This document shows, piece after piece, positions 1 through 31,107 of a stretch of 31,107 nt of DNA (position 1 is its first letter; the number at the start of each line of letters is the position of its first letter). Under the pieces are notes generated by a model. That model searched no databases. It was not told where the DNA came from and saw nothing but the letters and a program-made list of their open reading frames with translations. This DNA comes from a virus: the IMG/VR virus record IMGVR_UViG_3300043466_002572, positions 1-31,107 of that record. One strand, written 5' to 3'. A program made the translations under genes and the position numbers.

Positions 1-1
1 G

Positions 2-133
2 CAAGATCGGATCAAGCTGATGAAGAGTACTGGTGACGAACTGCTTGAGTGGCTGAAGGACGGTGCTATTTCCGACTCAAACTATCGGTTGCTGGCCAAC
101 GCATGGCAGCGAGCAAAGGAGAACAAGAGATGA
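2..133 (+). CDS. Partial hypothetical phage protein (C-terminal end)
   Basis: The reading frame is open from base 2 to the TGA at 131-133 and its start lies outside the window. The visible 43 residues are mostly helical and charged, with the pattern GDELLEWL followed by LLANAWQRAKENK. Similar short tails are common in small accessory phage proteins of unknown role. The stop overlaps the next start as ATGA (130-133), so it is probably cotranslated with the genes to its right. No function can be assigned. Confidence 0.6.
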   Translation, partial: QDRIKLMKSTGDELLEWLKDGAISDSNYRLLANAWQRAKENKR

Positions 134-426
134 ACCCCGAATACGAAGCGCACGAACGCTTGTGCAAATCCATCGGAGACATGGCGAAGGAGAACGAGGC
201 TCTTAAGCAGCACGTCACCCAACTCGAAAACCGTCTCCGCGCTCTGTGGGACAAGCTGGAGGGAGAACGGAAGTACTACAACGAACACATCCGCCAACTG
301 GAACTAGCTGGCAACGCAATGTACGCATTCATCAACCCTCCATCTCCGAGCATGAGGACCATCCAAATGGACAACCTGTTGCAAGGATGGGACGACGCTA
401 AGATTGGGAAGGGGGTGAAGCCGTGA
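130..426 (+). CDS. Small coiled-coil hypothetical protein
   Basis: A 98-residue protein. The start at 130 is preferred over an upstream in-frame ATG at 49 because AAGGAG lies about 8 bases ahead and the ATG overlaps the previous stop as ATGA. Residues from about 10 to 62 are rich in E, K, L and Q with heptad-like spacing, suggesting a coiled coil. The rest carries a short proline-rich part (PPSPS). Proteins of this kind are frequent in phage accessory operons. Function unknown. Confidence 0.7.
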   Translation: MNPEYEAHERLCKSIGDMAKENEALKQHVTQLENRLRALWDKLEGERKYYNEHIRQLELAGNAMYAFINPPSPSMRTIQMDNLLQGWDDAKIGKGVKP

Positions 427-551
427 GATTCAAGGAATGGTTGGGGTACATGAAAGAAGAACTGGAGTTCCACAAGCGACATCCAGAACTGTGGCTTGCA
501 CTTGTGATTGCTGGTTCGACTTACTTCATACTGAAGGAGGTAAATCGGTGA
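423..551 (+). CDS. Short single-pass membrane protein
   Basis: A 42-residue protein starting at GTG 423, which overlaps the previous stop as GTGA, and ending at TGA 549-551. A charged N-terminal half (EELEFHKRHPE) is followed by one hydrophobic segment, LWLALVIAGSTYFIL, and a short charged tail. This suggests an inner-membrane peptide with its N-terminus inside. Its place in an unbroken chain of coupled genes supports it as real. Function unknown. Confidence 0.6.
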   Translation: MRFKEWLGYMKEELEFHKRHPELWLALVIAGSTYFILKEVNR

Positions 552-751
552 AACGCTACACCCACATCGTATTGCGACGAATGCCTCCTTTGAACGGATT
601 CAGCATCAAGACTCCAGAAGGTAAGTTCCTGAGCGACATACGTCCACGCGGCATCGTGCGAGAACTCAATCGTCTCAACGACCGCATCAAAGAACTCGAA
701 GCCAAGATCGCTGAACTCCACGACTTGGAGAAATGGTTGGAGGGAAGATGA
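548..751 (+). CDS. Small hypothetical protein with C-terminal coiled coil
   Basis: A 67-residue protein from GTG 548. AAGGAGG sits about 7 bases ahead, and the start overlaps the previous stop as GTGA. The C-terminal half (RELNRLNDRIKELEAKIAEL) has leucines and isoleucines spaced as in a coiled coil. The N-terminus is basic with RYTHIVLRR. This is an operon member of unknown role. The in-frame ATG far upstream is rejected because it would overlap the 423-551 gene almost completely. Confidence 0.65.
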   Translation: MKRYTHIVLRRMPPLNGFSIKTPEGKFLSDIRPRGIVRELNRLNDRIKELEAKIAELHDLEKWLEGR

Positions 752-972
752 AACTGCGACCGATCAAATGGGTGCTGTCACCTACCGACGACCACATGCT
801 TTCCATGGAATGCACCGACATTGAGATCGTCGATGAAGGCGGCGGTGAGTACGTCGAGGTAAGTCAATCTGCTGATGGCCATGGTAAAGTCAGCATCAAC
901 CCAGAGGAATGGCCGATGATGCGTAAAGCCATCGACGACGCCATCAAGCAATGCAGGGATCTGAAACCATGA
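748..972 (+). CDS. Small acidic hypothetical protein
   Basis: A 74-residue protein. ATG 748 follows a GGAGGG site and overlaps the previous stop as ATGA. The sequence is acidic, with an apparent beta-rich centre (MECTDIEIVDEGGGEYVEV) and a helical C-terminus containing the segment INPEEWPMMRKAIDDAI. Many phages carry proteins with this 'value then EEW...lr.aId' pattern in accessory operons, without a known function. Coupled to both neighbours. Confidence 0.65.
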   Translation: MKLRPIKWVLSPTDDHMLSMECTDIEIVDEGGGEYVEVSQSADGHGKVSINPEEWPMMRKAIDDAIKQCRDLKP

Positions 973-1142
973 CCATCGAAGAAATGAGAACCATCGACGC
1001 CACCAAAACGTACAAGGAGTTGGAGGAGGCCCGTGCCAGGATCGCGCACCTGGAGGCAGCACTTCGCAGTATCGCCAACCAAGACCATCGCGGCAACCGT
1101 TCGACCGAATCTCAGATCGCCTTCGAGGCGCTGAAACCATGA
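969..1142 (+). CDS. Short helical hypothetical protein
   Basis: A 57-residue protein starting at ATG 969 (ATGA overlap with the previous stop). The centre YKELEEARARIAHLEAALRS is a short coiled-coil-like helix, the commonest motif in tiny phage accessory proteins. There is no strong ribosome-binding site, so its translation probably depends on coupling to the upstream gene. Function unknown. Confidence 0.55.
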   Translation: MTIEEMRTIDATKTYKELEEARARIAHLEAALRSIANQDHRGNRSTESQIAFEALKP

Positions 1143-1270
1143 CCACCCACTACAACCGCCTATCCAAACGCGCTGCCTGCGGACGTGCTAGCGCCCGAAC
1201 CACCACCGACAAATCCAAGGTCACCTGCATCGCGTGCCGACGCACGGTGGCGTACTTCAAAAACCCATGA
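1139..1270 (+). CDS. Tiny Cys-rich protein, probable zinc-binding
   Basis: A 43-residue protein from ATG 1139 (ATGA overlap) to TGA 1268-1270. It has a cysteine at residue 14 (AACGR) and a CxxC pair in VTCIACRRTVAY, with a nearby histidine at residue 4. This is the outline of a small zinc-binding peptide seen repeatedly in phage accessory operons. It is basic, so nucleic-acid contact is possible, but the function is not known. Confidence 0.6.
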   Translation: MTTHYNRLSKRAACGRASARTTTDKSKVTCIACRRTVAYFKNP

Positions 1271-1812
1271 CCTTCTCCCAATCCGGACAACTCCCACACC
1301 ACCAATACTGCTTCGTCGATGCCTCGTTTATCTCCAGCCGCACCGGGTTTATCCCCTGCGTCTGGTTCGGGCTGGTCTCGATTCCCGGCAGGATGTGGGG
1401 CTGCACCATCATGCTTGAGTGCGGCGCGGTTTACCGGGCGGTGCCGCCTCACGCGCTAGCATTCGATCCACAGCCTGAACTCGACTGGCGCCCAGACCAC
1501 GCCCAACGCTGGGACTGCTACGGTCGGGAGTTCAGCACGATCGAGTACACCTACCTCCGAGGTATGGAAGCCGTAGTGAAATGCTCTGACACATTCAAGT
1601 ACGGCACTTACATCTTTACGGCCGTACCCATCGACGACGGCTTCAGCCGTTATCCCGAGCAAGCCAAGGAATTCATGTTTCTGCGTGGTCACAATGGACG
1701 CCTTATGATCCAACCCACTGACAGAGTCTTGTTTTCTGACCCCTCGTTCGTAGTCACGCCCGAGTGGCCGACGGATCTCAAAACCACCACCGAAATCTAC
1801 AGCTGCGAATGA
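1267..1812 (+). CDS. Conserved phage protein of unknown function (181 aa)
   Basis: Starts at ATG 1267, which overlaps the previous stop as ATGA; an earlier in-frame ATG at 1234 would bury the tiny gene upstream. The protein resembles a family I recall from many phage genomes, with the landmarks CVWFGLVSIPGRMWGC, LECGAVYR, AQRWDCYG, EYTYLRG, YIFTAVP, PEQAKEFMFL and GRLMIQPT in this order. It has no signal peptide or membrane segment. The density of W, C and Y suggests a compact globular fold. The role is unknown despite the conservation. It is the largest product of this operon. Confidence 0.75.
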   Translation: MTFSQSGQLPHHQYCFVDASFISSRTGFIPCVWFGLVSIPGRMWGCTIMLECGAVYRAVPPHALAFDPQPELDWRPDHAQRWDCYGREFSTIEYTYLRGMEAVVKCSDTFKYGTYIFTAVPIDDGFSRYPEQAKEFMFLRGHNGRLMIQPTDRVLFSDPSFVVTPEWPTDLKTTTEIYSCE

Positions 1813-2051
1813 ACCTCATCCAACTCATCAAACGATTCCTCGGGCTCGTAAAACCAATAGGCCGCCCCCGCATCCCGATCGAGAAGCGACTGGCAATCAA
1901 AGGCGCCCCGATGCACGTCACCGACGCTGAGCTAGCACGCATCCTCTCTGTCTCCTACGCAACCATCCACCGATACCGTCACAAAAATGGACACCAACCA
2001 CGAGAACGACGAACTCTCCAGATTCAAAGCGATAGCCCGCCAGCTGCATGA
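1809..2051 (+). CDS. Small helix-turn-helix DNA-binding protein
   Basis: An 80-residue protein, ATG 1809, overlapping the previous stop as ATGA. Residues about 36-60 (MHVTDAELARILSVSYATIH) read as a helix-turn-helix of the resolvase/MerR-like type: D-A-E-L-A-R-I-L, turn S-V-S, then recognition helix YATIHRYR. A basic stretch GRPRIPIEKR precedes it, as in AT-hook-like arms. It probably binds DNA as a small regulator. Its C-terminal 21 residues overlap the next gene in another frame by 65 bases, so its true end or the next start may need checking. Confidence 0.6.
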   Translation: MNLIQLIKRFLGLVKPIGRPRIPIEKRLAIKGAPMHVTDAELARILSVSYATIHRYRHKNGHQPRERRTLQIQSDSPPAA

Positions 2052-2190
2052 TCGACTCGGCTGCGGCTGCTTTCGTGAGCCATGCTGGACGTGCCAGCAG
2101 GTCTCCAGACGTTACCTCGCCATGACCCGTGAAGACGCCCGCATCATCGAAGCAATCCACCGGCATCCATCGGATTCACCTGTCCGGTAA
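1987..2190 (+). CDS. Cys-rich hypothetical protein
   Basis: A 67-residue protein from ATG 1987. It contains a dense cysteine cluster, CGCFREPCWTC, which could bind a metal, between a helical N-terminus (ELSRFKAIARQLHDRL) and a helical C-terminus. It overlaps the HTH gene by 65 bases and the following gene by 62 bases, far more than the 4-base overlaps elsewhere in this operon. No clear ribosome-binding site is seen. Real but unproven; the cysteine cluster is the best argument. Confidence 0.45.
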   Translation: MDTNHENDELSRFKAIARQLHDRLGCGCFREPCWTCQQVSRRYLAMTREDARIIEAIHRHPSDSPVR

Positions 2191-2338
2191 CCGGGTTGTC
2201 GTGATCGACACCAAGGATCTCAGCGACCGGTCCCGCAAGGATGTTATCGGCATCTGCGTGGCCAACTCTCAAGATCCGGACACGCTCCTGGCGAACCTCA
2301 AGAAAATCCCAGGCGTGCTATCAGCCCATTTCGGGTAA
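2129..2338 (+). CDS. Small hypothetical protein, last gene of the left operon
   Basis: Open from GTG 2129 to the TAA at 2336-2338. The part after residue 15 looks genuine, with alternating strands and helices: HLSGNRVVVIDTKDLSD, then DVIGICVANSQDPDTLLANLKKIPGVLSAHFG, a compact alpha/beta pattern. The first 10-15 residues overlap the upstream gene and may be wrong, but no better start codon is visible. Function unknown. The next genes lie on the other strand and face it. Confidence 0.5.
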   Translation: MKTPASSKQSTGIHRIHLSGNRVVVIDTKDLSDRSRKDVIGICVANSQDPDTLLANLKKIPGVLSAHFG

Positions 2339-2435
2339 CCGACGTGGCCGGGGTGGTTTACGTTTTTCCCATCCATCGGTCTGGTATCGGCTCATCTCTC
2401 TCCTGGTCTGGACGCCGGGAGGGAGAGCCCGCCCC
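2339..2435 (+). other. Convergent intergenic region with plus-strand hairpin
   Basis: Between the end of the rightward operon and the terminator of the leftward one. A plus-strand stem pairs CTCTCTC (2396-2402) with GGGAGAG (2421-2427), but no T-run follows. It may slow or end rightward transcription weakly or protect the RNA 3' end. Nothing coding was seen. Confidence 0.4.
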
Positions 2436-2470
2436 AAAACAAAACCCCTGAGACCTCGCGATCCCAGGGG
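2436..2470 (-). terminator. Intrinsic terminator of the leftward operon
   Basis: Read on the minus strand, 2470-2445 forms CCCCUGGGAUC-GCGA-GGUCUCAGGGG, an 11-bp stem (two G-U pairs) closed by a GCGA tetraloop. UUUUGUUUU follows immediately (2444-2436). It lies about 35 bases after the stop of the last leftward gene (2505), the expected place to end the 6944-2505 transcript. Confidence 0.85.
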
Positions 2471-2504
2471 CTGTGACAACCTAACAACTACAAGCGGTGG
2501 TACC

Positions 2505-2807
2505 CTACTTCTTCTTGCCCACAACCGCAAGGGTTTTGATCACACGATCGGCCAGTTCCTTCGATGGCCTGAAGAACACCTTCGGTCTCGGCGGAATCGG
2601 GATCTCGACATCTGGGATCAGCGGGTTACGGCCGATCATCGGCTTCGTCCAACGCACCTGGAACTGACCGAAATCCGGCAGGTTCAGTTCACCCTTCAGG
2701 ATCTCCTCAGCCATCAGTTCCATCACGCAGTCCACCACCTGCTTCGCGTGCGGAACCAACAGGCCGCACTCCTCGGACACCCGTCGTGCGATCTCAATTC
2801 GTTTCAC
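2505..2807 (-). CDS. HU/IHF-family DNA-binding protein
   Basis: A 100-residue protein with the size and layout of the HU/IHF family. An N-terminal helix-turn-helix (KRIEIARRVSEECGLLVPHA) is followed by a second helix (VVDCVMELMAEEILKG). Then come the beta saddle beginning LPDFGQFQV (the family GFGxF position) and a C-terminal helix (PSKELADRVI). The DNA-inserting arm is present around RNPLIPDVEIPIPPRP, here proline-rich. Such proteins bend and compact DNA and assist replication, packaging or regulation. The start is GTG 2807, overlapping the upstream gene by 14 bases. It is last in its operon and followed by a strong terminator. Confidence 0.88.
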   Translation of the reverse strand: MKRIEIARRVSEECGLLVPHAKQVVDCVMELMAEEILKGELNLPDFGQFQVRWTKPMIGRNPLIPDVEIPIPPRPKVFFRPSKELADRVIKTLAVVGKKK

Positions 2808-2988
2808 TCTTCACCCCCATCTGCTGCTGGACCAGCTGTTCGATCGCACGCCGTGCGACCATGCCGGCGATCAGCGCGGCAGACGGCTCGGGCACGTTGC
2901 CATCCTCGGGGATGGGAGGCTGCACGTCGATCGACAGGTGAAACCCACCATCGGCGTCCGTGATCTCAATGGTCACCTTCCGGGTCAT
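2794..2988 (-). CDS. Small hypothetical protein
   Basis: A 64-residue protein. ATG 2988 is chosen because AAGGAGGG lies about 6 bases upstream and the ATG overlaps the preceding stop as ATGA. The N-terminus MTRKVTIEITDADGGFHLSI looks like a beta hairpin, followed by a proline-rich link and a helix (LIAGMVARRAIEQLVQQQ). This pattern is recurrent in small phage proteins of unknown role. Overlaps the HU-like gene by 14 bases, so the two are probably coupled. Confidence 0.65.
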   Translation of the reverse strand: MTRKVTIEITDADGGFHLSIDVQPPIPEDGNVPEPSAALIAGMVARRAIEQLVQQQMGVKSETN

Positions 2989-3341
2989 TCGACCCTCCTT
3001 CCCTGCACCCGGGCAACCTTCTGGCCCTGCCACGGCGGCGGGGTCTGCGAGGCGCGGTTGATCGAATCCACGATCGCCGGGTTGGTCACCGGCTGGATCA
3101 GTGGGGTCTTCACCGTTTGAGGGATCGTCGTGTTGCCACGCGGCCCATTCACCACGACGCCCTGAATCCGGACCACGCGCTTGGCGTTGATCTCCTTCAT
3201 CTGGTCACTGCGCCGCTGGCGATCCTCATCGGTGATGGTCTTCGCTCGACCGCGACCGCGACGACCCAAGGCCGATGCGGCCTGACTGACTGCGGGAGGC
3301 ACCAGCGGCGCCTCCTCGTTTGGTTGGTTCTCTGTTTCCAT
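2985..3341 (-). CDS. Basic, partly disordered hypothetical protein
   Basis: A 118-residue protein with a proline- and glutamate-rich N-terminus, a strongly basic centre (GRRGRGRAKTITDEDRQRR) and a long region rich in P, T, V and N. The composition points to an unstructured, nucleic-acid-contacting protein rather than an enzyme. The start at ATG 3341 lies just after the previous stop, with GGAGG about 11 bases ahead. It sits directly upstream of the HU-like gene, which fits a DNA-associated role, but this is inference only. Confidence 0.6.
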   Translation of the reverse strand: METENQPNEEAPLVPPAVSQAASALGRRGRGRAKTITDEDRQRRSDQMKEINAKRVVRIQGVVVNGPRGNTTIPQTVKTPLIQPVTNPAIVDSINRASQTPPPWQGQKVARVQGRRVE

Positions 3342-3342
3342 G

Positions 3343-3651
3343 TTAGATGATCCTCCAATCGTTCGACAGCATATCAGTCTGAGACGCCAGCCACCCAGTC
3401 AACACAGCGCGACGGCCGGCAGCGTTCGTCGTGTACATCCGGATGGATCCAAGGCACTCGATTTCTCCACCGTTCTCTTCAGCCAATGCCTTCAAGTGCG
3501 GCTCCTTGCACCACGCAGCTGGGACCAAAAAGGCAGGAAGAAGCCAAAGGTACATCCCTTTACCGTTCCAGCCGTTGCGTTGAATTTTCTTTCCCTGCTT
3601 GAGGGCCTCAAGCGCCTGCCCGAAGGTCAGGTTTTCCGTTTCGTATTCCAT
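3343..3651 (-). CDS. DUF2829 / Tad2-like protein (candidate Thoeris anti-defence)
   Basis: A 102-residue protein matching the DUF2829 family pattern: LTFGQALEALKQGKKIQRNGW near the start, the GWNGKGMYLWL motif, and the terminal WLASQTDMLSNDWRII. Members of this family include Tad2, a phage protein reported to bind and sequester the cyclic nucleotide signal of Thoeris defence systems. The length and both signature ends are intact. Whether this copy binds a signal molecule cannot be seen from sequence. It starts at ATG 3651 after a GA-rich leader and a pair of hairpins. Confidence 0.85.
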   Translation of the reverse strand: MEYETENLTFGQALEALKQGKKIQRNGWNGKGMYLWLLPAFLVPAAWCKEPHLKALAEENGGEIECLGSIRMYTTNAAGRRAVLTGWLASQTDMLSNDWRII

Positions 3652-3670
3652 GTTTGTCTTCTTTCCGTTC

Positions 3671-3714
3671 CCGCGTTACTGGCGCGGAGAGGGTGGTCGG
3701 ACACGCCGGCCACC
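3671..3714 (-). promoter_or_regulatory. Paired hairpins ahead of the Tad2-like gene
   Basis: The gap between the endolysin stop (3725) and the next start (3651) holds two stems. One is a perfect 5-bp stem, CCGCG/CGCGG (3671-3675 with 3683-3687). The other is a 9-bp stem, 3692-3700 with 3706-3714, with one wobble pair and the loop ACACG. There is no U-run after either. They may set expression by RNA processing or partial termination. Confidence 0.5.
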
Positions 3715-3724
3715 GTGCTCCGAG

Positions 3725-4054
3725 TCACTTCGCTGCCGACACTCGCCTCCAATACGTGCCGCCCGATCGCTTCCACCCGTTCGGGCCATGGTGCCAGATC
3801 AGTGCGAGGTCCCGATCAGTTGCCGGACGGCCGATCCGCTTCGACCAATGGGTCAGATACAAGTCAGCCACCTTCGCTGCGACGACTCGGTTGGTCATCT
3901 CGGACCAGCGGTAATTCCCCTGGACGACTCGGTTCACGTCCTTCACGACACAGGGGCGCACCTGGAGAGCGCCGAGTTCGCCATGACGGCCGCGAGCCTG
4001 ATCGTTCCCGCCGCTCTCAACGGCGATCAGCGCTGCCAATAGTTCGGCTTTCAT
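3725..4054 (-). CDS. Small lysozyme-like endolysin (transglycosylase fold)
   Basis: A 109-residue protein resembling the SLT/lysozyme-like fold. ALIAVESGGN carries the probable catalytic glutamate (residue 13), LGALQVRP sits at the position of the family's GLMQI strand, a helix follows (VVAAKVADLYLTHW), and the end is IWHHGPNGWKR...TYWRRV. The enzyme would cleave peptidoglycan during release. The start at ATG 4054 is chosen because it falls 7 bases after the preceding stop; an upstream ATG would overlap that gene. There is no signal peptide, so it would need a holin to reach the wall. It lies in the accessory operon, about 13 kb from the holin-like genes. Confidence 0.8.
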   Translation of the reverse strand: MKAELLAALIAVESGGNDQARGRHGELGALQVRPCVVKDVNRVVQGNYRWSEMTNRVVAAKVADLYLTHWSKRIGRPATDRDLALIWHHGPNGWKRSGGTYWRRVSAAK

Positions 4055-4061
4055 AATCCGC

Positions 4062-4532
4062 TTACGGTAGCAGTGCCGCTGGCTCAACGGCAAGCGCGAG
4101 CATCTGAGTCATCACCTTGGACTGGCGACGGTCTTCCTCCCATTCCGAGACCTCATGGAGGTTGGACAGAACACGGGCGCGATTGAGATGCTGAATCTGG
4201 GCGATCGACTCATTCATCCCCGGCCGGATCCATGCGGCCAGATCATAGCTGTGCGATTTCTGAAGGTTCTTCAGCCCCGGCCGACAGATGAAACACCGTC
4301 CAGCCAGTAGCTGGTTCCACGAACCAAACCACCAGCCCGGGTTCTCACGCAGTGTGCCCATCTCATCAACCCACAGTTCAACATCGGGACCGTCGTGGCT
4401 ACGGCTGGGGTTGAACACCTCCAGCATCTCCACCTTCAACAGGCTCTGGATCTCTCGGATGTCTTTGCCGACCTTCACCATCGTGGTCACTCGGGCAAAC
4501 GGGTCCACGAACACGCCTTGGACAGTTCTCAT
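4062..4532 (-). CDS. DUF3846-like hypothetical protein
   Basis: A 156-residue protein. Its N-terminal half (MRTVQGVFVDPFARVTTMVK, then IREIQSLLK, then VELWVDEMGTLRENPGW, then GRCFICR) resembles the DUF3846 pattern found in phages and plasmids. There, residues of this kind form a small domain of unknown role ending in 'G-x-x-x-V'. The C-terminal half is helical. ATG 4532 overlaps the previous stop as ATGA. The two cysteines in RCFICR are not enough to claim metal binding. Confidence 0.65.
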   Translation of the reverse strand: MRTVQGVFVDPFARVTTMVKVGKDIREIQSLLKVEMLEVFNPSRSHDGPDVELWVDEMGTLRENPGWWFGSWNQLLAGRCFICRPGLKNLQKSHSYDLAAWIRPGMNESIAQIQHLNRARVLSNLHEVSEWEEDRRQSKVMTQMLALAVEPAALLP

Positions 4533-4768
4533 TCGCCATCCTCCGGCAGGTGGTTCAGGTACGGCGGCTGGTATGTCGAGCAAGCGCACACGACCGCATC
4601 TGGGTAGGCAATCACAGCCTCTTCCAGCGTGTCGAAGTCATCCAACCAGCTACGGCGGCTCTGGCCAGACAGCACGCTGTCACGGTCGTAGGTGCCGTGC
4701 TCGTAGACAGTCCAGCGTTCGCTCTGGTACGTCGCTCCCCGGCCTCGTTCGATCGTTAGGTCACGCAC
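4529..4768 (-). CDS. Conserved small phage protein (79 aa)
   Basis: Starts at GTG 4768 with AGGAGG about 6 bases ahead. The protein has the pattern WTVYEHGTYDRDSVLSGQ, LDDFDTLEEAVIAYPDA and a C-terminal PPYLNHLPED. I recall this pattern from many phages, where it is unannotated. The fold appears small and alpha/beta. It overlaps the upstream gene by 8 bases and the downstream start as ATGA. Function unknown. Confidence 0.7.
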   Translation of the reverse strand: MRDLTIERGRGATYQSERWTVYEHGTYDRDSVLSGQSRRSWLDDFDTLEEAVIAYPDAVVCACSTYQPPYLNHLPEDGE

Positions 4769-5042
4769 GGGACACCTCCTTCATGTTCACCAACACGGCT
4801 CGCACGGCCGCACTGATTCTGATTCCCGGCACAGGCCAACGCGAATCACTCAGTCGCTTACCAACCAGATCCAGAAGATCATCGTAACAGCCCTCCGGAA
4901 TAGCGCTTTCAGCCTCCAACTCAGCCACAGTCAGTGCAGCCAGCGAGATTCTGGTCATCGTGTTCACGCTGGCTCCTTCGACTCGATTCGCCAGACCAGC
5001 CGCAGCGAAGGCGGCATCGTATGCGTTGGGTCCCGTGCTCAC
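4761..5042 (-). CDS. Small hypothetical protein
   Basis: A 93-residue protein beginning at GTG 5042, which has GGAGG about 6 bases ahead and overlaps the upstream stop as GTGA. An internal ATG at 4958 is the alternative start but lacks these signals. The sequence is alanine-rich and helical at first, then contains PEGCYDDLLDLVGKRLSDS. No motif recognised. Confidence 0.6.
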   Translation of the reverse strand: MSTGPNAYDAAFAAAGLANRVEGASVNTMTRISLAALTVAELEAESAIPEGCYDDLLDLVGKRLSDSRWPVPGIRISAAVRAVLVNMKEVSRA

Positions 5043-5509
5043 AGCGCACCTCCCACGAAGAACTCCTCAGGCTTCCCGTTCATCGTTACGCCATCAGCCC
5101 ACGTGAGCCCCCAGCAGCCCTTGGTCGATTGACACACGATCAGCCACTGACCAACAGAGTCGTGCACCACCCGATAGGCTTCAGTCTTCCAGTGGACGGT
5201 CTTCCCGCTCAAAACGGCTTCCTTGATGTCAGACAGGCTCGTCAGGCGTTTGGCACCTCCCCGGGCCGCCTTCAGCACCGCCTCAGCCCGATCAAACAGG
5301 TCCACAGGCATATCGTCCCCGCCGTCCGATTCCATCCACCACTGGAGGATTCCGTCCAACGCAGCCAACAACTCCGGCGCCGCTGCAATGAGTTTGTGGT
5401 TCTGCTCGCCAGTCAGGCGGGGCGTGATGCGTGCGACCTGCTTGCCAGTCGCGTCGTTAATGCGGTCGAACTCAATCGACCATGGTGCAGGGGAATGTAT
5501 GGGTATCAT
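5039..5509 (-). CDS. Two-part hypothetical phage protein
   Basis: A 156-residue protein with two recognisable parts. The first has an N-terminal APWSIEFDRINDATG strand region ending in HKLIAAAPELLAAL, a very common module in small phage proteins. The second (about residues 100-155) carries VLSGKTVHWKTEAYRVVHD, GQWLIVC and GLTWADGVTMNGKPEEFF, a module usually seen as a separate small protein. It therefore looks like a fusion of two accessory modules. The start at ATG 5509 is set by the preceding hairpin leader; earlier in-frame codons would run through it. Function unknown. Confidence 0.65.
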   Translation of the reverse strand: MIPIHSPAPWSIEFDRINDATGKQVARITPRLTGEQNHKLIAAAPELLAALDGILQWWMESDGGDDMPVDLFDRAEAVLKAARGGAKRLTSLSDIKEAVLSGKTVHWKTEAYRVVHDSVGQWLIVCQSTKGCWGLTWADGVTMNGKPEEFFVGGAL

Positions 5510-5526
5510 AGTTTTGGTTCCAGCCG

Positions 5527-5575
5527 TCTGGCCAGAGAAGGCAGCCCCCGCAGAGGCGGCCGTGCTCTGATCAGA
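5527..5575 (-). repeat. Intercistronic hairpin, copy A
   Basis: On the minus strand the region begins with TCTGATCAGA (5575-5566), which contains the stop codon of the upstream gene. A GC-rich stem follows (5541-5562), then TCTGGCCAGA (5536-5527) and CGGCTGGAA before the next start. The layout matches copy B at 6678-6727. No U-run is present. Confidence 0.6.
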
Positions 5576-5894
5576 TGCACATCTGCATCTCAAGCGCATT
5601 CACTGCCGAAGCCATCAGGTCACACACGTAGTCATTCTCCTCTGGATCCAGCACGTTCTGGTAGCCAGCGCACATCCCGATTGAATCAGCACGATGCCAC
5701 CGGCCATCATCGCCACGGAACTCCGAGACGACCCACCAGCAGCCGTGCAGGTTGATGCTGTCCACGATCTCCTGCCGCTCCTCTGGCGTCTCAGGATTGC
5801 CAAAGACATCGAAGTAACTCTCCTGCTCAGGCTCAGCGCGAAGGCGAACGAACCCGTGTCGCTCAAGGTTTCGGAAGGTATCAATGATGCTCAT
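5571..5894 (-). CDS. Conserved small phage protein (107 aa)
   Basis: Starts at ATG 5894 with GGAGG upstream. It shows a pattern familiar from phage accessory regions: NLERHGFVRLRAEPEQESYFDVFG, then VDSINLHGCWWVVSE, then WHRADSIGMCAGY, and a C-terminal NDYVCDLMASAVNAL. The many W, Y and C residues suggest a compact fold. No catalytic motif is evident. The function is unknown. A long frame-shifted reading inside it is only a shadow. Confidence 0.75.
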   Translation of the reverse strand: MSIIDTFRNLERHGFVRLRAEPEQESYFDVFGNPETPEERQEIVDSINLHGCWWVVSEFRGDDGRWHRADSIGMCAGYQNVLDPEENDYVCDLMASAVNALEMQMCI

Positions 5895-5895
5895 A

Positions 5896-6039
5896 TCAAT
5901 CGACCTCCACCAATACGCAGTCCGCCGCTGGGAACGACCGGCAGCCGTCCAAGAACCGGACCAGCAGTCGATCGCCGTCGATACCCATAACCATTCCGGT
6001 CATGCCGTCTGGGCACGTCACGAAGTCGCCCAGACTCAC
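5896..6039 (-). CDS. Short KOW/SH3-like beta protein
   Basis: A 47-residue protein from GTG 6039 (GTGA overlap with the upstream stop) to TGA 5898-5896. Its sequence, GDFVTCPDGMTGMVMGIDGD then LLVRFLDGCRSFPAADCVLVE, looks like a small beta barrel of the KOW/SH3 type, with the D-G turns typical of that fold. Such small proteins often bind nucleic acid or proteins. The role here is unknown. It is followed after one base by the next start. Confidence 0.65.
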   Translation of the reverse strand: MSLGDFVTCPDGMTGMVMGIDGDRLLVRFLDGCRSFPAADCVLVEVD

Positions 6040-6278
6040 AGGCCACCCCCGTTCTGACGTGCGAGGATTGCGCCCTCGTAGTCATGCTCGACAGCCGTCT
6101 GCCGCACTGGATAGGCGATGAACCGCTCACCCTTCCAAGCAGGACCGTAAACGGTCGAGCCTGACACTACGTAGCCAGCCTCACGTAGCTCCTGCTTGTT
6201 CTGGTCCGACAGGACCATGTCCTTCACTCGACCTGCATTCGACAGGTCCACACTGCGCTTGATTTCGTTGGTCGTCAT
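6036..6278 (-). CDS. Small hypothetical protein
   Basis: An 80-residue protein starting at ATG 6278 after a palindrome and the leader AAACGACT, without a ribosome-binding site. It begins with helical, charged sequence (VKDMVLSDQNKQELREAGYV) and continues with a beta-like stretch (VSGSTVYGPAWKGERFIAYP). No family was recognised. Its stop overlaps the next start as GTGA. Confidence 0.6.
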   Translation of the reverse strand: MTTNEIKRSVDLSNAGRVKDMVLSDQNKQELREAGYVVSGSTVYGPAWKGERFIAYPVRQTAVEHDYEGAILARQNGGGL

Positions 6279-6286
6279 AGTCGTTT

Positions 6287-6324
6287 GGATCAGCTGATCC
6301 GCAGAACCCCCTGCACGCAGGAGG
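6287..6324 (-). promoter_or_regulatory. Palindrome plus hairpin ahead of the 6278 gene
   Basis: GGATCAGCTGATCC (6287-6300) is a perfect 14-base palindrome. Next to it, CCCCCTGC (6307-6314) pairs with GCAGGAGG (6317-6324) with one wobble pair. Both lie in the 55-base gap between the membrane-peptide stop and the next start, and the RNA would be strongly folded. Confidence 0.5.
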
Positions 6325-6333
6325 CTCGCCGGG

Positions 6334-6438
6334 TCATCCGATAGGTCCGATCACTGCATCCACCAGCAGCCACACGATCAGGAACACGACGCCACTGCCA
6401 AGGATCAGGACGGCGGCATCACGCATCAGGCGCTTCAC
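6334..6438 (-). CDS. Tiny single-pass membrane protein (34 aa)
   Basis: Starts at GTG 6438 with AGGAGGTGAGC immediately ahead, a near-perfect ribosome-binding site, and overlaps the previous stop as GTGA. It has a short basic N-terminus (VKRLMRD) followed by one long hydrophobic segment, LILGSGVVFLIVWLLVDAVI, so it is an inner-membrane peptide. The strong translation signals in such a small frame support it as a gene. Function unknown. Confidence 0.65.
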   Translation of the reverse strand: MKRLMRDAAVLILGSGVVFLIVWLLVDAVIGPIG

Positions 6439-6659
6439 AGGCTCACCTCCTGCGCACTGAACACGACGGCCTCACCTTCGACTTCATACGACAGATAACC
6501 GGAGGCCAGTGCCTCCGCGATCGCGTTTGGAAGGCCGTATCCTTCGCGGAGGATCCGGACGGCCGCTGGTGCATCAGTCGGGAACATCGACTGCGCGAAA
6601 CGGATGATTCCGGGGGTGTAGCACCAATCGGTGCTGCTGAGTCGGTAGGTGTTTTTCAT
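6435..6659 (-). CDS. Small hypothetical phage protein
   Basis: A 74-residue protein from ATG 6659, with GGAG about 8 bases ahead in the hairpin leader. It has the pattern RILREGYGLPNAIAEALASGYLSY and then EGEAVVF, which resembles a recurring unannotated phage family. The N-terminus contains W and C with no obvious motif. Its end overlaps the membrane-peptide gene. Confidence 0.65.
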   Translation of the reverse strand: MKNTYRLSSTDWCYTPGIIRFAQSMFPTDAPAAVRILREGYGLPNAIAEALASGYLSYEVEGEAVVFSAQEVSL

Positions 6660-6677
6660 GGTTGTTTCTCCAGCCGT

Positions 6678-6727
6678 TCTGGCCGGACCAGAAGCCGCCC
6701 CGAAGGACGGCCTCGGATCTGGTCAGA
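6678..6727 (-). repeat. Intercistronic hairpin, copy B
   Basis: Same layout as copy A at 5527-5575. TCTGACCAGA (6727-6718, minus strand) contains the upstream stop codon. It is followed by the stem GCCGUCC-UUCG-GGGCGGC (6710-6693), then TCTGG...GGCCAGA and CGGCTGGAG before the next start. The UUCG loop makes it very stable. No U-run. Confidence 0.65.
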
Positions 6728-6944
6728 GGATCTCAGCCCGGACGTCATCGTGATAGCTGGTGATGCTTCGCGCTGCCGCCGTCATCTGTTCCAGCGCCTC
6801 GGCGTAAGTCTCGCAGTCTTCGACGAACTCCGCCCAGTCGTTGCTGTCGTAGCATTCGATGAATACCTGCCAGCCGTGCCCTTGCTCGTAGTTTTCGGAG
6901 GCGATCGCCTTCAGTTTGGCGATCCAATCTTGCTTGTTGCTCAT
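6723..6944 (-). CDS. Small hypothetical protein, first gene of the leftward operon
   Basis: A 73-residue acidic protein starting at ATG 6944. It has the pattern DWIAKLKAIASENYEQGHGWQ, VFIECYDSNDWAEFV and a helical end (EALEQMTAAARSI), close to a family common in phage accessory operons and of unknown function. The leader is A/C-rich (AACAACAAAAACAAC) with no ribosome-binding site. Its stop codon lies inside hairpin copy B. Confidence 0.7.
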   Translation of the reverse strand: MSNKQDWIAKLKAIASENYEQGHGWQVFIECYDSNDWAEFVEDCETYAEALEQMTAAARSITSYHDDVRAEIL

Positions 6945-6959
6945 GTTGTTTTTGTTGTT

Positions 6960-7026
6960 AGAACTGCGACCGAGCCGTCAAGATCCCATAAAGCGCTTTC
7001 CGTGTCAACACCTCATTCGCAGTTCT
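6960..7026 (-). promoter_or_regulatory. Putative promoter/operator of the leftward operon
   Basis: A consensus -35 box TTGACA lies on the minus strand at 7008-7003; the matching -10 region is weak (GATCTT at 6985-6980). Perfect 10-base inverted arms flank it: AGAACTGCGA at 6960-6969 and TCGCAGTTCT at 7017-7026. One arm would lie near the transcription start and the other above the -35, as expected for paired operator half-sites. Confidence 0.5.
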
Positions 7027-7085
7027 TCCAAAAAACCTCGGTAAACATTGGTTGAAATCGTGGTCGAAAAGTGTATGGCTGCGTC

Positions 7086-7427
7086 ATGCCGTTGATGGAA
7101 AAGTCGTACCCAAACATGGACGGGAAGAGCCTGTCGAGGCGGGCGGGAAGGAGTGAGGTGGTTGTGAGTCTGGCAAGATCGACTCTACCCGGCCAGATGG
7201 TTCTCCGGCTGCGACGCACTGCGGAAGACATGGGTCAGATCGCTCAGGACCCAGAGGCACCTGCCAACGATCGGATCTCCGCCGCCAAGGCCATGGTCAC
7301 CCTCCAAGACCAACTCATGGACCTGCTCGCAATCCCACGACGACCTGCCGCCGCTGGTAAAGGAAAAGCCTCCGCCCCACTCCTTGATGTATCACCGGTC
7401 GGACCTCCGCCTGACCTCGGCGCCTGA
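7086..7427 (+). CDS. Orphan hypothetical protein with helical C-terminal part
   Basis: A 113-residue basic protein and the only rightward gene between two leftward operons. The conserved-looking core is LRRTAEDMGQIAQDPEAPANDRISAAKAMVTLQDQLMDLL. Its 'DPEAPxxxRxxAAxALL' pattern is seen in small helical phage proteins, including some called small terminase subunits or DNA-binding helpers. The tail is proline- and alanine-rich. Start options are GTG 7071, ATG 7086, ATG 7095 and ATG 7116, and none has a clear ribosome-binding site. The large terminase lies 15 kb away, so a packaging role is only a guess. Confidence 0.55.
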   Translation: MPLMEKSYPNMDGKSLSRRAGRSEVVVSLARSTLPGQMVLRLRRTAEDMGQIAQDPEAPANDRISAAKAMVTLQDQLMDLLAIPRRPAAAGKGKASAPLLDVSPVGPPPDLGA

Positions 7428-7490
7428 TCCGGGTCTCACCTGACCTGCGGGTCCCATAATGGATTCCTTAGACGGCCGCACCGTCCCCAC

Positions 7491-7509
7491 GGGGTGGGGT
7501 GGGTGGGGG
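7491..7509 (+). other. G-quadruplex motif
   Basis: The bases GGGGTGGGGTGGGTGGGGG hold four runs of three or more G separated by single T bases. That is the strongest class of parallel G-quadruplex pattern. It is on the plus strand, 64 bases after the orphan gene and inside the candidate origin. Confidence 0.75.
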
Positions 7510-7824
7510 CCGCGTTTGCAGCGATGTCATAACGGGACCCCCTCTCCAATACCTAGGCCATTTTCCAAACCGACATAGAACGCTTTATCAGAGGGGTAGT
7601 ACAGGGGTGCCAGTGAGGGTATGCTCTGACCCTCACCCTGCGTTTTCGCCCTGATTCTTAGGCTTTTTTGTTCTACTGGTAGGGGGGTGTGAGGGTAAAG
7701 TACAACTTAATGGTTCCGCATTATCCAGTGGCCGTCCGCCGGCTCCGCCAGTCTCCGCCGCCGCCCCGCCGTCAATTTTAACGCGACCCTCGCCCCCCCC
7801 TACTTTTGTCATGACAAGCGTTCC

Positions 7825-7845
7825 AAAAAGCCTTAGGACCAAGGC
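7825..7845 (-). terminator. Probable terminator of the primase operon
   Basis: Read on the minus strand, GCCTT-GGTCCT-AAGGC (7845-7830) forms a 5-bp stem followed by TTTTT (7829-7825). It lies about 70 bases after the primase stop. The stem is short, so termination may be partial. Confidence 0.5.
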
Positions 7846-7917
7846 AAAAACGGAGGGTGAGGGGGGAGGCTTACTTTCACTGGATTTCAAAATGACCCTC
7901 ACCCTGTTTTCCGTTTT

Positions 7918-10137
7918 TCAGGCCCATACGGAGGCGTTCGATCCAGTTGGCGGAGTGATCGACCAGCGGACCTTGCCGTTCGATTTCGTCTTCTTGATGC
8001 GCTCTGAATCCTGCTCATGGAGCCGTGCGAGGTAGACTCCGCAGGCGGTATTGAAGCGGAAGAGGCGGTCGGCCTCGCGGGAATACTTGGAGTCACGTAA
8101 AGCGGTTTCCAGGTCCGAGGCGGTGCCTTTCCAGGTGAGGAACTCGTTCTCGAAGATCACGGTGTCGATAAGGCCGATGAGTTGGTGCTCTGGCGACAGC
8201 TGCATGAGTTCTTCGAGGATGGCCGGGTGCTGGTAGGCCTTGAGGCCGCAGCGGGGTTCGACGAGGTGGTCAGGCACGGTGAGGCCGTCGAGGTAGTGGG
8301 CGAAGGCGGAGAGTTCGGTGTCGAGGATGTCCTTGAGGATGGCGATTTCTTCGCCGGGCCAGGGGAGGGTTTGGCGGACGCAGCGGAGGATGATGAGCTT
8401 GTCCATCAGGGATGGGTCGAGGGGAGGGAGGACCTGGAGGTTCTCGGGCTCGTCGTTGAGGGAGATGGACATGGCCCAGATGGGGCGGAGGGTGATGGCT
8501 TGGCGGTTCTTGGGGTGACAGGACTGGTTCTGGGCGAAGAGCATGGATTTGATGTTGGAACCGAGGGTGCGCCGGGAGTGGATATCGCGGCCGGGGGCCT
8601 CGTCCTCGATGCAGAGGTGTTCGGAGGTGAAAAGGTCGCCGTTGAAGTCGGTGGCGCCAGACATGTAACGGTATGGCTTGGCGATGCGGCCGCCGAGGAG
8701 CCGGGTGATGACGGCGGACTGGACGAAGGACTTGCCGCACGCGGCGGGGCCGACGAGGGCGAGCGCCTGCGATGATCGCCAGGTGCCGGTCAGGACGGCT
8801 TGGCGACGGAGGGAGAGCCAGTAGATGAGGCGCCAGTACTGGTCGTCGTTCTGGTCAAGGAGGTTATGGAGGTAGGTCTGGAGGCGGGAACAGTCGCCGG
8901 GGGTAGCCGGGAGCGGTACGACGGAGCGGGTTACGAGGATGGTGCCGTAGAGGCCGGCGCGGTGACCTGCGAGTGGGCCGGCGTATTCGATCAGGGTATC
9001 GCGGGTGCGGCGGAGGAGTTCGCGGTCCACGTCGGAGGCGCCGGTTTGGTCCTTGGTGGGGGAGACGCCGGACTCGGTGAAGAGGGTCCGGACGCGCTCG
9101 CCGTTGATCTGGGCGTAATCGCCCCAGGCGTTGCGGGTCCACCACTGGCCGGAGTTCGGGTCGTAATGGAGGTCGTCGAGCGGGTTTTGAGATGCTGGCA
9201 CCGGTTGAGCGGGAACCGGGCGTGGGAGATCGCCAGCAGCGTCGAGGAGGCCCTGGATGGAGATGTCAGGAGGGATGGGGTCAGCGAGGTCCCAGCCGTC
9301 GGGGAGGGAGGACGGGAGGGTGACGACGCGGGCGGCTGGCAGGCGGGCTTTCAGGTAGACCATGGCGTCCCGGCCGGGTTTGTCGTGGTCGGGCCACAGG
9401 ATGATCGGGGTGGCGCGTGTCAGCAGGGGATCGAGGACCGCACGGCCGACACGCTTGGAGCCGCCCTGCCAGGTGATGACGACGTGGGACGGGAAGAGCT
9501 TGGAAGCGGCGACAGCGGTTTTCTCGCCCTCTACGATCAGGACGGGGTCGTTCGGGCGCCGGGTGAGGAGGTGGAGGTTAAAGAGGGGGACCGGGTCGGG
9601 GTTGGGCCAGCCCTTCCAGCGCCAGTGGCGGGGGTTGAGCGGGTCGGGAAGCTGGTTTTCGGGCGGGAGGAGCCGGAGGGGACGGACGTCCTTGGAGCCG
9701 TCGGGCAGGTCGAACCGGACGACGTAGGCATGGATAGTTCCGTCCGGGTTGTGGTAGGGCCAGGCGGCGGTGCCGTAGCGGTAGGGCTGGGAGGCGTCGT
9801 TGCGGTGGCCGTGCTTGAGGGGATCGAACGAGCGCTGGGTGGGCTGGTAATCGTCGCGGATGCCGAGGAATTGGCGAGCCCAGGCGGCTGCCCGGCCGAT
9901 GGGGAGTGTCTGGTTCTGGGCGACGAGGGCCAGGAGATCGCCACCCTCACCAGCTGCGTGGTCGTACCAGAGGCCCTGCTTGGGGCCTTGGAGTTCGACG
10001 CACAGAGAGTCGCCGGCGTCGCCGAAGACGTTGCCGACGATCCACTGGGTGCCGATGCGGCGGCCAGCGGGGAGGAGTTGCGTGCAGAGTTCTTCAACGC
10101 GGACGGCGAGTGCGTCCGCGAGTTCGTGGAGTTCCAT
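7918..10137 (-). CDS. TOPRIM primase fused to a superfamily 3-like helicase
   Basis: A 739-residue replication protein. The N-terminal part has GLWYDHAAGEGGDLLALV (about 55-73), as in phage primases before the TOPRIM domain. The TOPRIM domain shows VEGEKTA (202-208) with the catalytic glutamate, and PDHDKPG (249-255) with the paired aspartates. After a proline-rich link come a Walker A VGPAACGKS (462-470) and an acidic Walker B LCIEDE (508-513), as in D5-type helicases. It would prime and unwind DNA at the fork. No N-terminal zinc cysteine cluster is visible. It is last in a four-gene operon. The start at ATG 10137 lacks a clear ribosome-binding site. Confidence 0.88.
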   Translation of the reverse strand: MELHELADALAVRVEELCTQLLPAGRRIGTQWIVGNVFGDAGDSLCVELQGPKQGLWYDHAAGEGGDLLALVAQNQTLPIGRAAAWARQFLGIRDDYQPTQRSFDPLKHGHRNDASQPYRYGTAAWPYHNPDGTIHAYVVRFDLPDGSKDVRPLRLLPPENQLPDPLNPRHWRWKGWPNPDPVPLFNLHLLTRRPNDPVLIVEGEKTAVAASKLFPSHVVITWQGGSKRVGRAVLDPLLTRATPIILWPDHDKPGRDAMVYLKARLPAARVVTLPSSLPDGWDLADPIPPDISIQGLLDAAGDLPRPVPAQPVPASQNPLDDLHYDPNSGQWWTRNAWGDYAQINGERVRTLFTESGVSPTKDQTGASDVDRELLRRTRDTLIEYAGPLAGHRAGLYGTILVTRSVVPLPATPGDCSRLQTYLHNLLDQNDDQYWRLIYWLSLRRQAVLTGTWRSSQALALVGPAACGKSFVQSAVITRLLGGRIAKPYRYMSGATDFNGDLFTSEHLCIEDEAPGRDIHSRRTLGSNIKSMLFAQNQSCHPKNRQAITLRPIWAMSISLNDEPENLQVLPPLDPSLMDKLIILRCVRQTLPWPGEEIAILKDILDTELSAFAHYLDGLTVPDHLVEPRCGLKAYQHPAILEELMQLSPEHQLIGLIDTVIFENEFLTWKGTASDLETALRDSKYSREADRLFRFNTACGVYLARLHEQDSERIKKTKSNGKVRWSITPPTGSNASVWA

Positions 10138-10166
10138 GGGTGCTTGTAGGGGGTTGTGAGGAGGTG

Positions 10167-10364
10167 TCAGTCCTCGGAGTTCAGGTCGTATTCGTTGGCC
10201 TCAAGGAGGGCCGTCTGGAGTTGTTCAGGTGTGGCTGGTTTGTCGCCGCAGAGCATACCGAGGCGCTCGTAGAAGCGGTAGGTGGCCTCGGGAGAGAGGT
10301 GTTTAGGGGCGGTCTGAGTGAGCGCCTGGGTGATGGTGTTGGCGCGGAGGGTTGGGTTGTTCAC
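10167..10364 (-). CDS. Small helical protein between nuclease and primase
   Basis: A 65-residue protein starting at GTG 10364, which overlaps the nuclease stop as GTGA. It is helical and charged, with LSPEATYRFYERLGMLCGDKPATPEQLQTAL and an acidic end. A much longer frame extends upstream through the nuclease and helicase genes, but only this last part is coding. The position suggests an accessory replication role; no family recognised. Confidence 0.6.
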   Translation of the reverse strand: MNNPTLRANTITQALTQTAPKHLSPEATYRFYERLGMLCGDKPATPEQLQTALLEANEYDLNSED

Positions 10365-10732
10365 AGGTTGTCGGTGTCGGAGATTGAGCGGGCGATGATG
10401 GCGAGGCCGCCGGCGGCGTTGATCTGGTCGAGCCAGTTGATCTGATCGGGCCGGACCTTGCCGGTGGGGGTTTTGACTTCGATGGAGAGGAACTGGGCGA
10501 TCGGCTTGCCGACCATGTCGGGTGTAACGGTCAGGGTGCGCCAGCCGATGAGGTCGCCGGACCCGGGAAACAGGCCCATACGGACATGGCGGGCGTCCAT
10601 CAGGAAGACGCCTTCGGGATCGCGCAGGGCCTTGCCGACGTAGCCCTCGCCGACCTGGTTGCGGAACACGCGGACGTGGGGTTTGGAACCAGCGGCGCGG
10701 AGGATGAGAGCTTGGAGTTCGGATTCTGTCAC
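10361..10732 (-). CDS. VRR-NUC nuclease
   Basis: A 123-residue protein from GTG 10732, chosen because it overlaps the helicase stop as GTGA; the ATG upstream would run into the helicase gene. It shows the VRR-NUC layout of PD-(D/E)xK nucleases: RVFRNQVGEGYVG early, then GSGDLIGW with the catalytic aspartate (60), IEVKTPTG with E85 and K87, and Q97 in the following helix. Such enzymes cut branched or structured DNA. Its place between a DEAH helicase and a primase is the usual setting of this family in phages and points to fork or recombination-intermediate processing. Confidence 0.87.
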   Translation of the reverse strand: MTESELQALILRAAGSKPHVRVFRNQVGEGYVGKALRDPEGVFLMDARHVRMGLFPGSGDLIGWRTLTVTPDMVGKPIAQFLSIEVKTPTGKVRPDQINWLDQINAAGGLAIIARSISDTDNL

Positions 10733-12111
10733 AGGATGGAGGTAAGTAGACTGGTCTTGCGGGAGCGAGCTTTCCAGCGGAAGAAAGCCCATCCCGGTTT
10801 GTAGCCACGCCGTGCGGCAAGGGCACGGAAATCTTCCAGAGTCCGACACATTCCTTCCTCGCGGCGTTCGTCGCGCTTCTTGGCGATGTCCTCGATGGAC
10901 AGGCGCTGAAGCTCGCCATCGACTTCGTCGATCTCACGAGGAGCGATCTCGCGTTCAGATCCGCACTGCGGGCAGGCGGTGCCGGCAAAGATTGCGAAGC
11001 ACTTCGAACACTGCTTGGTTTCGACGGGCTTGGATTTGGCCTTGCGCTTCTCGCGCCCTTCGAGGTCCCAGTCGCGGTCCTGCTCGGCCAAGCCGTGACG
11101 CAGGCAGTTTCCTACGTGGTCGAGGATGACAGCGTGAGTCTTGCCGGGGTAGGGTCTGAGAGCGCGACCCAGCTGCTGCAAGTGCATGGACAACGAATGA
11201 GTGGGCCGAAGAAGAATAGCCGCGTTGACCGTGGGGAGATCGAACCCCTCGGAGATCAACTCGCAGCTGGTCAGAACCAGGATCCGGCCGGCCGTCAGGT
11301 CTTCCACGCGCTTCTTGCGGGTTTCCTGATCCAGCTGGCCGTCGATCGACGCTGCCGGGACGCCAGCGGCTTCAAACTGTGCCGCAACGTGCTGCGAGTG
11401 AGCGACGGAGATGCAGAAGGCCACCGCCCGCTGGTTTGGGCAAAAGCGCCGGTAGTGCGTTACCGCGTCGCCGGTTATTTTTGGGGTGTCGATTACCTCG
11501 GCCGCCTCACCGAGATTGTAATCGCCGGCGAGCTTCGAGACGCTTGAGAGATCCACAGCCTCCCGGGGAGCGTAGTAGACCGGCCGGGCAAGGAATCCGT
11601 TGTCGATGAGCCAGCCCACGGTAGGCCCCATGACCATGCGATCGAACACGGCACCGAGACCTTTGCCGTCGAGACGCTCTGGGGTCGCCGTGACGCCGAT
11701 GAACTTGGCTTTCGGCCAGGTGGCGAACATCTCGATGTAGGACTTCGAGACCGCGTGATGCGCCTCGTCGATGATGACAAGGTCGGGTTCGGGGACTTTG
11801 TCGAACCGGCGGGCGAGCGTCTGGATCGAGGCGACCATGGCAGATTGTTGAGCCATGAATTTTCCGGACTGGATGAATCCGTGCGGCACGTTGACGCGCT
11901 TCAACGTGGCGCCGATCTGCTCAAGGATTTCCTTCCGATGCGCCACGATAATCACCCGGGATCCGCGTTGCAGGACCTGCGAGGTGATGTAACTGAAGAG
12001 GACCGTCTTGCCGGATCCAGTGGGGCTCACCGCCAGCGGCCGTTTGGCGCCAGACCCGAACGCAGAGCGGATATCCTGAGCAAGCTGGTTTTGGTAGGGG
12101 CGCAGTTCCAT
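10729..12111 (-). CDS. DEAH-box superfamily 2 helicase
   Basis: A 460-residue protein with the superfamily 2 motifs in order: RPYQ near the N-terminus (Q-like motif), PTGSGKT (30-36), DEAH (115-118), TATP (141-144) and QQLGRALRP (312-320). A C-terminal zinc ribbon has cysteines at 368, 371, 380 and 383. The enzyme would use ATP to move along or remodel duplex DNA during replication or recombination. ATG 12111 starts exactly at the conserved ELRPYQ block; an in-frame ATG further upstream crosses the palindrome and is less likely. First gene of the replication operon. Confidence 0.93.
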   Translation of the reverse strand: MELRPYQNQLAQDIRSAFGSGAKRPLAVSPTGSGKTVLFSYITSQVLQRGSRVIIVAHRKEILEQIGATLKRVNVPHGFIQSGKFMAQQSAMVASIQTLARRFDKVPEPDLVIIDEAHHAVSKSYIEMFATWPKAKFIGVTATPERLDGKGLGAVFDRMVMGPTVGWLIDNGFLARPVYYAPREAVDLSSVSKLAGDYNLGEAAEVIDTPKITGDAVTHYRRFCPNQRAVAFCISVAHSQHVAAQFEAAGVPAASIDGQLDQETRKKRVEDLTAGRILVLTSCELISEGFDLPTVNAAILLRPTHSLSMHLQQLGRALRPYPGKTHAVILDHVGNCLRHGLAEQDRDWDLEGREKRKAKSKPVETKQCSKCFAIFAGTACPQCGSEREIAPREIDEVDGELQRLSIEDIAKKRDERREEGMCRTLEDFRALAARRGYKPGWAFFRWKARSRKTSLLTSIL

Positions 12112-12138
12112 CGTGAGCCGCAGGCTGCGTTCTGCGGC

Positions 12139-12150
12139 TTGACGTGTCAA
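12139..12150. promoter_or_regulatory. Divergent operator/promoter palindrome
   Basis: TTGAC-GT-GTCAA is an inverted repeat between the divergent helicase and regulator genes. It also provides a -35-like TTGACG rightward and TTGACA leftward. No good -10 boxes follow on either side, so the promoter reading is weak; an operator for the adjacent regulator is plausible. Confidence 0.45.
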
Positions 12151-12173
12151 GCACAAGCTGCACACTCGCCGGC

Positions 12174-12368
12174 ATGAGTAACACGATTCGAGTGAGCTAC
12201 CGGTTGCCGATTGAGGTGGCCCAGATGCTGGAAGATGAGGCGATTCGAGCCCGCCGGACGAAAACTGCGGTGCTGATCATTGCGATCGAGGACCATGTCC
12301 TGCGGTGCGAGCATGATCGTGCGATCGAGTCCTCCAAGAAACGCGTTGACACTCGGAAGAGCCGCTAG
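12174..12368 (+). CDS. Ribbon-helix-helix (Arc/MetJ-type) regulator
   Basis: A 64-residue protein. TIRVSYRLPIEVAQMLEDEA has the ribbon strand and first helix of the ribbon-helix-helix fold, and TKTAVLIIAIEDHV forms the second helix. Such proteins bind DNA as dimers through the strand and act as small repressors. The start at ATG 12174 is used because the family pattern begins directly after it. The gene lies 24 bases from the palindrome at 12139-12150, between the divergent replication and capsid blocks, so it may control both. Confidence 0.82.
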   Translation: MSNTIRVSYRLPIEVAQMLEDEAIRARRTKTAVLIIAIEDHVLRCEHDRAIESSKKRVDTRKSR

Positions 12369-12390
12369 CACGCTTCCCGCACGACGCATA

Positions 12391-12411
12391 GCCCGGTTTC
12401 GTCAACCGGGC
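12391..12411 (+). terminator. Perfect hairpin after the regulator gene
   Basis: GCCCGGTT-TCGTC-AACCGGGC forms an 8-bp stem with a 5-base loop, 22 bases after the regulator stop. No T-run follows. It could weaken read-through or protect the transcript end. Confidence 0.5.
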
Positions 12412-12495
12412 GCGAACTGGGCGCGTTATTCCAGTTGGCCAAGAGCGCCGAAGGGCGTTCGCCGGTTCCACGGCTCGGACTCGCCACCGAGGTTG

Positions 12496-12523
12496 GATTG
12501 ATGGTCTTAACAGACCTGCAATC
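12496..12523 (+). promoter_or_regulatory. Dyad upstream of the capsid gene
   Basis: GATTG-AT-GGTCT and AGACC-TG-CAATC flank TAAC, with 10 of 12 positions paired. It lies about 56 bases ahead of the capsid gene in a non-coding leader, and could be an operator or an RNA stem. Confidence 0.5.
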
Positions 12524-12524
12524 T

Positions 12525-12566
12525 GCCTCGTTGTCTCGGAGGGGTAGGTGAAGTAAACCCCGAGGC
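12525..12566 (+). promoter_or_regulatory. Leader stem and ribosome-binding site of the capsid gene
   Basis: GCCTCG (12525-12530) can pair with CGAGGC (12561-12566), and GGGGT (12541-12545) with ACCCC (12557-12561). These compete with or stack on each other just before AGGAG, the ribosome-binding site of the gene at 12579. Such leaders are typical of highly expressed structural genes. Confidence 0.5.
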
Positions 12567-12578
12567 AGGAGAGCCAAT

Positions 12579-14183
12579 ATGGCCAGTGGAAATGTAATCA
12601 GCTGTAAGCAGTTTGCTTCCTTCCTCGTCTCGCAGGAACCTGTGTACGACAAGGAAGTCCTCAAGGATATCCGCCCGTTTGACGGGATGATCGGATACTA
12701 CAACACCGGATCGTTCGACGCGTATTCCGGCACCACCCATCGTTTCGACCGCTTCAACAGCGTGTTCCCGAACGTGACTGGCGCCTGGGAGAATCCGACC
12801 GGTGCGGCCTGTACCGGTCAGCCGTGCGACCCTACCGAGAACAAGATCGGTTGGGGCTGGAGCCGCAACGAATACTCGCTGGAGAAGCAGTCATGGGGTT
12901 CTGACATCCTGTGCTTCGACCAGATTATGACGAAGACGAAGGCCAAGGAGCACTTCCGTCAGATCATCGACGACGTTCTTCGCCCCGCGACGAACTGGAT
13001 CACCACGTACTACCTCCAGCGCAAGGCTGCCGAACTCTCCAGTTCGCTGCTTGGCGGTAACGCCTTCGCGTGCGCCGCTGGTCTGCCTCCGATCAACTTC
13101 TCTTGGGTTGGCGCCGGCTACACCACGCTGCGTGTGACCGACAACGCTGCGGCCGCGATTACCGCTGCCTCGCTGGGTCGCTTGACCCCGGAGATCCTCC
13201 AGTCCCGCGTGACTCGGCAGTATTTTCTGGGCGCCATCCAGGCCGGCAAGGACGGATATGATTCCCTCCAGCTGCACACCGACAAGGATACCTTCCGGTA
13301 TCTGTCGAAGACCAACGCTACCTTGTACGATGCTTGGCGCTTCGGCGTTTTCGCCCCGGCCGCCAAGGAGTTCTACAAGTACGGCTTCATGGGTTACGTC
13401 GGCGACTTCATGGTGAAGGTGCTCCAGTTCCCGCTGCGCTTCAACGCGACGGCGACCCCGGGCAACTACACGCTAGTGCTGCCGTACAAGAATGTGGCTG
13501 CCACCGAGGGCATCAAGTCTGTCTTCAACGAAGACTACGACAAGGCCCAGTACCAGATCAGCTACATCAACAATCCTCGCGCTCTGCGCGTGATGCCGTT
13601 CCGCCCCGAGGCCGTGAACCCGAATATGCCGTTCATGGTTCGGGATTACGGTGGGCGTTGGAAGTTCGCGACCAACGACTTGGGCGCGGACTGTGCGGGC
13701 AAGCCGATCGACAACAGTCGCGGCAACAAGGGCAAGTTCATTGCTGACTTCCAGTTGGCTGTGAAGCCCGAGCATCCGGAGTGGCTTGAGGCGATCTTCC
13801 ACAAGGTTGATCGTGGATGCATCGAAATCATCCCGGTCTGCGAGGCCGACCCCGGCAATCCTGCTCAGAGCTACAACTCTGCGGATCCGGTTTGCGGTGT
13901 CACCGTGCAGTTCACGGCCGTTGCGAACGACGCTGGAAACTTCGTCATCGGAACGACCGGTATTCTGTGCGACGACAACATCGTCACCAATGCTGGCATC
14001 AGCGAAGCCACTCCGGCTGCGTTGGTCGCCGCTTTGCAGACGGTCTGGGACGCCGAGTTCGGCACCGCGTCTGGCACCTGGAGTGTTGTCTCTGGCAACG
14101 TGATCCAGCTGGCCGGCAGCGCGATCGGTACGACCACTGAGGTTGTGCCCTGCACGAACGTGACCCTAGAGTTCGCGATCTAA
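12579..14183 (+). CDS. Probable major capsid protein
   Basis: A 534-residue protein with a strong ribosome-binding site (AGGAG). It has no enzyme motif. The helical-to-beta transition in the first 250 residues, the DYGGRWKF and HPEWLEAIFHKVDRGCIEI segments, and a C-terminal extra domain (about 420-534: VTVQFTAVANDAGNFVIGTT...) look like a capsid protein with an added beta domain for decoration. The protein is cysteine-rich for a capsid (for example ACTGQPCD and FACAAG), so disulfides are possible. Gene position after a regulator, and with no other capsid candidate in the window, supports the call. No database match was available. Confidence 0.75.
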   Translation: MASGNVISCKQFASFLVSQEPVYDKEVLKDIRPFDGMIGYYNTGSFDAYSGTTHRFDRFNSVFPNVTGAWENPTGAACTGQPCDPTENKIGWGWSRNEYSLEKQSWGSDILCFDQIMTKTKAKEHFRQIIDDVLRPATNWITTYYLQRKAAELSSSLLGGNAFACAAGLPPINFSWVGAGYTTLRVTDNAAAAITAASLGRLTPEILQSRVTRQYFLGAIQAGKDGYDSLQLHTDKDTFRYLSKTNATLYDAWRFGVFAPAAKEFYKYGFMGYVGDFMVKVLQFPLRFNATATPGNYTLVLPYKNVAATEGIKSVFNEDYDKAQYQISYINNPRALRVMPFRPEAVNPNMPFMVRDYGGRWKFATNDLGADCAGKPIDNSRGNKGKFIADFQLAVKPEHPEWLEAIFHKVDRGCIEIIPVCEADPGNPAQSYNSADPVCGVTVQFTAVANDAGNFVIGTTGILCDDNIVTNAGISEATPAALVAALQTVWDAEFGTASGTWSVVSGNVIQLAGSAIGTTTEVVPCTNVTLEFAI

Positions 14184-14196
14184 GCTACCACCAAAC

Positions 14197-14252
14197 GGGG
14201 CTCTCCTTCGGGGGAGCCCCTGAGGTGCTGGCAGCCGCCCGGAGCGTCCGGG
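14197..14252 (+). promoter_or_regulatory. Tandem hairpins after the capsid gene
   Basis: GGGGCTCTCC-TTCG-GGGGAGCCCC (14197-14220) is a 10-bp stem with one wobble pair and a UUCG loop. CCCGGA-GCG-TCCGGG (14238-14252) follows. The direct repeat TGCTGGCAGCC flanks the second stem (14226-14236 and 14254-14264). There is no U-run, so these probably limit read-through or protect the capsid mRNA 3' end. Confidence 0.6.
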
Positions 14253-14288
14253 ATGCTGGCAGCCTCTCACCAAGGAAAGGATTTTACG

Positions 14289-14561
14289 ATGTACGGACAA
14301 ATGATGGGTAAACGAAAGATGGACGGCATGGGCCGTATGGGCGCCGAAATCGAAGTTGTCGAGTTCACGCCCCCCAAGGAACTGCGCCTCGAAGGCGAGT
14401 CTGGCACTGCCATGGTTGACTGGCGCACCACGCCGCGTGGAACCATCGAGATCATCGGATTCGACGGCATCACGCTGGGTGAGTCCGGTCGTCAGGACGT
14501 TGAAGAGATGGAGGCCGAAGGTCCTGAGATGGAGATGGAAGACATGGAGGAGGAAGCCTGA
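14289..14561 (+). CDS. Small acidic hypothetical protein
   Basis: A 90-residue protein. ATG 14289 is chosen because AAGGAAAGG lies just ahead; an in-frame ATG at 14253 falls inside the hairpin. The first residues MYGQMMGKRKMDGMGRMG are unusually methionine- and glycine-rich. A beta-rich centre (KELRLEGESGTAMVDW, TTPRGTIEIIGFDG) ends in a very acidic tail (EEMEAEGPEMEMEDMEEEA). It may be a minor structural or head-associated protein; no family recognised. Confidence 0.65.
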   Translation: MYGQMMGKRKMDGMGRMGAEIEVVEFTPPKELRLEGESGTAMVDWRTTPRGTIEIIGFDGITLGESGRQDVEEMEAEGPEMEMEDMEEEA

Positions 14562-14562
14562 T

Positions 14563-14967
14563 ATGCCAGCCCTAACTTCCCAGGAGATCGCCTCGCTCAG
14601 CGGGTGTTTCGACTGCCTGTCGCCGGGCATCAAGGACACCTACATGGTGACCTTGCTAAACCAGATTTTGGCTGCTGCACCAGGTGCGCCGTTAACCACG
14701 ACCAGCCTGGGTGGGTTGCGGACTACTGGCGCGACGTCTGCCGCCAACTCGGCGCGGAAGAAATTCACGCTCCAGAACCAGAAGAACGAAGAGTTGTTTG
14801 TGAAGTTCGGAACCGGGGCCACTACTTCCGATTACCACATCGTGCTTCCGGCTCACAACACCGGTTCAAAGCACTCTGACGCTTTAATGCTGGACGGATA
14901 CATCGGCGCCATCAGCGTCGCTGCAACCGCCGGCAATCCCTCGTACACGTTTGCTGAATTTGTCTGA
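14563..14967 (+). CDS. Hypothetical protein, possible structural
   Basis: A 134-residue protein from ATG 14563 with GGAGGAAG ahead. A helical N-terminus (LTSQEIASLSGCFDCLSPGI) is followed by beta-rich sequence (KKFTLQNQKNEELFVKFGTG, DYHIVLPAHNT, DGYIGAISVAAT). The second half recalls the 'NxNxExLFVKFGTGAS...' pattern common in small phage structural proteins. It lies between the capsid and fibre genes, which fits a virion protein, but the role is unproven. Confidence 0.65.
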   Translation: MPALTSQEIASLSGCFDCLSPGIKDTYMVTLLNQILAAAPGAPLTTTSLGGLRTTGATSAANSARKKFTLQNQKNEELFVKFGTGATTSDYHIVLPAHNTGSKHSDALMLDGYIGAISVAATAGNPSYTFAEFV

Positions 14968-14970
14968 CCT

Positions 14971-16068
14971 ATGCCTACCCCTGCAATTCAAACCCTAAGG
15001 ACCGATGCGCAGCAGGTGCTGAACCTGGATTCCATCTCTGCCGTCCGGTCAGTCGTCGCCGCAACCTTGGCCAACGCCAACGCCGGCACGCCGCTCAACC
15101 CGAACCTGACCACACAACAGCTGTGGAACGAGTTCTACCAGATCATTACGCAGCCGAAGTCCGACATCGAGTCGATCATCGCAAACCAGCTGATGAAATT
15201 CCTGTACGCTCCGCCGGCGCCAGGTGGCGTGGGTGCGAATGGGCAGGTGATCTTCAATGATGGCGGGGTGCTAGCAGGGGATCCGCAGTTCCTGTGGAAC
15301 AAGACCACCAACCTGTTGACGGTCACTGGCTCCGCCACCATCACCGGCGATCTGACGGTGGATACCTCGACGCTGAAGGTGGATTCGGCGAACAATCGGG
15401 TGGGTATTGGGACGGCGAGTCCGAGCGAGACTCTGCATATTTCTAAAGGAAGTGCTGCTACTTTTCTTCGTATCCAAGATTCCAGCAGTTCCAATTACAT
15501 CGGAACAGACACTGGAAACTTTCGCGTATTAAACGCATCGGTGCAGGATTTGATTATTGCGACTCAAGCTGGCGTGTTCACCTTCGGCGACGGCGCAGGC
15601 GGCACTCGAATGACCCTGAACTCCACGGGGCTGGGCGTGGGGGTTACGCCGAGTGCGTGGGCATCGACGTACAAAGCAATCCAGATGGGAAGCACTGGTT
15701 GCATCAATTATCGTAACTTTACAAATGCTTTCGGGAATAACTACTACAACGATGGAACCAATGACGTTAAGATTGTCGGTGGTTTTGCGTTGAAGTACGA
15801 GCAGAACGCTTCTGCTCCGAGCCATTCATGGTGGCGTTCCACAACCGGAACCGGAACTGTGTCTTGGACTCAAGACATGACGCTCGACGCTCTGGGCAAC
15901 TTACTTCTCGGTTTAGCTACTGCCGGAACCACCGCTGCTAAGACGATCCAGATTGCCAACGGAACCGCTCCGACTGCCAACGTGACTGGTGGCCAACTTT
16001 ACGTCGAATCCGGTGCGCTGAAGTACCGTGGAAGCTCTGGCACTGTTACCACCATCGCAGCAGCCTAA
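14971..16068 (+). CDS. Probable tail fibre-like or virion surface protein
   Basis: A 365-residue protein. The first 70 residues are helical ([22 protein letters not shown]). The rest is beta-rich, with the motifs [31 protein letters not shown] and [12 protein letters not shown], typical of phage fibres with 'GIGT.SP...L.v' repeats. The C-terminus contains a G-rich beta stretch and no autoproteolytic chaperone motif. A fibre or other surface-exposed role is likely. It is separated from the other tail genes by the whole minus-strand head block. Confidence 0.7.
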
Positions 16069-16079
16069 TTTAAACGACC

Positions 16080-16454
16080 ATGATTACTATCAACTGGATC
16101 ATCGAACGCCTTCTCGTTAAGCCGACCGAAGGCACTCACACCGATGTCGTCATCACCGCCGACTGGAGGTGCAACGGCTCGCAGGATAACTACAGCGGAA
16201 CCTGCTACGGCAGTGCGTCGTTCGCGCCTCCTACGGAGGCCTTCACGCCTTACGAGGATCTGACCGAGCAGCAGGTGCTGGATTGGTGCTTTGCTTCTGG
16301 CGTCGATAAGACCGCCATCGAAGCGAACGTCTCCGCGCAGATCGAGAACCAGATCAACCCTCCGGTCATCGCTCCGCCGCTGCCGTGGTTGCCGGTTCCG
16401 CCGCCAGAGCCTCCCGCTCCTGATATGTCTACCCCAGAGTTGCCAGCTGCTTGA
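16080..16454 (+). CDS. Conserved small tail-associated protein
   Basis: A 124-residue protein with the pattern TDVVITADWRCNG, YGSASFAPPTEAFTPYEDLTEQ, VLDWCF and IENQINPP, which recurs beside fibre genes in many phages (similar to DUF7936 by memory). The C-terminus is extremely proline-rich (PPLPWLPVPPPEPPAP), as in that group. The role is unknown. The gene follows the fibre-like gene after an A/T-rich gap. Confidence 0.7.
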   Translation: MITINWIIERLLVKPTEGTHTDVVITADWRCNGSQDNYSGTCYGSASFAPPTEAFTPYEDLTEQQVLDWCFASGVDKTAIEANVSAQIENQINPPVIAPPLPWLPVPPPEPPAPDMSTPELPAA

Positions 16455-16476
16455 CGCTGACATACGCTGACGCCGC

Positions 16477-16662
16477 ATGAACGAAATCACGCTGACAATC
16501 AACCAAACCGAAGCTCAGAACCTCGTCCAGTTGATCGAGATCGCCATCCGTGCCGGCGGAAGCCAAAACGGTCGCGTCGGAATCCCGCTCCAGGACAAGA
16601 TTCTATTGGCCGCATCCCAACCCGCCCCCGCCAATGCCGGAGGAGAGCCTACACAACCTTGA
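16477..16662 (+). CDS. Small conserved phage protein
   Basis: A 61-residue protein from ATG 16477: ITLTINQTEAQNLVQLIEIAIRAGG then LQDKILLAA, with a proline- and alanine-rich end. This 'LT.xEaxxLvxLldxAvkxgG' pattern is very frequent in phages of many kinds and remains unassigned. It may overlap the next gene by 29 bases if that gene uses its upstream ATG. Confidence 0.65.
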   Translation: MNEITLTINQTEAQNLVQLIEIAIRAGGSQNGRVGIPLQDKILLAASQPAPANAGGEPTQP

Positions 16663-16840
16663 GGTACGTATCGTGAGACTGGAGACCATCATCGGTGATA
16701 AAGACGCTGGGATGGTCTCCGACATCCACGGAATCAAAGCCACCCTCGAAGGCCTCAAGCAGTTCCAATGGAAGCTGTTTGGTGGCCTCGGGGTTTTGGT
16801 TGTGCTGGCACAACTCATTGGTAGGATCGGACTGAAATGA
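16634..16840 (+). CDS. Holin-like coiled-coil membrane protein (XhlA-like)
   Basis: A 68-residue protein with a coiled-coil N-terminus (LHNLEVRIVRLETIIGDKD, then IHGIKATLEGLKQFQWKLFG) and one hydrophobic segment (LGVLVVLAQLIGRIGL). This layout matches small XhlA-type proteins that assist holins. ATG 16634 keeps the full coiled coil; GTG 16673, preceded by GAGG, is an alternative shorter start. The next gene is a second holin-like protein overlapping as ATGA. Confidence 0.65.
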   Translation: MPEESLHNLEVRIVRLETIIGDKDAGMVSDIHGIKATLEGLKQFQWKLFGGLGVLVVLAQLIGRIGLK

Positions 16841-17019
16841 ACGACTCCATCAAATCCATCGTCCGCCACGGACTCTCGTTCGGTGGCGGGTTCCTTGTTG
16901 CCAAGGGCCTCGTCACCGTTGACCAGGCCAACGAATTGGCAGGTGCCGTGATCACCCTTCTCGGCGTCGGCTGGTCCGTCTGGAAGAACCGCAAGGCCGC
17001 GACTCCGCCGGCTCCTTGA
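16837..17019 (+). CDS. Holin-like small membrane protein (Pam3-gp28-like)
   Basis: A 60-residue protein: SIVRHGLSFGGGFLVAKGLV, then VDQANELAGAVITLLGVGWSVWKNRK. Two hydrophobic segments are joined by a short polar turn, and the pattern 'RHGLtfxGGxLVAKGl...GavxtLxGvxWSxWKnR' matches a holin-type family from phages (I recall Pam3-gp28). It would make pores in the inner membrane at lysis. ATG 16837 overlaps the previous stop as ATGA. The next frame begins inside its stop codon. Confidence 0.8.
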   Translation: MNDSIKSIVRHGLSFGGGFLVAKGLVTVDQANELAGAVITLLGVGWSVWKNRKAATPPAP

Positions 17020-17186
17020 ACTGGATCTACCAACTGGTGAAGGCGTTCCTGGACTGGATCCGTGAAACGCCTGCGCCGACAGTCCAAGACGGAAATGCAC
17101 CCAAAGCTCTTAAGTCTGATCTGGCTGATCGCATTGCCCATCTTCCTGGGCTGCCAGACCAAGGTGATCCTGGTCCCAAGCGGTGA
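17016..17186 (+). CDS. Short TTG-started gene overlapping the lipoprotein gene
   Basis: A 56-residue frame from TTG 17016, which overlaps the holin-like stop, to TGA 17184-17186. It reads NWIYQLVKAFLDWIRE, a hydrophobic/amphipathic N-terminal helix, followed by APKALKSDLADRIAHL and a G- and P-rich end. Its last 92 bases overlap the lipoprotein gene in another frame. The composition is protein-like, and I recall similar small phage proteins beside lysis genes. The start codon is rare and there is no long ribosome-binding site, so translation would be coupled. Partner of the lipoprotein in a spanin-like pair is possible but unproven. Confidence 0.55.
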   Translation: MNWIYQLVKAFLDWIRETPAPTVQDGNAPKALKSDLADRIAHLPGLPDQGDPGPKR

Positions 17187-17310
17187 CCCGGTGATGCTAG
17201 CAGAGCCCGTCCGCGCTCGCGTGTACGCGTTCGACAAGGACGGAAAGCTCTCAGGCCCGGATAAGGTTACCCTTCCAGCTGGGTGGTACGTGCTGCCCAA
17301 AGCCAAATGA
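17095..17310 (+). CDS. Small lipoprotein, possible outer-membrane spanin part
   Basis: A 71-residue protein starting at ATG 17095, the first residues of a clear signal peptide (LLSLIWLIALPIFLGC) with the lipobox cysteine in FLGCQ. The mature part reads TKVILVPSGDPVMLAEPVRA, then DKDGKLSGPDKVTLPAGWYVLP, a recurring pattern of small phage lipoproteins. If exported it would be anchored in the membrane. A GTG at 17062 is an alternative start that adds basic residues. Its overlap with the preceding out-of-frame gene resembles the nested Rz/Rz1 arrangement. Confidence 0.7.
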   Translation: MHPKLLSLIWLIALPIFLGCQTKVILVPSGDPVMLAEPVRARVYAFDKDGKLSGPDKVTLPAGWYVLPKAK

Positions 17311-17552
17311 TCACGTACCGAGGCCAGAAGTTCGCCGGCTACAACAAGCCCAAGTCAACCCCGGGCGCGTCCAAGAAGTCTGCCGTGCTGGCCAAGGAAG
17401 ACGGCAAGGTCGCTCTCGTGCGCTTCGGCGACCCCAAAATGCCGATCAAGAAGCACATCCCGAAGAACCGGAAGAGCTTCCGTGCGCGGCACGGTTGCGA
17501 TACCCCAGGAACGAAGCTGTCGGCCAAGTACTGGTCCTGCCGCGCATGGTGA
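17307..17552 (+). CDS. Conserved small phage protein with RARHGCD/YWSC motif
   Basis: An 81-residue basic protein. ATG 17307 overlaps the previous stop as ATGA. Landmarks are FAGYNKPKSTPG, KVALVRFGDPKM, KSFRARHGCDTP and, at the end, KYWSCRAW. This pattern is shared by a widespread family of small phage proteins in tailed and marine phages. Two conserved cysteines and a histidine suggest a metal site. Proposed roles in the family are not settled; head assembly and DNA binding are options. Confidence 0.8.
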   Translation: MITYRGQKFAGYNKPKSTPGASKKSAVLAKEDGKVALVRFGDPKMPIKKHIPKNRKSFRARHGCDTPGTKLSAKYWSCRAW

Positions 17553-17556
17553 CTCT

Positions 17557-17709
17557 ATGCAAACGAAATACGCCAAACTGGTCCGCAAGCTGAAGAATCA
17601 AGGTGCGGATGATCCTCGCGCTCTCGCGGCATCCATCGGCAGAAAAAAGCTCGGCGCGGAAGAGTTCCAACGCCGAGCCGCTGCTGGTAGGCGCAAGGCC
17701 GCCCGTTAG
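17557..17709 (+). CDS. Small basic phage protein
   Basis: A 50-residue, strongly basic protein: KYAKLVRKLKNQGADDPRAL, AASIGRKKLGAEEFQRRAAAG and RRKAAR. I recall this 'L.KKLkkQGA.dPaaLAAxIGrKKyG..kFqkmAaaGr' pattern from many phages, often beside the YWSC-type protein as here. Function unknown. Its TAG overlaps the TAA of the facing minus-strand gene by two bases. Confidence 0.75.
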   Translation: MQTKYAKLVRKLKNQGADDPRALAASIGRKKLGAEEFQRRAAAGRRKAAR

Positions 17710-18953
17710 TACGCTGAGGGCAGTTCGTCGATCGCGTCCTCCGCGTTCTTTGGCGACACCCGGGTAGCGGTCGAGGTGCCTTCGCCCTGGCCGGGTTCAG
17801 ACGACCGGACCTTGCCGACCTTCTTTTCAAGTTCGGCCACCTTCTGCTGGAGGCGGATCACCCGTAGGCGCTCGCGCCCGTAGGCCCGCGCCCGCAGAGC
17901 AACCTGGGCCTGAGCCTTCGTGATGAGGTCAACCTTGTCGTCGTAGCCCATGTCGGCGTCGATGCCCTCGCCCTTGAGTGCGATACGGACCAGGCGGTCG
18001 CTTTCGTCCAGGAGCTTGTTGCCTTCTTCGTCGCTGTCGTCACGGCCGAACAACTGAGTGTGAGTTTTCTCGTAGTCGGCAAACTGCGATTCAAACAATT
18101 CCCGCGAGCGCGTCTGGCGACTCTCCAGCTGCTTCTTTGATTCGACCTCGCGCTGGGCACCCTTCTCCTTCCATTCGGTGATGGACTTGTCCCGCGCCTG
18201 GGTCAACTCGATGAGCCGGCGGCGGTGCGCCATGATCTCGGGCGCTGCCGGGCCAAACGTCTCCTGAGCAATGATAGCCGCCTTGGCCACCGGCACGTTC
18301 AAGAGCACCATGATGTCCTGGTGATTGGCGTCGCGCTCAGTGCCGTCTTCATCGGTGACGCGGATACCTTCGATATCCCCCAGGGCCGTCTGCCAGGCAT
18401 CACGCAGGGGCGTCTCGTACTTCTGCTTGTAATCGCTGGAACGCGTGTAGTTCAGGTAGCGGACCTCGGTATCGAGTTCCTCGGCGTTCTTGCGGATCGC
18501 ATCCATCTCCGCCTTGAGAGACTTCGTGGCTTCCTCAACCTCCTTACGGGTGCCGTCAGCCTTGGCGCGCTCAAGCTCCTGGATCTTGGAGGCCAGATCG
18601 TCGCGCTCCTTCTTGGTCATCTCGTACTGCTCGCGAAACTGCTTCAACGAGGCAGGCTCATTCTTCGGGGCCGGATCCGGCGTTTTGGCAGGTGCAGCAA
18701 CCTCGGTCTTGGGGGAGACCAACTTGTCGAGGTTGAACAGGTCTTCGTTCTTCTGAGGGGCAGCCGGTGTGACCGCCTGCGGTTCTGGCGTGGCGACCGG
18801 TTCTGGCGTTTGTGGCGCGACAGGAGCGGCAGGCGCCGGCGACCCCATCGGGTTTTCAAGCGCGTTGCCTTCGAGCGCGTCGATGCCGGCGAAGGCTTCA
18901 GTGTAATCTGCGCCCCGTTCAGTTGGCGCGTCAGGTGATAGCAGCAAGTTCAT
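17706..18953 (-). CDS. Probable capsid scaffolding protein
   Basis: A 415-residue protein. Residues 1-95 are proline- and alanine-rich and flexible. From about 100 to 175 there is a long coiled coil (FREQYEMTKKERDDLASKIQ, KSLKAEMDAIRKNAEELD), and another lies near 275-380. The C-terminus is acidic and ends in DAIDELPSAY. High charge, helical content and placement directly after the portal fit a scaffold that guides head assembly. It converges on the plus-strand block with overlapping stop codons. No protease gene was found nearby. Confidence 0.65.
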   Translation of the reverse strand: MNLLLSPDAPTERGADYTEAFAGIDALEGNALENPMGSPAPAAPVAPQTPEPVATPEPQAVTPAAPQKNEDLFNLDKLVSPKTEVAAPAKTPDPAPKNEPASLKQFREQYEMTKKERDDLASKIQELERAKADGTRKEVEEATKSLKAEMDAIRKNAEELDTEVRYLNYTRSSDYKQKYETPLRDAWQTALGDIEGIRVTDEDGTERDANHQDIMVLLNVPVAKAAIIAQETFGPAAPEIMAHRRRLIELTQARDKSITEWKEKGAQREVESKKQLESRQTRSRELFESQFADYEKTHTQLFGRDDSDEEGNKLLDESDRLVRIALKGEGIDADMGYDDKVDLITKAQAQVALRARAYGRERLRVIRLQQKVAELEKKVGKVRSSEPGQGEGTSTATRVSPKNAEDAIDELPSAY

Positions 18954-19213
18954 TCAAGGTTCTGTTTTACGGTCGGTTTTTCTCTCTGCGTGGTCACCAA
19001 CCCATGAAGCTCCTCGATCAACGCCTTGGCGCCCTGCCGGCGGCAGTTAGCGTTCCAGCCGTGTTGAGGGTTTTCGGATGTTGGCAGGTTCCAGCAGAGA
19101 TTGTTGAAGGCAGCCAACAGCGCGGCTTGGAAGTTGGCGTTGTCCAGTAGGCGCTCAAGCTCCATCACGCGATCCTTGTCACGCTGAAACTCTTGCTTGG
19201 GGGTTTGAATCAT
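18950..19213 (-). CDS. Small protein between portal and scaffold
   Basis: An 87-residue helical protein, ATG 19213, overlapping the portal stop as ATGA; its own stop overlaps the scaffold start as ATGA. It reads QEFQRDKDRVMELERLL, NANFQAALLAAFNNLCWNLP and AKALIEELHGLV. It lacks a recognised domain. Its tight coupling to portal and scaffold points to a head-assembly role. Confidence 0.65.
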   Translation of the reverse strand: MIQTPKQEFQRDKDRVMELERLLDNANFQAALLAAFNNLCWNLPTSENPQHGWNANCRRQGAKALIEELHGLVTTQREKPTVKQNLE

Positions 19214-21480
19214 TGGTTGAGGATGTTTGCCTGAGTCTTGAGATCCATGGCCGCGATGTCCGCCCGAGTCATGGCGCCCTTACGCTGGGCCTCGGCGATC
19301 GTGCTGGCATTCTTGCGTTGCTGGTCCTGATCGAAGGCGACCTGCTTCTGGATGCGCTTCTGCTCGGCGTTCGCAGCGGCGATCTCGGACTTCGACTGCG
19401 CGGTGATGAGCATCGCTTGGACCTTGGCCGCCGTCTGGGCGTCCATACCGTTGCCAGCTGCGCCGGCTTCGGCCTGAGCCTGAGCCTGCTCCTGGAGACG
19501 CTGCACGTAGCCCTTGATGTAGTTTGATGCCTGGCCGATTCCGTCCATGTAGATCTTGATGTTCTGCTCCTGACCCGGGTCCTGAGAGATCAGCTGGATC
19601 TGCTCTTGGATGTGCTGGATCACGTTCGCCAAGCCCATCACACGCTCCATGGTCGTCATGCCGCCGGCCTGCTCGATCTTGCCGATCGACGCCCCGAGCA
19701 TTTGCAGGAGCGTCTGGATGTACTCGGGCCGGTTGATCGCGCTGGCGATAACCACTGGCTGACCGTCGATGAGTGTGCCCCAAGCCAGCGTAGCGCGCTC
19801 GACGGCCGGGGAGACCGGCTTGTTGTCCACCGGTGCCAGCCGGTTCGCCAGGAGGGGATCGTCGGTGTTGGCCTCGACGTACATGTGAACCACCTCGGCC
19901 TGGGAATCCGGTGCCAGCAGCGGCCGGATAGCCATGAGGCGATCGGCTTGGGCGATCTCAAGCATCTTGTTGCCGGAGCCCATAACGCGCTCAGGTATGA
20001 TGTCCCAGCTGTCCAGGTTGTTCCAGACGGATGGGTCAACGCCTTCGACCTCGCACTTCCGGCGAAACTGAACGCAGTCGGGATGATCAATCGTGCAGAA
20101 CCGGCGAGCGATCTCGCGGTACTGGAAGGTCTGCTGGGTGTAGGCGCGGGTCAGCATCGAGCCCATCAGCGCGTTGGCGTTGTTCACGCGGGCCATCACC
20201 TCGGTCGCTGTCAGTTCCTTCGAGGAACCGTCGTTGACGTCCTGCGTGTAGGCCGCGCTGGATTCGGCCATGATCTGCCGGTGCATAGTCATGGCCCCCG
20301 ACAGCATCGTGTAATCCACGACGTGGCGCTCAGACTGCGGAACCCATGAGAGCCCCTCGGGAATCACGCCCATGTTGAACAGGTCGATCTTCTCCATCCG
20401 CTCAGCGTCACCCTCGGCGACGTTGCGGAAGAGCCAGAGCATCTGCTCGAACACAGAGTCCGTGAATTTGCAGCGTAGCCGGTTCTGGAGGTGGCAGACC
20501 GCGTAAAGCAGGTATCCCAGTGAACGCACCGAGTGCCAGCGGAACGGCGGCACGACAGCGCCGTCGGCAAACTGGACGTGCATCAATTCAAAGATATCAC
20601 GGCCGTAGCACCGGTCGCCGGCATCGAAGAGCCACTGGCCGGCGGTCTGCATATTGCCGATGCCGCTGTTGTACTGGTCCACGATGATCCGGCGGCGCCA
20701 GGAGGGGTCGTCGCTGGTCGTGTCCAGGAAGTAGAAATCGTAGCAGCGCAGCACCGGCGTCGCGTCGGAACCCCAGTAGCCAGAGTTCTCCTTGAAATCT
20801 TCCTCAACCTTCTCGGGGAAGTATTGGCCGGACCAATCGTTCACCTGGAGACTGGTCGCCTCGTTCTGGATCATGTTGGCCAGCAACTGGTTCACGAGCT
20901 TCAGATTCCAGCCGGGGTCCACGTTCTCGCCCCGGGTCATTCGGATGAGGTCCGCTGCCGTGAAGGACGTGTAGATCGCGAAGTGCGACAGGTTCTCCAT
21001 CGTGGTCAGCGTGTTTGTCGGGACCAGAATGTCCTCGGTGCCGCGAGCCGATGGGCACCAGTCGCGATCACGAAGCCAGGTGACGGGGCCGATACCGTGA
21101 AGCACGGTGGCCGCAAACTGAGACTCCAAGACCGTGGAGTATTTCGGAGACCGCTTCATTATGCGATTCAGCTGCTTCGTGATGATGTTGCCCCACTGGG
21201 TGCGCTTGTCGCGGGGGCCGATATCGAGACCAACCGAGAAGTAATTCTGCGGTTTCAGGAACGCGTTGGTGAACTGCTGGCGGGAGGCATGGATGATCCG
21301 GGTGCCTTCCAGGAAGTTCACGTTGGTCTGGATGCGGTTGTCCCGAGCCTCCTCATCGCTGTAGGGAGGGTTGCCGTTGAACGTCGCGTTGATGCGGGCG
21401 CGGTTGCGAGATCGAGGCTGTTCTGCCTCAAGCATGGCGCTCACCACATTCCAGACTTTACTCGGTTCTTTGAAACTCAT
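19210..21480 (-). CDS. Portal protein
   Basis: A 756-residue protein of podovirus-portal size. The N-terminal part shows RNRARINATFNGNPPYSDEEA and FLEGTRIIHASRQQFTNAF. The middle contains VLHGIGPVTWLRDRDW and a W-rich wing. The C-terminal quarter is a long helical, Q/A-rich stretch (RLQEQAQAQAEAGAAGNG, then AQSKSEIAAANAEQK), as in the barrel region of podovirus portals. The portal ring is the DNA entrance and the tail docking site. ATG 21480 is preferred because TGAGG lies just ahead and the start follows the previous stop by 7 bases; the ATG at 21546 would overlap that gene. Confidence 0.85.
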   Translation of the reverse strand: MSFKEPSKVWNVVSAMLEAEQPRSRNRARINATFNGNPPYSDEEARDNRIQTNVNFLEGTRIIHASRQQFTNAFLKPQNYFSVGLDIGPRDKRTQWGNIITKQLNRIMKRSPKYSTVLESQFAATVLHGIGPVTWLRDRDWCPSARGTEDILVPTNTLTTMENLSHFAIYTSFTAADLIRMTRGENVDPGWNLKLVNQLLANMIQNEATSLQVNDWSGQYFPEKVEEDFKENSGYWGSDATPVLRCYDFYFLDTTSDDPSWRRRIIVDQYNSGIGNMQTAGQWLFDAGDRCYGRDIFELMHVQFADGAVVPPFRWHSVRSLGYLLYAVCHLQNRLRCKFTDSVFEQMLWLFRNVAEGDAERMEKIDLFNMGVIPEGLSWVPQSERHVVDYTMLSGAMTMHRQIMAESSAAYTQDVNDGSSKELTATEVMARVNNANALMGSMLTRAYTQQTFQYREIARRFCTIDHPDCVQFRRKCEVEGVDPSVWNNLDSWDIIPERVMGSGNKMLEIAQADRLMAIRPLLAPDSQAEVVHMYVEANTDDPLLANRLAPVDNKPVSPAVERATLAWGTLIDGQPVVIASAINRPEYIQTLLQMLGASIGKIEQAGGMTTMERVMGLANVIQHIQEQIQLISQDPGQEQNIKIYMDGIGQASNYIKGYVQRLQEQAQAQAEAGAAGNGMDAQTAAKVQAMLITAQSKSEIAAANAEQKRIQKQVAFDQDQQRKNASTIAEAQRKGAMTRADIAAMDLKTQANILNQ

Positions 21481-21487
21481 ATTGACC

Positions 21488-21880
21488 TCAGATTGCTTTC
21501 CGTTCGTGCGAAATCCAGCATTTATCAGGCATTTCCGTGTCTCCAAGGTAGTTGAGCGGCACCCATACTTTGAGCTTCAGGTAGCAGCCACAGACGTCAC
21601 AGGTGCCCGCAAGGCCCTCGCCGTGTAGAAACATGGCCATATCGTTGCGAGCTTGCTCCTGCTCCAGAATGACCTCGGCAACGGTCTTGGTAATCGACCG
21701 CGCATCCGTGGGTTTGTTGTGCAGGCAGCGGTTGCAGGTATCAATGCGGTCCTGCGCCTTCTGGCGATCGACAGGCGTGCCACCCTCACCCAGCCATTCT
21801 GCCAGGATCCGCGCTCCCTGAGCCGTCTGGCGCAATTTAGCGGCCGCACGAGCGACAGCCTGAAGTCCTTGGTTGTACAT
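21488..21880 (-). CDS. Zinc-ribbon-like small protein
   Basis: A 130-residue protein. It has a helical N-terminus (LQAVARAAAKLRQTAQGAR), DTCNRCLHN with a CxxC pair, and CDVCGCYLKLKVWVPL with a second CxxC cluster. This looks like a four-cysteine zinc domain found in small phage proteins near head genes. The start at ATG 21880 is taken because the upstream part overlaps the next gene in another frame; the remaining overlap is 44 bases. Function unknown; nucleic-acid contact is possible. Confidence 0.65.
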   Translation of the reverse strand: MYNQGLQAVARAAAKLRQTAQGARILAEWLGEGGTPVDRQKAQDRIDTCNRCLHNKPTDARSITKTVAEVILEQEQARNDMAMFLHGEGLAGTCDVCGCYLKLKVWVPLNYLGDTEMPDKCWISHERKAI

Positions 21881-22109
21881 TCGTCGTGTGGGATGGAGTG
21901 GCCGCCATTTGGGGGAACCGCGCCCGAGTGTAAGCCTCCAGGTCAGAGATTGCCTGGTCGATTGTGGACGGAATGCTGTTCGCAACCCGATGCTGGTGAA
22001 TCAGGTTGGCCATTTCGTAGAAACCGTAGTTTATGACATCCTTCGGGCTCCAGTTGGTCTTGGGCTCGTAGAATTGCCACCCGCCCGGAGGAAACGTCAG
22101 TCGGTTCAT
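21837..22109 (-). CDS. Conserved small phage protein
   Basis: A 90-residue protein from ATG 22109: LTFPPGGWQFYEPKTNWSPK, then DVINYGFYEMANLIHQHRVA and AISDLEAYTRAR. I recall the 'PPGGW.fyqPeTgW' opening from a family of phage proteins beside head genes. Function unknown. Its C-terminal end overlaps the zinc-ribbon-like gene in a different frame. Confidence 0.7.
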   Translation of the reverse strand: MNRLTFPPGGWQFYEPKTNWSPKDVINYGFYEMANLIHQHRVANSIPSTIDQAISDLEAYTRARFPQMAATPSHTTNVQPRTSGCRSCGR

Positions 22110-22118
22110 GGGTGAGGT

Positions 22119-22544
22119 TTAGAACGGCAGGTCGTCCGCGTCCAGATCAGGCTTCGGGGCAGCAGCGGTCGGTGCAGTCTCACGTCGCGGGGCTGGCGCG
22201 GCACCTTCATCGCGTCCCTTCAGGAACTGGAAGGTCTCGATCATAATTCGAGTGGTAGAGCGCTTCTCGCCGGTCTTCTTGTCGTCCCACTCTTCACGGG
22301 TCAGGCGCCCCTCAACCATCAGCGGGTGACCCTTTTTGACGTACTGAGCGATCGTTTCAGCCTGCTTCCCGAACGCCTTGCACTCAGCAAAGTAAACATC
22401 CTCCTTCTCCTCGCCGGATTCAGTCTTCCAGCGGCGATTCACCGCCAAGCTCAGGTTGCAGACCGCCGTCCCCTTCGGGAGGTACTTGAGTTCGATGTCT
22501 CGGGTGAGGTTGCCGATCAGGATGACTTTGTTGAATGAGGCCAC
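22119..22544 (-). CDS. ssb: Single-stranded DNA-binding protein
   Basis: A 141-residue protein. The OB-fold is clear: FNKVILIGNLTRDIELKYLP, CNLSLAVNRRWKTESGE, EDVYFAECKAFGKQAETIAQ and KKGHPLMVEGRLTREEWDDK. A disordered A/P linker ends in the acidic tip DADDLPF, the signature that recruits partner proteins in bacterial SSBs. It coats single-stranded DNA in replication and recombination. GTG 22544 starts 4 bases after the terminase stop, with no clear ribosome-binding site. It sits between terminase and portal genes, an unusual place. Confidence 0.95.
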   Translation of the reverse strand: MASFNKVILIGNLTRDIELKYLPKGTAVCNLSLAVNRRWKTESGEEKEDVYFAECKAFGKQAETIAQYVKKGHPLMVEGRLTREEWDDKKTGEKRSTTRIMIETFQFLKGRDEGAAPAPRRETAPTAAAPKPDLDADDLPF

Positions 22545-22548
22545 AAGG

Positions 22549-24321
22549 TTATGAATAGGTTAGCGAATGTTCAGACGCCATCGTGCGCCGCTTGTCTGAC
22601 AGACGTGTCAGCCACTTTGGTGTCTGTCGCTTGACAATACCAACCCCCTGACCGCCTGCAATCTCAAAACCGTTTCGGCGCGCCATTTCGAGTGCGACCA
22701 CGAACGAATCCCAGAGGTCAGGCGACCGGCCCATGCGCTCCTTGGTCTTGTTCTTGGGCTCAACGTCGATCAACCCGGTGCGGGCGATACCCCACTCGCG
22801 CATCGCGCCTTCCTCGGCCACTTCGCGGGGCAGTTTCCGCAGCTGCTTGGATTCGATCAACAGGCGCGACGAATACCACAACGCGGTGACCATCTTGCCG
22901 TAGGCCTCTCGTTCAGTCTTGGGATCTCCCTTTCGCACCGGGCGCTCGCTTGGCCGGCCACCGAACTCGATCGGAACAACCTCGGGGGACCACAACCGAG
23001 CAAACGCAGACATGAGCGTGCCGCGCCCTGTGGAGTCAAACCCAACACGCTCCGGTGAGATATTGCGCTGCTTGCAGTACAGCAAGACGTACTCGGCAAT
23101 CTGCTCTTCGGCCTGCTGCGCCTTGACTGCGGTAACCGGGATAACAATCGGTGCCTCACTGAATGCTAGCACGATGCGCCCCGATGAATCCGGCCCGAAC
23201 GTAAGGTCCGTCATTACGCAGCGATCGCCGCCGACGCCCGAGTACGCAGCGTCGATGCCGATGATTCTTGTCAGCTTGTCGGCACGTTCCCAGATTGGTT
23301 CGTCGAACGCCTGGTTCTGCTCGCACAAGGACATCGTGACCACGCGCCTGGTGCCGCCGTCCCGGGGCAGCACGCCAAGGTTCATCATCGAGAACTGCAA
23401 CGAGTCGCGGCCGTAGTAATCGAGATCCGCCTGAATCTGCTCCGGCGTGATGATGCCCTTGTACGGGTTGGTGCCCTTGGGAAACTTCGCATTCGGCGTG
23501 TCGTACCCACACAGCTGGACCGCCACACCGCCGGGCGCCCGCGTTCTCCAGGTGCGAGTCTTTTCGAGGTACTCAAGCCCCTCCCAGCCACCGATGGTAG
23601 GGTGCGGCTCGCAGACCACGCCTAGCGCGTCGTTGCGGTCTTTCGGGTTACCCATCGCGATCAGCTTGAACACCGGGTTCTTGCGGAGGTTGGCGACTGA
23701 ATCCAGAAAGCCGCGCCCCATCAGCGACGCTTCATCCGCGATCAACATGACGCGGTCGTTCTTCAAGCCGACGTAGTTCGACAGACCCACGAACGTACCG
23801 CCGACCTTGCACGCAACACCGATGATGCCATCACGGAAGTCTTGCGCCTCGGCATCTTCATCCGAACTGGTCAGGATGAATCGGCTTTCAATCACGCGCC
23901 CCGGAAGCCACTCACGCTTCGCCTTGGCCTTGTTATGAAGCTCCTTGATCGAGCCCCAGATTCGCAGCTGGAGACCCTCACGCGTCGTTGACGACATGAT
24001 GATCGAGGTGCCGGTTGGGTAGATGTAGAACGTGCAGAGTCCGAACGCTGCTGAATTGTATGTCTTGCCAGATGACCCCGGACCCATGATGCCGACCTCC
24101 TGGTTCTCGACGAATGTCTGGATCAGGAGATCAGACCAGTCGTGCCAGTCGAAGTGCGGCCAGAGCGCAGTCATGGCTTCGCGGAAGTGGTAGTATTTGC
24201 CGCGCCCGTACTTTACGCCTCCGTTTTGGATGTAGCCGCCGCGACGCACCATCTCAGCCTCGATCAGGAAACGGTCTTTTGTACGCCACGGTATAGACAA
24301 GTAATCGGGGCTTTCATTCAT
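22549..24321 (-). CDS. terL: Terminase large subunit
   Basis: A 590-residue protein with both enzyme halves. The ATPase has Walker A GPGSSGKT (80-87) and Walker B VMLIADEA (191-198). The nuclease half shows IGIDAAYSG (D357), VGFDSTGRG (D429) and SPDLWDSF (D535 or D538), consistent with the RNase H-like metal-binding triad. It cuts concatemeric DNA and pumps it into the prohead. ATG 24321 is used because upstream in-frame ATGs (24366, 24387, 24405) overlap the divergent tail gene. No neighbouring small subunit was recognised. Confidence 0.92.
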   Translation of the reverse strand: MNESPDYLSIPWRTKDRFLIEAEMVRRGGYIQNGGVKYGRGKYYHFREAMTALWPHFDWHDWSDLLIQTFVENQEVGIMGPGSSGKTYNSAAFGLCTFYIYPTGTSIIMSSTTREGLQLRIWGSIKELHNKAKAKREWLPGRVIESRFILTSSDEDAEAQDFRDGIIGVACKVGGTFVGLSNYVGLKNDRVMLIADEASLMGRGFLDSVANLRKNPVFKLIAMGNPKDRNDALGVVCEPHPTIGGWEGLEYLEKTRTWRTRAPGGVAVQLCGYDTPNAKFPKGTNPYKGIITPEQIQADLDYYGRDSLQFSMMNLGVLPRDGGTRRVVTMSLCEQNQAFDEPIWERADKLTRIIGIDAAYSGVGGDRCVMTDLTFGPDSSGRIVLAFSEAPIVIPVTAVKAQQAEEQIAEYVLLYCKQRNISPERVGFDSTGRGTLMSAFARLWSPEVVPIEFGGRPSERPVRKGDPKTEREAYGKMVTALWYSSRLLIESKQLRKLPREVAEEGAMREWGIARTGLIDVEPKNKTKERMGRSPDLWDSFVVALEMARRNGFEIAGGQGVGIVKRQTPKWLTRLSDKRRTMASEHSLTYS

Positions 24322-24349
24322 CTTGCGGGAATGATGGGTTGGCCTTTCA

Positions 24350-26404
24350 ATGGCTTCAAGCGTCATGGTCGCCGAAAAAAATCGCATCGTTGATGGCCTC
24401 CTCACCGCTGAAGGCGGGGTGGATAGCGGTTTTTCGCCGTCATTGATTCAGCCGAACCAGCTGGCCTGGGCGGTCAACACGACGGTGCGCGGCGGGTTTC
24501 CCAAGGCGCGGCCGGGAATCTGGGTGAAGAATCTCACCTTCGATGATCCAGAGGCGCTACTCAACAACGGCTACTACAACGCCGCTGTAGAATCCGCGTT
24601 TAAGACGGGTTATTTCCAAGGCTGCGGATCCTACACTAATGATCAAGGGGAGCCATACCTGTACGTTGCAATCAGCGGGAAAATCTTCCAGATCGACATT
24701 GGGAACAATTTCCGGGTGACGGATCGGACGCCTACCGGAGGGACATTCTTAGTCAACACACGTGGGCGAGTATCAAACGTCGCCACCTATGTCACCGCAG
24801 CGCCGCACGGTCTTGCGCCGGGCATGGTTGTTAGACTGACTCAGCCTCCAGGTGCGCTTTACCCCGAGGGTTTCTTTGGTGATTTTGTGGTGCAGACAAT
24901 TCCGTCTCCCACGACATTCACAACGTATTCGCCCGGCATCGACGCCGGTCCGCTGCTTGGGCCTCAGTTTACCGCGTACTGGCTTCAGGCAAACAACCCG
25001 TTTGCAACGCACGTCTATTTCCAGCAGGCGGAGAACTGGCTGATTGTCCAAGACCAACAGAGCGCGCCGTACCTCTACAACGGCATGGTGTTTCGCAGGG
25101 CCACTAGCGAGGAGGTACCAGTCGGCGGCCCAATGGCCTACGGCAAGGGGCGCCTTTGGGTCGCTAGAGGGTCAGAATACTACGGTGGCGACTTGGTCTA
25201 CGGAGACCCAATCTACGGTCGCAATTCAGTCATTCGATTCACCGAAAACACGTTCCTAAATGAAGGTGGCGCGTTTGCAGTCAGCAACGGCCCGATCACC
25301 GGGCTGGCGTTCGCGGCCAACCTGGACACGTCACTGGGAGACGGCGACCTGTTGGTCTTTACCCCGACAGCCACCTACGCGTTCAACGCTCCAGTGGACC
25401 GCGATGTTTGGAAGGATCTTAATTATCCGATCCAGCGATTCGCGCTGTTGAACTTTGGGTCGTTCAACCATGAGTCGATTGTCCCAGTCAACGGCGACCT
25501 GTTCTTCCGCGCTCAAGATGGCATCCGGTCGTTGATCTACGCTCGCCGCGACTTCACAGAGTTTGGCAACACGCCGATCAGCCGCCAGGTCGTCCGGGCG
25601 TTAGCCTACGACACTGAGTTCTACCTGACAGCTGCTAGCGCGGTAAACTTCGACAACCGGATGCTGATGACCATCCAGCCACAGAAGGTCAACGGCCGTG
25701 GCGTCGTGCATCGCGGAATGGTTGTGCTGGATTTCGACCTTGTCTCTGGTATGGGACGGAAGTTACCGCCGGCGTGGGAAGGCGTTTGGACCGGGGTTGA
25801 TATTCTCCAGATGCTGACGGTGCGAATCCAGAAGCAGGAGCGATGCTTTGTCTTTGGACTGAATCAAGGCGATATCGGTCTGTACGAGGTCACTAAGAAC
25901 GGCCAGTTTGACTTCGATGGGTTCGATGATGCGCCGATTGACTGGACCATTGAGACGCGCTCGCTGACTTTCGCAGAGCCTACCAACAAGAAGCGCCTGG
26001 TGAGCGCTGAGCAGTGGTATGACCAGGTGATGGGCGAAATTGAATCGAAGGTCTACTTCAAGGCCAACGAAGGCGAGTGCTGGCAGCCGTGGGCCGAGTT
26101 CAAGGACTGCGCCAAGTACCGCAACTGCGAGCCCGGTGAGATTTCCTGCCCTCCGGCGGTGATCAACTGCCAGGAGGTCAAATACTACCAGCCGCCTACG
26201 CGATCGCGCATTGCCCTGCCGCAACCCCCGGACAAGTGCGACGTGCAGACCGGCGGGTTTACCAGAGATGGCTATGAGTTCCAACTTCGCTACGTCAACA
26301 CGGGCCGGTTCCGCCTCAAGCGTGTGGCAATGGTTGCTCAACGCCTTCAGGAGGATATTTACGGCGACCTCAGTCGCGTCGCCTGTCCGCTACTCTCAGC
26401 ATAA
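24350..26404 (+). CDS. Tail protein, probable nozzle/hub-type with beta repeat
   Basis: A 684-residue protein. The opening (NRIVDGLLTAEGGVDSGFSP, then LAWAVNTTVRGGFPKARPG) recurs in large tail proteins of short-tailed phages. The body alternates strands and turns like a beta-propeller (YLYVAISGKIFQI, LWVARGS, LLVFTPTATYAF, DLFFRAQDGIRSL). Residues about 138-197 hold one copy of the domain seen repeatedly in the next gene. The C-terminus has a cysteine-rich part (CAKYRNCEPGEISCPP). It is likely a nozzle or hub. The start is uncertain (24350 or 24365); neither has a clear ribosome-binding site. Confidence 0.7.
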   Translation: MASSVMVAEKNRIVDGLLTAEGGVDSGFSPSLIQPNQLAWAVNTTVRGGFPKARPGIWVKNLTFDDPEALLNNGYYNAAVESAFKTGYFQGCGSYTNDQGEPYLYVAISGKIFQIDIGNNFRVTDRTPTGGTFLVNTRGRVSNVATYVTAAPHGLAPGMVVRLTQPPGALYPEGFFGDFVVQTIPSPTTFTTYSPGIDAGPLLGPQFTAYWLQANNPFATHVYFQQAENWLIVQDQQSAPYLYNGMVFRRATSEEVPVGGPMAYGKGRLWVARGSEYYGGDLVYGDPIYGRNSVIRFTENTFLNEGGAFAVSNGPITGLAFAANLDTSLGDGDLLVFTPTATYAFNAPVDRDVWKDLNYPIQRFALLNFGSFNHESIVPVNGDLFFRAQDGIRSLIYARRDFTEFGNTPISRQVVRALAYDTEFYLTAASAVNFDNRMLMTIQPQKVNGRGVVHRGMVVLDFDLVSGMGRKLPPAWEGVWTGVDILQMLTVRIQKQERCFVFGLNQGDIGLYEVTKNGQFDFDGFDDAPIDWTIETRSLTFAEPTNKKRLVSAEQWYDQVMGEIESKVYFKANEGECWQPWAEFKDCAKYRNCEPGEISCPPAVINCQEVKYYQPPTRSRIALPQPPDKCDVQTGGFTRDGYEFQLRYVNTGRFRLKRVAMVAQRLQEDIYGDLSRVACPLLSA

Positions 26405-26405
26405 A

Positions 26406-29400
26406 ATGCCTTCCTCAAACCCAGTCGATTACGGTGCCGATCCTTGCGGGCTGCGAAACAGCGCGTGGGCGATCAACGAATGCTTGTTTGCGGCCAAGCG
26501 GTGCGATTTTCCGGTCGGCACGTTTCTGTTGGGATCGAGTCCTGGGGCGAAGATTATCGACCGCGTTCGCACCGGAGGTGTCGCGACGTTCAACACGGCG
26601 ACGCCGCACGGGCTTGTTCTTGGGGAAAAAATCACGCTGTACGGGTTTACTGACGCATCATTCAACGGAACCGGCACTGCACAGTTCGGGTTTGAAGTTC
26701 TCAGCACACCTACCCCAACTCAATTTACGGTCTCGATGCCGCTTCCGACATACCCGAATGCGCCATTTGTCGCAGAAGACGGTTGGATCAACCTGATCGG
26801 AGGTGGTTACACCTCGTCATTGGTCATGGGCTATCCGCCTATCAATGGCGTGATTGACAACGTGGCGTTCACTGGCAAAGGCGCTGGGAAAACGATCCTG
26901 AAGTTTGCTGACAACACCTCTACGAAAAGAGGGGACACTTTCGGCTTCAACATCCAGATGCTGAAGACCCTCGGCAACTACACCGGAAGCGGAATTGTTG
27001 GTGCGCCAGGTGCATATCCAGGGGTCCCATTGAACGCCCTGAACTGCAAGAACACCCTGATCGAGGGCATTACCTTCGACGGCAATTACGCGAACAACTC
27101 AGTCGCGGACATCAAGATCGTTTCGGTGAGCCGGACGAACGGCGTCAACACGTACACCGTGGACAAGCCGCTGTACGCACCTGGGATTCTGGGAACTCAG
27201 TTCTATTCCGTCGCGCCTCCAGCTTACAGCCCACCAATTTCACCTGCGCCGTACACAAACATCAGCGCAATCAGCCAGTACATCAGCGACGTGGTGACAT
27301 CCGGCCCTGGAAATGACTCGTCATTCGTTGGGTTTGGAAGCATCACGAACGTGACTTCGCTTTCTTTCGAGCGAGACCTGCGCGTGGTGCTGATTAACCA
27401 GCGGCAGAATCAGTACAATTTTGTCACGTTCACAAAGCATCCGCAATGGAACTTCGGATTCACGGTTGGAAACACGATCACGGTGACTGGTTTCACCGAT
27501 CCTGCTCGAAACGGCACTTTTACGGTCAACGGATTCATCGACGCGCAGCAGGTGTTTTGCACGCGAACGAGCCCCTACCTTCAGATTTTTTCGTATCAAC
27601 GGTTGACTGGTGTCGCGTACATCAAAGCAGTCATCGCGACCAACCTTCTGCCGGGCATGATCGTTCGGATTAGCAATGTGACCGACGGATCATTCAACGG
27701 CATCTTTACGGTTACAGGCATCGTATCGTCATCGGAGTTTACCGTCGCAAACGCTGGGGCTGATACCGCCATTCTTCCAGGGCTCAGTGGATCTCTGTTC
27801 CGAATCACGGAATTCCAAGTTATTGGCGTCGAGCGGATTTCCGGAGAAGTGATCTACGAACTGAACACCGATCACGATTTCGTGCCAGGTGACAAGGTCA
27901 ACATTTCAGGCATCTCGATCCCGAGCTTCAACGGCACTGAGCTTCTTATTGCAAGCCCGATTCCGGCTTCAAACCAGTTCAAGGTTGCAATCGCTGGCGC
28001 AGACTTACCGACGCAACCTGAAAACGGCACCGTCTACAAACCTGTCAGCCAAAACGCCCGCGCTTGGTCGCCGACCGTCTATCCGGATGTTGGGCTAACT
28101 GCTCAGACAAATGCCGGCGTAAATTCACTCTACACGGTTGCTGGCATCAACCATGTCGGAGAGAGGGCTTTGATTCAGAACAATCAGTTCTACGACTTCG
28201 GCGTAGGCGTCGCAGATGCGGAGACGTTCCTGGTCAAATCGTTCCTGCCGATGAACGTCAATGACCTGACGGCGGGCGCCAAGGTTCTCAACAACGATTT
28301 CAGCTATCAGGGGCGCAACTCGATCCAAAGCTCGCTGTACCCGGGTAACGCTGAGGCCAACACTCAGTGTGCGATTGGCGGCTTCTCAAGCCTAGTCAAT
28401 CCGATCAACGTGGTGTCACGATCGGCTGGGGTGGCGACGTTTACCTGTGTGATGAAACACACGTTGCGAGTGGGGGATGTGCCGCTCGTTTCGATGACAC
28501 ACCTTGCTGTTGTTGCAAGAAACGCGAGCGTGGCGACCTACACGACAGCTGGAAGGCATTTTGCTAATGCAGGGGAACAGGTCCAGATCGCCGGAATCAC
28601 ATTCGATTCTTCCTTCAACGGAACATGGACCGTTGCGTCAATCATCGACGATTACAATTTCACCGTCACCCAGGCGTTGCCAAATATTGCTCCAACCGTG
28701 GTTGGAAACGCTTTTTTTGGCCCATCTTTTTACTTCAAATCGGCAGTGATTTCGATCCTGGATAACTACCGATTCACTGTTGCTGCACCGGGTCTAAACC
28801 TTACACCCGGCCTTTACCTCGACGGCCAGGTGATCATGCTCCGCAGCCAGCGGATCTTCGCCTCGGAGTGCGAGTTCAAATACAACCGCGTCCAAGGTGG
28901 TCCTGACGTGGTCAACCAGCAGAGCCCAGTCCACGCCATCACGGCCCGCGAAACCAGCGGGATGGACATCAGCTACAACAACTTCGATGGATTCAGGGGC
29001 ACTTGCTTCTACGTCGATTCGTACCAGCACAAAGGCACCCATATCCATCACAACTCGGCACTGAACGTCTCAGCGTTCATCGCGCTGACGGTGCAGGATT
29101 GGTACACGCTGATTAAAACCGTCACGCCCCCAGTTCTGAATCCAGAGACCTACTCGACACTGATTGCAGCCCACAAGGACATGTTGATCGAGAACAACGA
29201 TGTCCTTCTGACAGGCCCTGATTCTTGGTTCTTCCAGACCGCGTTTGCGCCGCTGGATGCGGTGTTCTTGGTCAACAATCACGACGTAAACAAGTCGGAG
29301 TATTATTACCCAACGGACTACCAGATCCCGATCACGGCCGCATCCCGCGCTGCCAACATCTCTACGTTCACAACTGCATCGCCTCACGAACTCCAGGTAG

Positions 29401-30017
29401 GCATAGCCATATCGACAGTTGGAGTCACCGACGGCACGTTCAACGGCGTCTTCACCGTTGCTAGCACACCTTCACCCACGACATTCACGGTCGCAAATCC
29501 TGGCGGTGTTACATCGACCTCCGGCGGATTCCTTGGAATCAACAGTCCGATTCGGTTCCCATGGGAGATCCGCCCCATCGGATACCAGCGCACTGGCGGG
29601 GTCGCCACGTACACGACGGACAAGGCGCACCAGATGGCGGCCGGCTATCACGCTACTGTGGAAGGCTTCAGTAACACCTCGTTCAACGATGAGGTGATCG
29701 TGACCGGCACCCCGACGCTCTACACCTTCACCTGCGCGAACCCTGGCCCAGACGTGCTGTTTACCTCCGAGACCGGAAATTTCTTCCGGTACGTCGATAA
29801 CATCCAGATTGGCTGCAACACGGTCAGGCGATTGAGCGGAAACGGACTGGTGATAAACAACGGCGGCCGGTTCGGCCCTTCATTCCTCCAGGGGCGTCCT
29901 GTGCGCTGCGTTGCCCCGCTGGAGCAGTTCTTCTATTTCGATTGTCCCGAGGGTTGTTTGGCGCTTGAATGCGACCCCGGCCCGTGTAAGCCCAACGACT
30001 ACCTTTACCGCATCTAA
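26406..30017 (+). CDS. Tailspike-like protein with repeated beta domains
   Basis: A 1203-residue protein. The N-terminus (NPVDYGADPCGLRNSAWAIN, then FPVGTFLLG) matches the start of beta-helix tailspikes. Beta-helix-like stretches occur (NTLIEGITFDGN, ALIQNNQFYDF, MDISYNNFDGF, THIHHNSAL, MLIENNDVLL). About eight copies or parts of a 60-residue domain with the pattern 'G-V-A-T-y-t-t...H.l..G..v.i.G.td.sFNGtFtV' are inserted between them, at about residues 53-112, 241-252 (part), 336-390, 398-455, 475-533, 671-796 (split), 979-1034 and 1061-1116. The C-terminus is cysteine-rich. It would bind or cut host surface polysaccharide; the catalytic residues are not identified. Confidence 0.75.
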   Translation: MPSSNPVDYGADPCGLRNSAWAINECLFAAKRCDFPVGTFLLGSSPGAKIIDRVRTGGVATFNTATPHGLVLGEKITLYGFTDASFNGTGTAQFGFEVLSTPTPTQFTVSMPLPTYPNAPFVAEDGWINLIGGGYTSSLVMGYPPINGVIDNVAFTGKGAGKTILKFADNTSTKRGDTFGFNIQMLKTLGNYTGSGIVGAPGAYPGVPLNALNCKNTLIEGITFDGNYANNSVADIKIVSVSRTNGVNTYTVDKPLYAPGILGTQFYSVAPPAYSPPISPAPYTNISAISQYISDVVTSGPGNDSSFVGFGSITNVTSLSFERDLRVVLINQRQNQYNFVTFTKHPQWNFGFTVGNTITVTGFTDPARNGTFTVNGFIDAQQVFCTRTSPYLQIFSYQRLTGVAYIKAVIATNLLPGMIVRISNVTDGSFNGIFTVTGIVSSSEFTVANAGADTAILPGLSGSLFRITEFQVIGVERISGEVIYELNTDHDFVPGDKVNISGISIPSFNGTELLIASPIPASNQFKVAIAGADLPTQPENGTVYKPVSQNARAWSPTVYPDVGLTAQTNAGVNSLYTVAGINHVGERALIQNNQFYDFGVGVADAETFLVKSFLPMNVNDLTAGAKVLNNDFSYQGRNSIQSSLYPGNAEANTQCAIGGFSSLVNPINVVSRSAGVATFTCVMKHTLRVGDVPLVSMTHLAVVARNASVATYTTAGRHFANAGEQVQIAGITFDSSFNGTWTVASIIDDYNFTVTQALPNIAPTVVGNAFFGPSFYFKSAVISILDNYRFTVAAPGLNLTPGLYLDGQVIMLRSQRIFASECEFKYNRVQGGPDVVNQQSPVHAITARETSGMDISYNNFDGFRGTCFYVDSYQHKGTHIHHNSALNVSAFIALTVQDWYTLIKTVTPPVLNPETYSTLIAAHKDMLIENNDVLLTGPDSWFFQTAFAPLDAVFLVNNHDVNKSEYYYPTDYQIPITAASRAANISTFTTASPHELQVGIAISTVGVTDGTFNGVFTVASTPSPTTFTVANPGGVTSTSGGFLGINSPIRFPWEIRPIGYQRTGGVATYTTDKAHQMAAGYHATVEGFSNTSFNDEVIVTGTPTLYTFTCANPGPDVLFTSETGNFFRYVDNIQIGCNTVRRLSGNGLVINNGGRFGPSFLQGRPVRCVAPLEQFFYFDCPEGCLALECDPGPCKPNDYLYRI
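26562..26741 (+). repeat. Beta domain copy R1 in the tailspike
   Basis: Residues about 53-112: VRTGGVATFNTATPHGLVLG then FTDASFNGTG and TPTPTQFTV. This copy shows all consensus blocks. The same blocks occur in the preceding tail protein (24761-24940), so the domain is shared between adjacent genes. Confidence 0.7.
27597..27770 (+). repeat. Beta domain copy R4 in the tailspike
   Basis: Residues about 398-455: RLTGVAYIKAVI, LLPGMIVRISNVTDGSFNGIF, TVTGIVSSSEFTVANAGAD. A further, more diverged copy follows at about residues 475-533. Confidence 0.65.
28416..28793 (+). repeat. Nested pair of beta domains
   Basis: The outer copy starts at residue 671 (SRSAGVATFT, HTLRVGDVPLV) and appears to end with DNYRFTVAAPG near residue 796. 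Between the halves, from residue 704 (ARNASVATYTT, AGEQVQIAGI, SSFNGTWTV, DYNFTVTQALPN), lies a complete copy. The result is a repeat inside a repeat. Confidence 0.55.
29340..29507 (+). repeat. Beta domain copy R7 in the tailspike
   Basis: Residues about 979-1034: SRAANISTFTTASPHELQVG, then VTDGTFNGVFTV and SPTTFTVANPGG. Its ending is almost identical to the copy in the upstream tail protein (SPTTFTTYSPG). The last copy, R8, follows at about 29586-29753. Confidence 0.65.
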
Positions 30018-30019
30018 CC

Positions 30020-31030
30020 ATGGCAACCGTTGACATTTCAGCAGGCCTTTTGCCGCCGCCCGCTTGCTACCCATCGGAGCAAGACCGCTTGGACGCCTAC
30101 GCGGCCGCGTTGATTGGAAACTTAACCACCGGCGCTGAATGGGCGTCACAAGATGCACCGCCGTCAAACACGGGGCTTTACTGGCTTCGCACTGATTCCA
30201 CGACCGGCCGACCGATTGAGGTGCTCAAGTATTCCACGGTAGACTCTAATTGGACCCGATTGCTGTCGGAGGTGATCTACAGCGGAGTTTCAAATGGTGC
30301 TCCGAATATCTACGCGGTCTCCAACAACCCGACGCAGCCAACCGCCAACGCGGCCTATCAGACTGGGCAGATTTACACGTTCATCGCCCATCAGGCAAAC
30401 ACCGGGGCTTGCACCCTTAATGTCGATGCTCGCGGAGCCAGGGCGATCACCAAAGACGTCGCCACTCCATTGATCGCGAACGACATTTTGGCCGGCCAGA
30501 CTGTTTCGGTCATGTACGACGGTACTCGGTTTCAGCTGCTGAGTCAGAAGCGGGACCTTACGCGTCAGAGCTTGAGGCAGTTTTTGACGTATGTGACGCC
30601 GACACCGGTGGCTCTTTCCTCCTTCGCCAGCGATGTGCTGGTTCCTTTCACACATGGGCTTGTAGATCCAATCAGTGGCGCTCCGCTCATGCCGTTCATG
30701 GTGCGAGTCGTTTTGGTGAGGAGCGCAGCTGGATCCGTCACGTTTGGTGGAGTCAGCGGCTTAACAACTTACACGTGGTACAGTGGGCAAGAGGTTGATT
30801 GCCTGCATTTTGTAAGTTTTGGAACCCCACCATATGACAAACTTCCATCATTCAGGTACGTCTGCGACCCAACGAATGTTTGGGTTTCAGTCAATCTTTT
30901 GGGCCTAATTTCAATTCCATTTTTCACAAATACAGGGTCCCCGCCTCCTCCGTATGGCTCCCTTAACCCTGCTGACTACCAAGTCAAAGTCTACGCCACG
31001 GCCCTGAACCCCGCCTACACCCCGCCATGA
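30020..31030 (+). CDS. Tail fibre or collar-like protein
   Basis: A 336-residue protein. The middle contains YQTGQIYTFIAHQANTGACT, LNVDARGARAITKD, LIANDILAGQTVSVMYDG and TRFQLLSQ, the pattern of a common domain in phage fibres and receptor-binding proteins. A C-terminal beta-rich part (VTFGGVSGLTTYTWYSG) may form the tip. Starts at ATG 30020, 2 bases after the tailspike stop. Its end overlaps the next gene as ATGA. Confidence 0.75.
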   Translation: MATVDISAGLLPPPACYPSEQDRLDAYAAALIGNLTTGAEWASQDAPPSNTGLYWLRTDSTTGRPIEVLKYSTVDSNWTRLLSEVIYSGVSNGAPNIYAVSNNPTQPTANAAYQTGQIYTFIAHQANTGACTLNVDARGARAITKDVATPLIANDILAGQTVSVMYDGTRFQLLSQKRDLTRQSLRQFLTYVTPTPVALSSFASDVLVPFTHGLVDPISGAPLMPFMVRVVLVRSAAGSVTFGGVSGLTTYTWYSGQEVDCLHFVSFGTPPYDKLPSFRYVCDPTNVWVSVNLLGLISIPFFTNTGSPPPPYGSLNPADYQVKVYATALNPAYTPP

Positions 31031-31107
31031 GAAAGACCCTCGCCCAGGCCAAGAACTCCACGATCCCGCAGGCTGTCGGTCTCGCCACCTGCGACGATCG
31101 TTTTCTC
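31027..31107 (+). CDS. Start of a gene cut by the window end
   Basis: ATG 31027 overlaps the previous stop as ATGA. The visible 27 residues read RKTLAQAKNSTIPQAVGLAT then CDDRFL. This opening resembles small phage head-tail connector-type proteins that start with a polar helix, but too little is present to assign a role. Confidence 0.45.
   Translation, partial: MRKTLAQAKNSTIPQAVGLATCDDRFL

Follow-up and report, generated by a model that had tools for sequence, protein, structure and literature searches.

A G-quadruplex motif as the variable core of a conserved two-box element, a candidate replication origin, beside a phage primase-helicase gene

Does a G-quadruplex motif between two convergent phage genes reflect no more than GC-rich DNA, or does it belong to a functional site? 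Functional quadruplexes are few in bacteria and phages, and motifs are usually judged by pattern alone. The stretch of DNA analyzed here (31,107 nt, an IMG/VR virus record, called the window below) represents part of the genome of an uncultured phage; its genes include those for a large terminase, SSB, an HU-like protein, a helicase and a primase-helicase. The motif GGGGTGGGGTGGGTGGGGG was located at 7491–7509 on the + strand of the window. Its layout, GGGG-T-GGGG-T-GGG-T-GGGGG, comprises four G-runs and three single-T loops and fits the intramolecular G-quadruplex pattern (four runs of at least 3 G, loops of 1–7 nt), which confirms the very strong motif described in the initial annotation. 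The tract has the top G4Hunter score of the window (2.32 over 25 nt). Among 200 dinucleotide shuffles of the window, a motif with single-base loops only appeared in 2, and a maximum score as high as that of the motif in 17; a motif search allowing up to 3 mismatches returned 1 match, against 0.02 expected. A chance origin in DNA of 59% GC is therefore unlikely but not impossible, and it is the comparison with relatives that carries the case. Three further quadruplex motifs on the + strand (8409–8428, 9301–9320, and 9585–9606) lie on the template strand of the primase gene.

The motif lies inside a 490-bp gap that separates the ends of the convergent primase-helicase (− strand) and orphan (+ strand) genes. 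Relatives were gathered by primase (32 loci) and terminase (80 loci), their near-complete contigs being ~46–50 kb long, and the order primase, element, orphan was found in every relative spanning the element. The primase-helicase gene (7918–10137, − strand) points at the element, and 360 nt separate its end from box A, the first conserved block there. Its product matches PHROG 239 (DNA primase/helicase, E = 8e-16) as well as DUF6371 and DUF5906 in Pfam, and TOPRIM-like and Walker A motifs (EGEKTA, WPDHDKPGR, GPAACGKS) were recognized by eye. The coding strand of this gene is unusually C-rich (GC skew about −0.3), and the skew is alike in the relatives checked. In all relatives spanning the element it adjoins this replication gene, in some cases with small inserted genes in between: one or two such genes separate primase and element in about half of the relatives (e.g., L002:3362–4560, and others in L004, L005, L007, L011, L016, and L018). 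The inserted genes encode about 130–170 aa, fall into at least two unrelated-looking families and have no Pfam match, for which reason a classification as homing endonucleases was dropped. A coding role of the gap was rejected: the interior of the element changes by 1-nt indels, and the flank alignment includes indels not divisible by 3, so that ORF 7633–7902 of the window is probably not a gene.

On the other side of the gap, the orphan gene (7071–7427, + strand, 118 aa) is convergent with the primase gene. Its protein aligned with that of 19 relatives at 45–86% identity and is 42% identical to that of the distant relative G030; it is therefore a real gene, and the motif was rightly placed after it in the initial annotation. 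The protein is small and helical with a basic N-terminus, and its AlphaFold model is all-alpha at moderate confidence (pLDDT 69). Pfam, PDB and fold searches yielded no confident family and no PDB structure match at E ≤ 0.001; the phage database contained no relative of the orphan, and matched the large terminase only at about 20% identity. The orphan could be a divergent small terminase or a partner of an origin.

Comparison of the element in 24 sequences (23 aligned and the distant G030) revealed that the motif is not isolated: by alignment, it is the variable core of a conserved element. Box A (7534–7557, − strand, CCTAGGTATTGGAGAGGGGGTCCC; in the alignment CCTAGGTATTGGRGAGGGGGTCCC) is 83–100% identical to the relatives, compared with 60–92% at 4-fold-degenerate sites of the primase gene, and its part GAGGGGGTTCC is retained even in G030. 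Box C (7457–7470, − strand, TAAGGAATCCATTA; consensus WAAGGWATCYNTT) shows the dyad AAGG-N4-CCTT in many relatives. Boxes A and C each occur in one copy in the window and in all six contigs read whole, which sets them apart from most regulatory motifs. Between them lies the interior (7471–7533), which carries the G-run cluster and evolves fast at constant length: it is only 52–87% identical to that of the window across relatives, while its length, about six turns of B-DNA, differs by no more than 1 nt among the 24 sequences (63–64 nt, or 62–63 nt with slightly shifted box ends). The distance from box C to the orphan stop, in contrast, ranges from 33 to 181 nt. The boxes are thus more conserved than the 4-fold-degenerate primase sites and the interior less so; against L001, for example, identity is 92% at the primase sites, 92% in box A, and 54% in the interior. 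A third block within the interior, box B (7479–7490, − strand, GTGGGGACGGTG; consensus GTGGGGACGGTC), is lost in L018/L023 and in G030. G030 keeps both outer boxes, the interior length and the G-run tract (C-rich there). On the primase side a conserved non-coding flank follows (7558–7727, − strand) with iteron-like TACCCC/GGGGTA and GGGTGAGGGT repeats. TACCCC was counted 42 times in 22 such regions, against 1.0 expected (about 40-fold); both repeats are enriched but variably spaced.

The initial annotation proposed conservation in related genomes as a check on the motif, and a mixed picture was obtained. The exact motif recurs in L025 and L120, and variants are found in most other relatives. 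A strict G3+N1-7 motif is present in 16 of 23 elements, and in all 23 if loops of up to 12 nt are allowed. In the closest relative, L001, whose primase is 99% identical, the interior has been replaced and the G-runs are on the other strand, so that disruption in a close relative, which the initial annotation named as a refutation, does literally occur; the G-rich strand is likewise the opposite one in L005, L009, and L020. What is lost is the exact sequence; clustered G-runs are a property that almost all relatives retain. The maximum G4Hunter score over 20 nt averages 2.66, compared with 1.55 for shuffles of the same bases, and the clustering exceeded that of composition shuffles (p < 0.05) in 21 of 24 sequences, which are related and hence not independent. 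In G030, whose interior is very C-rich, it did not exceed that of shuffles of this interior (p 0.37).

Alternative structures were also considered. In the window, 7473–7490 pairs with 7494–7512 to form an imperfect hairpin (7473–7512) whose 3′ arm is the G-tract, with a z-score of −2.8; in most relatives the z-score is near 0 or positive, and G030 lacks the hairpin. An outer inverted repeat (7449–7540; arms GGGTCCCATAATG at 7449–7461 and CATAACGGGACCC at 7528–7540) encloses the motif, and its 3′ arm is missing in many relatives. A hairpin or cruciform was therefore rejected as a conserved feature, the energies in relatives being those of shuffles. With hairpins outside the window no more stable than in shuffles, any structural property that is conserved would be G-run clustering. 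Folding of the quadruplex in the cell and any function of it are putative, and the phages may tolerate the G-core without needing it.

An indirect sign that the motif affects polymerases came from two nearly identical relatives. L010 and L025, from different metagenomes, differ at 4 positions over 4,900 nt, all of them within the motif; three of the four are a loop T read as G, resulting in a run of 17 G. At L010:10563–10706 a run of 17 C stands where L025 has CCCCCACCCACCCCACCCC. Since real variation so confined is improbable, and such differences are expected of sequencing error, the 17-C run is likely a sequencing artefact of the quadruplex. Raised incorporation of C opposite a quadruplex template has been described in sequencing instruments and attributed to stalling (PMC13202175). 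The suggestion in the initial annotation that the motif could stall polymerases thereby gains indirect support, from an error signature confined to the motif and pointing to trouble for a polymerase in vitro.

What could such an element do? Transcription converges on it from both sides, so it is no promoter of either neighbor. As a single-copy, non-promoter, bipartite site with fixed spacing beside a replication gene, it is best read as a cis-acting site, most likely all or part of a replication origin, a reading that we put at about an even chance. The placing of the motif within a candidate origin in the initial annotation is thus the best-supported reading, to which the single-copy boxes, the TACCCC repeats, the skew minimum and the adjoining primase-helicase gene all point. 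In all six whole contigs the cumulative GC-skew minimum lies no more than about 2.1 kb from the element; it agrees with an origin but is confounded, being produced largely by the C-rich coding strand of the primase gene. The constant interior length, the G-run clustering, the retention of the element in G030 and the error signature of L010 and L025 also favor this reading. Counting against it are hairpins no more stable than shuffles in most relatives, a strict quadruplex motif in only 16 of 23 elements and the shuffle-like clustering of G030. In the mechanism that we infer by analogy with pRN1 and the P4 alpha protein, the TOPRIM/SF3-like primase-helicase, or a partner protein, would bind both boxes as well as the TACCCC/GGGTGAGGGT repeats. 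The boxes are separated by about six helical turns, and the complex of protein and DNA would melt or strain the interior, and the G-run core would fold into a quadruplex on one strand, keeping the strands apart or holding a polymerase for primer laying. The HU-like protein (2505–2807, − strand; PF00216, E = 6e-15), conserved family-wide, could help to bend the DNA of the element. A fuller version, in which a two-box origin surrounds a strand-indifferent quadruplex core selected for G-run clustering and length, not for sequence, and at the same time forms a crossover point, is rather doubtful; if true, the crossover point would join the replication backbone to an exchangeable gene cassette.

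Such a cassette emerged from the comparison of similarities along the genomes. Over 231 pairs, how similar two sequences are on the primase side of the element gave no indication of their similarity in the interior (rho −0.06) or beyond it on the orphan side (rho −0.10). Backbone genes (capsid, helicase, nuclease, primase, g2985, and others) are mutually linked across this region (rho about 0.2–0.8), while interior, right flank, orphan and SLT gene show near-zero rho with the backbone, the exceptions being orphan–g2985 (0.44) and orphan–HU (0.23). A cassette (interior to SLT gene, about 3.7–7.5 kb) is therefore exchanged on a stable backbone. In the window it covers about 3700–7490 and holds the SLT transglycosylase gene, small genes and the orphan gene. 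Change-points fall around box A in several pairs, at +24 to +26 in pairs sharing the left side and at about −30 to −41 in those sharing the right, and from these positions box A is one border of the cassette. A programmed or structure-driven recombination site, in which quadruplex-induced breaks or single strands act at the cassette border as at pilE in Neisseria, would account for the clustered change-points and for the unlinked flanks, and has parallels in the similar motif of pilE and in the breakpoint enrichment of HSV-1. However, box A is the only long stretch common to all relatives, and homologous recombination would occur there anyway; the quadruplex is 35–65 nt away, and no recombinase gene was identified. 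The exchange can be explained by ordinary homologous recombination within the 60 nt that all share, with no part for the quadruplex, and we regard a dedicated recombination site as very unlikely.

The main rival reading is a packaging initiation site (pac or, less likely, cos), at which the orphan, as a divergent small terminase, would bind the boxes with their fixed spacing. Single-copy, paired boxes at constant spacing would suit such a site, as would the small, helical orphan with its basic N-terminus; the orphan has one very weak match to a small-terminase PHROG (E = 0.13), and no small-terminase gene was recognized beside the large terminase. Moreover, relatives' contigs begin at scattered positions, and the ends of three of the six whole contigs overlap by 127 nt, as in a permuted or circular genome; contig G029 begins inside box C. 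Against this, Pfam, PDB and fold searches gave no small-terminase match for the orphan, the correlation between interior and orphan protein is weak (rho 0.26), and whole contigs run through the element, with the N-terminal half of the primase linked to g2985 (rho 0.68). As contigs pass through it and the flanking backbone genes are linked across it, the element is not a fixed genome end, and with the contig starts also scattered, a cos end was rejected. Packaging is, on balance, rather unlikely. The initial annotation had also suggested that the motif blocks transcription between operons. The flanking convergent genes, the strong quadruplex potential and the hairpin of the window would agree with an insulator or terminator that acts through a quadruplex, hairpin or R-loop block. 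In 21 sequences scanned on both strands, however, the element contained no intrinsic terminator (GC stem and T-run), and in 9 of these a terminator lies upstream of the element on the primase strand, in the window a terminator-like hairpin of the primase transcript at 7830–7845 (− strand); three intrinsic-terminator-like sites, against 1.5 in shuffles, are weak alone. Terminators rarely hold long invariant blocks or a constant spacing, and flips of the G-strand would switch which transcript carries the G-rich RNA. Transcriptional blocking is weakened by these results and seems distinctly improbable.

Two further explanations were considered. The interior could be a by-product of GC-rich intergenic drift with slippage, with function residing only in the boxes, as suggested by its fast evolution (54% identity to L001, against 92% at the primase 4-fold sites) and by homopolymer-like variants. 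Its constant length argues against drift, as does G-run clustering beyond same-composition shuffles in 21 of 24 sequences that survives strand flips, and we consider this explanation fairly unlikely. A structured non-coding RNA would fit conserved blocks in a non-coding gap. Nevertheless, RNAalifold gave an energy of −9.9 kcal/mol with a covariation term of +0.23 and one compensatory pair, Rfam returned no match, and the hairpin is lost in G030; a structured RNA was therefore rejected as extremely improbable.

Among known systems, the candidate origin of the crenarchaeal plasmid pRN1 lies just 3′ of a primase-helicase gene and combines a poorly conserved stem-loop of ~100 nt with well conserved flanks; its core is required for replication, as shown genetically, and a pRN1-like origin has also been proposed for Bordetella phage BIP-1 (PMC4234260). 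The element studied here resembles it in its position directly 3′ of the primase-helicase gene, its single copy, and its structure-prone, poorly conserved core of about 60–100 nt between strongly conserved flanks. A conserved stem-loop core of the pRN1 type was not found, as hairpin energies in relatives are like those of shuffles: in pRN1 the stem-loop is conserved, whereas here the hairpin is not and G-run clustering is kept. Furthermore, pRN1 has an archaeo-eukaryotic primase and a function shown genetically, while the primase here is TOPRIM-looking. The ori/alpha protein system of phage P4 also relies on a TOPRIM-type primase with an SF3-like helicase (PMC4234260). The likeness extends to the union of both domains in one protein and to repeats near the replication gene, but the P4 iterons and crr differ in sequence from the repeats of the window, and no winged helix was identified in the window's primase-helicase.

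Lambdoid phages have conserved boundary sequences at module junctions. Here, too, a short conserved sequence stands where unrelated modules reassort, yet at this junction lies a bipartite element of fixed length that has a G-rich core and adjoins a replication gene. The pilE quadruplex of Neisseria gonorrhoeae (GGGTGGGTTGGGTGGG; PMC10094033) is similar in that loops of one or two T separate its G-runs and that genes are exchanged close by, but it precedes a promoter and depends on an sRNA, while the window's element lies in a convergent gap, its exact motif is not conserved and its G-strand can flip. Recombination breakpoints of HSV-1 are enriched for quadruplexes (PMC6524338). A direct precedent for a quadruplex at a phage origin was not found in the literature. 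The element offers a directly testable case of quadruplex potential as part of a phage origin: beside a replication gene, a G-run core survives sequence turnover and strand flips at constant length, and recurrent module exchange is pinned to a defined stretch of 60 nt.

Some observations were made on the phage family at large. The product of window 1234–1812 (+ strand), conserved in relatives, matches PHROG 3704 (annotated ferredoxin, host takeover; E = 2.8e-19). The sole terminase match in the genome collection, L133 (80% identity over 297 aa), is on a 7.2-kb contig binned in the MAG Candidatus Aquidulcis frankliniae, which is a possible hint to the host or a case of mis-binning. The IMG/VR contig G011 (L181–L185, 92,531 bases) was rejected as a dimer or provirus, as it consists of two phage genomes, a family member of 46.9 kb and a second, distantly related phage. 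They are joined via 1.16-kb direct repeats that are 96% alike, and the contig is either a chimeric assembly or a co-integrate.
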